A DNA stretch of 64,000 nucleotides. Origin: Imtechella halotolerans (GTDB lineage Bacteria; Bacteroidota; Bacteroidia; Flavobacteriales; Flavobacteriaceae). The notes below the pieces were generated by a model, which did not search any database, was not told the origin of the DNA, and saw nothing but the letters and a program-made list of their open reading frames with translations. Each line of letters opens with the position of its first letter. Position 1 is the first letter of the stretch. A program made the position numbers and the translations under genes. The DNA is taken from the NCBI RefSeq assembly GCF_028743515.2, contig NZ_CP117969.2:253001-317000 (forward strand). Reading direction: 5' to 3'. Of this stretch, positions 1 to 64,000 are shown piece after piece.

Positions 1-160
1 TGGTCATCGCATGGAACTGTATGTTTCTCCTGAAATAGCAGATGCTATTATCGCAATCTCTAAAACATTTAATGTCGATGCACAGATTGTTGGTAGAGTA
101 GAAGCAGCTGATACAAAAAAGCTAACCATTAAAAGTAACTACGGAACTTTTGAGTATTAA
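1..160 (+). CDS. purM: Phosphoribosylformylglycinamidine cyclo-ligase (AIR synthase), C-terminal end
   Basis: Only the last 53 codons are in the window (frame starting at base 2, TAA at 158-160). The segment GHRMELYVSPEIADAI, then FNVDAQIVGRVE and the ending YGTFEY match, from memory, the C-terminal end of flavobacterial PurM (AIR synthase-related C domain), where the family ends in a short glycine-aromatic tail. PurM closes the imidazole ring of AIR in purine synthesis, in the cytosol. Because the catalytic N-terminal half is missing, the call rests on this tail alone. A different AIR-synthase-fold protein is possible but less likely. Confidence 0.7.
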   Translation, partial: GHRMELYVSPEIADAIIAISKTFNVDAQIVGRVEAADTKKLTIKSNYGTFEY

Positions 161-468
161 TTTCTAAGATTTATTTATAGAATCATTCGATTCGATCCTA
201 CTAAAAACGGCTGTTATTCAGTCTTTTTTAGTAGGATTATAGGTCGTTGTTGGCTATTCATTTTTGATTACTTTGTTTATTTTATTTTGATTAAAGTTTT
301 TATTATTTGTAAACAATTTTATGTTTATAAAAATTTAAATATCTGAAAATCAGTAAAAAAAGTAAATTTCCTTGTAAACTTTATGATTTATATCATGTGG
401 TTTTGTTGTAAATCTTTGGTATATTTACACCTATTCTTTGACTGTCTAACCTATCTACATAAAACATC
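161..468. other. 308-base intergenic region between purM end and nrdJ
   Basis: This is a very AT-rich stretch. It holds a perfect 13-bp inverted repeat (195-207 with 225-237, loop of 17) just after purM. That hairpin may act as a terminator, although no clean T-run follows it. The rest shows no ORF of note. I looked for cobalamin-riboswitch landmarks because the next gene is a B12 enzyme and saw none. Possible promoter bases near nrdJ (for example CTTTG at about 437-441) do not fit the TAnnTTTG spacing well enough to call. Confidence 0.5.
195..237 (+). terminator. Hairpin after purM, possible terminator
   Basis: Bases 195-207 (atcctactaaaaa) are perfectly complementary to 225-237, leaving a loop of 17 bases. 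The position 35 bases after the purM stop suits a terminator. There is no T-tract after the stem, though the distal arm itself begins with a run of T. It might instead be a processing or regulatory hairpin. Confidence 0.4.
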
Positions 469-3021
469 ATGCATTTAAAAGAAAGTACTGCTGTCCCACA
501 AGTATTTACGCAAGAAGAAGCTTTCGAAGCTTCGGTAACCTATTTTGGTGGAGACGACCTTGCAGCTCGGGTTTGGGTGAATAAATATGCCCTTAAAGAT
601 TCTCAGGGACGTATATATGAACGTACCCCAGACGATATGCATCGCCGTATCGCTAAAGAAATTGCACGAATAGAGTTACGTTATCCTAACCCTATGAGTG
701 AGGAGGAGGTGTATGATCTTATCAAAAATTTCAAATATATCGTGCCACAAGGTAGCCCTATGGCAGGTATAGGTAATCCATATCAGATTGCTTCATTATC
801 CAATTGTTTTGTTATTGGGAATGAAGGTATGTCTGATTCCTATGGAGGAATTATGAAAATAGATCAGGAGCAGGTTCAATTAATGAAGCGTCGTGGAGGA
901 GTTGGTCATGATTTGTCCCATATTCGTCCTAAGGGTTCAGCTGTTAAGAATTCAGCTCTTACATCGACAGGATTAGTGCCTTTCATGGAGCGCTATTCAA
1001 ATTCAACACGAGAAGTTGCGCAAGATGGACGTCGCGGTGCTCTGATGCTCTCTGTATCAATAAATCATCCTGATGCTGAGGATTTTATTGATGCCAAAAT
1101 GGAGCAAGGTAAGGTTACAGGCGCTAACGTTTCAGTTCGTATCGATGATGCATTTATGAATGCAGTAAAATCGCATGCACCTTATTTACAAAAATTTCCA
1201 ATACAAAGTGAAACGCCAAAAGTTAGCAAGGAAGTGGATGCTCAGCAGTTATGGCAAAAAATTGTTCATAATGCATGGAGATCAGCTGAGCCTGGTATTT
1301 TGTTTTGGGATACAATTATTAGAGAGTCGGTTCCGGACTGTTATTCCGATTTAGGGTTTAAAACTATTTCGACAAATCCTTGTGGAGAAATTCCATTATG
1401 TCCTTATGATTCGTGTCGTTTATTAGCAATTAACTTGTTCTCCTATGTGGAACAACCCTTTACTTCAAAAGCTGTTTTTAATTTTGAATTATTTAAAAAA
1501 CATATAGCTGCCGCACAGCGTATAATGGATGATATTATTGATTTAGAATTAGAGAAGATTGAGGCTATCCTTGCTAAAATTGATGCTGATCCTGAAGCGG
1601 ATGATATCAAACTTGTAGAACGTAATCTATGGGTGAATATTCGTAAAAAGGCATTGGAAGGTAGACGTACCGGAATAGGAATTACTGCTGAAGGTGATAT
1701 GTTGGCTGCCCTTGGTATTAAGTACGGTAGTGATAAAGGTGTTGCTTTTTCAGTGGAGATTCATAAAACCATTGCCGTAGAGGCATATAGGGCCTCAGTA
1801 TATGCGGCAAAGGAACGTGGAGCATTTTTAATATATGATGCAAAACGTGAAGAAAACAATCCATTTGTTTTACGTCTGAAAGAAGCGGATGAAAAGCTGT
1901 ATTATGATATGCTAGAATATGGTCGTAGAAATATCGCCTTGCTTACTATTGCGCCTACAGGTACCACTAGTCTTATGACACAAACTACCTCTGGGATTGA
2001 GCCCGTGTTTTTACCGGTGTATAAGCGTAGACGTAAGGTGAATCCTAATGATAAAGAAGTACGAGTAGACTTTGTAGATGAGGTTGGTGATTCCTGGGAA
2101 GAATATGTAGTATTTCATCATCGTTTCAAGCAATGGATGGAAGTAAATGGATATGATGTTTCAAAAAATTATTCTCAAAAGGAATTAGATACTATCGTTA
2201 AAAAATCACCTTATTACAAGGCTACCTCTAATGATGTGGATTGGTTAAATAAGGTGCGTATGCAAGGGGCTGTTCAGAAATGGGTTGATCATTCGATTAG
2301 TGTGACCATTAATTTGCCAAATGATGTTTCAGAAGAGCTGGTAGGGAAACTGTATATGGAAGCTTGGGAGGCTGGCTGTAAAGGAGTTACTGTTTATCGT
2401 GATGGATCTCGCTCTGGGGTTTTAATTTCTAGTGAAGAGAAAAAGGATGATACTCAGGATACCTTGACCGTTTTCCCAACAAAGCGACCACAAGTGTTAG
2501 AAGCTGATGTGGTTCGTTTTCAAAATAATAAAGAGAAGTGGATTGCTTTTATTGGCTTAATTGAAGGAAAGCCTTATGAAATATTTACTGGTTTATCAGA
2601 TGATGAGGATGGAATTCTTATTCCAAGATGGGTAAATGAAGGAGTGATTATTAAGAATAGAAATGAGGATGGTACCTCACGATATGATTTTCAATATAAA
2701 AATCAACGTGGTTATAAAACGACTATAGAGGGGCTTTCACATAAGTTTAATCCTGAATATTGGAATTATGCGAAACTGATCTCAAGTACACTTCGTCATG
2801 GCATGCCGATTGAGAAAGTAGTAGATTTGATTAATAGTCTACAACTTGATAGCGAATTTATCAATAATTGGAAAAATGGTGTTGCTCGAGCTTTGAAACG
2901 ATATGTTGCAGATGGGGTTGAGGCTCAAGGACAAAAGTGTAGTAATTGTAATTCCACCAACCTAATATATCAAGAAGGCTGTTTGACTTGTAAAGACTGC
3001 GGCTCTTCTAAGTGTGGATAG
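469..3021 (+). CDS. nrdJ: Adenosylcobalamin-dependent (class II) ribonucleoside-diphosphate reductase
   Basis: This is an 850-residue enzyme that reduces ribonucleotides to deoxyribonucleotides using a B12-generated thiyl radical in the cytosol. The active-site motif NPCGEIPL places the radical cysteine at Cys305. The redox pair would be Cys113 (in LSNCFV) and Cys316 (in YDSC), eleven residues after the radical cysteine as in class II enzymes. No ATP-cone is seen at the N-terminus. The last 25 residues hold several CxxC pairs, which are the usual mobile, zinc-ribbon-like tail that relays electrons. Length and layout fit NrdJ of Bacteroidetes. The gene has no NrdB-type partner next to it, as expected for class II. 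A shared terminator follows. It needs adenosylcobalamin, as does icmF 10 kb away. Confidence 0.93.
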   Translation: MHLKESTAVPQVFTQEEAFEASVTYFGGDDLAARVWVNKYALKDSQGRIYERTPDDMHRRIAKEIARIELRYPNPMSEEEVYDLIKNFKYIVPQGSPMAGIGNPYQIASLSNCFVIGNEGMSDSYGGIMKIDQEQVQLMKRRGGVGHDLSHIRPKGSAVKNSALTSTGLVPFMERYSNSTREVAQDGRRGALMLSVSINHPDAEDFIDAKMEQGKVTGANVSVRIDDAFMNAVKSHAPYLQKFPIQSETPKVSKEVDAQQLWQKIVHNAWRSAEPGILFWDTIIRESVPDCYSDLGFKTISTNPCGEIPLCPYDSCRLLAINLFSYVEQPFTSKAVFNFELFKKHIAAAQRIMDDIIDLELEKIEAILAKIDADPEADDIKLVERNLWVNIRKKALEGRRTGIGITAEGDMLAALGIKYGSDKGVAFSVEIHKTIAVEAYRASVYAAKERGAFLIYDAKREENNPFVLRLKEADEKLYYDMLEYGRRNIALLTIAPTGTTSLMTQTTSGIEPVFLPVYKRRRKVNPNDKEVRVDFVDEVGDSWEEYVVFHHRFKQWMEVNGYDVSKNYSQKELDTIVKKSPYYKATSNDVDWLNKVRMQGAVQKWVDHSISVTINLPNDVSEELVGKLYMEAWEAGCKGVTVYRDGSRSGVLISSEEKKDDTQDTLTVFPTKRPQVLEADVVRFQNNKEKWIAFIGLIEGKPYEIFTGLSDDEDGILIPRWVNEGVIIKNRNEDGTSRYDFQYKNQRGYKTTIEGLSHKFNPEYWNYAKLISSTLRHGMPIEKVVDLINSLQLDSEFINNWKNGVARALKRYVADGVEAQGQKCSNCNSTNLIYQEGCLTCKDCGSSKCG

Positions 3022-3038
3022 TTTAATTTGTGTTAATA

Positions 3039-3067
3039 AAAAGCCCTCTTAAATGAGGGCTTTTTTT
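3039..3067. terminator. Bidirectional terminator between nrdJ and rluF
   Basis: The stem aaagccctc / gagggcttt has a 6-base loop (3040-3063) and is flanked by A-runs on the left and T-runs on the right, so it can end transcripts from both convergent genes. Confidence 0.85.
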
Positions 3068-3857
3068 ATCTTTGTTTAGGTTTCCTAAAACCAGGCCTTT
3101 TAGCTTGAAAGTTGATCGGTTTTGGAAGGCTGGCTTGTTCAGTTTTATCTGATGAAGAAATCAATTGGGTTAATTCTTCCATTTCTTTAGAGGTTAATTC
3201 GCGATACCGACCCATCGGTATGTCTAGATGTATGTTAATTATACGAATACGCTTAAGTGCTGTAACCTCATAGCCAACGTATTGGCACATTCGTCTGATT
3301 TGTCTGTTAAGTCCTTGAGTAAGGACTATTCTAAATACAAATTTACTTAGTTGTTCAACTTCGCATTTGCGAGTTACAGTGCCTAGGATAGGAATTCCGC
3401 TCGCCATTCGTTTAAGGAATCGATCGGTAATTGGTTTATCAACTGTAACTATGTATTCTTTTTCGTGATTATTTCGAGCTCTGAGGATTTTGTTTACAAT
3501 GTCACCGTCATTTGTCATAAAGATTAGTCCTTCACTGGCCTTATCTAATCGACCTATAGGAAAAATACGTAACGGGTAATTGATGTAGTCAACAATGTTG
3601 TTTTTTACGCTTTGATTCGTTGTACATTCAATTCCTGCAGGTTTATGGAATGCAAGATATATGGGTTTTTCCGTTTTTCCACTTACAAGCTTTCCGTCTA
3701 GACGAATTTCATCCCGCAGGCTAACTTTGGTTCCCATTTCTGCGACTTTGCCATTTATGCTAATTCGTTTTTGTTCAATGAGTTTGTCGGCTTCTCTTCG
3801 AGAACATATTCCTGTTTCAGCAAGAAATTTATTAAGACGTTTTAGGTTTTCTTCCAT
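3066..3857 (-). CDS. rluF: 23S rRNA pseudouridine synthase, RsuA/RluF family
   Basis: The protein has 263 residues. An S4 RNA-binding domain (about residues 6-65, RLNKFLAETGICSRREADKL) is followed by the RsuA-type pseudouridine synthase domain. The catalytic aspartate lies in IGRLDKASEGLIF (Asp105). The family isomerises uridine in rRNA; the RluF group acts on U2604 of 23S rRNA. The basic C-terminal tail, rich in Lys, Arg and Pro (about 245-263), is typical of Bacteroidetes members and probably disordered. RsuA, RluB and RluE have the same fold, so the exact target base is inferred. It is convergent with nrdJ and divergent from prfA. Confidence 0.8.
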   Translation of the reverse strand: MEENLKRLNKFLAETGICSRREADKLIEQKRISINGKVAEMGTKVSLRDEIRLDGKLVSGKTEKPIYLAFHKPAGIECTTNQSVKNNIVDYINYPLRIFPIGRLDKASEGLIFMTNDGDIVNKILRARNNHEKEYIVTVDKPITDRFLKRMASGIPILGTVTRKCEVEQLSKFVFRIVLTQGLNRQIRRMCQYVGYEVTALKRIRIINIHLDIPMGRYRELTSKEMEELTQLISSSDKTEQASLPKPINFQAKRPGFRKPKQR

Positions 3858-3967
3858 AAGTGCTTATAGATTATTACAAATGGTACAATTAGGCGGCTTG
3901 ATGCTGCAAAATTAATCTAAAATTATGGGCATCATCGCTATGGTCTTTATAATCTGTAAAAATATCG

Positions 3968-3975
3968 TATTTTTG
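3968..3975 (+). promoter_or_regulatory. Candidate promoter -7 element for prfA
   Basis: TATTTTTG fits the Bacteroidetes TAnnTTTG -7 box and lies 24 bases before the prfA start. The expected -33 TTG is only TTT at about 3946, so the promoter is plausible but incomplete. Confidence 0.4.
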
Positions 3976-3998
3976 CAGCCTGAAATTGATAAACATTT

Positions 3999-5072
3999 AT
4001 GTTAACAAGATTAAATATAGTTAAGCAACGTTTTGATGAGGTGTCGGATCTTATCATTAATCCGGATGTCATAGCCGATCAAAAGCGGTATGTGCAGCTT
4101 AATAAGGAGTATAAGGATCTGAAGGCTATTGTTGAAAAACGTGACGAGTATGTTATGTTGCAAAGTAATATTGATGAGGCTAATGAATTGTTGGCTGATG
4201 GTAGTGATACAGAAATGGTAGAAATGGCTAAGCTTCAGTTGGAGGAGGCCAAAGAACGTTTGCCTGAGCTTGAAGAAGAAATTAAATACATGCTTATCCC
4301 TAAAGATCCGGAAGATGCTAAAAACGTTATGGTAGAAATACGTGCAGGTACAGGAGGGGATGAGGCAAGTATTTTTGCTGGCGATTTATTCCGTATGTAT
4401 ACCAAGTATTGTGAGAATAAGGGATGGCGTACTTCGGTAGTTGATTTAAATGAAGGAACATCAGGAGGATTTAAAGAAATTATATTTGAGGTGACCGGTG
4501 AGGATGTGTATGGTACCCTAAAATATGAAGCAGGAGTGCACCGTGTACAACGTGTACCACAGACTGAAACTCAAGGACGTGTACATACGTCAGCGGCTAC
4601 GGTAATGGTATTGCCTGAGGCAGAGGAATTTGATGTGCATATTGATATGAATGATGTACGTATTGATTTATTTTGTTCATCTGGGCCAGGAGGTCAGTCA
4701 GTAAACACGACAAAATCTGCTGTACGTATGACGCATATTCCTACCGGATTGGTAGCGCAGTGTCAAGATGAAAAATCTCAACATAAGAATAAGGATAAGG
4801 CTTTGTCTGTATTACGTTCAAGGTTGTATGAAATGGAACTTGCCAAAAAACAGGAAGAAGATGCGAAAAAACGTAATTCCCAGGTGAGTAGTGGTGACCG
4901 TTCCGCAAAAATTCGCACCTATAATTATCCTCAAGGACGTGTGACTGATCACCGTATTGGGTTAACTATTTATGATTTAGATGGTGTGATGAATGGGAAT
5001 ATTCAGAAAATCATTGATGAGTTACAGTTAGTAGCAAATACAGAAAAGTTAAAAGAATCAGAAGTGTTTTAA
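3999..5072 (+). CDS. prfA: Peptide chain release factor 1
   Basis: This is a 357-residue class I release factor that recognises UAA and UAG stops and triggers hydrolysis of peptidyl-tRNA. The universal GGQ motif is at residues 231-233 ([12 protein letters not shown]), the glutamine of which is the usual methylation site. The upstream region [10 protein letters not shown] and the HRVQRVP segment are characteristic of RF1/RF2. The absence of the RF2 programmed frameshift and the overall length favour RF1. It starts with ATG at 3999. It ends 9 bases before a strong terminator, so it is probably transcribed alone. Confidence 0.95.
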
Positions 5073-5077
5073 AAAAA

Positions 5078-5107
5078 GATGAGCCACGGATATCGTGGCT
5101 TTTTTTA
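5078..5107 (+). terminator. Terminator after prfA
   Basis: The stem agccacg / cgtggct has a loop of 5 (5082-5100), followed by TTTTTTATTTTT. It overlaps the upstream in-frame ATG of the next ORF, which argues that pyrF starts downstream of it. Confidence 0.85.
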
Positions 5108-5133
5108 TTTTTGAAAATGAATTTATCGTAAGT

Positions 5134-5946
5134 ATGACAACACAACAATTAGTAGCTGAAATACAGCGTAAAAAGAGTTTTTTATGTATTGGATTAGATG
5201 TGGATTTAGATAAAATCCCTCCACATTTATTAGACACTGAAGATCCTATTTTTGAGTTTAATAAAGCTATAATTGATGCCACTCATGATCTGGCAGTGGC
5301 CTATAAGCCTAATAGTGCCTTTTATGAGGCGTATGGCGTTAAGGGTTGGATTGCTTTAGAGAAGACTATAGATTATCTTAATAAGAATTATCCAGAACAG
5401 TTTACCATAGCGGATGCTAAAAGGGGAGATATTGGGAACACATCTACAAGATATGCCAAGGCATTTTTGGAGGATATGAATTTTGACAGTATTACGGTTG
5501 CACCGTATATGGGGAAAGATTCAGTGGAGCCCTTTTTGGCTTTTCAAGGAAAGCACACTATCGTTTTGGCACTAACTTCAAATGAAGGTGCTTTTGATTT
5601 TCAGACAAAAGAGGTAGAAGGAAAGGAGTTGTATAAGCAGGTATTAGAAACCTCTAAAAATTGGAAAAATAGTGAGAATCTTATGTACGTGGTAGGTGCT
5701 ACCAAAGCTGATTTTTTTGCAGAAGTACGTTCGATAGTTCCGGATAGTTTTCTATTAGTACCGGGGGTAGGTGCCCAAGGTGGAAGTCTAGCGGATGTTT
5801 GTCGCTATGGTATGAATGACCAGGTAGGTTTATTGGTTAACTCGGCTAGAGGTATTATCTATGCGTCCCGCAAGGAAGATTTTGCAGAGCAAGCTAGGGC
5901 TGAAGCTCTTAAGCTTCAACAGGAAATGGCTTCTTACCTTGGTTAG
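5134..5946 (+). CDS. pyrF: Orotidine-5'-phosphate decarboxylase
   Basis: The protein has 270 residues from the ATG at 5134. An in-frame ATG at 5095 is rejected because it sits inside the prfA terminator and adds a non-conserved hydrophobic stretch. PyrF decarboxylates OMP to UMP, the last step of pyrimidine synthesis. The sequence shows the substrate-binding [10 protein letters not shown] at the N-terminus, [15 protein letters not shown], the catalytic [10 protein letters not shown] (Lys-Asp pair) and the phosphate-binding VPGVGAQGG near the C-terminus. The length fits the long type 2 OMPDC family. The last four bases overlap the convergent SMR gene. Confidence 0.93.
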
Positions 5947-6278
5947 AACATAGTTTTAGCAACCATACGTAAACCTGTAATTGAAGCTATTAAGGCGTAA
6001 ATAAACAAAAGTCTGACCACATCAATTGGATTGACAAACAATACCGATCCGACCATTAGGGATCCTAATGCGCCAAAACCAGCCCATGTTGCAAAACCAG
6101 CGGCAAAAGATATGTCTTTGACAGCTTTGTTTAATAAATAAATACTAATAGCAAGGGTAGAAAGGAATCCAATTACCCATAGCATAGTAGACATACCTGT
6201 GGCCAATTTGGCCATACACAGACAAGCGGCGAACCCGACTTCAAAGAGTCCGGCTACCAATAGTAGGTTTCTGTTCAT
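5943..6278 (-). CDS. Small multidrug resistance (SMR/EmrE-SugE type) membrane protein
   Basis: The protein has 111 residues from the ATG at 6278. The longer reading from 6347 would run into the start of the divergent gene and adds a stretch without conservation. Four hydrophobic segments cover most of the protein, as in the four-helix SMR fold, with [10 protein letters not shown] near the N-terminus where SMR proteins carry the membrane-embedded glutamate (AExxxT-like). Family members export cationic compounds or guanidinium as dimers by proton antiport in the inner membrane. No paired SMR gene lies next to it, so it may form homodimers. The substrate cannot be told. Its stop overlaps the pyrF stop. 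Confidence 0.75.
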
Positions 6279-6347
6279 ATTATAGTGGGGCTTTAATATA
6301 AAACTTGTTAAAATTAAGTGAAAAATTATTAATACACAAGATTTCAT

Positions 6348-7085
6348 ATGAAAATTGTTTCGTTAGTTCCTTCACAGACAGAGCTTTTGTGTGATTTGGG
6401 TCTGCAGGATTCTTTAGTTGGTATCACAAAATTTTGTGTTCATCCTACTAACCTACGTACACAAAAGGTGATTGTAGGAGGGACAAAACAAGTAAATTTT
6501 GAAAAAATTCAAGCTCTAAAGCCTGATGTAATTTTATGTAATAAAGAGGAGAATACGCTGGAAATGGTAAATGTTCTCAGGGATATTGCTCCAGTACATG
6601 TTGCTGATGTTACTACGTTAGAAGATGTTTATGACTTAATACATGAATATGGGGAGATGTTTTCTTGTGTAAAGGAAGCTCAACAGATGGTAGGAAAGTT
6701 GCAAGGGTTGTGTCAAGATTGGCAAATCAAGGTGGCAGAATTTCCATCTTTAAGGGTTGTTTACTTTATATGGAAAGATCCTTGGATGGTGGCTGGAGGA
6801 AATACATTTATTAATACGTTGCTTAGAGCCAATGGATTTGTGAATGTTTTTCAAAACATTGAAAGGTATCCTGAGATAAGTGTGTCAGTACTTCAGGAAA
6901 CGGATTTTGATATATTGTTTCTTTCTTCTGAACCCTACCCTTTTAAAGAACAACATTTTGAAGAATTGAAAATGTATGTGCCCAACGCTAAGATCCTATT
7001 AGTTGATGGAGAGTTTTTTTCGTGGCATGGCTCTAGAATGTTGAAGGCCTTTCCATATTTTGAAAAATTAAGACAACAGTTATAA
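6348..7085 (+). CDS. ABC-type periplasmic-binding fold protein, BtuF/TroA-like, without a signal peptide
   Basis: The protein has 245 residues and belongs to the helical-backbone metal/cobalamin/haem receptor class. It opens directly with MKIVSLVPSQTELLCDLG, the first strand of the mature BtuF-like domain, so no signal peptide or lipobox is present. The segments GGTKQVNFEKIQALKPDVIL and YFIWKDPWMVAGGNTFINTLL are typical of the cobalamin-binding branch. Family members deliver B12 or haem to an ABC permease, but no permease or ATPase gene is adjacent. A cytoplasmic ligand-binding or chaperone role is therefore possible (inference). B12-dependent enzymes are encoded on both sides in this window. 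Confidence 0.75.
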   Translation: MKIVSLVPSQTELLCDLGLQDSLVGITKFCVHPTNLRTQKVIVGGTKQVNFEKIQALKPDVILCNKEENTLEMVNVLRDIAPVHVADVTTLEDVYDLIHEYGEMFSCVKEAQQMVGKLQGLCQDWQIKVAEFPSLRVVYFIWKDPWMVAGGNTFINTLLRANGFVNVFQNIERYPEISVSVLQETDFDILFLSSEPYPFKEQHFEELKMYVPNAKILLVDGEFFSWHGSRMLKAFPYFEKLRQQL

Positions 7086-7109
7086 AAAGTAACAGTGTGC
7101 CTAAAAGCC

Positions 7110-7140
7110 AAAAACCAGCCTTTCTTTAAAGCCGGTTTTT
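7110..7140 (+). terminator. Probable terminator after the BtuF-like gene
   Basis: The arms aaaaaccagc (7110-7119) and gccggttttt (7131-7140) pair with one mismatch and end in T's. The loop contains a further ttt/aaa pairing. Confidence 0.55.
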
Positions 7141-7312
7141 GATTGCTAATTCAAATAATCATTAAATGATGTTTGGACAGGGCAAAATTGGTTCTTTTAT
7201 TTTTTATCTATGTTAAGCTAAAATTAGGGTAGTATTAAATGTTGTAATTTGTTTTACTATCATAACTCGTTAATTGTTAGTTTATTGTATTGATATTAAA
7301 AAATAATTGAAA

Positions 7313-7350
7313 TAAAAAAACTCCTCTCAAGCAAGGCTGTAAGAGGAGTT
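7313..7350 (-). terminator. Terminator after the DUF4197 gene (minus strand)
   Basis: The arms aactcctct (7319-7327) and agaggagtt (7342-7350) pair perfectly. The A-run at 7313-7320 reads as a T-run on the minus strand, 29 bases after the DUF4197 stop. Confidence 0.8.
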
Positions 7351-7378
7351 AACGAAAATTTGAATTAGCAGCATTTTT

Positions 7379-8083
7379 CTAGTTGTCTTGAAGGGCAAAG
7401 ACACGACGCAGTACATCGGTTGTACGTGCATTTATATTGTTACGAATTTCTTTCTCTTCTACTGAAATCATAGTGTAAACCCCTTCAAGGGCCTCCTGAG
7501 TTACATAGTCCGTTAAGTCAGGGTTTACATCTTTAGTTAGCGGGATATTGTTGTATCTTGTTATAATGTCAGTCCAAACCTTGGTGGCACCCACTTTTTG
7601 TAGTGAATTATTGATCACTGGAGAAAAACGTTGGTATAAGGCTTGATTAGTTTTGTTTTGCAAAAATTGAGTGGCGGCCTTATCATCTCCTAATAAGATG
7701 TTCTTAGCGTCATCAAAAGTAATACTTTTGACAGCATCTATAAATATGGGAGTAGCCTCTTTAACCGCATCTTCAGCAGCTCTATTTAATACTTTAAGCC
7801 CTTCATCTGCTAAACTTCCAAGTCCGATGTCTCGTAAAGTTTTGTCTACTTTAGTTAACTCTTCCGGTAGCATTATTTTTACAAGTTCATTTCTGAAAAA
7901 ACCGTCTGTGGCTGTAAGTTTGCTAACCTGTTTGTCTATTCCTAACTGTAAGGCTTGTTGAAGTCCATTTGCGATCTCCATATTGCTTATGGTAGCACCT
8001 GGTAGTTGATTCACTACTTGTTGTAATTCAGAACAAGCAGAAAAGATAAAAAGAGAGCAGAATGCAATAAGTGTTTTCTTCAC
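7379..8083 (-). CDS. DUF4197 lipoprotein
   Basis: This is a 234-residue predicted lipoprotein: MKKTLIAFCSLFIFSACSEL shows a short hydrophobic signal with the lipobox cysteine at position 17. The rest matches the DUF4197 family in layout: ISNMEIANGLQQALQLGI near the start, LPEEL, then RAAEDAVKEATPIF, and a C-terminal segment with TKDVNPDLTDYVTQEALEG. DUF4197 proteins are mostly helical, of unknown function, and likely attached to the periplasmic or outer membrane face. It stands alone with its own terminator. No catalytic motif is visible. Confidence 0.85.
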   Translation of the reverse strand: MKKTLIAFCSLFIFSACSELQQVVNQLPGATISNMEIANGLQQALQLGIDKQVSKLTATDGFFRNELVKIMLPEELTKVDKTLRDIGLGSLADEGLKVLNRAAEDAVKEATPIFIDAVKSITFDDAKNILLGDDKAATQFLQNKTNQALYQRFSPVINNSLQKVGATKVWTDIITRYNNIPLTKDVNPDLTDYVTQEALEGVYTMISVEEKEIRNNINARTTDVLRRVFALQDN

Positions 8084-8226
8084 TATGTGTTAATTTTTTA
8101 TAAAAATACAGATTTATATCAAATTACCAATTTTTTTGTGATTTGAATTAATGTAGGTTGTTTTTCACAATTAACATAGGCAAAAGTGAAAAATTTCCCC
8201 GCAGTTTTTTGTACTTTACTGTAGAC

Positions 8227-8242
8227 TTGGTAAGTTTACCAA
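8227..8242. promoter_or_regulatory. Palindrome before the exopolysaccharide-like gene set
   Basis: TTGGTAA GT TTACCAA is a perfect 7-bp inverted repeat with a 2-base centre, ending 28 bases before the start of the first gene. It could be a repressor operator or lie in the 5' leader. No regulator is identified. Confidence 0.4.
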
Positions 8243-8270
8243 TTGTAAGTATTAAGCCCTATTGAATAGC

Positions 8271-9341
8271 ATGATTCCAGAACTTTTAATGCATTATTTA
8301 AAATACTATTTAGTGCCTTTGTTGGCAATGTTATTGCTGTCATTAGTGGTTGTTTTGGTATACAACCGTATACGGTATGTCCTTTTTCTACAAAGAAAGC
8401 GAATTTGTTTACCTATAATAGCTACTTTTTTAACAGACCTTACCTTTTCTGATCTTGAGAAAAATGAACTGGAGGCAGCAGTTTTAGATTTTAAAAAAAA
8501 ACATCCTTATCATAAAGAATGGTTTAAAAGGCTTGTCTTATCTTCTATAATTGATTTAAGTCAAAACTTGAAGGGCGATTTAGTCTATAATGTGAGGGAT
8601 ATTTATGTGGCTTTTGATCTCCATAAAAATAGTTTGAAATTGATAAAAAGTGCTGACTGGTATCAAAATTGTAAAGGTATATTTCATTTTCAGACACTTC
8701 ATTTTAAACATGGTCAGAAGTATATTAAACCGTATATATCTGCCAAAAACGAAGTGTTGCGTTCAAATGCTTTTATTGCCCACTTATATTTAACTTCTGA
8801 ACCATTGGATTTTCTTGTCGATTATAAGTATGAGATTTCTAGTGTCAATGAGTATAAAGCGGTGGATGTGTTTTATATGAAACATGCTCCAATTCCTAAG
8901 AATATTGACCGTTGGTTGGATGCTGCTAATGATTCCATAGTTATATTAGGCATTAAGGTCATGGTGTTTTATAATTACATTGGGGCGGCTGAGAAAATGA
9001 TTACTTTACTGAAGCATCCGAATAATAGGGTGCTTGTAGAGGCTATTATAGCTATCCGTGAATTGTACCTACTAGATGCAGAGGAACAATTACAATTGGT
9101 GTTTAGAGATAATAATACTATTGTACAAACAGAAATATTGAAGTCCTTGGCCGTGATAGGAACAGAAAAAACAGTTTCCTTCATTAGTGAGCTCGTTCTT
9201 GATGAATCTATTGGAGATAATGTTAAGCTGGAGAGTCTTCGTACTTTAAAGGCTGTTGACCATACCAATTATGACTCGAATTTTACCGATAGTACCCAAA
9301 TTGAACAAATGAAAAAACACATTAATTCGCCTTACTTATGA
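8271..9341 (+). CDS. Membrane-anchored HEAT-repeat protein
   Basis: The protein has 356 residues from the ATG at 8271. One strong transmembrane helix lies at about residues 12-35 (YYLVPLLAMLLLSLVVVLVY), followed by a large cytoplasmic domain. The C-terminal third (about 215-340) has helical pairs such as AAEKMITLLKHPNNRVLVEAIIAIRELY and TEILKSLAVIGTEKTVSFISELV, which read as HEAT/PBS-lyase-like repeats. Its stop overlaps the start of the glycosyltransferase gene (ATGA), so the two are translationally coupled and probably work together at the inner membrane. A scaffold or regulatory role for the polysaccharide synthase is inferred; no enzymatic motif is seen. Confidence 0.7.
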   Translation: MIPELLMHYLKYYLVPLLAMLLLSLVVVLVYNRIRYVLFLQRKRICLPIIATFLTDLTFSDLEKNELEAAVLDFKKKHPYHKEWFKRLVLSSIIDLSQNLKGDLVYNVRDIYVAFDLHKNSLKLIKSADWYQNCKGIFHFQTLHFKHGQKYIKPYISAKNEVLRSNAFIAHLYLTSEPLDFLVDYKYEISSVNEYKAVDVFYMKHAPIPKNIDRWLDAANDSIVILGIKVMVFYNYIGAAEKMITLLKHPNNRVLVEAIIAIRELYLLDAEEQLQLVFRDNNTIVQTEILKSLAVIGTEKTVSFISELVLDESIGDNVKLESLRTLKAVDHTNYDSNFTDSTQIEQMKKHINSPYL

Positions 9342-10798
9342 CAATAGCGCATAGCTACATTGTGGCCTTTTTAGAAGTATATGAATGGTTTATCGCAGGA
9401 TATGTGTTTCTGTATATGACGCTGTACCTACTTTTTGCGTTCTTATCCTATTATGCCATACGAAAATATGTCACCAAACGATTTTATATTAATGAAGAAG
9501 TGCTTTTGAAATCAAATGAGGCGCTTGGAGTTTCTGTAGTTGCGCCTGCATTTAATGAGGCGGCTACTATCGTATATAATGTGAAGTCTTTACTGTCTTT
9601 ATCCTATCCAAAGTTTGAAGTTGTTATTGTAAATGACGGGAGCACAGACGATACCTTAGAAAAATTAATTAAAGCATTTCAGTTAGTAAAGGTTGATTTT
9701 TATTATCAAGAACGTATTCCTACTCATACTGTAAGAGGTCATTATAAATCCAAAAACCCAGTGTATTCAAAGCTTTTGGTGGTGGATAAAGAAAATGGTA
9801 AATCTAAGGCTGATGCTTCAAATGCGGGAATAAACTCTTCTCAGTATCCTTTGTTTTTGTGTACAGATGTAGATTGTATCCTTAGGGCAGATACTATAGT
9901 GAAGTTGGTGAAGCCATTTATTGAGAGTAAGACTAAGGTGATCGCTACTGGTGCAGCCATAAGAAGTTCTAACGCTTGTAGTGTTAAAGAAGGATTTATG
10001 CTGAAGGTGCATTTCCCTAATAAATGGTATCCTATGTTTCAGGAGCTTGAATATGTAAGGGCTTTTTTATTCGGTAGAATGGCATGGAGTCAAATTAATG
10101 GACTTTTGCTAGTTTCTGGAGGGCTGGGGATGTTTGATAAGGAGGTAGTAATAGAGGCTGGGGGGTATTGGCATAAATCCCTAGGAGAGGATATGGAACT
10201 GATTATTCGTATGCGTAAATTAATGTACGAAAAAAAGGAAAAGTTTAAAATTCAATACATACCGGAATCCCTGTGTTGGACGGAAGTACCTCCAACCTAT
10301 AATATACTAATGCGCCAACGGATAAGGTGGGCTAGGGGATTAGTGCAAACCTTGAACCTGCATCGATCTGTAATGTTTAATCCTAAGTATAAAGGAATGG
10401 GTTTGTTTTCTATGCCTTATTTCTTGTTTTTCGAGTTTCTATCTCCTGTTATAGAACTCATTGGTATTTTTGTTATTCTTTTGAGTTTAATTATGTCCTA
10501 TTTCGGTATGGGATTTATTAATTACGATTTTCTTATTTGGACCATGTTGTTTGTCTATCTTTTTTACATCAATATTACCATCATTTCGATATTGCTGGAT
10601 GAACTCTTGTATAAGAGTTATGCAAATGTAAAGGAGGTAATGAAGTTAATAGGGATGTCATTGATAGAGCCTTTATTCTATCATCCTGTAGTAGTTTTGG
10701 CTGCCATTAAAGGATATTATCGTTTTTTCATGAAAAAAGAGCAAAACTGGGGAGTGATGGTTAGGCAAGGATATGAACAGGCTCAAACTCAAAAGTGA
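9338..10798 (+). CDS. Processive family 2 glycosyltransferase (PgaC/NodC-like membrane synthase)
   Basis: The protein has 486 residues. An N-terminal membrane helix (about 15-40) is followed by a GT-A domain with VSVVAPAFNEAATI and VIVNDGSTDDT (nucleotide-sugar binding), GKSKADASNAGI, the metal-binding TDVDC, the GED acid motif (SLGEDMEL) and the processive-enzyme motif RQRIRW. Three to four C-terminal membrane helices follow (about 360-460). These are the landmarks of synthases such as PgaC, hyaluronan synthase and cellulose synthase, which polymerise UDP-sugars and thread the chain across the inner membrane. The neighbouring TPR/barrel gene suggests export through the outer membrane. The sugar cannot be read from the sequence. 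Confidence 0.85.
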   Translation: MTIAHSYIVAFLEVYEWFIAGYVFLYMTLYLLFAFLSYYAIRKYVTKRFYINEEVLLKSNEALGVSVVAPAFNEAATIVYNVKSLLSLSYPKFEVVIVNDGSTDDTLEKLIKAFQLVKVDFYYQERIPTHTVRGHYKSKNPVYSKLLVVDKENGKSKADASNAGINSSQYPLFLCTDVDCILRADTIVKLVKPFIESKTKVIATGAAIRSSNACSVKEGFMLKVHFPNKWYPMFQELEYVRAFLFGRMAWSQINGLLLVSGGLGMFDKEVVIEAGGYWHKSLGEDMELIIRMRKLMYEKKEKFKIQYIPESLCWTEVPPTYNILMRQRIRWARGLVQTLNLHRSVMFNPKYKGMGLFSMPYFLFFEFLSPVIELIGIFVILLSLIMSYFGMGFINYDFLIWTMLFVYLFYINITIISILLDELLYKSYANVKEVMKLIGMSLIEPLFYHPVVVLAAIKGYYRFFMKKEQNWGVMVRQGYEQAQTQK

Positions 10799-10813
10799 TA
10801 TAGATAGTAAGCT

Positions 10814-12100
10814 ATGAAAATATTTAAAATGAAAAGTAAAAATAGAATAGGGACGCTTGGTTGTGTTATTGCTTTAGTGGGGATTATTTTAGTTTCAGGA
10901 AAGCTTCATGCTCAAAAAGTAAATACAGATAGCCTACTAGTAAGTGCCTATCAGTCCTTAAAGGATGGCCAATATATTCAGGCGATTGCGAAGGCAAGAA
11001 TGGGGAAAAAGGAGGCACCGGAGTATTTGGATTTTTATGTGGTGTTGGGGCGAGCAAATCAGCTTACAAAACAGAAAGACAGTGCTCGTTATTATTACAG
11101 TCATGTGCTAGAAAGGAATGAGAAATATGAGGAAGCCTATACGTATTGGATAGGAATGGAGCTTGAAGATAAAAATTACGATCAGGCTGAAATATTGCTT
11201 GCTAAAGCAAGGAAATCACATCCTGAAAATAGCGTATTTCCCATGCAGCAATGGCGTTTGTATCAAGATATGGGTGATTTTGAAAAAGAGCGTACCTATC
11301 TTCGCGAGCTTTCCAGTGTTTTTCCGTCTAATTCAGAAATCACTCAACGTATTTTTTGGTTGGATTCTCGTTATAATAGTGATCGTTTTGGGTTGCAACA
11401 CACCTATACTAATTTTGAAAGAGATGGAATAGGTCCTTGGCATTTATCTTCTGTACAATATATAAGAGAACGCAAATGGGGGTCTATTATTGGGCGCGTT
11501 AATTATGCTAATCGCATGGCTAATAAGGAGACTATTGCCGAAGGTATTCAGGTGGAGGCTGAAACCTATTTCTTTACTGGTAAAAAGAGTTACGCTCATC
11601 TTTTTGGAGCCTACTCAGGAGAAATAGTCTTTCCTGAGTGGCGAGTAGGTGCAAACTATTTTCAAACACTGACCAAAGGTTGGGAGTTGGATTTTGGAGT
11701 GCGTTACACCCGAGTAGATTCAATGGACTTACCTGCTTTAACTTTAGGGGTAGGGACCTATTTTGGTTCCTATTGGGTGCATGTACGTAGCTTTTTCCAG
11801 GAACAGGAATCAAAGTGGTATCCGGCCTTTACTCTAACCACTCGTTATTATCTAGATTCCCGTTTTGATTATCTTAATTTTGTTGCTGGCTATGGTACCT
11901 CTGCTGATGAGTCTTATATTCAATCACAGCTTCAAAATCGAATTTCATTGAATTCCTATAGGGTTGGTTTGGGATACTTTCGTCAACTTGGGGGAAAATT
12001 CTTAGTGGGGGCTCAAGGTGGATATAACAGACAGGAGTATTTAGACAGCAAATGGCAAAATGAATGGGAGGCTTATTTGATGTTTCAATATCGCTTATAA
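10814..12100 (+). CDS. TPR plus YaiO-type outer-membrane beta-barrel protein
   Basis: The protein has 428 residues. A signal peptide (about 12-33, hydrophobic, ending SGKLHAQ) is followed by TPR-like helical repeats (about 40-185: SLLVSAYQSLKDGQYIQAI, AEILLAKARKSHPENS). The C-terminal half is strand-rich with alternating aromatic residues and ends in MFQYRL, typical of an outer-membrane barrel of the YaiO family. The layout (periplasmic TPR, then barrel) parallels PgaA, AlgK/AlgE and BcsC, which carry exopolysaccharide out of the cell. It follows the synthase gene by 15 bases. An alternative Met start lies at codon 6. Confidence 0.8.
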   Translation: MKIFKMKSKNRIGTLGCVIALVGIILVSGKLHAQKVNTDSLLVSAYQSLKDGQYIQAIAKARMGKKEAPEYLDFYVVLGRANQLTKQKDSARYYYSHVLERNEKYEEAYTYWIGMELEDKNYDQAEILLAKARKSHPENSVFPMQQWRLYQDMGDFEKERTYLRELSSVFPSNSEITQRIFWLDSRYNSDRFGLQHTYTNFERDGIGPWHLSSVQYIRERKWGSIIGRVNYANRMANKETIAEGIQVEAETYFFTGKKSYAHLFGAYSGEIVFPEWRVGANYFQTLTKGWELDFGVRYTRVDSMDLPALTLGVGTYFGSYWVHVRSFFQEQESKWYPAFTLTTRYYLDSRFDYLNFVAGYGTSADESYIQSQLQNRISLNSYRVGLGYFRQLGGKFLVGAQGGYNRQEYLDSKWQNEWEAYLMFQYRL

Positions 12101-12172
12101 TAAAATTAAAGAACTTAGGCAAAAAAAATCGATGATATTCATTTTTTTTCTATATTAGCACAGAATTGCAGG

Positions 12173-12180
12173 TACTTTTG
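12173..12180 (+). promoter_or_regulatory. Candidate -7 element for the response regulator
   Basis: TACTTTTG fits TAnnTTTG and lies 39 bases before the start codon. The -33 position reads TTT rather than TTG. The ten bases TACTTTTGCC also occur in the grpE promoter (29380-29389). Confidence 0.4.
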
Positions 12181-12219
12181 CCCAAAGTAAATGTAAAATA
12201 CACCCAAATCTAGAACATT

Positions 12220-12612
12220 ATGAACAACTTGGAAAAAATCCTCGTGGTTGAAGATGACCTACTCACCATGAAAATTCTCAATTTTATTCTTAAAAAGGAA
12301 GGTTTTGCTGTTTCATCTGCTAAAGATGGGTTGGATGCAATAGAGCGTATTGCTGTCATTCAGCCAGATATGGTGATTACCGATGTTATGTTGCCTTTGA
12401 AATCAGGTCTTGAAGTGACTAGTTACGTAAAGGATAATTTCCCTAACATCCCTGTTATAGTTTTGTCGGCTTTGGGTGAGGAAGAGAGGACGGTTACCAA
12501 GGCATTTGAATTAGGAGCAGATGATTTTGTAGCTAAACCATTTAATCCCAATGAGTTTTTATTGCGAGTTAAACGCTTGCTTACAAAGAAAAATGCACGA
12601 ATAGCGGTTTAA
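12220..12612 (+). CDS. Single-domain response regulator
   Basis: This 130-residue protein is a receiver (REC) domain only, with no output domain. The acidic pair is Asp12/Asp13, the phospho-acceptor Asp55 (MVITDVMLPL), the switch Ser83 and the conserved Lys106 (VAKPF). Such CheY-like proteins act by binding partners. It follows the exopolysaccharide-like genes after 119 bases with its own candidate promoter, so control of polymer synthesis is a reasonable inference. No histidine kinase is adjacent. A strong terminator follows. Confidence 0.85.
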   Translation: MNNLEKILVVEDDLLTMKILNFILKKEGFAVSSAKDGLDAIERIAVIQPDMVITDVMLPLKSGLEVTSYVKDNFPNIPVIVLSALGEEERTVTKAFELGADDFVAKPFNPNEFLLRVKRLLTKKNARIAV

Positions 12613-12637
12613 CATTTTAAACAGCTAGAGAATATAC

Positions 12638-12674
12638 AAAGCTACCTTGTCAAGACAAGGTAGCTTTATTTTTT
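12638..12674 (+). terminator. Strong terminator after the response regulator
   Basis: A perfect 14-bp stem (aaagctaccttgtc, 12638-12651, with 12654-12667) is followed by ATTTTTT. Confidence 0.9.
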
Positions 12675-12719
12675 AGTAAGTTGCTCATTTGCAAATATTT
12701 TTGTGATAGGGCAATTTCA

Positions 12720-12746
12720 TTGCGAATTTCGTAAATTGCATCGCAA
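12720..12746. promoter_or_regulatory. Inverted repeat before icmF, possible operator
   Basis: TTGCGA (12720-12725) and TCGCAA (12741-12746) form the outer arms, with ATTT and AAAT as less regular inner arms. It lies 21 bases before the icmF start and downstream of a TATTTTTG box. Fatty- and branched-chain acyl-CoA genes are often repressed by TetR-type regulators at such sites, so this is a candidate, not a demonstrated operator. Confidence 0.35.
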
Positions 12747-12766
12747 TAAAAGAGGTTTAATTACAA

Positions 12767-15700
12767 ATGGAACAAACAAATCGTTATCAGCCCCATAATA
12801 AAGTACGAATAGTTACAGCAGCTTCACTGTTTGATGGTCATGATGCAGCCATCAATATCATGCGTCGTATTATTCAGTCCAATGGATGTGAAGTTATACA
12901 CTTAGGTCATGACCGAAGTGTTGAGGAAGTGGTAAACACAGCCATTCAGGAAGATGCTAATGCAATTGCCATGACATCCTATCAGGGCGGACATAATGAG
13001 TATTTTAAATATATGTATGATTTGCTTCAAGAAAGAGGAGCGGGTCATATAAAAATTTTTGGCGGTGGCGGTGGCGTTATCCTGCCGGAAGAAATAAAGG
13101 AGTTACAGGAATATGGGATTACCCGTATCTATTCTCCTGATGACGGTCGAGAGTTAGGACTTCAAGGGATGATTGATGATTTAGTAAAAAGATCAGATAC
13201 ACCCACTCTTTCTCTGTCTGAAGGTACTGAAGTTAAGAGTTCTTTAAAGGAGAAGAATATTAATACGATAGCAAGGCTAATATCCCTAGCGGAGAACAGA
13301 CCTGATGAATTTCATGAAGTCTTTACACTTTCAGGTGGAAAAAGTACTACACCAGTGCTAGGAATTACAGGAACAGGTGGTGCAGGTAAGTCTTCTTTAG
13401 TGGATGAATTGGTACGTAGATTTTTAATAGATTTTCCAGAAAAAACAATTGGAATTATTTCAGTGGACCCGTCTAAACGAAAAACAGGTGGGGCTTTGCT
13501 TGGAGATCGAATCCGAATGAATGCCATTAATAATCCACGTGTTTATATGCGATCTTTGGCTACTCGTCAGTCCAATTTGGCCTTATCCAAATATGTTGCT
13601 GAGGCAGTTCAGGTATTAAAGGCAGCTGAATACGATTTGATTATTTTAGAAACTTCAGGGATAGGCCAGAGTGATACCGAAATTTTAGAACACTCAGATA
13701 CTTCTTTATATGTAATGACTCCCGAATTTGGAGCGGCTACTCAACTTGAAAAAATAGATATGCTGGATTTTGCAGATTTGGTTGCTATTAACAAGTTTGA
13801 TAAAAGAGGGGCCTTGGATGCATTGAGGGATGTGAAGAAACAATACCAAAGAAATCATCAGTTGTGGGATGTGAATCCTGATGATATGCCAGTTTTCGGA
13901 ACCATTGCTTCTCAGTTCAATGACCCAGGCATGAATTCCTTGTATAAGGCTGTCATGGACACCTTGGTTGAAAAAACTGCTGCACCTTTAGAATCTACCT
14001 TTGAAATTACAAAGGAGATGAGTGAAAAGATATTTGTTATTCCTCCTAGTCGCACTCGCTATCTATCAGAAATAGCTGAAAATAACAGAAAATACGATGA
14101 AAAAGTGCTGACTCAAGTGGAAGTTGCCCAAAAGCTTTATGGATTATATAAAACTGTTGAAACAGTTTCAGGGGCGCTACCAAAACTTGATAAATCAGGC
14201 ATTATTCTAGAATCAATTTCCACTAAGGAAGAAACGGCTGTATTTACTTCTTTACTCTTGAAAGAATTTGATAGAGTAAAAATGAATTTGGACCCTTATA
14301 ATTGGGAGATTATTCTAAATTGGGACAAGAAAAAAGAGACCTATAAACAGCCAATATATAGCTTTAAAGTACGCGATAAAGTAATTGAAATAAAAACCCA
14401 TACCGAATCTCTTTCGCATTCACAGATTCCTAAAGTTGCCTTGCCGCAGTATAAGGCTTGGGGAGATATTTTGAAGTGGTGTTTGCAAGAAAATGTTCCT
14501 GGTGAGTTTCCATATACTGCTGGGTTGTATCCATTTAAAAGGGAAGGGGAAGATCCTACCAGAATGTTTGCAGGTGAAGGTGGTCCAGAACGAACAAATA
14601 GACGTTTTCACTATGTGAGTTTAGGAATGCCTGCCAAACGGCTTTCAACAGCTTTTGATTCTGTAACTCTTTATGGTAACGATCCTGATCATCGTCCTGA
14701 TATATATGGAAAGATTGGAAATGCAGGAGTATCGATATGCTGTTTGGATGATGCAAAAAAGTTGTATTCGGGGTTTGATTTAAGTCATCCTATGACCTCA
14801 GTGAGTATGACCATTAATGGCCCAGCTCCTATGTTGTTAGGCTTTTTTATGAATGCAGCAATTGATCAAAACTGTGAAAAATATATAAAAGAAGCAGGTC
14901 TTGAAGCTGAAGTTGAGAACAAAATAACAGCTATATACAAGGATAAGGGTGTAGAACGGCCTACCTATAATGGAGAATTACCTGAAGGGAATAATGGGCT
15001 GGGATTGATGCTTTTAGGAGTTACAGGGGACCAAGTTCTACCTAAAGAAGTGTATGACCAAATTAAGTCAGAAACACTTAAACAGGTGAGAGGAACTGTT
15101 CAAGCGGATATACTAAAAGAAGATCAAGCACAAAATACCTGTATTTTTTCAACAGAATTTGCCTTGCGATTAATGGGAGATGTACAAGAATATTTCATTG
15201 AAAAGCAAGTTAGAAACTTTTATTCTGTATCTATTTCGGGATATCATATTGCAGAAGCTGGTGCAAATCCAATCACTCAATTAGCATTCACGCTTGCCAA
15301 TGGTTTTACCTATGTGGAGTATTACCTCAGTCGTGGCATGAATATTAATGAGTTTGGTCCCAATCTTTCGTTTTTCTTCTCCAATGGAATCGATCCTGAA
15401 TATGCAGTTATAGGAAGGGTTGCCCGCAAAATTTGGGCAAAAGCTCTTAAGTATAAATATGGGGCTAATGAACGAGCTCAAATGCTTAAATATCATATAC
15501 AGACTTCTGGTAGATCATTGCATGCTCAAGAGATCGATTTTAATGACATCAGAACAACGTTACAGGCTTTGTATGCTATTTACGATAATTGTAATTCATT
15601 GCATACCAATGCCTATGATGAGGCCATAACCACTCCAACAGAAGAATCTGTGCGACGTGCTATGGCAATTCAGTTAATTATTAATAAGGAATTAGGACTT

Positions 15701-16189
15701 GCTAAAAATGAAAATCCTATACAAGGAGCCTTTATTATTGAAGAGTTAACCGATTTAGTGGAGGCAGCGGTGCTTTCTGAATTTGATCGTATAACGGAAA
15801 GAGGAGGTGTTTTAGGTGCTATGGAGACTATGTACCAGCGTTCCAAGATTCAAGAAGAGAGCCTTTACTATGAGACCCTAAAACATACCGGAGAATATCC
15901 TATTATAGGAGTGAACACCTTTTTAAGTTCTAAGGGGTCACCAACCGTGGTACCTGCCGAGGTTATTAGGGCAACTGAAGAAGAAAAGCAATTCCAAATC
16001 CATACCTTAGAAAATCTACATACAACTTATTCGGATAAGGTTTCTGAACAACTGTCTTTGGTACAAGAGGCTGCCATCCAAAATAGGAATATTTTTGAAT
16101 GTCTAATGGAAGCTGCGAAGTATTGTTCTCTAGGTCAAATAACTCAAGCACTTTTTGAGGTTGGAGGGCAATATCGTAGAAACATGTAA
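12767..16189 (+). CDS. icmF: Fused B12-dependent isobutyryl-CoA mutase (IcmF)
   Basis: This 1140-residue fusion has, in order: a B12-binding domain (about 10-140, [11 protein letters not shown] and the [11 protein letters not shown] turn), a MeaB-type G-protein chaperone (about 190-420, Walker [33 protein letters not shown]) and the mutase TIM barrel (about 520-1135). The family interconverts isobutyryl-CoA and n-butyryl-CoA with adenosylcobalamin. Where methylmalonyl-CoA mutase has Tyr (RQYAGF) this protein has Phe601 (RMFAGEG), and where it has the carboxylate-binding Arg after the QNDILK motif this one has Gln789 (DILKEDQAQ). Both changes favour isobutyryl-CoA. About 44 extra residues seem to lie between these sites compared with the Cupriavidus enzyme (from memory). 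It stands alone between terminators. Confidence 0.92.
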
Positions 16190-16213
16190 TAAACAATTGT
16201 TTTATAAGCGTAT

Positions 16214-16253
16214 AAAGGCCTGTGGATACCTCATTTTATTCACAGGCTTTTAC
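16214..16253 (+). terminator. Terminator after icmF
   Basis: The arms gcctgtg (16218-16224) and cacaggc (16241-16247) are flanked by AAAG and TTTTA. Confidence 0.65.
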
Positions 16254-16289
16254 TTTCTTGAAATTCTTAGTAATTTTAAAAGAGATTTT

Positions 16290-16319
16290 GCATCCTTTTA
16301 AAGATGCGTTCGTCTTATA
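16290..16319 (+). promoter_or_regulatory. Candidate ECF-type promoter before the Cys-rich peptide
   Basis: A short inverted repeat (gcatc 16290-16294, gatgc 16303-16307) is followed by CGTCTTATA (16311-16319), which resembles the CGTC-type -10 of ECF sigma promoters and would suit autoregulation by the sigma factor downstream. No TAnnTTTG box is near. This is pattern resemblance only. Confidence 0.35.
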
Positions 16320-16345
16320 TATAGGAAATCTAAAATAATTGGGTT

Positions 16346-16447
16346 ATGCAAAACAAAGAATGTACTTGTAATTGTGAACAATGTAGAAATGGTCAATGCG
16401 ACCAATGTTCTTGTGAAAACTGTAGTTGTTCAGGCTGTAACTGTTAA
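16346..16447 (+). CDS. Metallothionein-like Cys-rich micropeptide (33 residues)
   Basis: A 33-codon ORF with 11 cysteines runs from ATG 16346 to TAA 16445-16447. The cysteines are at residues 6, 8, 10, 13, 18, 21, 23, 26, 28, 31 and 33, in CxC and CxxC spacings. There are no aromatic or long hydrophobic residues. This composition is that of a metallothionein-like metal-binding peptide and is very unlikely by chance in AT-rich intergenic DNA. It lies 40 bases before the SigZ-like sigma gene, with a weak hairpin between them. A role in binding zinc, copper or cadmium, or in metal or thiol sensing for the sigma factor, is inferred. I know of no named family for exactly this peptide. Confidence 0.75.
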   Translation: MQNKECTCNCEQCRNGQCDQCSCENCSCSGCNC

Positions 16448-16453
16448 TTAAAA

Positions 16454-16478
16454 AGGTCCTTTCTGATGGAAGGACTTC
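16454..16478 (+). terminator. Weak hairpin between Cys-rich peptide and sigma gene
   Basis: The arms gtcctt (16456-16461) and aaggac (16470-16475) have a loop of 8. The T-content after it is interrupted. It may cause partial termination, giving more peptide than sigma-factor mRNA. Confidence 0.35.
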
Positions 16479-16487
16479 ATTTGTTTT

Positions 16488-17030
16488 ATGAATACCATAG
16501 CTATTTGGAATTTATATGCCATCGATGTAGAACGCTTTATATTAAGTAAAGTGCAGGATGAGTGTGTCTCAAAAGATTTGCTTCAGGAGGTGTTTTTAAG
16601 GGTACATGTAAATAAACATCGATTAAAAGAAAGTGATAAAGTAAAGTCCTGGTTGTTTTCAATTGCAAGAAACATAGTGGTTGACTATTACAGAAAAAAA
16701 AGGGTACTACAGGTAGTGGACCAGATGGAGGTAACGGAAGAACCTTTGATAAATCAGGTTCATACTGAAGTAGAATGCTTAAAGGGAATTATTAATGTAT
16801 TGCCTCCTAAATATAAGGTAGCGGTTCAGATGGCTGATTTAGAGGGAAAAAAGCAGCAGGAGATTGCCGATAGTTTGGGAATATCATTGCCTGCCGTAAA
16901 ATCAAGAATACTTAGAGCTCGTAAAATGATTGTAGAAGGCTTTATGGACTGTTGTGATTTTAAACTTAATTCTCAAGGTAAATTGGTAGGTGAGGTTAAG
17001 GAACGCGAATTGTGCAAGGTTTGTCAGTAG
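16488..17030 (+). CDS. sigZ: ECF sigma factor, SigZ family
   Basis: The protein has 180 residues. Sigma-70 region 2 (about 15-75, DLLQEVFLRVHVNKHRL and SWLFSIARNIVVDYYRKKR) is followed by region 4 (about 100-152, LPPKYKVAVQMADLEGKKQQEIADSLGISLPAVKSRILRAR), which has the usual helix-turn-helix. The extension after region 4 contains CC (about 159) and ends CKVCQ, the paired cysteines seen in SigZ-type proteins. These could bind a metal or sense redox state, making a separate anti-sigma factor unnecessary; none is encoded nearby. The 33-residue Cys-rich peptide gene immediately upstream supports a metal or thiol theme. Confidence 0.85.
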   Translation: MNTIAIWNLYAIDVERFILSKVQDECVSKDLLQEVFLRVHVNKHRLKESDKVKSWLFSIARNIVVDYYRKKRVLQVVDQMEVTEEPLINQVHTEVECLKGIINVLPPKYKVAVQMADLEGKKQQEIADSLGISLPAVKSRILRARKMIVEGFMDCCDFKLNSQGKLVGEVKERELCKVCQ

Positions 17031-17124
17031 GTCTCAATTTTCTCATAAAACTCCCATAAATTCTCTATTTTTTTATACCTTTAAACTACGATTTGTCCGC
17101 TTTATGGCAGTTAATTAAAAAGGT

Positions 17125-18513
17125 ATGAAAGTAGGTATAAGGGTCATCATTTTGATGACATTTTTTTCGGGTTTTAGTCAGGAAATGACCTTGCGCAAAG
17201 GCGCTGTTATCGATAATTTAACCGTCTCTGATACACTTACTTCAACTTTTGCTCTATACCTGCCAACTACTTTTTCTTCCGAAAATCCAACGCCTATTGT
17301 TTTTGTAGTCGATCCACAACAGCGTGGAAAGCAGGCGCTTTCTCTGTTTTTGGAAGCGGCTGAAAAGTATAACTTTGCAATTGCTGCACCTAATTCTATT
17401 TCAGCCGATACAACCTTGGAAGAGAATACACGTAACTTTCTAGTTACATTTCAAAGGGTGTCTGAACTTCTGCGGTTGGATTCTAATCACATCTATATTG
17501 CGGGGCACCAGCAGGGAGGAGATGTGGCCTTGGTAGCACCTGCATTTATAAAGGGTATTAATGGATTAATTATTTCAGGGACTTCCATGAATCCTACGCA
17601 ATTGATGAATATGAAAAATCAATTTTTTGGGGTAATCAGTATCATAGGTATAGAGGATTATCGAATGATTGACCTTTGGAGTACCAGGCCATGGTTAACT
17701 AATCTAAAGAAATTTAATGAACTTTATTTGGTACAGGAAGGTAGCTCTTGGCCACTTCCGCAGTATTTAACTAAGGCTATGCGTTCCTTCCAACTTCAAA
17801 ATGTATTGAAAGCCAAAATGCCGAGAGTAGATTCAAAATTGACTGAAATGTATGCTGATGACATGGCTTTTGGGGCAGAATTAGAGGCCAAAGGCCACTA
17901 CGCTCAGGCCATGGAACTATATGAGTCTATGGAGTCAGATTATAAACCTCTTGTGGATATTTCCAGTTTGAAGGAACATATAAAAGAGTTGAAAAGGAAT
18001 AGTACTTATAAAGCTCAAGCCGCAACTAGAACCAAAGCTATTCAAGAAGAAATATATAAACGGGATGAGTTTATGGCTTTTATAGAAGAAGACATAAGTT
18101 CTAAAAATCTCTCTAATTTGGGATGGTGGTATGATACCTTGGATTTGTTAAAAAAGGATGAGCCAAATCAGGAAATGGCTTTTATGAATAAACGTTTATT
18201 GGCTTTTGTGGATGCATTGATTAGTGATCATCTTAAAAAATTGGTAAACGAGCCTAAAGATGATTCACACATATTTTTGTGGGTTTTACAAATCATGTTG
18301 AATGAAAAGCGATATGAATCCTATAAAAATATAATTTCTTTAAGTGCTGAGAATAGTGATTACGGTACGGCCTATTATTATCTGGAAGAAATGCTTAAAA
18401 ACGGCTATAAAGATGAGCAAGGGGTGTATTCAATAGAACATACCGCTATACTTCGAATTACTCCTGAGTTTAATGAACTTGTAAAGAAATATTTAGGAAC
18501 TTCGAGATACTAG
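17125..18513 (+). CDS. Secreted alpha/beta-hydrolase-like protein lacking the nucleophile serine, with helical C-terminal half
   Basis: The protein has 462 residues. A signal peptide (about 1-18, ending FSGFSQ) precedes an esterase/PHB-depolymerase-like alpha/beta-hydrolase domain (about 25-250). Where the nucleophile elbow GxSxG is expected it reads GHQQGG, so the serine is Gln129. The C-terminal half (about 250-460) is helical and contains TPR-like pieces (ELEAKGHYAQAMELYESMES, DYGTAYYYLEEMLKNGYKDE). The protein is probably a pseudo-enzyme that binds rather than hydrolyses, or uses another chemistry (inference). It acts in the periplasm or outside. Its stop overlaps that of the convergent gene by four bases. 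Confidence 0.65.
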   Translation: MKVGIRVIILMTFFSGFSQEMTLRKGAVIDNLTVSDTLTSTFALYLPTTFSSENPTPIVFVVDPQQRGKQALSLFLEAAEKYNFAIAAPNSISADTTLEENTRNFLVTFQRVSELLRLDSNHIYIAGHQQGGDVALVAPAFIKGINGLIISGTSMNPTQLMNMKNQFFGVISIIGIEDYRMIDLWSTRPWLTNLKKFNELYLVQEGSSWPLPQYLTKAMRSFQLQNVLKAKMPRVDSKLTEMYADDMAFGAELEAKGHYAQAMELYESMESDYKPLVDISSLKEHIKELKRNSTYKAQAATRTKAIQEEIYKRDEFMAFIEEDISSKNLSNLGWWYDTLDLLKKDEPNQEMAFMNKRLLAFVDALISDHLKKLVNEPKDDSHIFLWVLQIMLNEKRYESYKNIISLSAENSDYGTAYYYLEEMLKNGYKDEQGVYSIEHTAILRITPEFNELVKKYLGTSRY

Positions 18514-18938
18514 TTTTTTTGAAGTATCATGGCCTCCCAGCGGGTACGATATTTTTTAAATTGGGCCAATTCTTTTTTCAGAAGAGAAATATAGTCTCTT
18601 CCTTGAGTATAGTTTTTCTCGAGGTATTCACAATACAGTAAAAGGCGTTTAACTGTTTTGCGTAATGTAAAAACACTTATTTTTCGTAAGCGTAAGTCAA
18701 AATGTGAGTGAGTACTAGCTATACTAGGAGCTAAACTTAACGAGTCCATTACTAGGTGCATGGAATATTTGTCAACACTTTTGGAAGAAGATCCCATTTC
18801 TAGGATGTCCTTATCATTTGAAATATAAGACGCCAGATGGCGGCTTAGTGAGAATATCTCCAAAGCCTTTTTATATAATAACTCTTGAGTAAGATTATTA
18901 TCCGGTGATGAAGCAGCAGGTGACATAGTTTTTAGCAA
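18510..18938 (-). CDS. Uncharacterised helical protein, 142 residues
   Basis: I do not recognise a named family. The sequence is predicted mostly helical, with several amphipathic helices (LYKKALEIFSLSRHLASYI, TLRKTVKRLLLYCEYLEKN, LISLLKKELAQFKKYRTRWE-like) separated by a serine-rich segment (about 50-75). This suggests a small helical bundle in the cytosol. No signal peptide or membrane segment is seen. A second Met (codon 5) may be the true start. The gene is divergent from an Lrp regulator and convergent with the degenerate hydrolase. Base usage resembles the neighbours. Confidence 0.6.
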   Translation of the reverse strand: MLKTMSPAASSPDNNLTQELLYKKALEIFSLSRHLASYISNDKDILEMGSSSKSVDKYSMHLVMDSLSLAPSIASTHSHFDLRLRKISVFTLRKTVKRLLLYCEYLEKNYTQGRDYISLLKKELAQFKKYRTRWEAMILQKN

Positions 18939-19046
18939 TTTTCTACCTCAAAATTACTGGTAGTTTTTTATATTTGAATTTAATATTTAAATGTATAGAT
19001 AGTATTATATTTAATAATTAAAGTTTTTTAGTTAATTTATTTTAAA

Positions 19047-19502
19047 ATGATAAAAGACGATACTAACTGGAAAATCCTTATGCTTTTACAGCAAAACGCT
19101 CGAATGAGTAATGCTGAAATAGGTAGAATAGTTGGGCTAACTTCACCTGCTGTGGCTGATAGGATTAAGAAAATGGAAGACTTAGGAGTCATTAAAGGGT
19201 ATAGAGTGGATGTTGCCCATACAACTACGGGACATCAATTGAAAGCAATAATCATGCTTAAGGTGTTTTCTGGCCGCCTACAACCTTTTTTAGAAAAAGT
19301 TTCTGAGTTTAAAGAGGTTATTAATTGTTATCGAATAACGGGAATTGAAAACATTATCATGGAGGTGTTGTTGTTTGATCAGTCACATTTAGAAGAGTTT
19401 ATTGATAAGGTAATTCTTTATGGTGAGACCCGTACTCATATTGTATTGTCAAATGTGGTTGAAAACCGTCCAATAACGAACAAGCGGCGCGTAATGCGCT
19501 AG
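19047..19502 (+). CDS. Lrp/AsnC family transcriptional regulator
   Basis: The protein has 151 residues. An N-terminal winged helix-turn-helix (about 5-55, NWKILMLLQQNARMSNAEIGRIVGLTSPAVADRIKKME) is followed by the RAM/AsnC effector-binding domain (about 70-145, GHQLKAIIMLKVFSG, INCYRITGIENIIMEVLL). Family members bind DNA as octamer-like assemblies and respond to amino acids or related ligands. It is divergent from the 142-residue unknown gene, with a TATATTTG box at 18969-18976 on its side. Its stop overlaps the convergent MFS gene by four bases. Confidence 0.9.
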   Translation: MIKDDTNWKILMLLQQNARMSNAEIGRIVGLTSPAVADRIKKMEDLGVIKGYRVDVAHTTTGHQLKAIIMLKVFSGRLQPFLEKVSEFKEVINCYRITGIENIIMEVLLFDQSHLEEFIDKVILYGETRTHIVLSNVVENRPITNKRRVMR

Positions 19503-20722
19503 GCTATTTCTTTTTCTCGTTTTATTAGTTTTTCTAGATAAATTGCGAAAAATAAGCCTAGCACACATATGGCTGCCATGATCATCCAATTTGCTTTATA
19601 TCCAAACCAATCGATCATTGTCATTCCAAATTTAGTACTGACAATATGGGCCATAGAGAACGACATCGTGTAATACCCCATATATATACCTTCTACTCCC
19701 TTAGGAGATCTGTGCATTACAAACACATTTGAATTAGGAAAAGCAAACATTTCACCAAAACTCATTAGTAAAACAGATAATATAAGAATGCCTACCCAAC
19801 CCTCATAATAGAGAATGGCGAATGAGGGTATAAAGAATAGCATACTCAAAGTGAGCAACCTTGTGATATCTCTTTTTTGTTTTCCAAACCAACTTACCAA
19901 AGGCATTTCAAATAGAAACACCAAGAACCCGTTAAAGGCAAGCAAAAGGCCTGTGTGAAATTCAGAAAGGTTATACACCTTCTTATGATATAAAGGCATA
20001 GTGCTGAATAGCTGGAAGAATGCCACTGTGATCAAAAATGAAATAATCCATTGAATCCAAAACGGAGTGTCTTTAAAAATATGTTGTTTGGCCTTACTGA
20101 CTCCTACTAAGGGGTCAACCTCTTCTTCCGTAGTTTTTTTCTCTTTTACTAACCGAGTAAACAAAAGGATGGCCACCATACAAGTTAGTCCATCTATCCA
20201 AAATAACCCACCGTATCCTAAGGTAACAATGATGAGCCCGCCTAAGGCTGGTCCTAAGGCAAATCCTAAGTTAATAGCAAGGCGAACCAAGGTTAATGAG
20301 CGTGTGCGGTTTTCAGGTTTGCTATACGTTTTTAGTGAAACATACATAGCTGGTCTGAACATATCGGCTACTGTCATTAATACTAAAATTGCCACACATA
20401 AGGCTTCAAAGCTACGAATGTATTGTAGGGTAATAAAGAGTATGCCGCTAAGGAATAAACTGATTACCATAACTTTATAAAATCCTATTTTATCCGAAAT
20501 TTTTCCACCCAGATACGAACCTAGTAAAGATCCGATTCCGAAGAAAACCATTACCCATCCAACCTGTCCATAGCTTAAGTTCAGGTCTTCATTTAAATAC
20601 TTGGTTAAAAATGGTATGACCATGGTACCAGCTCGGTTTACAAAAGTAATGAGCGCAAGGTACCATACTTCTTTACGAAGACCTTTGAAGGAATTTACAT
20701 ATCCAGAGAAAAACTTTTTCAT
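19499..20722 (-). CDS. MFS exporter (drug:proton antiporter type)
   Basis: The protein has 407 residues from the ATG at 20722. The longer TTG reading starts inside the terminator region and is rejected. About twelve hydrophobic helices fit the major facilitator fold. The loop after helix 2 reads GGKISDKIGFYK, the motif A of drug/proton antiporters. The central loop is charged (about 195-215). Family members pump small toxic compounds out across the inner membrane. The 5' leader carries a promoter box, a 22-codon ORF and an intrinsic terminator ending 15 bases before the start codon, the layout of ribosome-mediated attenuation as in antibiotic resistance genes. Confidence 0.85.
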   Translation of the reverse strand: MKKFFSGYVNSFKGLRKEVWYLALITFVNRAGTMVIPFLTKYLNEDLNLSYGQVGWVMVFFGIGSLLGSYLGGKISDKIGFYKVMVISLFLSGILFITLQYIRSFEALCVAILVLMTVADMFRPAMYVSLKTYSKPENRTRSLTLVRLAINLGFALGPALGGLIIVTLGYGGLFWIDGLTCMVAILLFTRLVKEKKTTEEEVDPLVGVSKAKQHIFKDTPFWIQWIISFLITVAFFQLFSTMPLYHKKVYNLSEFHTGLLLAFNGFLVFLFEMPLVSWFGKQKRDITRLLTLSMLFFIPSFAILYYEGWVGILILSVLLMSFGEMFAFPNSNVFVMHRSPKGVEGIYMGYYTMSFSMAHIVSTKFGMTMIDWFGYKANWMIMAAICVLGLFFAIYLEKLIKREKEIA

Positions 20723-20736
20723 GCTTAGTGGCAATT

Positions 20737-20763
20737 AAAAAAGCCCGACGAAATACGCCGGGC
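20737..20763 (-). terminator. Leader terminator (attenuator) before the MFS gene
   Basis: On the minus strand, gcccggcg and cgtcgggc form a stem (one A-C mismatch) with a 5-base loop, followed by six T's, 14 bases before the MFS start codon. A transcript from the upstream leader would stop here unless the hairpin is prevented. Its loop and 3' arm (atttcg and tcgg) are complementary to cgaaat and ccg within the last codons of the leader ORF, giving a possible antiterminator. Confidence 0.75.
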
Positions 20764-20788
20764 CTCTTGAAATACTTGAATATAATCA

Positions 20789-20857
20789 TTAAGATTTCGC
20801 ATACCGGCATACGTACGTATACTTATTCACCGTGGTAATTGAAATCTGCTTAGTCAT
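20789..20857 (-). CDS. 22-residue leader peptide before the MFS gene
   Basis: The ORF runs from ATG (20857-20855) to TAA (20791-20789) and encodes MTKQISITTVNKYTYVCRYA plus KS. A TAAGTTTG promoter box lies 20 bases upstream on the minus strand, and a strong terminator lies 25 bases downstream, before the MFS start. The last codons overlap the sequence that can pair with the terminator. A ribosome stalled early would leave that segment free to form the antiterminator, while normal translation would cover it. The role as an attenuator leader is inferred from layout; there is no amino-acid run that would suggest a biosynthetic leader. Confidence 0.55.
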   Translation of the reverse strand: MTKQISITTVNKYTYVCRYAKS

Positions 20858-20877
20858 AACTGAAATTTTGTTTCGAA

Positions 20878-20885
20878 CAAACTTA
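20878..20885 (-). promoter_or_regulatory. Candidate -7 element for the MFS leader
   Basis: On the minus strand the bases read TAAGTTTG (TAnnTTTG), placing transcription start a few bases before the leader ATG. No good TTG is seen at the -33 position. Confidence 0.4.
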
Positions 20886-20905
20886 GGTAAAATTATGTTT
20901 AGTTG

Positions 20906-20913
20906 TATTTTTG
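20906..20913 (+). promoter_or_regulatory. Candidate -7 element for the DUF1684 gene
   Basis: TATTTTTG fits TAnnTTTG, 35 bases before the start codon. The -33 element is not clear. Confidence 0.35.
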
Positions 20914-20948
20914 AAAACAAGTAAAATTTCAATTAATTTTTTCGAATT

Positions 20949-21599
20949 ATGAAGATGTCTTATTTTTTGCTACTTATTTTCAGTGTGTTGAGTGTTTCAT
21001 GTGACTCTGGAAAAAAATATCACGATGGTACCCCTGAAGAAAAGGCCTTCAAGAGTCATAGAGAACGAATAGAGTCATTTCAGGATAAATTAAATAAAGA
21101 ATTCAATGATTCAAAGCTTACACCGCTGTTACCAGAAGATTTTAAGAACTTTAAGCAACTTGATTTTTTTCCAATTGACACATCATATGCACTAATGGCT
21201 TATTTTGAGCGTACTCCTAATGAAAAACCTTTTATGATGCCTACTACTACTGATCGGGTAGTGCTTGAGGTTCAATATGGAATACTTCATTTTACGATAG
21301 ATGAAAACAAGTATTCTCTAGCTGTATATCAAAATCAAGAACTCGTTAAGCAAGAAGAGTATAAAGATTATCTTTTCTTACCTTTTATGGATGATACTAA
21401 TGGCGAAGAAACCTATGGAGGTGGTCGGTATTTAGATATGAGAATTCCTGAAAAGGATTCTGTACTTCTTGATTTCAATACGGCCTATAATCCATACTGT
21501 GTCTATAACCCTAAGTTTTCATGTCCATTAGTGCCTGAGAGAAATTATATCCCAGTTCGCATCCCTGTAGGGATTAAGGACTTTAAGACTAAAGATTAA
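20949..21599 (+). CDS. DUF1684 lipoprotein
   Basis: The protein has 216 residues. The N-terminus MKMSYFLLLIFSVLSVSCDS is a lipoprotein signal with Cys19 as the acylation site. The remainder matches DUF1684: SHRERIESFQDKLNKEF near the start, a strand-rich core, then the hallmark C-terminal stretch with LDFNTAYNPYCVYNP and CPLVPERNYIPVRIPVGIKD. DUF1684 proteins have unknown function; the conserved Asn-Pro-Tyr-Cys and Cys-Pro-Leu segments are their strongest feature and may form a metal or redox site (inference). It is divergent from the MFS leader, and its stop overlaps the convergent SRPBCC gene by four bases. Confidence 0.88.
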   Translation: MKMSYFLLLIFSVLSVSCDSGKKYHDGTPEEKAFKSHRERIESFQDKLNKEFNDSKLTPLLPEDFKNFKQLDFFPIDTSYALMAYFERTPNEKPFMMPTTTDRVVLEVQYGILHFTIDENKYSLAVYQNQELVKQEEYKDYLFLPFMDDTNGEETYGGGRYLDMRIPEKDSVLLDFNTAYNPYCVYNPKFSCPLVPERNYIPVRIPVGIKDFKTKD

Positions 21600-22579
21600 T
21601 TAGCTGTTAGACTTTCTATAGATTTCTGCTCAATAGGAATCCATATCTCAGTAAACCAGTTCGCTGGATTTTTAGTGTCTTTTTCCCCTTTTACTAATTG
21701 TAATTTTAGGGGAAGAGTTTCGCTTATTTTGTATCCCGTTTTTTGAGCGTAGTTCTCTACTTCTTTGATGGCTTTGGGTAGATAGGTATACCCTCCTTTA
21801 AGTGTTGCATTAACATAAGTGGTATTGGGCAACTTTCTGATCTGATATTCCTTGTCTATTGGCAGGTCAGGTACAACAGATGTGGTGAGATAAGCAATAT
21901 GGTAATTCTCCTTGGTTGAAAGTATAAAGGGAGATTTTTGTAGTATTAGACTATCTTGTTTTGCTAACAATACTAGTTTTTCAGCTGCCGAATCAGCTAT
22001 TGAAAGAGAGGTGATCGCAGTAGAAATGATCCATTGTTCTGGTTGATTACCAATGTTTTTTATTTTAATTGAATGAACATTCATTTGTTGCTCAAGATAG
22101 TTGTTTATGTTGGTAGAGGCCTCTAAATAGGATGATAATTGTTTGTTAGGGTATCCTTTCCAAAGTGATAAAATTTTTTCCCAAAAGCTTAGTTGACCAT
22201 GGAGTGTTACCTTTGCTGTAGTTTGAGAATGTTCCTGTGAAAGTTCCCAGGATGAATTTATGGGAGAATGACCTTCAATTTTTATTTGGTGTTCTATAAA
22301 AGAAGGGGTATTTTGTTTATGTACACCTACTGTAATTAGTCTATTATTGGCACGCCAATGAACATTATTTGTATCGGTGTATTGAGAGGTTTTTTTAAGA
22401 TTAGGTAACCAAAGGTTCCAATCTTTAGTGTTTTGTAACGCTTCGAAGACTACCTCCTTTGGAGCACTAATACCAATTGATTTATGTATCGCATAAGAGC
22501 TTTCCAAATTGGAAATAAATACAAAAAAAATGGCTCCAGAAATAAGGAATAACGTCAGTAGGTATTTTAAAATTTTCAT
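21596..22579 (-). CDS. SRPBCC (START-like) domain protein with GyrI-like effector-binding domain
   Basis: The protein has 327 residues. One N-terminal membrane helix (about 3-23, YLLTLFLISGAIFFVFISN) is followed by an SRPBCC/polyketide-cyclase-like domain (about 30-160, SIGISAPKEVVFEALQNTKDWNLWLPNLK is the typical opening). A C-terminal AraC-type/GyrI-like effector-binding domain follows (about 185-322, TYVNATLKGGYTYLPKAIKEVENYA). Both folds bind hydrophobic or cationic small molecules. The protein is anchored at the membrane, probably facing the periplasm. The ligand is unknown. Its stop overlaps the DUF1684 stop by four bases. Confidence 0.8.
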   Translation of the reverse strand: MKILKYLLTLFLISGAIFFVFISNLESSYAIHKSIGISAPKEVVFEALQNTKDWNLWLPNLKKTSQYTDTNNVHWRANNRLITVGVHKQNTPSFIEHQIKIEGHSPINSSWELSQEHSQTTAKVTLHGQLSFWEKILSLWKGYPNKQLSSYLEASTNINNYLEQQMNVHSIKIKNIGNQPEQWIISTAITSLSIADSAAEKLVLLAKQDSLILQKSPFILSTKENYHIAYLTTSVVPDLPIDKEYQIRKLPNTTYVNATLKGGYTYLPKAIKEVENYAQKTGYKISETLPLKLQLVKGEKDTKNPANWFTEIWIPIEQKSIESLTAN

Positions 22580-22673
22580 GGAGCGGCTAGGTTCTCAGTT
22601 GGTTCACTAAACTACTAATTTTTACCTAAATACCATCTAAAAATTTAGTGAAAATAAATTCAGAAACAGGGTG

Positions 22674-22859
22674 CTATTTCAGTAGGTATTTAATAGCAAA
22701 AAGGGAGGCTATAAATAGTAAAAAATAGAGTAATACTTTCAAGCTGCCTTTGTAGAAACGTTTGTGAAGCTTGATGTCTTTTCGATAACTTATGATAATT
22801 ATAATTACAAAGCTTATTGCAAAAAGAATGGCAAAAACAACTTGTCCTTTACTGAACAT
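22674..22859 (-). CDS. Small two-helix membrane protein, 61 residues
   Basis: There are two hydrophobic helices, about residues 6-25 (QVVFAILFAISFVIIIIISY) and 43-60, separated by a basic loop (RKDIKLHKRFYKGS) that would face the cytoplasm by the positive-inside rule. From memory, closely similar short proteins are widespread in Flavobacteriaceae without a known function. It stands alone, divergent from the MazG-like gene. Length and composition suggest a real gene. Confidence 0.75.
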   Translation of the reverse strand: MFSKGQVVFAILFAISFVIIIIISYRKDIKLHKRFYKGSLKVLLYFLLFIASLFAIKYLLK

Positions 22860-22966
22860 ATTTTTATAATTTTATGCGAAGTTACATATTTAGAATGGTA
22901 GATGGTATATGTCTTTGCTAGAAGTTTACAATTCTAAATTAATTTTAATCCGTGATACTACATTTT

Positions 22967-23359
22967 ATGAAAGAAAAATTAAATGCTGTAGCCGAATTTC
23001 ATGAGGCTTTTGGATTGGGGGTTAATGAAGTTCCCAGGGCTTACTTAGGTGAGCAATTGGTGAAATTACGTTTTAACCTAATGGCTGAGGAAAATGAAGA
23101 ATATTTAGAGGCTGCTCAAAATAATGATTTAGAGGAAGTTGCCGATGCTTTAGGTGATATGCTCTATATCTTGTGTGGAACTATTTTAGAACATGGATTA
23201 CAACATAAAATTGAAGAAGTTTTTAATGAGATCCAACGAAGTAATATGAGTAAATTGGGGGAAGACGGGAAACCTATTTACAGGGAGGATGGGAAGGTTA
23301 TGAAAGGCCCTAATTATTTCAAACCTAATATAGCAGCTATACTGTCGAAGGATATGTAA
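22967..23359 (+). CDS. MazG-like nucleotide pyrophosphohydrolase
   Basis: The protein has 130 residues from the ATG at 22967; an upstream GTG at 22952 is the alternative. The core MAEENEEYLEAAQNNDLEEVADALGDMLYIL has the ExxE ... ExxD pattern of the all-alpha NTP pyrophosphohydrolase superfamily, which binds magnesium and cleaves NTPs to NMP and pyrophosphate. The C-terminal segment SNMSKLGEDGKPIYREDGKVMKGPNYF is typical of the phage/bacterial MazG-like house-cleaning branch. It likely removes non-canonical nucleotides in the cytosol; the substrate is unknown. Confidence 0.85.
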   Translation: MKEKLNAVAEFHEAFGLGVNEVPRAYLGEQLVKLRFNLMAEENEEYLEAAQNNDLEEVADALGDMLYILCGTILEHGLQHKIEEVFNEIQRSNMSKLGEDGKPIYREDGKVMKGPNYFKPNIAAILSKDM

Positions 23360-23431
23360 AATACATAGATTAATATGTTATACATAATAGGATTTTTGTA
23401 TTTTTAACGTTCATTAAAGTTTGTATAAAAT

Positions 23432-25870
23432 ATGAAAAGTATTAACCTGCTTTTATTTAGTTTTCTGTGTATTAGTGCATATTTGAATGGGCAAGAAAAT
23501 CGTGAGGTAACAATTCTTAAAGATCATTGGAAATTTACTAAAGGGACTCACAATGGTGCGATTCAGCCCGACTTTAATGATTCGGATTGGCAATCAATTT
23601 CCCTCCCTCATGATTGGGCTATTTCAGGACCTTTTATTAAAGGTGGAGATGGACCCACAGGTAAATTACCATGGAAAGATGAAGGATGGTATCGCAATAA
23701 AATTCATGTTCCTCAGCACTACAAAGGGAAGCAAGTGTATTTGCTTTTTGATGGAATCATGGCTTTTCCTAAAGTATATTTTAATGGGGCATTTGTGGGT
23801 GAATGGGATTATGGATACAATTCTTTTTATTTAGATATTACTGATTTTATTATACCTGGAAGTGAAAATACATTAACTATTCAAGTAGATACACGTAAAC
23901 ATGATAGTCGATGGTATCCTGGTGCTGGAATTTATCGCAAAATTAGTATGATTGCTGTAAATCCTGTTCATGTGGATATATGGGGTACCTATGTAACAAC
24001 TCCGATCATTAAACCATCTTATGCGGATGTACGTATCATGACTCAGGTTCGCAACGCTTCAGGTGCAGAAGAAAAAATTCAAATTCAACAAACAATATTC
24101 AACCAGGAAGGTAAATTAGTAGCTACCAAGGAATCTACGGCCCTGGTAAGGGCTTCTTCTGCCAAGGAAGTAGAAGTTACCATCCCACTTACAAGTCCAA
24201 GGAAATGGGATATTTCGGATCCTCATCTTTACACACTTACAACAACTATTAAGAAAGGGAAAGAAATTCTAGATGTCTATAATACCACATTTGGCGTGCG
24301 ATCCATTGCTTTTACCGCAGACGATGGTTTTCATCTCAATGGACGACGTGTTCAATTAAAGGGAGTTAATCTCCATCATGATCATGGCCCATTAGGGGCT
24401 GTATTTAACAAGAGAGCTATGGAACGTCAGTTAGAAATTATGAAATCCATGGGAGTGAATGCCATTAGAACAAGTCATAACACACCTGCTCCTGAGGTTA
24501 TGGAATTATGTGATCGAATGGGTATTTTGGTTTTTTCTGAAGTATTTGACAAGTATGACGGGAAAATGGATTTTGATCCAGAAATAACCAACTTTGATGA
24601 ATTCTCACAACGAAATATTAAAAATTATATTCTCAGGGATCGAAACCATCCTTCTATATTTATATGGAGTGTTGGAAATGAAATAGGGGATGTTTCTTGG
24701 AATATAGATAATGGTTTTCATCGACTTCATACCATGCTAAATTATGTCAATAAATACGATCCCACCAGACCTACGACTTTAGTGTGTGATAGTGAGGCTA
24801 GTGCAGCACTACGTCATTTTGATTATTACGATGTGCACAATTGGAACTATGGTCGTAGATATACATTGGCACGTAAGTTAGAACCTAACAAGTCTGTTAT
24901 TATTAGTGAATCATCCTCAACTGTTAGTACAAGAGGGTATTATGATTTGAATTTACCAAAAACTAAAACAGATTTTTCTAAAACTACGCTCCAGGTAAGT
25001 TCCTATGACTTAAACGCACCAGCATGGGCAGAGATGCCGGATGATGATTTTATGTGGCAAGAGGAGGATTCTTATGTGGCTGGAGAATTTGTATGGACAG
25101 GATTTGATTATTTAGGCGAGCCTACACCTTATCACAATGATTGGGCCAAGGAAAACGGGTTGACCGATGCCCATGCCTCCTATAGTTCGTATTTTGGGAT
25201 TGTAGATTTAGTAGGAATCCCTAAAGATCGTTATTATCTTTATAAAAGTTATTGGAATCCTGACCAAACAACCGTTCATATACTACCCCACTGGAATTGG
25301 GAAGGTAAAGAAGGAACATCGATTCCAGTATTTGTATATACTAATGGCGATTGCGTAGAATTATTTCTTAATGGCAAATCCTTAGGTAAACGCTGTAAGA
25401 ATCCGACATCAACAATTGCAACCCAACGATATCGTATTCTGTGGGATTCTGTAGAATATGCACCTGGGGAATTAAAAGCAGTGGCTTATAAGGAAGGATC
25501 TGTGATTGGTGAGCAAGTACTAAAGACAGCCGGGGAGGCCTACCAGCTTCGTTTAAGTCCTGATAGAAAAGTAATTAAATCAGACGGAGAGGATCTTACT
25601 TATATTTTGATAGAAGCATTTGATAAAAATGGAAATCCTCAGCCCTTGGCGGATCATCAGGTGCAGTTTGAAATTAAAGGAGAAGCGGTCATAAAAGGGG
25701 TAGGCAATGGTAACCCAAGATCCTATGAGCCATTTCAAGCATCTACTGTACGTCTATTTTATGGAAAAGCCATGTTGATTTTGGGATCTCAATACAGTGA
25801 AGGAAAAGTGACTGTCAAAGCAAGTTCAGAAGGCCTAAAATCAGCTACCACTATAATTACCATAGAGTAA
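23432..25870 (+). CDS. Glycoside hydrolase family 2 enzyme (beta-galactosidase-like), secreted
   Basis: The protein has 812 residues. A signal peptide (about 1-20, ending AYLNGQ) precedes the GH2 sugar-binding domain (about 28-190, HDWAISGPF, YRNKIHVP), an immunoglobulin-like domain, the TIM barrel (about 300-600) and C-terminal beta domains of the DUF4982 and Ig types. The acid/base is Glu417 (SVGNEIGD) and the nucleophile probably Glu493 (IISESSS). Such enzymes cleave terminal beta-galactosides, glucuronides or mannosides in the periplasm. No SusCD pair or sulfatase adjoins it, so it is not part of an obvious polysaccharide utilisation locus. The exact sugar is unknown. Confidence 0.87.
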   Translation: MKSINLLLFSFLCISAYLNGQENREVTILKDHWKFTKGTHNGAIQPDFNDSDWQSISLPHDWAISGPFIKGGDGPTGKLPWKDEGWYRNKIHVPQHYKGKQVYLLFDGIMAFPKVYFNGAFVGEWDYGYNSFYLDITDFIIPGSENTLTIQVDTRKHDSRWYPGAGIYRKISMIAVNPVHVDIWGTYVTTPIIKPSYADVRIMTQVRNASGAEEKIQIQQTIFNQEGKLVATKESTALVRASSAKEVEVTIPLTSPRKWDISDPHLYTLTTTIKKGKEILDVYNTTFGVRSIAFTADDGFHLNGRRVQLKGVNLHHDHGPLGAVFNKRAMERQLEIMKSMGVNAIRTSHNTPAPEVMELCDRMGILVFSEVFDKYDGKMDFDPEITNFDEFSQRNIKNYILRDRNHPSIFIWSVGNEIGDVSWNIDNGFHRLHTMLNYVNKYDPTRPTTLVCDSEASAALRHFDYYDVHNWNYGRRYTLARKLEPNKSVIISESSSTVSTRGYYDLNLPKTKTDFSKTTLQVSSYDLNAPAWAEMPDDDFMWQEEDSYVAGEFVWTGFDYLGEPTPYHNDWAKENGLTDAHASYSSYFGIVDLVGIPKDRYYLYKSYWNPDQTTVHILPHWNWEGKEGTSIPVFVYTNGDCVELFLNGKSLGKRCKNPTSTIATQRYRILWDSVEYAPGELKAVAYKEGSVIGEQVLKTAGEAYQLRLSPDRKVIKSDGEDLTYILIEAFDKNGNPQPLADHQVQFEIKGEAVIKGVGNGNPRSYEPFQASTVRLFYGKAMLILGSQYSEGKVTVKASSEGLKSATTIITIE

Positions 25871-25889
25871 GACTGAACCTAATATATGT

Positions 25890-25920
25890 AAAAAAAGCTC
25901 GGAATTTCCGAGCTTTTTTA
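25890..25920. terminator. Bidirectional terminator between GH2 and ilvE
   Basis: The arms aaaaaagctcgg and ccgagctttttt pair perfectly with a short AATTT loop and provide A/T runs on both sides. Confidence 0.9.
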
Positions 25921-25936
25921 TATAATTTACTATATA

Positions 25937-27004
25937 CTAATCTACTTTAACTCTCCATCCAAATGGGTCTTCAGTTTCATTGTATTGAAGTGAAACAATT
26001 GCTTGTTTTATTTGTTGAGCCATTGGAGACTCTTGTTTTGGGAGTTCCCAGAATTGGTCTTTGTTAGCAAAACCAGAAATAGGACTAATTACTGCAGCAG
26101 TACCACTTCCGAACATTTCTTTTAAACTTCCATTGTTGGCTGCCTCAACCAGTTCACTAACTTTTATTGGACGTACTTCAACATCGATACCCATATGTTG
26201 AGCCATTGCTATAACACTTTTACGAGTAACACCATCTAGAATACGGTCGCTGGTCGGACATGTAAGTAGGGTATCATTAATTCTAAAAAAGATGTTCATT
26301 GTCCCAGCTTCTTCCAAATATTCATGGGTAGCGTCATCGGTCCATATGATTTGTTGGTACCCTTCCTCATTGGCAAGTTTAGTCGGATAAAACTGACCAG
26401 CGTAGTTTCCTGCAGCTTTTGCCGCACCAAATCCACCATTGGCTGCACGACTGTAATAGTCCGCTATTTTCACCTTAACTTCTCCACCGTAGTAGGATTG
26501 TACGGGTGAACATATAATCATAAATGTATATTCCATAGAAGGAGAGGCCATAACACCACTTTCAGTAGCAATGACAAATGGTCGGATATATAGCGAATTA
26601 CCATTCCCCTTCTTAATCCATTCTTTATCTAACTTTAGTAAAGTTGTAAGGCCCTCGAAGAAATAGTCTTTTGGAAATGCAGGCATAGCCAAACGCTCAC
26701 TAGATTTATTAATTCGGTTAAAATTCTCTTCCGGGCGGAATAGGAAAATGTCATCATTAGCATCCTTATATGCTTTCATACCTTCAAAAACAGCTTGTCC
26801 GTAATGAAAAACTTTAGCAGAAGGATCCAATGTGATTGGTTGATATGGAACTACTCTAGGTTGTTGCCATTTACCATCTTTATATTCACATATAAACATA
26901 TGATCGGTAAAATTTTTACCGAATACTAATTTACTGAAATCTACTTGGTCGATTTTGCTCTGAGCAGCTTTTTCAACAGCAAGAGAAGTGTGTAATTGCT
27001 CCAT
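25937..27004 (-). CDS. ilvE: Branched-chain amino acid aminotransferase
   Basis: This 355-residue fold-type IV PLP enzyme makes or degrades leucine, isoleucine and valine with glutamate/2-oxoglutarate. Visible family signs are FHYGQAVFEGMKAY near residue 70, the PLP-lysine region GAAKAAGNYAGQFYPTKLA, EEAGTMNIFF, the phosphate-binding ILDGVTRKSVIA and GTAAVISPISG. Length and sequence fit the long (eukaryote-like, type II) BCAT common in Bacteroidetes. It is cytosolic and stands alone behind its own upstream region. Given icmF in the window, valine breakdown to isobutyryl-CoA could connect the two (inference). Confidence 0.93.
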   Translation of the reverse strand: MEQLHTSLAVEKAAQSKIDQVDFSKLVFGKNFTDHMFICEYKDGKWQQPRVVPYQPITLDPSAKVFHYGQAVFEGMKAYKDANDDIFLFRPEENFNRINKSSERLAMPAFPKDYFFEGLTTLLKLDKEWIKKGNGNSLYIRPFVIATESGVMASPSMEYTFMIICSPVQSYYGGEVKVKIADYYSRAANGGFGAAKAAGNYAGQFYPTKLANEEGYQQIIWTDDATHEYLEEAGTMNIFFRINDTLLTCPTSDRILDGVTRKSVIAMAQHMGIDVEVRPIKVSELVEAANNGSLKEMFGSGTAAVISPISGFANKDQFWELPKQESPMAQQIKQAIVSLQYNETEDPFGWRVKVD

Positions 27005-27128
27005 AAATCGTTATTTTCTGCGAAGTTATTGAATTATTGAAAGACCAAAAACTAAAAATGTAACAAAAATTCTTTTATTTGTATCTGTAACAAAAACCAT
27101 TAATTCATTTTTGAAAAACTATTTTTTT

Positions 27129-27641
27129 ATGAAAAAAGTTGTATTTACACTCATGACAGCTACTTTATTGTATGCATGTAAAACTGAAAACAACAAACAA
27201 ACAACCGAACAGACTTCCGAGGTTGTTGAAGAAACAATAGCCTATGCATCGTATGGAGACAGTATTACTCCAAATAATGCCATAAAAGTTGAGGAAATGT
27301 ATGCCAATTATAAATCTATGGGAATTGGAGATACTACGCAGGTGAAATATACGGCTATAGTTGAAGAAGTGTGTCAATCAAAAGGATGTTGGATGAAATT
27401 AAGATTGGAGGATGGTACTCAGGCCATGGTGAAGTTTAAAGATTACGCCTTTTTTATGCCAAAGGATATTGCTGGTAAAGAAGTTATTGTGGATGGCAAG
27501 GCATTTGTAGAAGAAATGTCAGTAGAGGATCAAAGGCATTTTGCAGAGGATGCTGGAAAATCAGCGGAAGAGATTGCGGCTATAACGCTTCCTAAAAAAA
27601 CCTATTCAATAGAAGCTGCTGGAGTATTAATAAAACAATAA
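27129..27641 (+). CDS. DUF4920 lipoprotein
   Basis: The protein has 170 residues from the ATG at 27129; an in-frame TTG at 27111 is rejected. The N-terminus MKKVVFTLMTATLLYACKTE gives a lipobox with Cys17. A low-complexity Glu/Thr linker precedes the DUF4920 domain (about 40-170): KYTAIVEEVCQSKGCWMKL, MVKFKDYAFFMPKDIAGKEVIV and the ending KTYSIEAAGVLI. The conserved CxSKGCW motif could hold a metal or a disulfide. Function is unknown; the domain is of an OB-like, bacterial periplasmic type. It is followed by mnmD after 2 bases and probably shares its transcript. Confidence 0.88.
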   Translation: MKKVVFTLMTATLLYACKTENNKQTTEQTSEVVEETIAYASYGDSITPNNAIKVEEMYANYKSMGIGDTTQVKYTAIVEEVCQSKGCWMKLRLEDGTQAMVKFKDYAFFMPKDIAGKEVIVDGKAFVEEMSVEDQRHFAEDAGKSAEEIAAITLPKKTYSIEAAGVLIKQ

Positions 27642-27643
27642 AA

Positions 27644-28309
27644 GTGAAAAGGAGTATCATCACAACGGGAGATGGGTCTACAACAATTCGTCTAGAAGAG
27701 TGGCAAGAACATTATCATTCATCACATGGAGCGGTAAATGAAGCGCGTCATGTATTTATTGAAAATGGGCTTAAGTGTTTTCAGAATAGGAAAATAGCCA
27801 TACTGGAAATTGGATTTGGAACTGGTCTGAATGCTTTTATAACCTATTTGGAGTCTCCTAAATTGGGACTTAGTATATGTTATGAAGGCGTTGAGGCCTA
27901 TCCGGTTGAAAAAGATGAGCTCAGTGAACTTAATTATATCTCACAACTTGATGCAGAAGCTCATAAGGACATTTTTAAGCAGATGCATCAAGTCTCTTGG
28001 GATAAGGAGGTAGTAATTGCTCCTCATTTTAGTTTGAATAAAAGAAAACAACAGTTTGAACAGATTTCGGATGATTCCCGCTTTCATCTCATTTATTATG
28101 ATGCTTTTGGCGCTAGAGTTCAACCTGAATTGTGGACTGAAAGTGTATTTAAAAAAATGTATGAAGCCCTTTGCCCTGGGGGATGTCTAGTTACTTATTC
28201 TTCAAAAAGTAGCGCTAGAAGAGCTATGTTGGCTGTGGGTTTTAGGGTTGAAAAGTTAAAGGGACCTCCGGGAAAGAGAGAAATGCTTCGTGCTTGGAAA
28301 GAGGAGTAA
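27644..28309 (+). CDS. mnmD: tRNA 5-methylaminomethyl-2-thiouridine methyltransferase, MnmD type
   Basis: The protein has 221 residues from a GTG start at 27644, two bases after the previous stop, which decides the start. The Rossmann-like methyltransferase motif I is ILEIGFGTGLNAFI (about 51-64). The segment YHSSHGAVNEARHVFIENGL at the N-terminus and YYDAFGARVQPELWTESVF in the middle are typical of the MnmC methyltransferase domain (DUF752). It completes the mnm5s2U34 wobble modification by SAM-dependent methylation. Unlike enterobacterial MnmC there is no fused oxidase domain, hence MnmD. Confidence 0.88.
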   Translation: MKRSIITTGDGSTTIRLEEWQEHYHSSHGAVNEARHVFIENGLKCFQNRKIAILEIGFGTGLNAFITYLESPKLGLSICYEGVEAYPVEKDELSELNYISQLDAEAHKDIFKQMHQVSWDKEVVIAPHFSLNKRKQQFEQISDDSRFHLIYYDAFGARVQPELWTESVFKKMYEALCPGGCLVTYSSKSSARRAMLAVGFRVEKLKGPPGKREMLRAWKEE

Positions 28310-28394
28310 ATTCTTTTGTAAGGTGTTGTTAAACCTTTGGTAAAAAGCTGGTTTAGCTGCTGTTTACAATGTATTTTTGTACAAAAAAATAGCA

Positions 28395-29309
28395 ATGACC
28401 ATTTTAATAACCGGAGCAAGTGGCCTTATAGGGTCAGAACTTACTGCACTTTTTCTAAAGGCTGGTCATACGGTACATTTCCTTACAACGCGTAAAGAAG
28501 CAATTGTTAATAAGGCTAATCACAAAGGGTTTTATTGGAACCCTTCCCTTGGTATCCTTGATGAGAATTGTTTGAATGGTGTTTCTGTTGTGATTAATTT
28601 GGCTGGTAGTTCGATCGCTAAAAGATGGACAAAGTCTTATAAAAATGAAATTGTAGAAAGCCGAGTTCTATCTTTACAGATGCTTTATCAATTATTAAAA
28701 AAAAACAAAGGTCATCAAGTAAGGCAATTAGTCACCGCCTCCGCTATTGGTATATATCCGCACTCGTATACCCATTATTATACAGAAGATGAAAAGATTC
28801 AAGAGACCGATTTTCTTTCTGAAGTTGTAATCAAATGGGAGGAAGCCGCCCAGGCTTTTAATCAATTAGGGATCTCGGTTGCTGTACTTCGTATTGGGCT
28901 GGTTTTATCAATGAAAGGAGGGGCAATGCCTGCATTAGTGGCTCCTGTGAAAAAGGGAGTTGGCGCTACTTTTGGTAGTGGAGAGCAATGGCAATCTTGG
29001 ATTCATATTGAGGATTTGATATCCTTGTTTGAGCACCTAGTAGAAAAGCATCTTTACGGTGTTTATAATGCGGTTGCTCCAAATCCAGTAACTCATAAAA
29101 AAATGCTACATGAAATAGCTTCCCGATTGCATAAACCATTATGGCTGCCAGCTATTCCTAAGTCAATTATGAAGCTACTCTTAGGGGAAATGGCTACTCT
29201 TCTTTATGATAGTCAACGTGTATGCGCTAAAAAAGTTGAAGATTCCCATTTTATATATACCTATCCTAATTTAGGCTTAGCCTTGGATAACCTTCTTTTG
29301 AACAAGTAA
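28395..29309 (+). CDS. TIGR01777 family NAD-dependent epimerase-like oxidoreductase
   Basis: The protein has 304 residues from the ATG at 28395. The N-terminal Rossmann motif ITGASGLIGSEL (about 5-16) binds NAD(P). Other signs of the YfcH/TIGR01777 group are VVINLAGSSIAKRWTKSYKNEIVESRV, the pair SAIGIYP ... Y, and WQSWIHIEDLISLFEHLVE. The C-terminal DUF1731-like stretch (GEMATLLYDSQRVCAKK) is also present. The reaction is not known. A TATTTTTG promoter box lies at 28372-28379. Confidence 0.85.
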   Translation: MTILITGASGLIGSELTALFLKAGHTVHFLTTRKEAIVNKANHKGFYWNPSLGILDENCLNGVSVVINLAGSSIAKRWTKSYKNEIVESRVLSLQMLYQLLKKNKGHQVRQLVTASAIGIYPHSYTHYYTEDEKIQETDFLSEVVIKWEEAAQAFNQLGISVAVLRIGLVLSMKGGAMPALVAPVKKGVGATFGSGEQWQSWIHIEDLISLFEHLVEKHLYGVYNAVAPNPVTHKKMLHEIASRLHKPLWLPAIPKSIMKLLLGEMATLLYDSQRVCAKKVEDSHFIYTYPNLGLALDNLLLNK

Positions 29310-29355
29310 GGTGAAGGTAAGTCCTGTCTCTTTTTAAAAAAATCCTTGTGACATT

Positions 29356-29388
29356 TTGACATTTTTAAACAATTGGCAGTACTTTTGC
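29356..29388 (+). promoter_or_regulatory. grpE-dnaJ promoter with both sigma-A-like and sigma-54-like elements
   Basis: TTG (29356-29358), 21 bases, then TACTTTTG (29380-29387) fits the Bacteroidetes housekeeping promoter. The same bases also read TTGGCA ... TTTTGC with GG (29375-29376) and GC (29387-29388) spaced exactly as -24/-12 of a sigma-54 promoter. A direct repeat TGACA TTT TGACA (29349-29361) lies just upstream. Which polymerase uses it cannot be decided from sequence alone. Confidence 0.6.
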
Positions 29389-29427
29389 CACCGATTTTTA
29401 GTTGAAAATGTAAAGTAGCCCTGTGTT

Positions 29428-29985
29428 ATGAGTAAAAAAGATAAAATGAATGAAGAGACTATTGACAATCCAACTCTCGATAGTACTGTAAATAATGATG
29501 AAACTGCCCATGAAGGCATTCCACAACCAGAACTTACTGTGGAAGAAGTTCTTCAAGAAGATTTAGCTAAAGAGAAAGATAAATTCTTGCGTTTATTTGC
29601 TGAATTTGAAAACTATAAAAAACGTACTGCTAAAGAAAGAATTGAGTTATTTAAAACGGCTGGTCAAGATGTTTTACAATCGATGTTGCCTGTTTTAGAT
29701 GATTTTGATCGTGCATTAGTCCAGATCTCTAAGTCTGAAGAAAAAGAATTGTTGAAAGGAGTAGAGCTCATACATGGAAAACTGTTGAATACTCTAAAAT
29801 CAAAAGGTCTAGAACAGGTTGAGGTAACCGCTTCGGATGTTTTTGATGCAGAGATACATGAAGCTATTACTCAAATACCCGCGCCTACGGAGGAATTAAA
29901 AGGGAAAATTATTGATGTGATAGAAAAGGGATATAAATTAGGCGATAAGATCATACGTTTTCCAAAAGTAGTTGTAGGCCAATAA
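29428..29985 (+). CDS. grpE: Nucleotide exchange factor GrpE
   Basis: This 185-residue co-chaperone releases ADP from DnaK. An acidic, disordered N-terminus (about 1-45) is followed by a long coiled-coil helix (about 45-90, EKDKFLRLFAEFENYKKRTAKER, the family signature) and the C-terminal beta domain (about 130-183, EIHEAITQIP, GKIIDVIEKGYKLGDKIIR). It is followed 18 bases later by dnaJ and probably co-transcribed from a promoter with unusual double character. Confidence 0.95.
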   Translation: MSKKDKMNEETIDNPTLDSTVNNDETAHEGIPQPELTVEEVLQEDLAKEKDKFLRLFAEFENYKKRTAKERIELFKTAGQDVLQSMLPVLDDFDRALVQISKSEEKELLKGVELIHGKLLNTLKSKGLEQVEVTASDVFDAEIHEAITQIPAPTEELKGKIIDVIEKGYKLGDKIIRFPKVVVGQ

Positions 29986-30003
29986 GCCCTAAAAAAACAC
30001 CAT

Positions 30004-31119
30004 ATGAAGCAAGATTATTACGAAATATTAGGGATTAACAAAAATGCCACGGCGGCTGAAATTAAAAAGGCATACCGTAAAAAAGCAATAGAATATCATC
30101 CTGATAAGAATCCAGGCAATAAGGAAGCTGAGGAGAAGTTTAAGCTGGCTGCAGAAGCTTATGAAGTTTTAAGTGATGAGCAAAAACGTACCCGTTATGA
30201 TCAATACGGTCATGCAGCTTTTGAAGGCGCAGGAGGATTTGGCGGAGGCGGGATGAATATGGATGATATTTTCAGTCAGTTTGGAGATATTTTCGGCAGT
30301 GCCTTTGGGGGTGGTTTTTCTGGTTTTGGAGGATTTGGCGGAGGTCAAAGACGTCCAAAGGGTAGTAATCTACGTATTCGTGTGAAACTTACATTGGATG
30401 AAATAGCCAATGGAGTAGATAAGAAAGTAAAAGTACGTCGCAAAGTTCAGGCGGAAGGTGTAACGTATAAAACATGTGCAACCTGCCATGGGACAGGTCA
30501 GGTAACCCGTATTACCAATACCATTTTGGGTCGCATGCAAACGGCTACTACTTGTACCAGTTGTGGTGGAAGTGGTCAAATGATAGATAAGAAACCATCT
30601 GACGCTGATTCGCAAGGAATGCGAGTGGTAGAAGAAACGGTATCTATAAAAATTCCTGCTGGAGTAGTAGATGGAATGCAACTTAAAGTTTCAGGTAAGG
30701 GTAATGATGCTCCAGGAAATGGAATCGCAGGAGATCTTATTGTGGCCATTGAAGAAGTTGAACATGACTTTTTAAAACGTGAAGGAGATAATTTACATTA
30801 TGATTTGTATATAAGTATATCTGAGGCTGTTTTAGGTACTTCAAAGGAGATCGATACCGTTACAGGTAAAGTACGTATTAAACTCGAAGATGGAATACAA
30901 TCAGGTAAGATTTTACGTCTTAGAGGAAAAGGTATTCCGAGTATTAATGGATACGGAAGTGGAGATTTACTTGTACATGTAAATGTGTGGACTCCTAAAA
31001 ATTTGACTAAAGAACAACGCGACTTCTTTGAACGTATGCAGCATGATGAAAATTTTGTTCCTAAGCCTGAGAAGAGCGATAAATCATTTTTTGAGAAAGT
31101 AAAGGATATGTTTTCATAA
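30004..31119 (+). CDS. dnaJ: Chaperone DnaJ
   Basis: The protein has 371 residues. The J domain (about 4-68) carries the HPD motif in YHPDKNPG. A Gly/Phe-rich linker (about 74-115) precedes the substrate-binding domains. Only two CxxCxGxG zinc motifs are seen (CATCHGTG and CTSCGGSG, about 159-186), whereas E. coli DnaJ has four. From memory, reduced zinc regions are common in Flavobacteriia. The C-terminal beta domains and dimerisation region are complete. It stimulates DnaK ATPase and hands over substrates. It follows grpE. Confidence 0.95.
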
Positions 31120-31133
31120 TTTCATAATTAAAC

Positions 31134-31163
31134 TTTGATTTTTATGAAAAAAATGTATCTTTG
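31134..31163 (+). promoter_or_regulatory. Bacteroidetes-type promoter of a candidate small RNA
   Basis: TTTG (31134-31137), 18 bases, then TATCTTTG (31156-31163) is a full match to the TTTG/TAnnTTTG consensus. No ORF follows for 170 bases; a terminator does. Confidence 0.65.
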
Positions 31164-31167
31164 AATA

Positions 31168-31248
31168 CGTGCTAACTTGATTAGCAGTAATTTTTTCTTT
31201 TTCATAGCAATTTTTCCCATCCTTGATTTATTTTAAGGATGGGTTTTG
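31168..31248 (+). ncRNA. Candidate small RNA, about 80 nucleotides
   Basis: Transcription from the promoter at 31134-31163 would begin near 31168-31171 and end at the terminator at 31216-31247. The transcript would have a 5' hairpin (tgctaa 31170-31175 with ttagca 31181-31186), then a U-rich single-stranded stretch (31191-31215), then the terminator stem. This resembles the layout of regulatory small RNAs. No ORF of useful length lies in it. It could instead be a read-through-controlled leader of the ABC operon that starts 88 bases later. Confidence 0.5.
31216..31248 (+). terminator. Terminator of the candidate small RNA
   Basis: The arms cccatcctt (31216-31224) and aaggatggg (31235-31243) pair perfectly, followed by TTTT. 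It lies 97-128 bases after dnaJ and 89 bases before the ABC gene. Confidence 0.8.
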
Positions 31249-31335
31249 TATTTAAAGGGGTTTCTCTACTTAAAAAAACGATAAAACACACCTAATTTTT
31301 ATTGATTTCAATATCTTTGGATAAAACCAATATGT

Positions 31336-32262
31336 ATGAGCAACCTTTTGGCTGCGCATGAAGTTTCAAAGAGTTATGGGGACTTTAAGGCGCTCAATAG
31401 TGTATCGTTGGAAATTCCTAGAGGTAGTATTTTTGGACTGCTAGGTCCCAATGGTGCAGGGAAAACTACGTTTATTAGAATTATTAATCAAATTACCTAT
31501 CCGGATAAAGGAAGGGTTTTATTTAATGGAGAGCCCTTACAACCACATCATATAACCCAAATAGGGTATTTGCCTGAAGAAAGAGGGTTATACAAAAGTA
31601 TGAAAGTAGGTGAGCAGGCACTTTATCTAGCTCAGTTGAAAGGACTGTCAAAGTCAGATGCTCAAAAGAAACTTAAGTTTTGGTTTGATCGTCTCGAAAT
31701 CGGGGACTGGTGGAATAAAAAGGTGCAAGAACTTTCTAAAGGAATGGCTCAAAAAATTCAATTTGTGGTTACAGTGTTACACGAACCAAAATTGTTAATC
31801 TTTGATGAACCTTTTAGTGGATTTGATCCTATAAATGCCTCTATTATTAAGGATGAGATTCTGTACCTGAGAGAACAAGGAGCTACAATTATATTTTCTA
31901 CTCACCGGATGGAATCAGTAGAAGAGTTATGTGATCATATTGCATTAATACATAAGTCAAATAAAATAGTAGACGGTAAACTTGCTGATATTAAAAGGGC
32001 TTATCGAAGTAACACCTTCGAGATAGGAATTGAGACGGAAAATATTGCCTTGTTGAAAAGTGAGCTTGCTCAAAAGTATACCGTCGGAGAAGCATTTTTT
32101 AGTTCTGTTAATGAAGAATTAAAACTAAGGGTACAGTTACCAAATGGATATCAGCCAAATGATTTGCTGAATGAATTACTATCCAAGGGAAATATCACTC
32201 ATTTTTCGGAGGTCATACCTAGTGCCAATGATATTTTTATAAAAGCTGTTAAGAACCATTGA
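31336..32262 (+). CDS. ABC transporter ATP-binding protein (ABC-2/Nat type)
   Basis: The protein has 308 residues. Walker A is GPNGAGKTT (about 37-45), the signature is the degenerate ELSKGMAQK, Walker B LLIFDEPFSGFDP and the switch histidine STHRMES. A C-terminal extension (about 220-308, DUF4162-like) is common in NatA-like exporters. It powers the permease encoded directly downstream, 2 bases after its stop. The pair probably exports a small molecule or ions across the inner membrane, as in NatAB; the cargo is not known. Confidence 0.9.
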   Translation: MSNLLAAHEVSKSYGDFKALNSVSLEIPRGSIFGLLGPNGAGKTTFIRIINQITYPDKGRVLFNGEPLQPHHITQIGYLPEERGLYKSMKVGEQALYLAQLKGLSKSDAQKKLKFWFDRLEIGDWWNKKVQELSKGMAQKIQFVVTVLHEPKLLIFDEPFSGFDPINASIIKDEILYLREQGATIIFSTHRMESVEELCDHIALIHKSNKIVDGKLADIKRAYRSNTFEIGIETENIALLKSELAQKYTVGEAFFSSVNEELKLRVQLPNGYQPNDLLNELLSKGNITHFSEVIPSANDIFIKAVKNH

Positions 32263-32264
32263 AT

Positions 32265-33575
32265 ATGAATCATCTTTTTTTAGTTATAAAACGAGAGTAT
32301 CTTACAAAAGTGCGTAATAAGTCGTTTATTGTAATGACATTTTTAAGTCCCTTAATTTTTATTGGTTTGGCAGCTTTAGTGGGATATCTTTCAAGTATTA
32401 ATAGTAATAAACTACGGACAGTAGCCATTATAGATGAATCTGGTCTTTTCGCTGAGGAATTTAATGACACTCAATTTACTAAATATGAGTTTCTTGATGG
32501 AGTAACTATTGAAGAAGCTAAATTGCTGACAGAAAAGGGCTCCTATTTTGGATTATTACATATTCCTGATCAGCCTATCTCTACCTTGACAAATACAATT
32601 GAATTTTTCTCAAAGGAATCTCCAGGATTTACTTTTATTGAAGCTATTTCAGAAAAATTGGAGAATAAGATTTTTCATATGAATCTAGCCGCTCAAAATG
32701 TTTCCTATTCTCTAATTGATGAAGCTAAGATACCTGTGTCTATTCAGCTTGAAAATTTTACTGGTGAAAAGACTTCAAAAATGGGAAATGTGCTAAAGCT
32801 TATTTTCGGGGGAGCAGCGGGGTATTTATTAATGATGTTTATTATTATTTATGGTAACATGATTATGAGAAGTGTCATCGAGGAGAAGACCAACCGTATT
32901 ATTGAAATTATTATTTCTTCAGTAAAGCCTATTCAGTTGATGATGGGGAAAATTATTGGAACTTCTCTAGCGGGAGTGACTCAATTTCTTATGTGGGTAC
33001 TAGTAGGTGCGCTTTTATTAACGGGGCTTTCCATGTTTTTTGGGATGGATGTAGGTAGTTTAGAAACTCCACAACGTGAAATGTTGGAAACAGTAGCTAC
33101 TCAGCAAGGGATGCAACAGGAAATATCAGCTGTTTTATATGAGCTTAGACATATGCCTATTGTGACCTTGGTAATTGCTTTTTTAGTATACTTTATAGGT
33201 GGGTATTTGTTGTATAGCTCCCTGTATGCTGCTATTGGTGCCGCTGTTGATAATGAGACCGACACGCAACAATTCATGTTTCCTATTATTATGCCATTAA
33301 TGCTGGCAATTTATGTTGGGTTCTTTACCGTTATAGAAGATCCTCATGGTACTGTTTCGGTCATTTTTTCGTATATTCCCTTTACTTCTCCTATAGTTAT
33401 GCTCATGCGTATTCCTTTTGGTGTGCCATGGTGGGAGCTGGTTATTTCAATAGTGCTGTTGTACCTCACCTTTATGGTAATGGTTTGGTTTGCTGCAAAG
33501 ATTTATCGTGTTGGGATTCTAATGTATGGCAAAAAACCAACCTACAAAGAATTGTTTAAATGGTTAAAATACTAA
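32265..33575 (+). CDS. ABC-2 type transporter permease (NatB-like)
   Basis: The protein has 436 residues from the ATG at 32265. One membrane helix near the N-terminus (about 22-42) is followed by a large external domain (about 45-175) and five to six helices in the C-terminal half (about 175-420). The sequence EEKTNRIIEIIISSVKPIQLMMGKIIG is the conserved cytoplasmic loop of this class. It forms an exporter with the ATPase encoded just upstream. It is followed by mscS after 10 bases, so the three genes may share a transcript. Confidence 0.88.
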   Translation: MNHLFLVIKREYLTKVRNKSFIVMTFLSPLIFIGLAALVGYLSSINSNKLRTVAIIDESGLFAEEFNDTQFTKYEFLDGVTIEEAKLLTEKGSYFGLLHIPDQPISTLTNTIEFFSKESPGFTFIEAISEKLENKIFHMNLAAQNVSYSLIDEAKIPVSIQLENFTGEKTSKMGNVLKLIFGGAAGYLLMMFIIIYGNMIMRSVIEEKTNRIIEIIISSVKPIQLMMGKIIGTSLAGVTQFLMWVLVGALLLTGLSMFFGMDVGSLETPQREMLETVATQQGMQQEISAVLYELRHMPIVTLVIAFLVYFIGGYLLYSSLYAAIGAAVDNETDTQQFMFPIIMPLMLAIYVGFFTVIEDPHGTVSVIFSYIPFTSPIVMLMRIPFGVPWWELVISIVLLYLTFMVMVWFAAKIYRVGILMYGKKPTYKELFKWLKY

Positions 33576-33585
33576 GTAAGGCCTG

Positions 33586-34425
33586 ATGAATGAACTCATA
33601 GAATTGTTTAGAAAAATATTTCTGTTCAAGATCGTCAATACAGAAAAAGTTACCATCAGTGTTTTGACGGTGGTAACGGTTATTTTGGCGTTTATTCTAA
33701 CCAATATTTTACTACGATTTGTAAGAAAAACAATTAGTAAACGATTACCTGTTCAGGATCGCAACAAGTTTGTCAGTATTTTTCAGGTGTTAAAATATGG
33801 AGTGTATATCATAGTTGTTATATTCACTTTGAATGCCTCAGGTGTCAATATGAATGTATTCTTAACGGCATCTGCTGCACTTTTTGTTGGATTGGGATTT
33901 GCGCTACAGCAACTCTTTCAAGATATTATTTCTGGGATACTACTTATTTTAGATCAATCCATGCATGTAGGAGATATAGTGGAGGTAAATGGTATTGTGG
34001 GAAGAGTTGAAGAAATTAGGTTACGAAGTACCAGAGTTATCAATAGAGATGGTAGGGTATTGGTGGTGCCTAATCATAAATTCATGAATGATACGTTGTA
34101 CAATTATACTCAAAATGGAAATATTTTGCGGGAAAATGTGAGTGTTGGAGTTGCCTATGGTACTGATGTGGAATTGGTAAAACAGATTTTATTGGAAGTA
34201 GCTGATTCTCATACTTTGGTGCTAAAAGACCCTAAACCAATGGTTATTTTTAGCAATTTTGGGGAGTCATCTCTTGATTTTGAACTTTATTTTTTTGTAA
34301 GTGATGGGTTTATTACCCCTCGAATAAAAAGTGATTTGCGATTTAGAATTAATCAACAATTTAATGCCCGTAATATCTCTGTGCCATTTCCTCAACGAGA
34401 TGTACATATTATTACTAAAACCTAA
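33586..34425 (+). CDS. Small-conductance mechanosensitive channel (MscS family)
   Basis: The protein has 279 residues. Three membrane helices (about 22-45, 63-84 and 92-118) are followed by the beta and alpha/beta cytoplasmic domains. The pore helix region ASAALFVGLGFALQQLFQDIISGI shows the Gly/Ala packing of TM3, and VGDIVEVNGIVGRVEEIRLRSTRV is the conserved beta-domain start. The channel opens under membrane tension and lets solutes out during osmotic downshock. It lies 10 bases after the ABC permease and 23 before the response regulator. Confidence 0.92.
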   Translation: MNELIELFRKIFLFKIVNTEKVTISVLTVVTVILAFILTNILLRFVRKTISKRLPVQDRNKFVSIFQVLKYGVYIIVVIFTLNASGVNMNVFLTASAALFVGLGFALQQLFQDIISGILLILDQSMHVGDIVEVNGIVGRVEEIRLRSTRVINRDGRVLVVPNHKFMNDTLYNYTQNGNILRENVSVGVAYGTDVELVKQILLEVADSHTLVLKDPKPMVIFSNFGESSLDFELYFFVSDGFITPRIKSDLRFRINQQFNARNISVPFPQRDVHIITKT

Positions 34426-34448
34426 AGACCTACTTAAACGTTTGATAT

Positions 34449-35612
34449 ATGCCTAAAATATTAATTATTGAAGATGAAGCGGCTATCCGTCGTGTATTGA
34501 CAAAAATCCTTACGGAGGAAAACGATGCCTATGAGGTTGATGAGGCTGAAGATGGAGCATTAGGATTGGAAAAAGTGAAAAAAGAAGATTATGATTTAGT
34601 GCTTTGCGATATTAAAATTCCGAAGATGGACGGAGTTGAAGTTCTTGAAGCAGCTAAACAACTTAAACCAGAAGTTCCTTTTGTTATGATATCTGGTCAC
34701 GGTGATTTAGAAACTGCCGTAAATACTATGCGTTTGGGAGCCTATGATTATATATCCAAACCACCCGATTTGAATAGATTACTTAATACGGTTCGCAATG
34801 CACTAGATAGAAAGGAGCTGGTAGTTGAAAATACAATCTTAAAAAAGAAGGTTAGTAAAAACTATGAGATGGTTGGAGATAGTGAAGCAATAATGCAAAT
34901 AAAAGATATTATAGAGAAGGTGGCTCCTACCGATGCACGAGTACTGGTTACTGGACCTAATGGTACAGGAAAAGAACTAGTCGCACATTGGTTACATCAA
35001 AAGAGTGAACGAGCCTCGGGCCCGATGATTGAGGTGAACTGTGCAGCAATACCCTCTGAATTGATAGAAAGTGAATTGTTCGGACATGTAAAGGGAGCTT
35101 TTACTTCCGCTGTAAAAGACCGTGCTGGTAAATTTGAAGCGGCAAATGGAGGAACCATTTTTTTAGATGAAATTGGTGATATGAGTTTGTCTGCACAAGC
35201 AAAGGTATTACGAGCCTTGCAAGAAAATAAAATTTCTCGAGTAGGAAGTGATAAGGATATTAAAGTAAATGTTAGAGTAGTGGCTGCTACTAATAAAAAT
35301 TTACAGAAAGAAATTGAAGAAGGCCGTTTTAGGGAAGACTTATATCATCGATTAGCTGTTATTCTTATCAAGGTTCCTGCCTTAAATGATCGAAGGGAAG
35401 ATATCCCCGTATTGGTAAGACATTTTTCTGAAAAAATAGCAGGAGAACAAGGGAACACCCCTAAGCAGTTTTCAGATAAAGCCATTAAACTTTTACAAGA
35501 ATATGATTGGACAGGGAACATACGAGAGCTACGTAATGTAGTTGAGCGTTTAATCATATTGGGAGGAAAAGAGGTCAGTGAAAGTGATGTAAGACTTTTT
35601 GCAAGTAAGTAA
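34449..35612 (+). CDS. NtrC-like response regulator with AAA+ sigma-54 domain, no DNA-binding domain
   Basis: The protein has 387 residues. The receiver domain (about 1-120; phospho-acceptor in VLCDIKIP) is followed by a sigma-54 interaction AAA+ domain (about 140-375). Walker A reads GPNGTGKE, the sigma-54 contact loop reads GAFTSA instead of GAFTGA, and Walker B is GGTIFLDEIGD. The protein ends right after the AAA+ lid (NIRELRNVVERL, then VRLFASK), so the usual Fis-type helix-turn-helix is absent. It may activate sigma-54 polymerase from solution or via a partner. No kinase gene is adjacent. The PPK2 gene starts 16 bases after it. Confidence 0.88.
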   Translation: MPKILIIEDEAAIRRVLTKILTEENDAYEVDEAEDGALGLEKVKKEDYDLVLCDIKIPKMDGVEVLEAAKQLKPEVPFVMISGHGDLETAVNTMRLGAYDYISKPPDLNRLLNTVRNALDRKELVVENTILKKKVSKNYEMVGDSEAIMQIKDIIEKVAPTDARVLVTGPNGTGKELVAHWLHQKSERASGPMIEVNCAAIPSELIESELFGHVKGAFTSAVKDRAGKFEAANGGTIFLDEIGDMSLSAQAKVLRALQENKISRVGSDKDIKVNVRVVAATNKNLQKEIEEGRFREDLYHRLAVILIKVPALNDRREDIPVLVRHFSEKIAGEQGNTPKQFSDKAIKLLQEYDWTGNIRELRNVVERLIILGGKEVSESDVRLFASK

Positions 35613-35628
35613 AATTGATATTCACACT

Positions 35629-36513
35629 ATGAAAACTATTTCAGTCGAAAAATATAAGGTTACAGGCCCTGTGAAACTTGCCTCAATTCCTACATTAGAA
35701 GATTTTAATTCGGATGAAAAGGAATTAAAAGAAGCTCTTAAAAAGGTCCGTAAAAAGTTAGCAAAATTTCAAGATACAATGTATGCTCATGCACGGTATG
35801 GGGTATTAGTGTGTTTTCAAGGAATGGATACAGCAGGAAAAGATAGTCTTATACGAGAACTGTTTAAGGATTTTAATAGTCGTGGAGTTGTCGTACATAG
35901 TTTTAAAACACCCACCGATAAGGAGTTAAGACATGATTATTTATGGAGACACTATATAGCCTTACCAGAACGAGGTAAATTCAGTGTTTTTAATCGTACA
36001 CACTACGAAAATGTGCTGGTAACTAGAGTACATCCCCAGTATATACTGAATGAAAATATACCTGGAGTGACAAGTGTTGATGATATTGATGATGTTTTTT
36101 GGCAAAATCGATTTGATCAAATCAATAATTTTGAAAAACACATTTCGGAAAACGGAGTATTGGTCTTCAAATTTTATTTACATCTATCTAAAGAGGAGCA
36201 ACGCAAGCGTTTACTTCGAAGATTGGAAGAGGAAGAGCATAATTGGAAATTTTCTCCTGGAGATTTAAAAGAACGCAACCTTTGGGATACTTACCAATCA
36301 TGTTATGAAGAAGCCATTTCCCAAACATCAAAGGAAAAGGCCCCTTGGTTTGTCGTACCCGCTGATAATAAAGAAGCAGCACGTTATATTATTGCATCTG
36401 TATTATGGTCCCACTTAAGTGCTTATACTGATGTAAGGGAACCAGAATTAGACTCTGAAACCTTGAAAAATTTACATATTTATAAAGAACAACTTGAAGC
36501 TGAACATGAATAG
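35629..36513 (+). CDS. ppk2: Polyphosphate:nucleotide phosphotransferase, PPK2 family
   Basis: The protein has 294 residues from the ATG at 35629. Walker A reads GMDTAGKDS (about 76-84). The lid region FNRTHYENVLVTRVHP is typical of class III PPK2 enzymes, which use polyphosphate to phosphorylate AMP and ADP. The C-terminal WFVVPADNKEAARYII is also conserved. It acts in the cytosol in nucleotide energy balance and polyphosphate use. The last eight bases overlap the start of the peptidase gene, so the two are coupled. Confidence 0.87.
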   Translation: MKTISVEKYKVTGPVKLASIPTLEDFNSDEKELKEALKKVRKKLAKFQDTMYAHARYGVLVCFQGMDTAGKDSLIRELFKDFNSRGVVVHSFKTPTDKELRHDYLWRHYIALPERGKFSVFNRTHYENVLVTRVHPQYILNENIPGVTSVDDIDDVFWQNRFDQINNFEKHISENGVLVFKFYLHLSKEEQRKRLLRRLEEEEHNWKFSPGDLKERNLWDTYQSCYEEAISQTSKEKAPWFVVPADNKEAARYIIASVLWSHLSAYTDVREPELDSETLKNLHIYKEQLEAEHE

Positions 36514-37882
36514 AATTGCCCTACTACTTATTTTGTGTATTTCTTTTACGCAAGCCCAGACAAAAGACGAGCAGATGCTTAGAAAGATTTATAATGAGGC
36601 CTTGTCTAATGGTAAAAGTTATGAATGGCTTCAACATCTTTCTCTCACTATAGGACATCGCCTATCTGGTTCTGTGAATGCTGAATTAGCAGTGAATTAC
36701 ACAAAAAATGAATTAAAATCTATAAAAGGGGTAAATAGTTGGTTACAACCAGTAATGGTACCCAAATGGGTACGTGGTTTACCTGAATTTGCCTATATAG
36801 AAACTAAAAACGGAATGACAACCACGGTGCCAATTTTAGCGTTGGGTGGTTCAGTGGCTACTCCGGCTAGTGGTATTAAAGCGGAGCTTATCGAAGTAAA
36901 GAGTATTGAGGACTTACAGAAACTTGATCCTTCCCAGGTCTCGGGAAAAATTGTTTTTTATAACAGACCTATGCAAGATGAACTTATCAATACATTTGAA
37001 TCATATGGTGGCTGCGTGGATCAGCGTTATGCCGGGGCATTGGAAGCTGGAAAATTAGGTGCCATAGGTGTGATTGTGCGTTCGGTTACATTGGCTAATG
37101 ATGATTATCCACATACCGGTTCCATGTCCTATGGTGATTTACCAGTTTCTAAACGTATACCTGCGGCTGCAATTAGTACTAATGGAGCTAATTTATTAAG
37201 TAGTATTCTTTCTCTCAATCCAAAAACAAAGTTTTATTTTAAGCAAAATAGTCAAGTGTTAGAAGATGTAGAGTCACATAACGTGATCGCAGAAATAAAG
37301 GGAAGTCAATACCCTGATGAGATTATTTTGGTTGGAGGACACCTTGATTCTTGGGACGTAGGAGATGGTTCGCATGACGATGGAGCTGGCGTAGTTCAGA
37401 GCATGGAAGTAATAAGATTGTTTACTGAGTTGGGATATACACCTAAGCGTACCATTAGAGTGGTATTGTTTATGAATGAAGAAAATGGGCTAAGAGGAGC
37501 TACAAAATATGCAGAGGAAGCCAAACGCAAAAATGAAAAGCATATTCTAGCTTTGGAAAGTGATGCCGGAGGATTTACACCCCGAGGATTTAGCTTTGAT
37601 ACAAATCAAGCAAATTATGATCACATTACTCAGTGGAAATCACTTTTCGAACCTTATTATATCCATTTGTTTGATCGTAAAGGGAGTGGAGCTGATGTAG
37701 GGCCATTGAAGGATGGAAAGGTTGTTTTGGCCGGTTTGCGCCCTGATTCTCAACGTTATTTTGATCATCATCATTCTGAACGTGATACTTTTGATGCTGT
37801 TAATAAGAGAGAATTGGAATTAGGAGCCGCTACTATGGCCGCCCTGGTATATCTGATTGACACCTATGGTATACAAGAGTAG
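36506..37882 (+). CDS. M28 family zinc aminopeptidase/carboxypeptidase Q-like, secreted
   Basis: The protein has 458 residues from the ATG at 36506, which overlaps the PPK2 stop; a TTG at 36494 is rejected. A signal peptide (about 1-17, ending FTQAQ) is followed by a PA-like insert (about 105-240) and the M28 catalytic domain (about 250-450). Metal ligands are seen in GGHLDSWDVGDGSHDDGAG (His, Asp), NEENGLRGA (Glu), LESDAGG (Asp) and FDHHHSERDTFD (His). It resembles plasma glutamate carboxypeptidase-like proteins and would trim peptides in the periplasm or outside. The gene ends 25 bases before the convergent xerD. Confidence 0.88.
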   Translation: MNRIALLLILCISFTQAQTKDEQMLRKIYNEALSNGKSYEWLQHLSLTIGHRLSGSVNAELAVNYTKNELKSIKGVNSWLQPVMVPKWVRGLPEFAYIETKNGMTTTVPILALGGSVATPASGIKAELIEVKSIEDLQKLDPSQVSGKIVFYNRPMQDELINTFESYGGCVDQRYAGALEAGKLGAIGVIVRSVTLANDDYPHTGSMSYGDLPVSKRIPAAAISTNGANLLSSILSLNPKTKFYFKQNSQVLEDVESHNVIAEIKGSQYPDEIILVGGHLDSWDVGDGSHDDGAGVVQSMEVIRLFTELGYTPKRTIRVVLFMNEENGLRGATKYAEEAKRKNEKHILALESDAGGFTPRGFSFDTNQANYDHITQWKSLFEPYYIHLFDRKGSGADVGPLKDGKVVLAGLRPDSQRYFDHHHSERDTFDAVNKRELELGAATMAALVYLIDTYGIQE

Positions 37883-37907
37883 GTGATTGCTATTTAGTGA
37901 ATGATTC

Positions 37908-38804
37908 CTATTTTCGAGGATGGTGCATAGTAACAATTTCTTGAAGATGAGTTCTGTCTAAATGCATATATACTTCAGTAGTGGTAATACTTTCATGTCC
38001 CAACATTTGTTGAATAGCGCGGAGATTAGCTCCATTTTGCAATAAATGTGTGGCAAAAGAATGTCTGAACGTATGTGGACTAATGGTTTTTTTCAATCCA
38101 ATAGATGTTGCTAGGTTACGGATAATGGTAAAAATCATAGCTCTGGTTAATTGCTTTCCATGTCGATTTAAAAAGACATAATCTTCATGCCCTTTTTTGG
38201 GAGTTAAATGATTTCTAATTTCATTGATATACAAGCTAATATAGCGTTGTGTGTGTGCACCAATAGGAACTAAGCGTTGCTTATTACCTTTACCAGTTAT
38301 TTTAATAAAACCTTCATCGAAAAAAAGGTCTGAACATTTCAGGTTTGTAAGTTCAGAAACCCGAAGTCCGCATCCGTATAGAGTTTCTAGTATTGCACGA
38401 TTTCGTTCCCCCTCAGGGGATGTCAATTCAATAGCTCCTATAAGTTTGTCAATTTCTTCTTCAGATAACGTATCTGGTAGTTTTCGACCTGTTTTAGGTG
38501 TCTCAATGAGTTCCATAGGGCTTTCTTTACGATAGCCTTCAAAGATGAGGTATTTAAAAAAACTCTTTAGGCCAGAAATAAGCCTTGCCTGACTCCGAGG
38601 ATTTATCTTTTGCGCTACCGAATACACGAATTGTTGAATTTCTTCATCGGTGATGGTAAGTGGTGTAACTAGTATTTTGTTTTCATCTAGAAAACTGATG
38701 AGTTTCTCAATATCCATCACATAGCTGTTAATGGAATTTTGAGATAGTCCACGTTCAATTTTAAGGTAATTACGATAAGAGGATAGAGTTGTTTGCCACT
38801 TCAT
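37908..38804 (-). CDS. xerD: Site-specific tyrosine recombinase XerD
   Basis: The protein has 298 residues. The N-terminal SAM-like core-binding domain (about 5-90) is followed by the catalytic domain with Arg in GCGLRVSELTNL, Lys in TGKGNKQRLVP, the HTFRH box and the C-terminal HESITTTEVYMHLD holding the nucleophile Tyr. The full catalytic set and length fit the chromosome-dimer-resolving XerD rather than an element integrase. In related genomes, as I recall, aroQ lies directly next to it; here more than 8 kb of other genes separates the two. Confidence 0.93.
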   Translation of the reverse strand: MKWQTTLSSYRNYLKIERGLSQNSINSYVMDIEKLISFLDENKILVTPLTITDEEIQQFVYSVAQKINPRSQARLISGLKSFFKYLIFEGYRKESPMELIETPKTGRKLPDTLSEEEIDKLIGAIELTSPEGERNRAILETLYGCGLRVSELTNLKCSDLFFDEGFIKITGKGNKQRLVPIGAHTQRYISLYINEIRNHLTPKKGHEDYVFLNRHGKQLTRAMIFTIIRNLATSIGLKKTISPHTFRHSFATHLLQNGANLRAIQQMLGHESITTTEVYMHLDRTHLQEIVTMHHPRK

Positions 38805-38886
38805 AATGGTAAAGGTAACTCAAATTTGAAATAATCTATGAAGGAAATTAGCCTTGCTGATGTTAAAAAAAACCTACTAACTGTTA

Positions 38887-38914
38887 TTGATTTTTGATAA
38901 TTGATGTATCTTTG
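38887..38914 (+). promoter_or_regulatory. Promoter of the outer-membrane barrel gene
   Basis: TTG (38887-38889), 17 bases, then TATCTTTG (38907-38914) matches the Bacteroidetes consensus, 24 bases before the start codon. Confidence 0.6.
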
Positions 38915-38936
38915 GACTATTCAAAACTAAAAAATT

Positions 38937-39449
38937 ATGAAAAAACTATTGTTAACAGCTTTAGCTGTTGTTGGTTTTGTTGTGTCTTCAAATGCACAAG
39001 AAAAACCTAGATTTGGTGTAACTGCGGGTTATATTAATACGACCATCAAGGTTTCTGGTGATGGAATGTCTGCATCTGTTGATGAAAGTGGTTTCTTTGT
39101 TGGCGCTAATGCTGATTTTAAACTTTCGGATGTATTACATGTTCAACCAGCTGTGCTTTATGCAAGTGTAGATGAGGCTGACTTTCTACACATTCCAATA
39201 ATGTTCAAGTACTATGTAGCTGAACAATTTAACATTCAAGCTGGACCTCAAGGTTCATTGTTTTTGGAAGATACTGAAGACACAATTAACTCTTTTGGAT
39301 TGGACTTAGGTGCAGGATTAGGGTATGATATTAATGAGAATTTCTTTGTTGAAGCTCGTTATGCTTTTGAACTTACCAATCGTACACCTGATTTTGATGC
39401 TAAAACACGTATCAATACCTTACAAATTGGTGTAGGATATAGATTCTAA
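38937..39449 (+). CDS. Small outer-membrane beta-barrel (porin-like) protein
   Basis: The protein has 170 residues. A signal peptide (about 1-20, MKKLLLTALAVVGFVVSSNAQ) is followed by a strand-rich domain with glycine and aromatic alternation (FGVTAGYINTTIKV, SFGLDLGAGLGYDINENFFVEARYAFEL) ending in IGVGYRF. The terminal aromatic is the usual outer-membrane assembly signal. The size suggests an eight-stranded barrel of the OmpW/OmpX type. Function is unknown. It has its own promoter and terminator. Confidence 0.85.
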   Translation: MKKLLLTALAVVGFVVSSNAQEKPRFGVTAGYINTTIKVSGDGMSASVDESGFFVGANADFKLSDVLHVQPAVLYASVDEADFLHIPIMFKYYVAEQFNIQAGPQGSLFLEDTEDTINSFGLDLGAGLGYDINENFFVEARYAFELTNRTPDFDAKTRINTLQIGVGYRF

Positions 39450-39470
39450 TTTAATTTTATATATGACGAT

Positions 39471-39497
39471 AAGGGACACCAATTGGTGTCCTTTTTT
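39471..39497 (+). terminator. Terminator after the barrel gene
   Basis: The arms ggacacc and ggtgtcc pair with an AATT loop (39474-39491) and are followed by TTTTTT. Confidence 0.88.
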
Positions 39498-39800
39498 GTT
39501 TGTTTATTCTTTAATTGATTGGTTTACAGTGTTTAAAAAGAATGATATTTCAATTTTGTAATGTTTTTTTTTATACATTTGACTTGCCGACAATTCTTAT
39601 AGTGACTTACTTAGTGCTTTTTGATCTTCTCGCTTAAATGCGTTCTTCAATTAAAATCCCCATTATTACCTCCCCATTCCTTTTTGGCAATATTAGTTAG
39701 TAGGCTTTTGTGGCATACATTTTTTGTTATACAAAAACCTTTTGGAAGGAAATAGTCTTTAGACTAAGGAAGAATATATTTTAACCAACAAAGAACCACT
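39498..39800. other. 303-base region upstream of the large S8 protein gene
   Basis: No convincing ORF is seen. A TACATTTG box (39574-39581) with TTG 15 bases before it is a possible promoter; it would give a leader of about 210 bases. The leader has short T- and A-rich runs and small inverted repeats (for example agtcttTAGACT near 39758-39769), but no known riboswitch pattern was recognised. Confidence 0.4.
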
Positions 39801-42800
39801 ATGAAAACTCACTACTATCCGCCTTCCATTAAGGCATGGAAGGTTATTCCTGTCCCCAAGATTTTAAGTATTTGTATTACTTTGTTCCTTTTTTTCTTTT
39901 CCCTTGTAGCCAGTGCCCAAAAAGGGGGTTCTAAAGATAAGGAAGTTATTATCCGGGCCTGTACGCAGTATATTGGATACAGCACCTATAGGGCTTACTT
40001 TGGTTATGATAATCCCAATCGTCGAGAGATTACGGTGGATGAAAACAACAGTTACATTATCATTGAATCAACCCATCAAAAGAAAAAGGGTGTTAATGTA
40101 TTTAAGGCAGGAAGTGTGGACAAGGCTTTCTGGTTTGATTTTAATGCTAAGGATAATGTAGAATGGACTGTAATTACCCCTAGTGGTAATGTACATAAAG
40201 TAGTGGCTAGTGCCAACTCTTCTCACTGTCCTGAAGGAGATGGTGGTGTTATTTTTCCTGTATACGGACAAGGTAGTGGGAAAAGCAATGATCTCATTGG
40301 GATGGAGCTTACCTCACTTGCAGGTCAAACGGCTGGTGATCAGCCCTCAGATGTTATTTTTCAAATACGAGGAAATTCGAAAGTACTAATTCAAATTGTG
40401 CCTCAAAGCCAAAAGATGCAAGAAGTATTAACACTACTTACTGGTACTTTTTTCCTATCCTATAATTCTAATCCATTAGAGTCAGACTTTGTTATTAATC
40501 CACAGGAAACTATTGAACATAACTTATCCTCTCTGGATGTGTATTTTCCAATTGATAAGTTATTAGAGCTTAATGCTAGAGGAGATATTATAAATTTTGT
40601 TAGAACTCTTTACCCAACTGTAACTAATATGGGGATTGTGACTTCACAAGGAGATGTAACTCAACAATCGGATATGGTTAAAGATGCTTTTAAAATTTGG
40701 CATAATGATCAGGTCTTTCCAGTTAATGGAACTGGGGTTAAAGTAGGAGTACTTTCAGATAGTTACGATAAACAACCTTATACGGGAGCAAGTAAAGCAA
40801 CAGTTGATGTGCTTAATGGAGATTTACCCGGTGAAGGAAATCCAAATGGCTTTATAACCCCAGTGGAAGTATTAAAGGATTATCCCTTTGGTGTGGCTTC
40901 CGATGAAGGGCGCGCTATGTTACAAATTATTCACGATGTTGCCCCAGGGGCACAGTTAGCGTTTCACACTGGGGTGGTGTCCCCTAGAGATTTTGAGCTA
41001 GGTGTTCAAGCCTTGGCAAGCACCAATTGTGATGTTATTGTTGATGATATCACATTTATAACGGAACCTTTTTTTGGAAATGGTCGAATAGCTCAAGCCA
41101 TTGAACAATTTACTCAACAAACCGGAAAAATGTATGTTACTTCTGCAGGGAATTTTTCGAATAATGGGTATCAGTCTAATTTCTCAGCTTCACTAACACA
41201 ACCAACTACAAATTTTCTGGCTCCTAATAGTGGGGTAAGAGCGCATGTATTTGGAACTAACCAGGATGGTACACAAGATATTTTGCAAAAATTCAACGTA
41301 GTCCCCGGAGTTTATATGTTGGTATTACAATGGGATGAATCTATGGCTTCACAAGAAAATATGACAGGCGCCAGCACAGATTTGGATGTTTATGTGGTTA
41401 CAGATAATGGAGAATTGTTGGTAGGAAATAATCGGATTAACATTGGAGGAGATCCTACCGAAATTATTGTTTTTGAGGCGACTGCAGAGGCCCAGGCAAA
41501 TATTATGATAACAAGTGCTAACGGGAACCCTCCTTCAGGATTGTCATTTCGATATGTCGCATTTAGATCATCTGGATTAGACATACTTGAGTACTTTGGA
41601 GCACCAACAGTTACTGGTCACGCGATGAGTTCAGAAGTAGTTTCTGTAGCAGCAGTTGATTATAGAAATGGAGAGAACCCTACACCACAAGCCTATTCCT
41701 CGTATGGAGGAATGCTTTCAAATCAACAATTGATCCAAATAGATCTTGCCGCTCCAGATGGTGTTAACACAAATGTGGGTTCGATAGGAATAGATAATTC
41801 TGATGAAGATAGCTTCCCAAATTTTTATGGTACTTCGGCCGCTGCACCACATGCTGCTGCTGCTTTTGCATTAATGAAATCAGCCTTACCTTTTTGGTAT
41901 CCTGATGGGATTAGTAATGGCTCACAAACAACTGCCAGTGAAATACTTCAATTGTTTACCTCTACAGCTAGACCTGGTGGTATGAATGAGGTTGTTGGAA
42001 GTGGATTGTTGGATGCAAACGCTGCATTTAAACAAATTGCTGCTCAGACACCTAAATTAATCACATTGATAGTGGAAGAAGGGGTTACACCAAGTGCAGA
42101 GCCATTTGAAGTAACGATCATTGGAGCCTATTTTCCAGAAAACCCTAAAGTGATTTTTAACGGAGAAGAATTGGAAATTGTTTCTGTTTCTGAAACAGAA
42201 ATTGTGGCAAAAGTGGGAACTTTTTCAGGTAATCCAGCACTTACGGTAGTTACAGACTCAATGAGTCCTGGAGGAGCAGACGGCGGAAGTTCAAATCCAC
42301 TCTACTTCTTTGATGGGGATAAGATTGCGATTAATATCATAGCCAATTCTTTGGAGGTTTTATTTGGACAAGATATTGTATTTGATTTTACAGTGGAAGG
42401 ATTACCTGAAGGCACCACTATAGACATGGTTAATCTTCCTAATGTAGTTATTAATTCTACAGCCTCTATTTTAATGCCTTATCCTGATGTAAATAATTAT
42501 GTAATTGAAGCGGATTTTGAATCTCCTTTAACTGAAGAACAGCTAGAACAATTTCAGGTTAATTTCAGTAAAGGAGTTTTGACAGTGTCTAAAAATGAGT
42601 TATTGATAACACCCCAACCAATTCATATTGGCTATGGTGATCCATTTACCGTGGCACATTCCTATACGTTTCCATTAGATGGAATAGGGGATATTGATCA
42701 GTTTAGGGAATCGATAGCCCAGTCATATGGTGCCTCTTTTTATAGCGCAAATGCCTTGGTAGTTATAAATCGTTTTGCGGCAGTAGTTAATGGCCAGGAC

Positions 42801-44267
42801 ATCATGGAAGTTCTTGAAAATAGCAGTTGGAGTGTGTCAGATAATACCATTACGAATCGATTTAATGCAGTTGTTAACGGTATGAATATAGGTGAACTAG
42901 ATAATTCGCATTTTGAAGATTATTTGAATTCATTGGGTACTGTTGAAAACAATCGTTTTGCAGCTGTTGTGAATAGATTTATTGCGATAGTAAAAACAAT
43001 AGATTTATTAGATGGTAATATTGATCTCTACGATGAATCTTTTGAGAATCGATTTAACGCTGTGGTTAATTCAAGTGATTTGGGAGGAGCCGACGATAAA
43101 AATGATTATTCGGAAATATTTTCGGTAATTGATGTATTAGACGGAAGTGACGACACTGGTGTGACACAGCTGTATGCAATGAATGTGGTAACAGGATTGA
43201 CCGCAAATAAGCAAGGTGATACCCATAGAGTATTTCCTGGGGCATTCCTTTCCGCTATGGCATCTAATTTTTCTATTACCTATCAAATGGGGACTTTAAC
43301 TGTCGATCCAGGAATATTGAATGTGTCTACCCAGGATATGGTTATTAATCAGGGAGTCGAGCCTAATACAGATTTATTAGTTACTGATATTACGGGTTTT
43401 GTCAATGATGAAAATCTAGAAACTGTATTTCCAAATGGTGTTTCATACCGGTTTATTAATGAATCGGGTAAGGAATATGAAGTAGGGGACCTTGGTGCCT
43501 TTTATATTGTCATTGAAAATCCTGAAAATTATTCCATTAATTATATCAGGCAAGGCATGTTGTATGTAAATCCTTATGGTGAGGCTTTATCTAAATTACG
43601 TACCTACCTAGACTGTGTTGGTGATAATGCTGATGATCCTGATGGATTGTATTTCGTTGCTAATTTTAGATATGAAAACCCGAACCCATATACCATTTAT
43701 GTACCACATGGACCTGATAATTTTATATCAGGAGAAGCTCAGTTTTCTGGTGAGACTCCAATCGTATTTCAACCAGGGAGCGGAATTTTTGCGATACGAT
43801 TTGATGGTAAAAGAATGACATGGAGCTTAACCACAATGGAAAGTACGCATAAGACATCAGTTTCTTCAGATGCTAGTGTGGATTCTAATCGATGCGGCTC
43901 TAAAGAGATCGAAGAATCTACTACCACACTTTTTTCTAGGACCTTAACCGAAGGGGTAGCCTCTGTGGATAAACAAATTCAGGGGTATGTTTCTCAAACC
44001 AATACGCTAAACGTAGGAGAAGTATCCTATCGCATTTTTCCTAACCCAGTTTCTCATCTACTGTCTGTGTATAAAAAAATGCCGGAACAAGGGGATGTAG
44101 TAGAAATATATGATATCAGTGGAAAAATGATTTATTCCAAAGAATACAAAATACAATCACAAACCCATACAGTAGATGTTGGACATTATCCTAGAGGCAT
44201 TTACCTTGTGCGTATCCGAAACGCTCAAGAAACAGATGTAAAAATAATTAGGATGATAAAGCAGTAA
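39801..44267 (+). CDS. Large T9SS-secreted subtilisin-like (S8) protein with MBG-type and NRF[AN]AVVN repeats
   Basis: The protein has 1488 residues. A long signal peptide (about 15-38) is followed by a conserved N-terminal region, the S8 peptidase-like domain (about 310-740), a TIG/IPT-like domain (about 755-830), MBG-like beta domains (about 840-1280) and a C-terminal type A sorting domain (about 1410-1488; YRIFPNPVSHLLSVY, GIYLVRI) for type IX secretion. The S8 core has Asp in KVGVLSDSY and Ser in GTSAAAPH, but where the His motif is expected it reads DEGRAML. Within the MBG part a motif NRF[AN]AVVN recurs four times. It is probably a cell-surface protease or adhesin. The cyclase gene begins 11 bases after its stop, so they likely share a transcript. 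Confidence 0.85.
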   Translation: MKTHYYPPSIKAWKVIPVPKILSICITLFLFFFSLVASAQKGGSKDKEVIIRACTQYIGYSTYRAYFGYDNPNRREITVDENNSYIIIESTHQKKKGVNVFKAGSVDKAFWFDFNAKDNVEWTVITPSGNVHKVVASANSSHCPEGDGGVIFPVYGQGSGKSNDLIGMELTSLAGQTAGDQPSDVIFQIRGNSKVLIQIVPQSQKMQEVLTLLTGTFFLSYNSNPLESDFVINPQETIEHNLSSLDVYFPIDKLLELNARGDIINFVRTLYPTVTNMGIVTSQGDVTQQSDMVKDAFKIWHNDQVFPVNGTGVKVGVLSDSYDKQPYTGASKATVDVLNGDLPGEGNPNGFITPVEVLKDYPFGVASDEGRAMLQIIHDVAPGAQLAFHTGVVSPRDFELGVQALASTNCDVIVDDITFITEPFFGNGRIAQAIEQFTQQTGKMYVTSAGNFSNNGYQSNFSASLTQPTTNFLAPNSGVRAHVFGTNQDGTQDILQKFNVVPGVYMLVLQWDESMASQENMTGASTDLDVYVVTDNGELLVGNNRINIGGDPTEIIVFEATAEAQANIMITSANGNPPSGLSFRYVAFRSSGLDILEYFGAPTVTGHAMSSEVVSVAAVDYRNGENPTPQAYSSYGGMLSNQQLIQIDLAAPDGVNTNVGSIGIDNSDEDSFPNFYGTSAAAPHAAAAFALMKSALPFWYPDGISNGSQTTASEILQLFTSTARPGGMNEVVGSGLLDANAAFKQIAAQTPKLITLIVEEGVTPSAEPFEVTIIGAYFPENPKVIFNGEELEIVSVSETEIVAKVGTFSGNPALTVVTDSMSPGGADGGSSNPLYFFDGDKIAINIIANSLEVLFGQDIVFDFTVEGLPEGTTIDMVNLPNVVINSTASILMPYPDVNNYVIEADFESPLTEEQLEQFQVNFSKGVLTVSKNELLITPQPIHIGYGDPFTVAHSYTFPLDGIGDIDQFRESIAQSYGASFYSANALVVINRFAAVVNGQDIMEVLENSSWSVSDNTITNRFNAVVNGMNIGELDNSHFEDYLNSLGTVENNRFAAVVNRFIAIVKTIDLLDGNIDLYDESFENRFNAVVNSSDLGGADDKNDYSEIFSVIDVLDGSDDTGVTQLYAMNVVTGLTANKQGDTHRVFPGAFLSAMASNFSITYQMGTLTVDPGILNVSTQDMVINQGVEPNTDLLVTDITGFVNDENLETVFPNGVSYRFINESGKEYEVGDLGAFYIVIENPENYSINYIRQGMLYVNPYGEALSKLRTYLDCVGDNADDPDGLYFVANFRYENPNPYTIYVPHGPDNFISGEAQFSGETPIVFQPGSGIFAIRFDGKRMTWSLTTMESTHKTSVSSDASVDSNRCGSKEIEESTTTLFSRTLTEGVASVDKQIQGYVSQTNTLNVGEVSYRIFPNPVSHLLSVYKKMPEQGDVVEIYDISGKMIYSKEYKIQSQTHTVDVGHYPRGIYLVRIRNAQETDVKIIRMIKQ

Positions 44268-44278
44268 ACATGTAAACT

Positions 44279-46219
44279 ATGATTAAAAAGAATCGAAACA
44301 GGTGTTTTTTAGCTATTCTGTTCCTAATTACAGGGGGAGCATATACTCAACAAGCACGTTTAGATAGTCTTACTAGTGCTATTAAAACCATGGAACGTGA
44401 TAGCTCCATGGTTTTAGCACTTAATGATTTGAGTTCCGAATATCTACAGTCAGATAATCAGACTAAGGCTTTGCGTTATGCCAACGAAGCACTACAATTA
44501 GCAGAAAAAATTGAGTATCTAAGAGGAAAAGGTTATGCCCTAAAAAACATGGGGTTGGTGTATTACTACCAAGGAGATTACCTCAATGTGATGGAATATT
44601 GGACAAAGTCACTTGAAACTTTTGAGCGTATTTCGGATACGGTAGGTATTGCCAATATGGTTAATAATTTAGGGGCCGTATATTATACTCAAGGTGCTAA
44701 TACCAAGGCTATTGAAAATTATTTGGTTTCCCTTCGTATTTCAGAGAAGAAAAGAGATACCATCCGGATGGTCACTTCTTTATTAAACATTGGGGGGGTG
44801 TATTCTGATAATCCAAATGATTATGAAAAAGCCTTAGATTATTATAATAGAGCAGAACCTTATCTCCAAAACCTTAAAGATAGCCAACTTACTTCTTCCT
44901 ATTTGTTAGGAGTTGGTGAAATTTATTTAAAGCAAGGAAGGTATAAAGAAGCTCAAAATTATTTTAAAGAAGCCCTTCCCTATAATGAAAATTCCTCATT
45001 ATACGCGCATAATTTGACCAAGCTTGGAGAAACTGAATATCGGATGGGTAGCTCAGAGGCTGCCATAGAACACCTTACAAAAGCATATGAACTAGCTCAA
45101 GAAAATAATCAACCATTGCCTATTACGCAGGCTTTAATGGGCCTAGCCACTATTTATCAACCTACGAATCCACGAAAGGGACTTGAGTATTATAACAAGG
45201 CTATTAGTATAGCTAAAGAGGTAGGATTACAATATGAATTGCGCGACATTTATAAAGGCATGTCTGTAGCCTATGAAGGACTAGGTCGATATGAGGACGC
45301 TTTCAAATATCAAAAGCTTTTTTTAGCCTACAAAGATTCATTGTTCAATCTGGAAACCAATGATAAAATTCGCGGATTACAATTTGATTTTGATTTGGAA
45401 AAGAAACAAGATCAGATAGAACTATTAGAAAAAGAATCAGAAATTATTCAACTTCGAGAAAAGCGACAGAAAAGTTTGGTATACGTATCAGCTATTACTT
45501 CTGTATTGGTATTTTTCTTAGCCTTAGGGATGTATAATCGCTATAAGTACGTCAAACGTACCAATCATATAATTGAAGAAGAAAAAAATCGTTCTGAAAA
45601 GCTGTTACTCAATATTTTACCCTATGAAACTGCGCTAGAATTAAAAGAGTATGGTAAGGTTAAAGCACAGCGATTTGATTCTGTAAGTGTTATGTTTACC
45701 GATTTTCAAGGATTTACAAAATATTCGGAAGGGATGGCACCAGAAGCATTGGTAGAGAGCGTCGATTACTTCTTTTCCAAATTTGATACAATCATTGAAA
45801 AATACCAGCTTGAAAAAATAAAAACCATAGGGGACTCTTATATGTGTGCTGGAGGACTGCCTTTTCCTGAAGAAAATCATCCTGTTAAAATTGTGGAAGC
45901 CGCCATTGAAATACTAGGATTTGTTGAAGAATCCAGAAAAAAGGAATCTCTGTTAGCCAATTTTAATATTAGGATAGGCATTAATACCGGGCCAGTGGTG
46001 GCTGGAGTAGTAGGGCTAAAGAAGTTTGCCTATGATATTTGGGGTGATGCGGTGAATGTGGCCTCTCGCATGGAAAATGCTTCAGACCCCGCACAGATTA
46101 ATATTTCTGAAAACACCTATCTTCTAATAAAGGATATTTTTGAATGTGAGTATAGGGGAATGATAGATGTAAAAAATAAAGGAATGATGAAAATGTATTT
46201 TGTAAAAGGGAAAAAATAG
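44279..46219 (+). CDS. Membrane TPR protein with class III nucleotide cyclase domain
   Basis: The protein has 646 residues. A signal-like helix (about 8-24) is followed by TPR repeats (about 40-370, e.g. AIENYLVSLRISEKKRDT), a coiled coil (about 375-400), a membrane helix (about 402-420) and the cyclase domain (about 455-640). Metal aspartates are Asp475 (VMFTDFQGF) and Asp519 (TIGDSYM). Lys515 and Asp586 (AYDIWGD) occupy the adenine-specifying positions, and Asn593 and Arg597 the transition-state positions, so the domain should be active and make cAMP. TPRs would sense in the periplasm; the cyclase faces the cytosol. It is coupled to the large secreted protein upstream and precedes a PycTM-like gene by 114 bases. 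Confidence 0.87.
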   Translation: MIKKNRNRCFLAILFLITGGAYTQQARLDSLTSAIKTMERDSSMVLALNDLSSEYLQSDNQTKALRYANEALQLAEKIEYLRGKGYALKNMGLVYYYQGDYLNVMEYWTKSLETFERISDTVGIANMVNNLGAVYYTQGANTKAIENYLVSLRISEKKRDTIRMVTSLLNIGGVYSDNPNDYEKALDYYNRAEPYLQNLKDSQLTSSYLLGVGEIYLKQGRYKEAQNYFKEALPYNENSSLYAHNLTKLGETEYRMGSSEAAIEHLTKAYELAQENNQPLPITQALMGLATIYQPTNPRKGLEYYNKAISIAKEVGLQYELRDIYKGMSVAYEGLGRYEDAFKYQKLFLAYKDSLFNLETNDKIRGLQFDFDLEKKQDQIELLEKESEIIQLREKRQKSLVYVSAITSVLVFFLALGMYNRYKYVKRTNHIIEEEKNRSEKLLLNILPYETALELKEYGKVKAQRFDSVSVMFTDFQGFTKYSEGMAPEALVESVDYFFSKFDTIIEKYQLEKIKTIGDSYMCAGGLPFPEENHPVKIVEAAIEILGFVEESRKKESLLANFNIRIGINTGPVVAGVVGLKKFAYDIWGDAVNVASRMENASDPAQINISENTYLLIKDIFECEYRGMIDVKNKGMMKMYFVKGKK

Positions 46220-46333
46220 TATTTGGTTAAGATGTTTATAGTGAGGTCATTATGTAGTTTTTTTGTACCTTTAATAAAATGGATTTTTTTTAACCTTATA
46301 ATTCTTAAATATCTCTAATCTTATGGTCATCGC

Positions 46334-46843
46334 ATGAAAGAAGAATCATATAATTACTGGATGCAAATTGAGCGTTTAGATAGACTTATACGAGCGTCAG
46401 AACTTAAGGCAGGACTTATAATTTCTTTTCACAGCCTACTGGTGGGAGTTTTTTTTGATAGACTAGATTCTCTACAACAAACATTTCAAGACAGCATTAT
46501 GTTTATTGTTTTAGTGTGCCTATGGTTATTGTTTGTGGGCATATCAATTTATTATGCCATTAATTGTTTTATTCCTCGGATGGAGCTTAAATATGACAAT
46601 AATGTGTTCTTTTTTAGTGATGCTGTCCGAAAGTATGGAGATATTCATCAGTTCAGTAAAACCTACTGTAAAATTTGTAATAACGAGAAACTCTTGTATG
46701 ATCAGTTAAGTCAACAAGTGTATATTGGAAGTAAAATTATTGATCATAAATTTAAAAGCGTTCAAAAATCGGTTAAGTATTTAGCCTATAGTTTTATATA
46801 CGTGGTATTGTTGTTAGTATTATGGCTTACAATGTTGTTTTAG
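46334..46843 (+). CDS. PycTM-like (DUF5706) membrane effector protein
   Basis: The protein has 169 residues. The N-terminal IERLDRLIRASELKAGLIISFHSLLVGVFF is the family-type amphipathic start into the first membrane helix (about 26-42). A second helix (about 54-79) and a C-terminal third (about 148-168, FIYVVLLLVLWLTMLF) enclose a soluble segment with FFFSDAVRKYGDIHQF and DQLSQQVYIGSKIIDHKFKSVQKS. This is the layout of DUF5706, known as the transmembrane effector of Pycsar anti-phage systems, which is thought to damage the membrane after binding a cyclic nucleotide. In many Bacteroidetes proteins, from memory, an HD domain is fused in front; here it is a separate gene 30 bases downstream. Confidence 0.78.
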   Translation: MKEESYNYWMQIERLDRLIRASELKAGLIISFHSLLVGVFFDRLDSLQQTFQDSIMFIVLVCLWLLFVGISIYYAINCFIPRMELKYDNNVFFFSDAVRKYGDIHQFSKTYCKICNNEKLLYDQLSQQVYIGSKIIDHKFKSVQKSVKYLAYSFIYVVLLLVLWLTMLF

Positions 46844-46873
46844 TTCCCCAAATATTTCATAACTCTATACAGG

Positions 46874-47455
46874 ATGAAAGGTTACAACCATCTTAGGAAA
46901 AAAGCATTGTCAATATTAAAGGATCAACTCTCTGAAAGTCTTACCTATCACGGGATACATCATACGTTAAATGTACTTAACGTATGTAACCAATATATAA
47001 GACGAAATAAAATACCCTCACATCCCGCAAAACTATTGAGGTTAGGAGCACTATTGCATGATATCGGTTTTACAGTATCGAATATTAATCATGAAGAACA
47101 TAGTGTTAAAATAAGTCGTGAACTGATGAGGGAGTGTAATTTTAACTCTTTGGATACAGAAACCGTTGTCAATTTAATTTATGCTACAAGAATTCCTCAG
47201 CACCCTAAAAATGAGTTGGAAAAAATATTGTGCGATGCTGATTTGGATTACCTGGGACGGTCTGACTTTTATAGTATAAGTGACCAGCTTTTTCAAGAAC
47301 TAAAATATTTTTCAGTACTAAAGGATAAGAAGGAATGGAACAAAGCGCAGATTAAATTTTTGGAATCTCATTCCTATCATACACCTTATGCTCAGAAATA
47401 TAGGCAACCAGAAAAGGAAAAACGAATTAAGGAGATACGTTCAAAGTTAAATTAA
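46874..47455 (+). CDS. HD domain phosphohydrolase, partner type of DUF5706 proteins
   Basis: The protein has 193 residues. The HD superfamily metal site is visible: His in GIHHTLNV, the HD pair in LLHDIGF, His in HEEHSVKIS and Asp in CDADLDYLG. The tail KAQIKFLESHSYHTPYAQKY resembles the HD part of the HD-DUF5706 fusions found in Flavobacteriaceae (from memory). HD proteins hydrolyse nucleotides or cyclic nucleotides, so it could degrade the signal that acts on the adjacent membrane protein (inference). It is 30 bases after the PycTM-like gene and probably co-transcribed. Confidence 0.83.
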   Translation: MKGYNHLRKKALSILKDQLSESLTYHGIHHTLNVLNVCNQYIRRNKIPSHPAKLLRLGALLHDIGFTVSNINHEEHSVKISRELMRECNFNSLDTETVVNLIYATRIPQHPKNELEKILCDADLDYLGRSDFYSISDQLFQELKYFSVLKDKKEWNKAQIKFLESHSYHTPYAQKYRQPEKEKRIKEIRSKLN

Positions 47456-47513
47456 ACAGTAGTACTTCTTACTTTTACCCCTTATTCTTTAATTTAGCCA
47501 AAAATAATTGTTA

Positions 47514-47930
47514 ATGAAAATACTAATTATCAACGGACCTAATTTAAACCTACTTGGAAAAAGAGAACCTGAGATTTATGGGAATAAAACCTTTGAGGAT
47601 ATTTTAGAAGGTCTAAAAATGCAATATCCTAATGTCACTTTAGAGTATTTCCAGTCTAATGTCGAAGGAGAGCTCATCAATAAACTACATCAGGCCGGTT
47701 TTGACCATGATGGTATTATTCTTAATGCAGGAGCTTATACTCATACTTCTGTTGCCATTGGAGATGCTGTTAAAGGAATAAAAACACCGGTTGTAGAAGT
47801 GCATATTTCGAATACATTCTCTAGAGAATCTTTCCGACACGTTTCTTACATTTCTCCGAATGCACAAGGTGTAATTTTAGGTTTTGGTATGCAAAGTTAT
47901 GCACTTGCTATCCAAAGTTTTTTAATGTAA
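47514..47930 (+). CDS. aroQ: 3-dehydroquinate dehydratase, type II
   Basis: The protein has 138 residues from the ATG at 47514; an upstream TTG is rejected. It shows the type II signature LIINGPNLNLLGKREPEIYG at the start (catalytic Tyr in EIYG), FFQSN-type loop (EYFQSNVEGELI), GIILNAGAYTHTSVAI and VEVHISN. The enzyme forms a dodecamer and dehydrates 3-dehydroquinate in the shikimate pathway. It is followed by the diphthine-ammonia ligase-like gene 9 bases later. Confidence 0.95.
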   Translation: MKILIINGPNLNLLGKREPEIYGNKTFEDILEGLKMQYPNVTLEYFQSNVEGELINKLHQAGFDHDGIILNAGAYTHTSVAIGDAVKGIKTPVVEVHISNTFSRESFRHVSYISPNAQGVILGFGMQSYALAIQSFLM

Positions 47931-47939
47931 GAGGGCATT

Positions 47940-48635
47940 ATGTATTTTTTTAATTGGAGTACGGGTAAAGATTCGGCCTTGGCTCTTTATCAGCTTCTAC
48001 AACAAGGAATTCCTGTTACTAAGTTGCTAACTACACTTCATAGCTCTACTATGAGAGTGTCCATGCATGGGATTAGCTTGGAAATGGTGAAGAAACAGAT
48101 TGAAGCATTGGGTTTAGATTGGATGCCCATTTACCTACCTAAGACAGACTCTATGGAACGTTATAACGAAATTATAGGAGCCGCCATAGATGAATTAAAG
48201 AAACAAGGATATACACATGCTGCTTTTGGAGATATTTTTTTGGAAGATTTACGACTATATCGTGAAAAGCAACTAGAAAAGGCGGGATTAAAGGCTGTCT
48301 TTCCTCTATGGAAGCAAGACACGTATGGGCTTGTAAACAGATTCACGGAATTAGGATTTAAAGCCGTTGTTGTCTGTGTAAATGCAAAGTATATGGATGC
48401 TTCTTTTGTAGGTTGTGAATTGGATGAAAATTTTATAAAACGACTTCCACAAGGGGTGGACCCCTGTGGGGAAAATGGGGAATTTCATACATTCGTTTAT
48501 GATGGCCCTTTGTTTAAAAATAGAGTAGCGTTTACCATTGGAGAAAAAGTGCTGAAAAGTTATCCGCCAACGTACGATTCGAATGGAAATACTATAGATA
48601 ATTCGTTTTGGTATTGCGATATCTTATCCCATTAG
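47940..48635 (+). CDS. Diphthine-ammonia ligase-like PP-loop ATPase (Dph6/MJ0570 family)
   Basis: The protein has 231 residues. The PP-loop variant WSTGKDSALALYQL is at the N-terminus, followed by family features such as HGISLEMVKKQIEALGLDW, YTHAAFGDIFLEDLR, PLWKQDTYGLVN and GVDPCGENGEFHTFVYDGP, the last being the family's best hallmark. In eukaryotes Dph6 amidates diphthine on EF2; bacteria lack diphthamide, so the bacterial role is different and unknown. It shares a likely transcript with aroQ and is followed by a terminator. Confidence 0.85.
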   Translation: MYFFNWSTGKDSALALYQLLQQGIPVTKLLTTLHSSTMRVSMHGISLEMVKKQIEALGLDWMPIYLPKTDSMERYNEIIGAAIDELKKQGYTHAAFGDIFLEDLRLYREKQLEKAGLKAVFPLWKQDTYGLVNRFTELGFKAVVVCVNAKYMDASFVGCELDENFIKRLPQGVDPCGENGEFHTFVYDGPLFKNRVAFTIGEKVLKSYPPTYDSNGNTIDNSFWYCDILSH

Positions 48636-48640
48636 AAATG

Positions 48641-48671
48641 AAAAAATCCCCTGAATTTCAGGGGATTTTTA
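48641..48671. terminator. Bidirectional terminator between the Dph6-like gene and lpdA
   Basis: The arms aaaatcccctga and tcaggggatttt pair perfectly with a 3-base loop and have A/T runs on both sides. Confidence 0.92.
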
Positions 48672-48689
48672 TATAATAACATCGTTAAA

Positions 48690-50081
48690 TTAAATGTGAA
48701 TTACCTCTCCATAGGCTGCTGCTACAGCCTCCATCACAGCCTCACTCATGGTTGGATGTGGGTGTACAGCTTTAAGAACCTCATGTCCGGTGGTTTCAAG
48801 TTTACGCGCTACAACAGCTTCAGCTATCATATCCGTAACACCAGCACCAATCATGTGACAACCTAGCCATTCACCATATTTGGCATCAAAAATCACTTTT
48901 ACAAATCCGTCAGAATTTCCACCTGCTTTGGCTTTACCACTTGCAGAGAATGGGAATTTCCCAACTTTGATATCAAGTCCTTTTTCACGGGCCTGCTTTT
49001 CTGTAAGACCCACAGAAGCAATCTCAGGGGTACAATAGGTACATCCTGGTATATTACCATAATCCAATGCTTCAACGTGCATTCCTGCGATTTTTTCTAC
49101 ACATAGAATACCTTCAGCAGAAGCAACGTGAGCTAAGGCCTGACCCGGAGTTACGTCACCAATAGCGTAATAGCCTGGTATGTTGGTTTGATAGTAATCA
49201 TTTACCAAAATTTTATCACGATCAACAGCAATACCTACATCTTCTAACCCAATTCCTTCAATATTGGTTTTAATACCTACAGCTGAAAGCACAATATCTG
49301 CTTCTAGTATTTCCTCACCCTTAGAAGTCTTTATGGTAGCCTTTACTCCAGCACCAGAGGTGTCTACTTTGGTGACCTCAGCAGAAGTCATAATTTTAAC
49401 ACCTGCCTTTTTAAAGCTGCGCTCTAGTTGTTTTGAAACTTCTTCATCCTCAACCGGAACAATGTTTGGCATAAATTCTACAACGGTCACATCTGTTCCC
49501 ATTGAGTTGTAGAAATGAGCAAATTCAATTCCAATAGCGCCACTTCCCACAACGATCATTTTCTTAGGCTGGGTAGGAAGCGTCATAGCCTCACGGTATC
49601 CAATGACTTTTTTACCATCTTGTGGTAAGCTAGGCAATTCTCTAGAGCGTGCTCCAGTAGCTATAATAATGTGATCAGCACTATACTCTGTTGTTTTTCC
49701 GTCTTTATCCTTAACATCAATTTTTTTTCCGGCTTTTAACTTGCCGAATCCTTCAATTACCTCAATTTTATTTTTCTTCATAAGGAATTGAACACCCTTA
49801 CTCATTCCCTCAGCAACTCCGCGGCTACGTTTAATGATGGCATCAAAATCTTTGTCATATTCCTTTACGGTAAGTCCGTAATCTTCAGCATGCTTAAGGT
49901 AGTCAAATACTTGGGCGCTTTTTAATAATGCTTTGGTTGGGATACATCCCCAGTTAAGGCATACCCCACCAAGGTTTTCTTTTTCTACAACGGCAGTTTT
50001 AAATCCTAGCTGGGAGGCGCGGATAGCAGTAACATATCCTCCTGGACCACTCCCTAAAACGATAACATCGTACTTATTCAT
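48690..50081 (-). CDS. lpdA: Dihydrolipoyl dehydrogenase
   Basis: The protein has 463 residues. The FAD motif GSGPGGYVTAIRASQLG opens the protein and is followed by the redox-active disulfide GGVCLNWGCIPTKALL (CxxxxC). The NAD motif VGSGAIGIEFAHFYNSMGTDV, the second FAD motif YAIGDVTPGQALAH and the catalytic HPHPTMSEAVMEA (His-Glu dyad with the partner subunit) are all present. It reoxidises dihydrolipoamide in 2-oxoacid dehydrogenase complexes and the glycine cleavage system. No E1/E2 genes are adjacent. Confidence 0.95.
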   Translation of the reverse strand: MNKYDVIVLGSGPGGYVTAIRASQLGFKTAVVEKENLGGVCLNWGCIPTKALLKSAQVFDYLKHAEDYGLTVKEYDKDFDAIIKRSRGVAEGMSKGVQFLMKKNKIEVIEGFGKLKAGKKIDVKDKDGKTTEYSADHIIIATGARSRELPSLPQDGKKVIGYREAMTLPTQPKKMIVVGSGAIGIEFAHFYNSMGTDVTVVEFMPNIVPVEDEEVSKQLERSFKKAGVKIMTSAEVTKVDTSGAGVKATIKTSKGEEILEADIVLSAVGIKTNIEGIGLEDVGIAVDRDKILVNDYYQTNIPGYYAIGDVTPGQALAHVASAEGILCVEKIAGMHVEALDYGNIPGCTYCTPEIASVGLTEKQAREKGLDIKVGKFPFSASGKAKAGGNSDGFVKVIFDAKYGEWLGCHMIGAGVTDMIAEAVVARKLETTGHEVLKAVHPHPTMSEAVMEAVAAAYGEVIHI

Positions 50082-50150
50082 TATGTTCGGTTTTAAATGT
50101 CAAAAAATGCGGTTACGAAGTTACGGAAAACCTCTTTAACCTCTAAATAT

Positions 50151-50846
50151 TTATCCTTTTTTAAGAGCTGCTTGTTTAACAACACCAAGCGTGATTCCCC
50201 ATTGGCCTAGTCCGTAGGTAAGCATGATCAAGGTTCCTGCATAAGGTATGGTTTCATGAAATTTGTCAATGGCTAAAATAGTATCAGAAACTAAAAAAAG
50301 TATAACACCAATCAGCACGAGATAATAACTTGCAGTATTCACTTCTATACAACGCAAAAATGCCGCTTTAGCCATATTGAGCATCACTATCATGTACACT
50401 ACTACTGGCAAGAAAAATGAGCCTAGGCTATCGTGAATGATAAATAGAATAGTTAAGGCGTATGTTAAAAGAAAAGCAATAAATAGCAAGAATTTTTTGA
50501 GACGGATCGTTTTTCGTTGAAAAAACAAGGCGATATAAAAACTATTTCCGATAAGAAAAGCCAATAGACCCGCAATAAAATAGTTTTCAGAATTCGGCAC
50601 AAACATAAGTAAGATATCGCCCAATAGCATAAAAAAGAGTGCAGTCATTCCTAATTTACGGGATATGGATTCTAAATGTTTGCTCCTGAAATAGAAAAAA
50701 ATGAGCAAGGAACTAAGTAGACTTGGTTTTGTAATGTACCTAAGATCTTGTAATTCAGGTTTGTTTAAAACAATAATGTCTAATGCTAAAAGGATTAAAA
50801 AAATGGCACTAAATCTAAGTAGTTTGTAGGTTTTAACGGTTTTCAT
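50151..50846 (-). CDS. Lysoplasmalogenase-like membrane protein (YhhN/TMEM86 family)
   Basis: The protein has 231 residues with about eight hydrophobic helices across its length. Landmarks include RYITKPSLLSSLLIFFYF near the start (the family's KP motif), MLLGDILLM, FLIGNSFYIALFF and LGVILFLVSDTILAIDKF. The paired Asp residues within membrane helices (GD, SD) are conserved in YhhN proteins. TMEM86 homologues cleave the vinyl-ether bond of lysoplasmalogens; the activity in Bacteroidetes is unproven. It shares the minus strand with lpdA after 69 bases. Confidence 0.85.
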   Translation of the reverse strand: MKTVKTYKLLRFSAIFLILLALDIIVLNKPELQDLRYITKPSLLSSLLIFFYFRSKHLESISRKLGMTALFFMLLGDILLMFVPNSENYFIAGLLAFLIGNSFYIALFFQRKTIRLKKFLLFIAFLLTYALTILFIIHDSLGSFFLPVVVYMIVMLNMAKAAFLRCIEVNTASYYLVLIGVILFLVSDTILAIDKFHETIPYAGTLIMLTYGLGQWGITLGVVKQAALKKG

Positions 50847-50956
50847 AGATATAAGGTTGGAGCACTAAAATATTGATTTTATATCGAATTTATACAATTC
50901 ATCCTATAAATTCGACAATTGGGTATGAATTGTTTTCTTCATTCTACACCGCAACC

Positions 50957-50964
50957 TACTTTTG
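50957..50964 (+). promoter_or_regulatory. Candidate -7 element upstream of the 61-residue ORF and signalling operon
   Basis: TACTTTTG fits TAnnTTTG. The nearest TTG is 24 bases before it, somewhat far. A direct repeat of CATCATCAAA follows in the leader (about 50971-50980 and 50989-50998). Confidence 0.4.
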
Positions 50965-51007
50965 ACCTATCATCATCAAAGTTCATTCATCATCAAAAAA
51001 CAAATTT

Positions 51008-51193
51008 ATGGTTCGAATTATTACAACTATGGCCTTAATAATAGCTGGAAAACTAGTAGGTAATGGTAGTCAAGGAAGGATTACATTAACGATTAATGAA
51101 GATAAAATTTCTTGTAGTATTCCTTGTACACAAGCTTTTTATAAGGTGAGTCAATTAACATCTTTGGAAGAAAAAAAGTATTACCTCAAGTAG
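51008..51193 (+). CDS. Small protein of 61 residues before the LytS-like kinase
   Basis: I do not recognise a family. An N-terminal, weakly hydrophobic stretch (IITTMALIIAGKLVGNG) is followed by ITLTINEDKISCSIPCTQAFYKVSQL with a CSIPC motif. The ORF begins 44 bases after a candidate promoter box and ends 87 bases before the kinase gene, in the same direction. It may be a short co-transcribed protein or a leader. The absence of a frame-disrupting stop over 61 codons in AT-rich DNA favours, but does not prove, coding. Confidence 0.5.
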   Translation: MVRIITTMALIIAGKLVGNGSQGRITLTINEDKISCSIPCTQAFYKVSQLTSLEEKKYYLK

Positions 51194-51280
51194 CTTTTTG
51201 GTACCTTTAAACCAGTAAGGCTAAAACAATAAAAGCAAAACCAAACATACACCAACCTATAAACAGGAATTAGACGAATC

Positions 51281-52627
51281 ATGTTTCAATCTTTACTTAA
51301 ATATCTTTTTAAATCAATTCTAGCGGGAATTGTTATAAGTGGGATTATAGCATCCTTTATCTGGCTTGTCCAGTATTTAAATGGTCGAATATTCAGTATG
51401 CAAATTTTAAGTAAAGAATTTGGATACTATCTAATTTACGGCATAGTACTCACAACGATCAATAGTACCTTTTTTGATTATTTGAATTCACGTTCTTGGC
51501 GTAAGGGTAGGAGGTTTAGATTACTTATAGGGGTTTTAGGCAGTTTTTTTCTTACAATTTTAGGTGTATTTCTTATTCGATTAGGTATTGGGGTAGTATT
51601 TGAAGGGGCCGATCTCATTGGTTTTATTAAAGGGGAACAAGCTCGGTTTTATATTGTAGCGGTAATTATTACCTTGGTATTTGTGTTGTTTTTTCATGCG
51701 CTACATTTTTATAAAGAGTTACAGCGAAATAAGTTAACACAACAAAAGATAATTGCTGGAACTGCTTCTGCGCAATTTGATGCCTTAAAGAATCAGTTAG
51801 ATCCTCATTTTCTTTTTAATAGTTTAAATGTGTTGACATCGCTTATAGATGAAAACCCGACAATGGCTCAAAAGTTTACAACCTCTTTATCTAAAGTATA
51901 TCGGTATGTTTTAGAACAAAAGAATAAAGAGTTGGTGAGTTTAGAGGAGGAACTTTCCTTTGCAAAAACCTATATGGATCTTTTAAAAATGCGATTTGAA
52001 AATAGTGTGTTTTTTGAACTTCCAACAAAGGTTATTAATCCAGATGCTAAGATAGTACCCCTTTCTCTTCAATTATTGCTTGAAAATGCGGTGAAACACA
52101 ATGTAGTAAGTGAACAGAAACCACTACGGATTCGTATCTATGAAGAAGGGAATAATCTGCTGGTTGAAAATAATCTTCAAAAAAAACAAGTATTACAAGA
52201 TCGTAAAGGAGTAGGTCTACAGAACATTATAAATCGCTATGCTATAATTACAGACCGAAGAATACATATTAACCAAAGCGATACTGTCTTTTCTGTACAG
52301 TTACCGCTATTAACTAAACAAATAAGTACTATGGATACCACACAATTTAATGAGAGCAATGCGTACATCAAAGCTCGTCAGCGCGTAAAAGAAATTAAAG
52401 ACTTTTATGGTAATTTGACTTCCTATTGTCTAGTAATACCCTTCTTGATTTTTATAAACTATCAGGTTTCATGGGGATTTCAATGGTTTTGGTTTCCTTT
52501 ATTGGGATGGGGTATGGGTGTAGCCATTCATGGATTTACGGTGTTTGGATATGGAAAAACATGGGAAGAAAGAAAGATCCGCGAACTTATGGAACAAGAT
52601 GAAAAAACATCTAAAAACTGGAAATAG
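51281..52627 (+). CDS. LytS-type histidine kinase with C-terminal 2TM domain
   Basis: The protein has 448 residues. Four N-terminal membrane helices (about 12-150) and a linker are followed by the His_kinase motif QLDPHFLFNSLNVLTSLI (phospho-acceptor His) and the ATPase region (PLSLQLLLENAVKHN; GVGLQNIINRYAI). After the kinase core the protein continues into a 2TM domain (about 360-445; AYIKARQRVKEIKDFYGNL, two helices, TWEERKIRELM). This tail is related to the small protein encoded immediately downstream. It senses an unknown signal at the membrane and most likely phosphorylates the LytTR regulator of the same operon. Confidence 0.88.
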   Translation: MFQSLLKYLFKSILAGIVISGIIASFIWLVQYLNGRIFSMQILSKEFGYYLIYGIVLTTINSTFFDYLNSRSWRKGRRFRLLIGVLGSFFLTILGVFLIRLGIGVVFEGADLIGFIKGEQARFYIVAVIITLVFVLFFHALHFYKELQRNKLTQQKIIAGTASAQFDALKNQLDPHFLFNSLNVLTSLIDENPTMAQKFTTSLSKVYRYVLEQKNKELVSLEEELSFAKTYMDLLKMRFENSVFFELPTKVINPDAKIVPLSLQLLLENAVKHNVVSEQKPLRIRIYEEGNNLLVENNLQKKQVLQDRKGVGLQNIINRYAIITDRRIHINQSDTVFSVQLPLLTKQISTMDTTQFNESNAYIKARQRVKEIKDFYGNLTSYCLVIPFLIFINYQVSWGFQWFWFPLLGWGMGVAIHGFTVFGYGKTWEERKIRELMEQDEKTSKNWK

Positions 52628-52634
52628 ACTAACT

Positions 52635-52946
52635 ATGGAACAAAAAGAGTATCATAAAGAAGATCGCTATCTACAGGCTGTAGAGCGTGTTAAAGAGATA
52701 AAAGGTTTTTACACCCATCTTTTGGTGTACATCCTTATTAATTGTATGTTATTGTGGCTAAATACCAAAGGTTTTAAAGAGCCACTATTTGAAATTGATA
52801 ATTTTTATACAATTTTCTTCTGGGGAATAGGTCTTGTTTTTCATGCTTGGGGTGTATTTGGGAAAGGATTATTGTTTTCCAAAGACTGGGAGGCACGTAA
52901 GATTAAAGAATTTATGAAAGAGGATCAATATAATAAGTGGGAATAG
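52635..52946 (+). CDS. 2TM domain protein
   Basis: The protein has 103 residues from the ATG at 52635, eight bases after the kinase stop. The layout is a short amphipathic start (RYLQAVERVKEIKGFYTHLL), two membrane helices (about 25-45 and 58-80), and the C-terminal WEARKIKEFMKED. The whole protein aligns with the last 90 residues of the preceding kinase, suggesting duplication. 2TM proteins occur next to LytS/LytTR pairs in Bacteroidetes and probably interact with the kinase through these helices (inference). Confidence 0.85.
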   Translation: MEQKEYHKEDRYLQAVERVKEIKGFYTHLLVYILINCMLLWLNTKGFKEPLFEIDNFYTIFFWGIGLVFHAWGVFGKGLLFSKDWEARKIKEFMKEDQYNKWE

Positions 52947-52981
52947 GTTAAAAATAATCCTAGCAAAGAGATGCATTGCTT

Positions 52982-53743
52982 ATGAGAATTATAATAATAG
53001 AGGATGAAAAGCCGGCAGCTAGACTTTTACAACGGAAGCTGGAAAATATGGCTATAAAAGTGGAGTGTATGCTGCATTCTGTGGAAGCCTCTTTACGTTG
53101 GTTTAAAGAAAATCCACATCCCGATTTGATTTTCCTAGATATTCAACTATCAGATGGGTTATCTTTCGAAATTTTTGAAGAAATAGAAATCACTAGCGCA
53201 GTTATTTTTACTACAGCCTATGATGATTATGCTCTTAAAGCCTTTAAATTAAATAGTATTGATTACCTGTTAAAACCTATCGATGATCAGGAATTGCAAG
53301 TAGCTTTTGAAAAGTTTAAGATGCGGATTCCATCCAAGGAACAGGTGGTGCTCGATTTCAATCAGATTAAACAATTTCTTGTAAATCCTTTGGAGAGAAG
53401 CTATAGAAAGAGGTTTACTACCAGAATAGGTCAGCACTTAAAAATGATTTCAGTTGAAGAAATTGAATGTTTTTACAGTGAAAATAAAGGGACCTATGCC
53501 TTTACCTTGGAAGGGAGGAACTATTTATTGGAAAACACCTTAGAAGACCTTGATCAAGAACTTGCTCCCGAAGTGTTTTTTAGAATAAGTAGGAAATTCT
53601 ATGTAAATATTAATGCAATAAAGGACATTGTATCCTACACGAATTCCAGATTGGAAATAAAGCTACACACTTATAATGAGCTGCCAATAATTGTGAGTAG
53701 AGAGCGTGTGAAAGCATTTAGGGATTGGTTAAATACCCATTAA
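52982..53743 (+). CDS. LytTR family response regulator
   Basis: The protein has 253 residues from the ATG at 52982. The receiver domain (about 1-118) has the acidic pair in IIEDE, the phospho-acceptor in DLIFLDIQLSDG and the lysine in YLLKPID. The LytTR DNA-binding domain (about 145-250) shows RFTTRIGQHLKMISVEEIECFYSENKG and FFRISRKFYVNINAIKDI. It is the output of the two-component system encoded with the kinase and 2TM protein. The target genes are unknown. Its stop overlaps the convergent FAD-oxidoreductase stop by four bases. Confidence 0.92.
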   Translation: MRIIIIEDEKPAARLLQRKLENMAIKVECMLHSVEASLRWFKENPHPDLIFLDIQLSDGLSFEIFEEIEITSAVIFTTAYDDYALKAFKLNSIDYLLKPIDDQELQVAFEKFKMRIPSKEQVVLDFNQIKQFLVNPLERSYRKRFTTRIGQHLKMISVEEIECFYSENKGTYAFTLEGRNYLLENTLEDLDQELAPEVFFRISRKFYVNINAIKDIVSYTNSRLEIKLHTYNELPIIVSRERVKAFRDWLNTH

Positions 53744-55308
53744 ATTGATGAGAAGGTACCCATACTTTCAACGCAGCGCTCTGCACATTTTTCTCCATCA
53801 ATTGCCGCAGAAATAATACCTCCTGCATAACCAGCACCTTCGCCACAAGGATATAATCCTTTGATTTGCACATGTTCTAAAGTAAATGAATCTCTAGGAA
53901 TGCGGACAGGTGAAGAAGTCCTTGATTCAGGAGCATGTAAAATAGCCTCATTGGTAAAATATCCACGCATAGTATTGCCAAAGGCAACAAAGCCATCTCT
54001 AAGTATTTTGGTGATAAATGTTGGAAATACTTCACCAAGTTCTACTGATGATACTCCCGGTTTATAAGAGGTTGTAGGTAGTGTGGAACTTACCTTTTTT
54101 TGCGTAAAATCAACCATTCTTTGTGCAGGGACAGCCTGAGTTTTTCCAGCTTTCAACCATGCTCTTTGTTCAATTTCTTTTTGAAAATACATACCTGCTA
54201 AAGGAGAATCGCCAAAGGCTTTAAAATCTTCTGGACGGAGTTCTACAACTATACCAGAGTTGGCAGTGGATTGATCACGTTTACTTGGAGACCACCCGTT
54301 AGTTACAACTTCTTGTGGGCTGGTGGCGCAAGGTGCAATAATGCCACCGGGACACATACAGAAAGAATACATTCCTCTTCCGTGTACTTGTTTTACAATA
54401 CTGTAAGCTGAGGGAGGAAGATAATCGCCTCTGTCATCACATTTGTATTGAATCTTATCAATAAGAGATTGCGGATGTTCGGCTCGTACTCCTAGGGCAA
54501 ATGGTTTTGCCTCTATATATATTCCTTTTGTATATAACAATTCAAAAATATCTCTAGCTGAATGTCCAGTGGCAAGAATGAGTTTTCGACAATGCAACAA
54601 ATCTCCTGTAGCCGTTTGAATTCCATGTATTTCATTTGATTTTACAAGGATGTCGGTAACACGTGTATTAAAATGAATTTCACCACCTGAAGCAATAATT
54701 TGATTGCGAATATCCTCAATTATTTTAGGAAGCTTATTGGTGCCTATATGTGGGTGGGCATCGATAAGAATCTCTTTAGTGGCACCAAACCCTACCAAAA
54801 GCTTTAGAATACGCATTACATCCCCTCGTTTTTTAGAGCGGGTATATAACTTACCATCACTATAGGTGCCAGCGCCTCCTTCTCCAAAGCAATAATTAGA
54901 ATCTTCATTGACAATATGTTGAAGGTTAAGCGCTTTAAGGTCTCGTCTTCTTGCCTTTACATCCTTTCCTCTTTCAAGGACTATAGGTTTTTTTCCCAAT
55001 TCAATGCAACGAAGTGCTGCAAAAAGTCCTGCAGGTCCAGCACCCACAATTAATATGGATTCTTGTTGCGATACTTCAGGATAAGAAGGCAGACTTATTG
55101 GAATATCCTCAAAATCTTCATTGACAAAAACGAGAACTTTAAGGTTGATTTTAATGTTTCGTTGGCGCGAATCTATCGATCGTCTTAAAATTTCTATATG
55201 TTTAATTTCTGAGAGGGGAATACCGCTATGTTGGGCTGTGGCAATATGCAGTGCTTCCGAATTGGCTGCAATTTCAGGAGATACTTGTAACGTTAATTCG
55301 CGTTGCAT
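53740..55308 (-). CDS. FAD-dependent oxidoreductase (COG2509 type)
   Basis: The protein has 522 residues. An N-terminal extension (about 1-85) is followed by the FAD motif LIVGAGPAGLFAALRCIELG. Other features are YCFGEGGAGTYSDGKLYTRSKKRGDV, KLILATGHSARDIFELL and the C-terminal GLYPCGEGAGYAGGIISAAIDG, all typical of the COG2509 group of FAD-dependent dehydrogenases. The substrate is not known. The protein is cytosolic by sequence. It is divergent from the PepSY gene. Confidence 0.87.
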   Translation of the reverse strand: MQRELTLQVSPEIAANSEALHIATAQHSGIPLSEIKHIEILRRSIDSRQRNIKINLKVLVFVNEDFEDIPISLPSYPEVSQQESILIVGAGPAGLFAALRCIELGKKPIVLERGKDVKARRRDLKALNLQHIVNEDSNYCFGEGGAGTYSDGKLYTRSKKRGDVMRILKLLVGFGATKEILIDAHPHIGTNKLPKIIEDIRNQIIASGGEIHFNTRVTDILVKSNEIHGIQTATGDLLHCRKLILATGHSARDIFELLYTKGIYIEAKPFALGVRAEHPQSLIDKIQYKCDDRGDYLPPSAYSIVKQVHGRGMYSFCMCPGGIIAPCATSPQEVVTNGWSPSKRDQSTANSGIVVELRPEDFKAFGDSPLAGMYFQKEIEQRAWLKAGKTQAVPAQRMVDFTQKKVSSTLPTTSYKPGVSSVELGEVFPTFITKILRDGFVAFGNTMRGYFTNEAILHAPESRTSSPVRIPRDSFTLEHVQIKGLYPCGEGAGYAGGIISAAIDGEKCAERCVESMGTFSSI

Positions 55309-55419
55309 AAATAAAAATAAGCGTACAAATATACAGCAAACTGATCAACTGAAATTAACATCCCTTTAAGAATCTCACTTTTGCAATTAAGTATCTTAGC
55401 AATTTAATACATAAATTAA

Positions 55420-55983
55420 TTGAAAATTAACGCAAATAAGGCCGCTGCATCAACTCGTTTTTATAGAAAATTGCATCGTTGGGTGGCTATTCCACTTTTA
55501 GGTGCCATGTTTTTATTGGGCGCCACAGGATTGTTATTGGCATGGAAAAAGGAGCTTAAATTAACACCTGAGGTTATTGCAAGAACAGCATTTGAACAGC
55601 AAACTACTCTTTCACTGGATAGTCTTCAATTAAGAGCTGTCACCTATATGAAGGATTCCTTACAACTGGCCTGGCAAATAGATCGTATGGATGTACGACC
55701 AGCCAAAGGAATTGTTAAGGTACGTTTTGAAGAACATTTTACAGAACTTCAATTAGATATCTATTCAGGTGAAGTGGTGTCCGTAAGACAACGAACTTCT
55801 GATATTATTGAAAAGATTCATGATGGATCAATTTTGGATTTTTTGATTCGGACAAATAACGACGAGATTAAGCTAGTGTATGCTTCCTTAACTTCTCTTG
55901 GACTTATGTTGTTGAGCATAAGTGGATTCTACCTTTGGTTTTATCCAAGGCAAATAAAACGTACTAAAAGACAAAAACACTAA
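55420..55983 (+). CDS. PepSY-associated membrane protein
   Basis: The protein has 187 residues and appears to begin with TTG at 55420, since the first ATG lies within the first membrane helix. The start is FYRKLHRWVAIPLLGAMFLLGATGLLLAWKKEL, the membrane entry of PepSY-TM proteins. A PepSY-like external domain (about 70-130) is followed by a second helix (about 150-172) and a basic tail. Larger relatives serve in iron-siderophore reduction or uptake. The operon partner may be the BNR-repeat gene 38 bases downstream, though a functional link is not evident. Confidence 0.78.
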   Translation: MKINANKAAASTRFYRKLHRWVAIPLLGAMFLLGATGLLLAWKKELKLTPEVIARTAFEQQTTLSLDSLQLRAVTYMKDSLQLAWQIDRMDVRPAKGIVKVRFEEHFTELQLDIYSGEVVSVRQRTSDIIEKIHDGSILDFLIRTNNDEIKLVYASLTSLGLMLLSISGFYLWFYPRQIKRTKRQKH

Positions 55984-56021
55984 ATTTAACCTTTAAGACG
56001 AACCTAAACCAACCAAAAAGT

Positions 56022-59000
56022 ATGAAAAATCTAGTATTAGTATGGATGATGATTACATCCGTAACTCTTTTTTCACAGGACTTTTCAATGGAAGTTGTAA
56101 AAGGCATGCAACCTCGGAGTATTGGACCTGGAGGGATGAGTGGCCGTGTAACTGCCATTGATGTGGTTCATTCCAATCCAGAGATAATGTATGTAGGAAC
56201 GGCCTCAGGAGGACTGTGGAAATCTTCTTCTGGAGGGGTCACTTGGCATCCAATTTTTGACAAAGAGGTAACAGCCTCTATAGGAGCAGTGGCTATACAA
56301 CAATCAAATCCTAGTGTGATTTGGGTGGGAACTGGAGAAGGAAACCCACGAAATAGCTTAAATGGAGGATATGGAATTTATAAATCACTTGATGGTGGAA
56401 GATCCTGGAAGTCTATGGGACTTGAAAATACACGTCATATCCACAGGGTGGTAATTGATCCGACGAATCCAAACACCGTATATGCAGCGGCCATTGGATC
56501 TCCTTGGGGAAATCATCCAGAAAGAGGCGTATATAAAACCACTGATGGAGGAAATACATGGAATCTTATTTTACATACCAATACTAGTTCAGGGGCTGCA
56601 GATTTAATAATGGATCCCACGAATCCAAATAAGTTGATAGCTGCTATGTGGGAGCATAAGAGGGATCCTTGGTTTTTTAATTCAGGAGGCCAGGGAAGTG
56701 GACTCTATATCACTCATGATGGAGGAAATAACTGGAAGAAAATAACGGATAAGGAAGGGCTTCCAGAAGGGGAACTTGGGAGAATAGGAATCGCAATCGC
56801 TCCTTCAAAACCAGCTATTATTTACGCCTTAATAGAAGCTAAAAAGAATGCACTTTATAAAAGTGAGGACGGAGGTTTCTCATGGAAAATGATTAATGAT
56901 AAAGGAGAAATAGGAGACAGGCCATTTTATTATTCTGAAATTTATGTTGATCCTCAAAATGAGAATAGATTGTATTCCATTTTTACGTATGTGAATGTTT
57001 CTCAAGATGGAGGTAAGAGCTTTGAGATGCTAATGCCGGCCTATGGAGTCTCTAATGGAGTACACCCAGATCACCATGCATGGTGGATTCATCCGGAAAA
57101 TGGGAATTTTATGATAGATGGCAATGATGGAGGAATGAATATTACCTATGATGGTGGAAAAACCTGGAGGTTTATAGGAAATCTTCCCGTGGCTCAGTAC
57201 TATCACATTAATACAGATAATGAGTATCCATATAATGTGTATGGAGGAATGCAAGATAATGGATCGTGGAGAGGTCCAGCTTATGTATGGAAAGCCCAAG
57301 GAATACGCAATTCATATTGGCAAGAAATTTCTTTTGGAGACGGATTTGATGTGGTTCCAGACAAGGATGATTCCAGGTATGGTTATACCATGAGTCAACA
57401 GGGAAATGTGCAACGTTATGATCATGTTACTGGAAATAATTATGGAGTAAAACCGACTCATCCAGATCCTAAAGTATACCTACGCTATAACTGGAATTCA
57501 GCTATTGGACAGGATCCATTTAACAATAGTACGGTATACTTTGGAAGTCAATTTGTACACAAAAGCACTGATAAAGGTCTGACATGGAAAATCATTTCTC
57601 CTGATTTAACTACCAATGATCCAGAAAAGCAAAAGCAGTCCGAGAGTGGGGGACTTACCATGGATGCTACCGGAGCTGAAAATCACTGTACAATTTTAGT
57701 TATAGAGCCTTCTCCCATAGAAGAAGGGATGTTATGGGTAGGAACGGATGATGGCCAGGTACAAATAACCAAAGATGGAGGAGTAACTTGGAGTAACGTT
57801 ACTTCGGCTATAAAGGGGATGCCAAAAGGTGCTTGGATTCCTCAGATAAAAGCCTCCAATAAAAATAAGGGAGAAGCTTTACTTCTGGTCAACGATTACA
57901 GACGATTTAATTATACACCCTATGCATACCGAACTAAGGATTATGGAAAAACGTGGCAACGTATTGTTTCTGAAAAAGATGTGAAAAGTTTTACCCTGAG
58001 TATCGTTGAAGATATAGAAGAATCTAATTTATTGTTCTTGGGTACAGATGATGGGTTATATATATCATTAGACGCAGGCGATTCTTGGACTAAATGGACA
58101 GAGGGATACCCAACAGTACCTACTGCGGACATGGTTATCCAAGAACGTGAACACGACTTGGTTATTGGTACTTTTGGACGTTCTGCATGGGTGTTAGACG
58201 ACATCCGACCATTACGAGCTCTAGCTAAGGATAAGTCAATTATCAACAAGGAGGTGTATTTGTTCAATCCCCCTGTTGCATACCAAGCAGCTTATCAACA
58301 GCCTACAGGTAGTAGATTTGGCGCTGATGCAATGTATCAGGGAGAAAATAGACCGTCTGGAGCTATGATTACTTATTACTTTAATAAAGGTGAATCTAAA
58401 TCAAAGGATTCTGTTTATTTGAATATTTATGATGGCGAACGTCTTATTAGGACGTTAAAGCAAAAGGCGCCAACAGAAAAAGGGATGCATCGCTTCTTTT
58501 GGAATATGGACGAAAAAGGTGCCCACCGACCTTCGCGACAAGTAAGTAGAAGAAATAGTGAGCCCGGTGGAGTACAAGTTGCCCCAGGTACCTATAAGGT
58601 AAAATTGACCTACTTGGATCAGACACTCGAAACTTCTATAGAAGTGAAGGCTGATCCTCGTTTGGAAGTTACCAATTCATCTTTGGATCAAAAATATGCT
58701 GCTTTAAAAACATTAGAAGGGTACTCTCAACTAGCTGCTGATGCCACAAAACAATTGGTAGAAAGTAAAGAGATTGCGGAAGCTTTTGAAAAAGAACTTT
58801 CCGGTTTGAGTAAAGAAAAATACAAAGATGCCATTAAAGCTTCTAAGGAAATTGTAGCTACAATAGATACCTTGCTAAACGGTTTTGTAGGGACCGTTGA
58901 TAAGCGACAAGGAATTGTCAGAAATCCTGAAATAACGGTATCTCAACAAATTAATTTAGCCACTGGCTATGTAAGAAGTCGCCCTACAGGAATAACGGCA

Positions 59001-59159
59001 ACTGAAATCCAATTAATGGACAATGCGAAGAGGTATTTAGAGGAAGGATTGGAAAAAGTTAATACTTTCTTTACCCAAGAGTGGACTGAATATAAAAGGA
59101 ATATAGAAGCCACTGAAGTCACTAAATTTAAAGACATCAAGCAATTTAGGATGAATTAA
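56022..59159 (+). CDS. Secreted BNR/sortilin-type beta-propeller protein
   Basis: The protein has 1045 residues. A signal peptide (about 1-19, ending LFSQ) is followed by many BNR/Asp-box motifs of the type SxDGGxSW (e.g. SLDGGRSWKSM, TTDGGNTWNLI, SEDGGFSWKMI), which indicate one or two beta-propellers (about 30-760). A beta-sandwich (about 790-880) and a helical tail (about 885-1045) follow. Such proteins are often annotated as glycosyl hydrolases or VPS10-like, but no catalytic residues can be shown. It is probably periplasmic or exported; no T9SS sorting domain is seen. Confidence 0.83.
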   Translation: MKNLVLVWMMITSVTLFSQDFSMEVVKGMQPRSIGPGGMSGRVTAIDVVHSNPEIMYVGTASGGLWKSSSGGVTWHPIFDKEVTASIGAVAIQQSNPSVIWVGTGEGNPRNSLNGGYGIYKSLDGGRSWKSMGLENTRHIHRVVIDPTNPNTVYAAAIGSPWGNHPERGVYKTTDGGNTWNLILHTNTSSGAADLIMDPTNPNKLIAAMWEHKRDPWFFNSGGQGSGLYITHDGGNNWKKITDKEGLPEGELGRIGIAIAPSKPAIIYALIEAKKNALYKSEDGGFSWKMINDKGEIGDRPFYYSEIYVDPQNENRLYSIFTYVNVSQDGGKSFEMLMPAYGVSNGVHPDHHAWWIHPENGNFMIDGNDGGMNITYDGGKTWRFIGNLPVAQYYHINTDNEYPYNVYGGMQDNGSWRGPAYVWKAQGIRNSYWQEISFGDGFDVVPDKDDSRYGYTMSQQGNVQRYDHVTGNNYGVKPTHPDPKVYLRYNWNSAIGQDPFNNSTVYFGSQFVHKSTDKGLTWKIISPDLTTNDPEKQKQSESGGLTMDATGAENHCTILVIEPSPIEEGMLWVGTDDGQVQITKDGGVTWSNVTSAIKGMPKGAWIPQIKASNKNKGEALLLVNDYRRFNYTPYAYRTKDYGKTWQRIVSEKDVKSFTLSIVEDIEESNLLFLGTDDGLYISLDAGDSWTKWTEGYPTVPTADMVIQEREHDLVIGTFGRSAWVLDDIRPLRALAKDKSIINKEVYLFNPPVAYQAAYQQPTGSRFGADAMYQGENRPSGAMITYYFNKGESKSKDSVYLNIYDGERLIRTLKQKAPTEKGMHRFFWNMDEKGAHRPSRQVSRRNSEPGGVQVAPGTYKVKLTYLDQTLETSIEVKADPRLEVTNSSLDQKYAALKTLEGYSQLAADATKQLVESKEIAEAFEKELSGLSKEKYKDAIKASKEIVATIDTLLNGFVGTVDKRQGIVRNPEITVSQQINLATGYVRSRPTGITATEIQLMDNAKRYLEEGLEKVNTFFTQEWTEYKRNIEATEVTKFKDIKQFRMN

Positions 59160-59174
59160 GAATTGAATGATATT

Positions 59175-59216
59175 AAAAACGCCTGTTGAATGTATTTTTC
59201 TTCAGGCGTTTTTTTA
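59175..59216. terminator. Bidirectional terminator between the BNR gene and traN
   Basis: The arms aaaaacgcctg (59175-59185) and caggcgttttt (59203-59213) are perfectly paired with A/T runs on both sides. The traN stop begins just after it, so this hairpin also marks the edge between ordinary chromosome and transfer genes. Confidence 0.85.
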
Positions 59217-60017
59217 TTAGAGAGAAGTGGTTAGCTGTAATTTTCTACTTCCATTTCGTTCATGAATGACCACTTGAAGTCTTTCTTTTTCGGTGAGAAC
59301 AAATTTGGGCACTACATATATGAAATGATACTTTACTCCATGAAATATCGTATCGGGTTTATTATGTATGTAGATGGGCTCCAGAGGTATTCTTTGAAGT
59401 GAAGCTTTCCTTTTTTTACTTCCGCTTATTCTATAAATAGCCAGATACTCGATTTCGAAATTTATACCTGAGTAATTACTCATTTCTAAAGCAAGGTAAG
59501 TTTCGGACCCGTAGTACACTGGTTTTCTCAGTTGTAATTGGATATCATTAGTACTGTTAGTGGCCAGTGGTCTTTTTGGATTATTACCTATGTAATCACT
59601 AAATTTTCTCAAATAGGTAACCCTATTAGTAATGCTATCAGTGGTGTTTATTAACGATTTTGGTATTGGCTGTAAAGGGGTTTCGTTTCCAATACTTTCT
59701 TTATTAGTGATGAAATAATTGAATTGAGGAAGTGTATTTGAATAGGCCAATATATAGGAGTACAATGAGCCATCTTCTGTCACAATGAGAAGATTACTTT
59801 CTGGCCCTGGATGCGCTTGTAATAAACCAAAATGTTGTGGTTTTTCCCTATTATATGTGAATAGAAAACGAGTAGTCCCTGTGATTGCTTGGCGGATAGG
59901 CTTTGGAAAGAATAGGGCCACATTTTTTGATGAGTTAGCATAAATAGTATCCAAGGGAGGTTGGGCTTCTATGGTGTGCAGCGCAGTTAATGCAACTATT
60001 AATATATAATTTTTCAT
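59217..60017 (-). CDS. traN: Conjugative transposon protein TraN (DUF4138)
   Basis: The protein has 266 residues. A signal peptide (about 1-18, ending HTIEAQ) precedes the DUF4138 domain: PLDTIYANSSKNVALFFPKPIRQAI, LSYIL-like strands and RKPVYYGSETYLALEMSNYSGINFEIEYLAIY. TraN is thought to be a periplasmic/outer-membrane component of the Bacteroidetes transfer machine, comparable in place to VirB9. Its start abuts the traM stop. It is the last gene of the transfer operon in the window; traO and later genes are not present downstream. Confidence 0.85.
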   Translation of the reverse strand: MKNYILIVALTALHTIEAQPPLDTIYANSSKNVALFFPKPIRQAITGTTRFLFTYNREKPQHFGLLQAHPGPESNLLIVTEDGSLYSYILAYSNTLPQFNYFITNKESIGNETPLQPIPKSLINTTDSITNRVTYLRKFSDYIGNNPKRPLATNSTNDIQLQLRKPVYYGSETYLALEMSNYSGINFEIEYLAIYRISGSKKRKASLQRIPLEPIYIHNKPDTIFHGVKYHFIYVVPKFVLTEKERLQVVIHERNGSRKLQLTTSL

Positions 60018-60994
60018 TAGTTAAGAAATTGAGTGGGTTTAGTTGATGTCTTTAGAATTAGTTGGTAATTATCCATTATCATAACTTTTACATGTCGATT
60101 ATTTCTTCTGAAAATTCCCTTAATTCCATGTACTTGTGGTATTCCAGCTATGGAGATATCCCTAACTGCATCATCTATAAGCTGTTGCTCTGCTTCAGCG
60201 CGAAAGCTATTTTCAATATAAATACCTTCATTGCCATCTTCCAGGTCAAAGGCTGTTAAGTGTATCAGGTGCTGGCCAATACTTTTAATGGTAATCAGAA
60301 CCCGATTAGGTTTGAACGAAAGAAAGCCATAAATAGGAGTATTCTTTGGAAATAGTATTCCATAAATAGTTATTTCTTTGGAAAGTCGCATCTGTAAACG
60401 CTGTTCTTTTTTTACCATTTGGGTACCATCAACATAGGCATACAATTCTAGATTCTGGGAATGAACATCCGCTTTCTGAAATTTAGGGAGAGATCGATAA
60501 AATTGTTCATGTTCTAGGATTATTTCTTTGATAGGGATAGTTGAGGAATCCATGGAACGAAAGTTACTCTTAGGTTCTAGTTTTTCAGGTTGTTCCATGT
60601 GATTAGTTGCCATGGAATTAGTTTTCTCGTTGTCATAGAGACCTAGCCTCATAAGTTTGAAATGTCTGCTTTGTCCAAGGGTATATACACTATCGATAAG
60701 ATGTTTTTTTTTGAGACTATCTAAACTAGCATGATGATGTCCAACAGCGTCTAATGTCGTTTGATCATACATACTTGGAGGGGTAGTTTGTCTTATTTCT
60801 TTTAAATTGTTTAGGGCCTCTAATCTGGAGTGATATTCCCTTTGATGGTCTACTAATTTTGGCAAAGGCACCTGATTATGATCTATAACATCTGAATGGT
60901 CATCAGTAAAAAGAAGTATGCAATAGGCACCTATAAATAGTATAAGACTTATAACAATGACTATGAAAACAATTTTATTTTTTGGTAGGAGCAT
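60017..60994 (-). CDS. traM: Conjugative transposon protein TraM
   Basis: The protein has 325 residues. One membrane helix near the N-terminus (about 8-28, IVFIVIVISLILFIGAYCIL) is followed by a long, low-complexity charged linker (about 35-170) and a conserved C-terminal beta domain (about 175-325; VDGTQMVKKEQRLQMRLSKEI, ILFPKNTPIYGFLSF). This matches TraM of Bacteroidetes conjugative transposons, which is VirB10-like and may span the periplasm. It overlaps traK by 20 bases, so no traL lies between them. Confidence 0.85.
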   Translation of the reverse strand: MLLPKNKIVFIVIVISLILFIGAYCILLFTDDHSDVIDHNQVPLPKLVDHQREYHSRLEALNNLKEIRQTTPPSMYDQTTLDAVGHHHASLDSLKKKHLIDSVYTLGQSRHFKLMRLGLYDNEKTNSMATNHMEQPEKLEPKSNFRSMDSSTIPIKEIILEHEQFYRSLPKFQKADVHSQNLELYAYVDGTQMVKKEQRLQMRLSKEITIYGILFPKNTPIYGFLSFKPNRVLITIKSIGQHLIHLTAFDLEDGNEGIYIENSFRAEAEQQLIDDAVRDISIAGIPQVHGIKGIFRRNNRHVKVMIMDNYQLILKTSTKPTQFLN

Positions 60995-61601
60995 AATTAT
61001 CTAGTTTACGTAAGGTGTTTTCGAAGAAATTTGTAATAAGCAAGCCATGTGGATTATGTGGAAAGTTTCTATCTACACGCATTAGGTTTCCAGAAGTAGT
61101 GAGTTCATAGATGTCAGTTATAGGACCTCTATTAATATTAAATACAGTTCTGGTTGTAAAGGGAAAAGGTTCTTCTTGAATATCAACAATGGATTCTATT
61201 GAAATTACCTTTTGCACCAAGGCATATTGCAAAAGGCGATTATAGACTCCATCAACTTTTTTTTGATGATAAAGTGCATCAATGGAACTGTTTCCTAACC
61301 AAAGTGCCTTTTCAAGATTTTTTTCATAATTGCTAGCATCAATACCATAAAAATATTGATGAAATAGAGTAAGATGTGTTTTTGATTCTACTTCAAGGTT
61401 CTCTCTTTGAGAAACCATTTTTAATGGAATTATAGACCCATCGCTATTAATCACAAAGGCGCTATCCATACTGTTGTTATGAAGTTTAATCACCATATAG
61501 GTTGAAAAGCAACAAGTGATGACAGATCCGAAAATAGTGGCCATTACAATAAACCGATTGGTGTGTAGGACATCGTAAATGTTTTTATAGGGTATTTTCA
61601 T
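60975..61601 (-). CDS. traK: Conjugative transposon protein TraK
   Basis: The protein has 208 residues. A short N-terminal tail and one membrane helix (about 17-37, FIVMATIFGSVITCCFSTYMVIK) lead to a periplasmic domain with the typical TraK segments (SHLTLFHQYFYGI-like, TRTVFNINRGPITDIYELTTSGNLMRVDRNFPHNPHGLLI). It resembles VirB8 in place and form. It is 20 bases after traJ and overlaps traM. Confidence 0.87.
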   Translation of the reverse strand: MKIPYKNIYDVLHTNRFIVMATIFGSVITCCFSTYMVIKLHNNSMDSAFVINSDGSIIPLKMVSQRENLEVESKTHLTLFHQYFYGIDASNYEKNLEKALWLGNSSIDALYHQKKVDGVYNRLLQYALVQKVISIESIVDIQEEPFPFTTRTVFNINRGPITDIYELTTSGNLMRVDRNFPHNPHGLLITNFFENTLRKLDNYAPTKK

Positions 61602-61621
61602 GAGTGTTTTTTTATTAGAAG

Positions 61622-62455
61622 TTAACCGCCTGTAAAAAGGCGTAATACAAAAGAAATGGCCCTACGATAGAGCTTAAATTTTAGAACAACAATGAATCCT
61701 ATTGAAGCACATTCAATTAGAGGAGCAAAAAACTCTTGACCCCAATCGGTTCCAAAAAGTGCCGTCCAAAAATTCGTATTGATTTCGGTATAGAGGTAAT
61801 TGATAAATACATTTACTAGAAAAAAGGCAGGAACTAGCATATATATACCTGTATATAGTTTAAAAAAATTATAGGCAAGACTTCTAAACTTTTCAAATAC
61901 TGCTAAACTTATTACCAAAGGGAAAAAGACTTGCATAATACCTAGTAGGAAGTATCTTTCAGCGAGAAATAACGGATAGATGAATATATCTAATAACCAG
62001 AGAACCACAGCAGCAATAAAGGCGAGCATTTTTAATCCGTATAAAGGCGTTACTAGTGCTTCATAGAGTATTGCCATTGCTTTTTTTGCAGCTTCAATGG
62101 CACCTATATCTTGTTCCAAATCTAAATCTTGTAACTGTAATGGTAGAAGTGCAGGAGCTGTATAACGATACTGAAATTCAATAGATACAAGGATGCTGTC
62201 CAATACAGCTAATACCTCTGTGGAAAATAGGACTAGGATAATGACGGCAACGTTTTTCGCTAACTCTGTTGGAGTAAGCCCCCAAGTCTGTCCATCAGTA
62301 GCAGCTATTCCTTCATGATATTTCTTTAATAAATTAATCATGAAAAAAAGAATCGCCAATGTTTTCATACCAGTAATAGTATACTGTGAAAAGTTACTGT
62401 TTTTGATGGTTTGAAAAACCGAATCCATATATTCTAAACCTATTCCTAGAAACAT
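61622..62455 (-). CDS. traJ: Conjugative transposon TraJ-like membrane protein
   Basis: The protein has 277 residues with about six to seven hydrophobic helices (e.g. MKTLAILFFMINLL, NVAVIILVLFSTEVLAVLDSIL, LGIMQVFFPLVISLAVF, YMLVPAFFLVNVFINYLY). This is the polytopic inner-membrane protein of the transfer machine, comparable to VirB6. It lies between the traI-like gene and traK, where traJ sits in Bacteroidetes elements. Sequence identity to the common TraJ cannot be judged here. Confidence 0.75.
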   Translation of the reverse strand: MFLGIGLEYMDSVFQTIKNSNFSQYTITGMKTLAILFFMINLLKKYHEGIAATDGQTWGLTPTELAKNVAVIILVLFSTEVLAVLDSILVSIEFQYRYTAPALLPLQLQDLDLEQDIGAIEAAKKAMAILYEALVTPLYGLKMLAFIAAVVLWLLDIFIYPLFLAERYFLLGIMQVFFPLVISLAVFEKFRSLAYNFFKLYTGIYMLVPAFFLVNVFINYLYTEINTNFWTALFGTDWGQEFFAPLIECASIGFIVVLKFKLYRRAISFVLRLFTGG

Positions 62456-62462
62456 GAGTTGT

Positions 62463-63050
62463 TTAAAATTGGGTTATTCGACTGTTGATTTTTTCTTGCA
62501 TTTTGCGAAATGATATCACCTCTTTATATCGTTTAGTTTTTAAGCTGACTTCAACTAGAAGCTCATCAGATTGGGATTCATGCACTTTTAAAAGTGTAGC
62601 GCGTTCGGCATCTGTCATTTTTAAAAAGTGGCTCGTTAGTATTTTATCTACATACGAAATACTTTCCATGGCATATACAAGGATGTCCTCAAAGGAGGTA
62701 ATAACTTGTGGAATTTCCTCGTAGGTAATGTATGGCGAGTTTATAATGCTTTTTACGTCCCTGTTAACCATGTTCAGTAATTGTTGGTTGTTTTTAACCA
62801 ATTTTTTAACTGCATTTAGCTGGCGTACTGTTGTGCTAACCTGTTCAATATGGTCTTTCTGTTCCTTAAGAAATTCAACTGTTTTCAATAACTGAGAAGT
62901 TTGCTTAGCGGATTCCACAAGTTGTTTAGCAAGACTGATAAAGTTTGTGTTGTCATAGACAGGCATTCCCTGTCCCATGGAACTGGTAGGTAATAAAATG
63001 ACTAAGATCATGACCACCACCGAAATGTTTAGTTTTTTAATTGGATTCAT
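62463..63050 (-). CDS. Conjugative transposon TraI-like (DUF4141/VirB5-type) protein
   Basis: The protein has 195 residues. A signal peptide (about 8-26, VVVMILVILLPTSSMGQG) precedes a helical domain with long coiled-coil-like stretches (SLAKQLVESAKQTSQLLKTV, MQEKINSRITQF). Size, signal and position between the TraG ATPase and TraJ fit TraI of Bacteroidetes conjugative transposons (DUF4141), which is compared with VirB5. No catalytic motif is seen. The call depends mainly on gene order. Confidence 0.65.
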   Translation of the reverse strand: MNPIKKLNISVVVMILVILLPTSSMGQGMPVYDNTNFISLAKQLVESAKQTSQLLKTVEFLKEQKDHIEQVSTTVRQLNAVKKLVKNNQQLLNMVNRDVKSIINSPYITYEEIPQVITSFEDILVYAMESISYVDKILTSHFLKMTDAERATLLKVHESQSDELLVEVSLKTKRYKEVISFRKMQEKINSRITQF

Positions 63051-63062
63051 AGGTATAAAGTT

Positions 63063-64000
63063 TTAATGATTACTCTGTGTTTTGTTATTGTGTAAGAAAT
63101 TTTTAATTGCTATTTCCATATTTCCAGTTGAATTATAATACCTCATAATAGTTTCGTTTTCCACCCCATCAGTGAGGTATGCTGCGTAGACTTCTGGGGG
63201 TACTTCTAATCGGAAGACATTACTTTCACTCCCTATTTTGATGAATATTTCAGTAAATTTTCGGATCCCAGTTAGGTTATTCCTTAAGGAGTATAACTGA
63301 TGGAGGTCATGGATTGAAAGATTTAAACGGGTCCTTAATTCTTCGTATCCTTTTTCGTTTTTTAGACTATAAATAACCTGGGTGTTTTCAAGTATACTGG
63401 CAGAGGTGCAATTATTAGGTAGTTGATTTATAGATTGAAGGATAATACCTATGGCACCATTTTGTTTGCGAATAGCTTGGTAATAGAACTCAACACTTTC
63501 CAGAACTCCCTTGAATTTAAGCTGCTTAGCAAATTCGTCGAAAAGTATAATTCCTTTATCTGTTCTATTATTCCAAATGGTTCTTTGAATGGCAGACTTA
63601 ATTAGTTTAAGCATTACCGACAGCATTTCTTTATTATCCTTTACTTCGTCTAATTCGAAGACAATCAATTTTTTATCTTCAAGTTTAAAGGTTTGATCAG
63701 TGCCCGGAGTAAACAAAAAACCGTATAAACCATCCTTAACATATTCCGAAAGGATATGCAAAAAGTTATAGGTGCTAAAGTGCTTTTCACTTAATGTCAA
63801 CGTAGAACTAAGAGTCTCTTTCTTGCGGTCCACAAAATCATAAAATGATGTCAAAGAATGGTCTGAGTGAATTTGTTGATAATAGTATAGCATTACCTTT
63901 TTCATGGCCACCTCCTTGCCTTTGGATATCTTTTTCCCTTCTGCTAATAATTCCAGAAGGAATACTGATAAATCTTCTATTTTTTCTGGAGTTAGGTCTG
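63063..64000 (-). CDS. traG: TraG-type conjugation ATPase (VirB4-like), C-terminal part, cut by the window end
   Basis: The frame is open from 63063 to base 64000, so the gene begins outside the window; the GTG at 63911 is internal. Walker B is GIILFDEFAKQL, followed by a sensor-like GIILQSINQLP and C-terminal features of VirB4/TraG proteins (NTQVIYSLKNEKGYEELRTRL, LEVPPEVYAAYLTDGVEN). TraG supplies energy for assembly or transport in the transfer machine at the inner membrane. Walker A would lie beyond the window. Confidence 0.85.
   Translation of the reverse strand, partial: DLTPEKIEDLSVFLLELLAEGKKISKGKEVAMKKVMLYYYQQIHSDHSLTSFYDFVDRKKETLSSTLTLSEKHFSTYNFLHILSEYVKDGLYGFLFTPGTDQTFKLEDKKLIVFELDEVKDNKEMLSVMLKLIKSAIQRTIWNNRTDKGIILFDEFAKQLKFKGVLESVEFYYQAIRKQNGAIGIILQSINQLPNNCTSASILENTQVIYSLKNEKGYEELRTRLNLSIHDLHQLYSLRNNLTGIRKFTEIFIKIGSESNVFRLEVPPEVYAAYLTDGVENETIMRYYNSTGNMEIAIKNFLHNNKTQSNH

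Follow-up and report, generated by a model that had tools for sequence, protein, structure and literature searches.

What is the function of a 33-residue peptide, one third of it cysteine, that is encoded directly in front of the gene of an ECF sigma factor? This question is raised by a locus in the window (the whole 64-kb stretch of Imtechella halotolerans DNA that was analysed), for which it had been proposed that the peptide binds metal or thiols and either tunes the sigma factor or is its main product. The reading we favour, with a probability of about 0.68, is that of a two-gene self-activating stress operon made of a thiol-sensing SigZ and a sequestering micropeptide. In such an operon, the thiols of the SigZ-type sigma factor itself (Cys97 and a CC/CxxC tail) would sense a thiophilic metal or metalloid, most likely As(III) or an ion of similar chemistry, and the sigma factor would then transcribe its own operon from a TGCATC-N16-CGTCT promoter. 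The 33-residue Cys peptide, as the first and probably the main product, would sequester the metal(loid) in the fashion of a tiny metallothionein and thereby close a negative feedback, and an intergenic hairpin would hold synthesis of the sigma factor below that of the peptide.

The micropeptide gene

The micropeptide, MQNKECTCNCEQCRNGQCDQCSCENCSCSGCNC, in which 11 of the 33 residues are Cys, is encoded on the forward strand at 16346..16447, and its stop codon is separated by 40 nt from the ATG (16488) of the sigma factor gene. Coordinates and translations thus confirm the arrangement first described, that is, a short ORF with 11 Cys placed 40 nt before a SigZ-type gene whose product has CC and CxxC in its tail. 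No other ORF in the 64-kb window combines at least 6 Cys with a Cys content of at least 15%. A control outside the sigZ vicinity, covering 218 kb from 20 relative loci, yielded two unrelated Cys-rich ORFs (at least 7 Cys, 18%), a third ORF in that listing being the genuine peptide of locus L105 and hence excluded from the count.

This ORF is almost certainly a real gene. Its 11 Cys are invariant, and its frame and length constant, in an alignment of 34 sequences; in the 25 closest pairs, pN/pS is 0.19 for all codons and 0.37 for the non-Cys codons. Substitutions are mostly synonymous and leave the Cys positions unchanged, and both the spacing of the Cys and the non-Cys residues are under purifying selection, a pattern of nucleotide change that strongly supports a coding nature for 16346-16447. 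Searches of Pfam-A and NCBIfam returned zero matches, curated metallothionein models included, for this micropeptide or for eight others of several types, and the window micropeptide had no match among PDB sequences. The expectation that such peptides are missed by annotation is thereby borne out, Pfam and NCBIfam having no model for it. The extreme shortness of the ORF, its absence from curated protein-family libraries and the structured RNA that adjoins it might be taken to mean that it is untranslated and that a conserved RNA element produces its Cys pattern by accident. This is very improbable, however, because synonymous changes prevail while Cys positions are never altered, because frame and length are fixed across the 34 sequences and because Rfam finds no match in 16190-17130.

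Conservation of the peptide-sigZ pair

The same small ORF was found upstream of sigZ in all six close relatives of this SigZ (from Xanthomarina, Formosa, Seonamhaeicola, Mariniflexile and others). A SigZ-like match at an E value of 1e-20 or better is present in 73 of 299 genomes of the family, and in the 30 nearest SigZ loci of Flavobacteriaceae a peptide homologue invariably occupies the same place. Relatives in which sigZ has no Cys-rich ORF upstream were looked for, and the ORF turned out to be conserved. On this comparative evidence the pairing of peptide and sigZ, as originally predicted, is strongly supported. This type of peptide, hereafter type I, is confined to the same family according to a peptide search of 395 genomes drawn from the phylum. 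Conserved neighbours of the pair are icmF, a four-helix ORF, an Lrp-type gene and an MFS gene, and neither a conserved downstream partner nor a RiPP maturase was seen beside it. In the window, the upstream neighbour at 12767-16189 encodes a fused isobutyryl-CoA mutase, IcmF (NF045497, 1763 bits), which holds this position in many Flavobacteriaceae.

A profile of the peptide with its 11 invariant Cys (A1) detected one copy per genome in 48 genomes, 36 of which adjoin a SigZ gene while 12 are found without sigZ. The 12 orphans (L048-L059) lack the TGCATC-N16-CGTCT promoter as well, and three of them (L049, L052 and L056) sit at the same chromosomal place, adjoined by the four-helix ORF and the Lrp-type gene. 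Since the peptide is kept without sigZ in 12 genomes, it probably has an independent function. One of the orphans, that of L052, has lost three Cys and is adjoined by cas1/cas2-like ORFs. At another locus (L060, genome G195), the sigZ frame contains two in-frame stops and the peptide matches the profile only in part, the two genes seemingly decaying together.

The SigZ-type sigma factor and its cysteines

The second gene (16488..17030, forward strand) encodes an ECF sigma factor of 180 aa. Among ECF models, those of SigZ are its best full-length match (TIGR02959, 166.2 bits, 5.7e-49; NF007215, 172.2 bits, 1.1e-50), the next family being at 9.2e-27. As these scores do not reach the curated cut-offs (168.65 and 212, respectively), the protein is called SigZ-type here and is not filed as a SigZ equivalog. 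No role was found to be assigned to SigZ in the literature searched, and no anti-sigma gene adjoins the sigma factor gene.

An AlphaFold2 model (mean pLDDT 85) shows the usual ECF domains with a disordered linker (residues 77-89). The last helix stops at the first Cys of the CC pair and is followed by a short β-hairpin and the CxxC, so that in the tail (MDCCDFKLNSQGKLVGEVKERELCKVCQ) the four Cys C155, C156, C176 and C179 (16950..17024, forward strand) frame a predicted β-hairpin, an arrangement that in the model would suit a metal site. These four Cys are conserved and, like Cys97 (16776..16778, forward strand) at the start of region 4, they track the presence of the peptide. All 63 alignment rows that are labelled as having an adjacent peptide contain Cys97, which is replaced in most rows without one. 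The idea that SigZ senses metal, presumably by binding it in its tail, draws on the precedent of CorE and CorE2 of Myxococcus xanthus (formerly ECF44, now ECF238), in which a Cys-rich ECF tail senses copper and Cd/Zn, respectively (PMC8999054).

The promoter

The original prediction had also pointed to an upstream box that the sigma factor might read. This box, CGTCTTATA at 16311-16319, begins with CGTCT (16311-16315), which proved to be the -10 element of a conserved ECF-type promoter (16289..16315, forward strand), the -35 element being TGCATC (16289-16294) and the spacer 16 nt. Of 40 distinct type-I loci, 39 have TGCATC-N16-(C)GTCT, or a variant differing at one base, 22-33 nt 5' of the peptide ATG, and the spacer is always 16 nt. 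These 40 loci were chosen by their Cys-spacing pattern, so that the Cys invariance among them is not independent evidence, whereas the set of the 30 nearest loci is unbiased.

In the host genome, the strict pattern has a single match, at the peptide-sigZ operon. Genome-wide scans of 36 relatives allowing 0-1 mismatch gave matches at the peptide gene only. With 2 mismatches about 9 matches appear in type-I genomes, which are not commoner than those of the reversed pattern, and no further type-I targets are therefore claimed. As in autoregulated ECF operons, then, a conserved ECF-type promoter (a spacer of about 16 nt and a CGTC -10) is found 5' of the operon. The position of the promoter follows gene order, since it precedes the peptide where the order is peptide-sigZ and precedes sigZ where the order is sigZ-peptide (L116, L118, L119, L125 and L086), and in G409 the downstream peptide has an additional promoter immediately in front of it. 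This conservation strongly supports the promoter and its association with SigZ loci, and we infer that the promoter is recognized by the SigZ-type sigma factor of the same operon. The idea that the peptide is the main product holds insofar as the peptide gene is the first one behind this promoter; that the peptide is also the main product is probable.

The intergenic hairpin

Between peptide and sigZ, a terminator- or stabilizer-like hairpin is predicted at 16454..16477 on the forward strand (-13.1 kcal/mol, z -3.6). Each of the 39 loci tested has a hairpin here, with a median of -17.4 kcal/mol and unrelated sequences, which strongly supports its existence. In part of the loci the T-run that follows is weak or absent; as it is clear in only some, the hairpin may act as a partial terminator or as an mRNA-stabilizing end.

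A terminator-like hairpin between a leader and a gene is what an attenuator has, and polycysteine leader ORFs have been described in mycobacteria. Since Cys codons make up one third of the ORF and the hairpin separates it from sigZ, the peptide might be a leader at whose Cys codons ribosomes stall upon Cys limitation or oxidation, opening the terminator and allowing sigZ to be expressed. We consider this quite unlikely. Pairing between the leader and the 5' arm of this hairpin does not exceed that obtained when the codons are shuffled (39 loci, mean z +0.6), so that there is no antiterminator signal, selection acts on Cys spacing and on non-Cys residues, and other clades place the peptide 3' of sigZ. 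Furthermore, the orphan peptides, maintained in 12 genomes with neither sigZ nor this promoter and in three cases at the same chromosomal place, argue for a functional peptide rather than a mere attenuator.

Other SigZ clades and their micropeptides

A second SigZ clade has a different upstream peptide, of 37-41 aa and with up to 13 Cys (e.g. MNNCKCTNCDCTKCNCGNCLESNCPCSKCDCDKCDCC), behind a promoter that reads (T)GTATCTTTTT...GTCTA. Across the phylum, SigZ loci have further unrelated types of upstream peptide, and in one SigZ group the peptide is 3' of sigZ (MKNLTECTCTECDCVVSPCGCDCCSS and others). A SigZ tree shows strong clustering of the peptide types.

This diversity bears on the possibility that the peptide regulates SigZ, as a soluble anti-sigma factor or as a metal-relay partner binding the Cys tail. 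Such a role would explain the tight genetic linkage of the peptide with sigZ and the way in which Cys97 and the tail Cys track the peptide, but it appears unlikely. One sigma family is accompanied by several unrelated peptide sequences, which is easier to reconcile with a chemical property, the abundance of thiols, than with an interface between proteins, arsenic enzymes can stand in for the peptide (see below) and orphan peptides exist without sigZ. For the notion that the peptide tunes the sigma factor, then, no positive evidence emerged, and the 12 genomes that keep it without sigZ speak against it.

Several other small ORFs and genes were seen near sigZ in these clades. SigZ-type promoters behind sigZ point both ways in G352 (L189, about 5600-5720) and G482 (L211). 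In G352 one of them precedes an opposite-strand peptide of 19 aa (MKNVIIQKDGGCCGGLCDC) and the other a PAP2-like gene, and a near-identical ORF (MKNMIIQKDGGCCGGLCGC) was read by eye in G482. Such promoters are also found next to sigZ before a divergent MATE-like efflux gene (G532, L182 4644) and before a PhzF-like gene (G501, L191 5498), which are possible further targets of SigZ. In G324 (L180 4570-5005), a small ORF that is monooxygenase-like and terminates in CC lies between a SigZ-type promoter and sigZ. A conserved ORF of ~42-46 aa that ends in RRYC or RRFC follows sigZ in the arsM-linked clade (L193 5578, L194 5538 and L195 about 5610), with a SigZ-type or similar promoter in front.

Arsenic genes in the place of the peptide

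What the original prediction overlooked is that arsenic genes occupy the place of the peptide at other SigZ loci. In 14 of the 23 SigZ loci that lack a peptide, sigZ is directly followed by arsM, by arsI/cadI or by an arsE-like gene with a permease gene, whereas none of the 65 peptide-associated SigZ is (Fisher 1e-10, kinship ignored). Calls for arsM (NF008823) and arsI/cadI (NF041414) are above cut-off, and those for the arsE-like thioredoxin and the SaoE/SO_0444-like permease are both below it; representatives were assigned by NCBIfam and the others by tblastn. At L114, arsI/cadI is itself followed by acr3 (TIGR00832, 366 bits). A promoter-like site of the same sort as that of the peptide loci is found 0-800 nt 3' of sigZ in 13 of the 14 arsenic loci, mostly before the arsenic gene, the pattern having 14 matches behind sigZ at these loci against 0 for the reversed pattern (293,480 strand-bases). 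For the remaining 9 SigZ without a peptide, the thresholds applied gave no adjacent Cys-rich peptide and no arsenic gene was seen, and some of them have SigZ-type promoters before other genes (PAP2-like, MATE and PhzF-like).

Two further observations come from outside this contrast. At L175 and L200, acr3 and an arsC-like gene come immediately before a peptide-sigZ pair, and at L200 a gene for an ArsR-type regulator can be seen as well (ACR3 was named by similarity, the arsC-like and ArsR-type genes were read from sequence). About 1,260 plasmids, almost all of them enterobacterial, encode a distant SigZ-type factor, and in the four annotated plasmid regions that were read (L168, L169, L170 and L171) it is in or beside ars clusters, either arsR-arsH-sigma-arsD or an ars operon that includes genes for a permease and a thioredoxin.

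From the contrast between the two kinds of locus it follows that the Cys peptide occupies the position that a gene for arsenic detoxification has elsewhere, a swap that is strongly supported by gene order. This position and the pairing with sigZ suggest that the 33-residue peptide is probably a metal- or arsenic-binding one that is switched on by the sigma factor. The same loci make arsenic or a thiophilic metal the best-supported class of signal, arsenic being the most probable for the SigZ clan as a whole, although neighbouring genes alone are no proof of a signal. For the type-I clade the link to arsenic is by analogy, as the 64-kb window is free of arsenic genes, and so are the surroundings, out to about 6 kb, of the 20 type-I loci inspected over that distance; in the host genome, an acr3 gene lies about 52 kb from the operon.

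The same operon logic might serve Cu(I), Zn or Cd, arsenic being irrelevant to the type-I clade. Metallothioneins bind these three ions, copper is sensed by CorE and Cd/Zn by CorE2, the names of ArsI/CadI and of SO_0444-like permeases tie them also to Cd, Cu or Zn, and type-I loci have no arsenic gene nearby. This alternative is a serious one, if on the whole somewhat unlikely, the arsM, acr3, arsH and arsD neighbours seen across SigZ clades favouring arsenic. A broader proposal, which we put forward tentatively, is that the SigZ clan senses arsenic or a similar metalloid directly through its own Cys and that Bacteroidota have several times swapped a SigZ-controlled arsenic enzyme for an arsenic-binding micropeptide.

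Implications

SigZ gains from this analysis a promoter motif, a likely set of targets and a candidate signal. Several families of Cys-rich peptides of 19 to 48 residues have come to light, those tested having no match in Pfam or NCBIfam, and more could be found beside sigZ or behind TGCRTC-N16-CGTCT. If these peptides bind arsenic or other thiophilic ions, they would form in Bacteroidota a layer of metal buffering unseen by current annotation, and the operon would be a compact sensor-plus-output module useful for biosensors. If the broader proposal holds, they would amount to a largely unannotated set of arsenic metallothioneins.

Comparison with known systems

The sigma factor resembles SigZ (TIGR02959 / NF007215; SigZ of Bacillus subtilis) over its whole length and by a wide margin, but it falls below the curated cut-offs and has a CC/CxxC tail, Cys97 and a micropeptide partner of its own. 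With CorE and CorE2 it shares a Cys-rich C-terminal domain (C155, C156, C176 and C179). It lacks, however, the CXC that CorE has in the linker between sigma2 and sigma4, having a single Cys97 at the start of region 4, it belongs to the SigZ-type sequence family, and its product is a micropeptide or, in other clades, an arsenic enzyme; its response would likewise be to metal. The arsR-arsH-sigma-arsD clusters of enterobacterial plasmids have in common with it a SigZ-type sigma factor, a Cys at the position of Cys97 and tail Cys, but their neighbours are arsenic enzymes and chaperones, and no micropeptide was noted in the annotated regions. The polycysteine leader ORFs of mycobacterial Cys attenuators are similar in that a short Cys-rich ORF precedes a gene with a hairpin in between, and differ from the micropeptide, which has no antiterminator signal, conserves its spacing and non-Cys residues, and exists in orphan and downstream copies. 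The closest likeness of the peptide itself is to bacterial metallothioneins (SmtA/BmtA, MymT), which are also small, one third Cys, with C-x-C / C-x2-C motifs and few hydrophobic residues, although the micropeptides come in several unrelated sequence types that Pfam and NCBIfam do not match. Bacterial metallothioneins are controlled by repressors of the ArsR/SmtB or CsoR type, whereas the micropeptide is apparently under the control of an ECF sigma factor.
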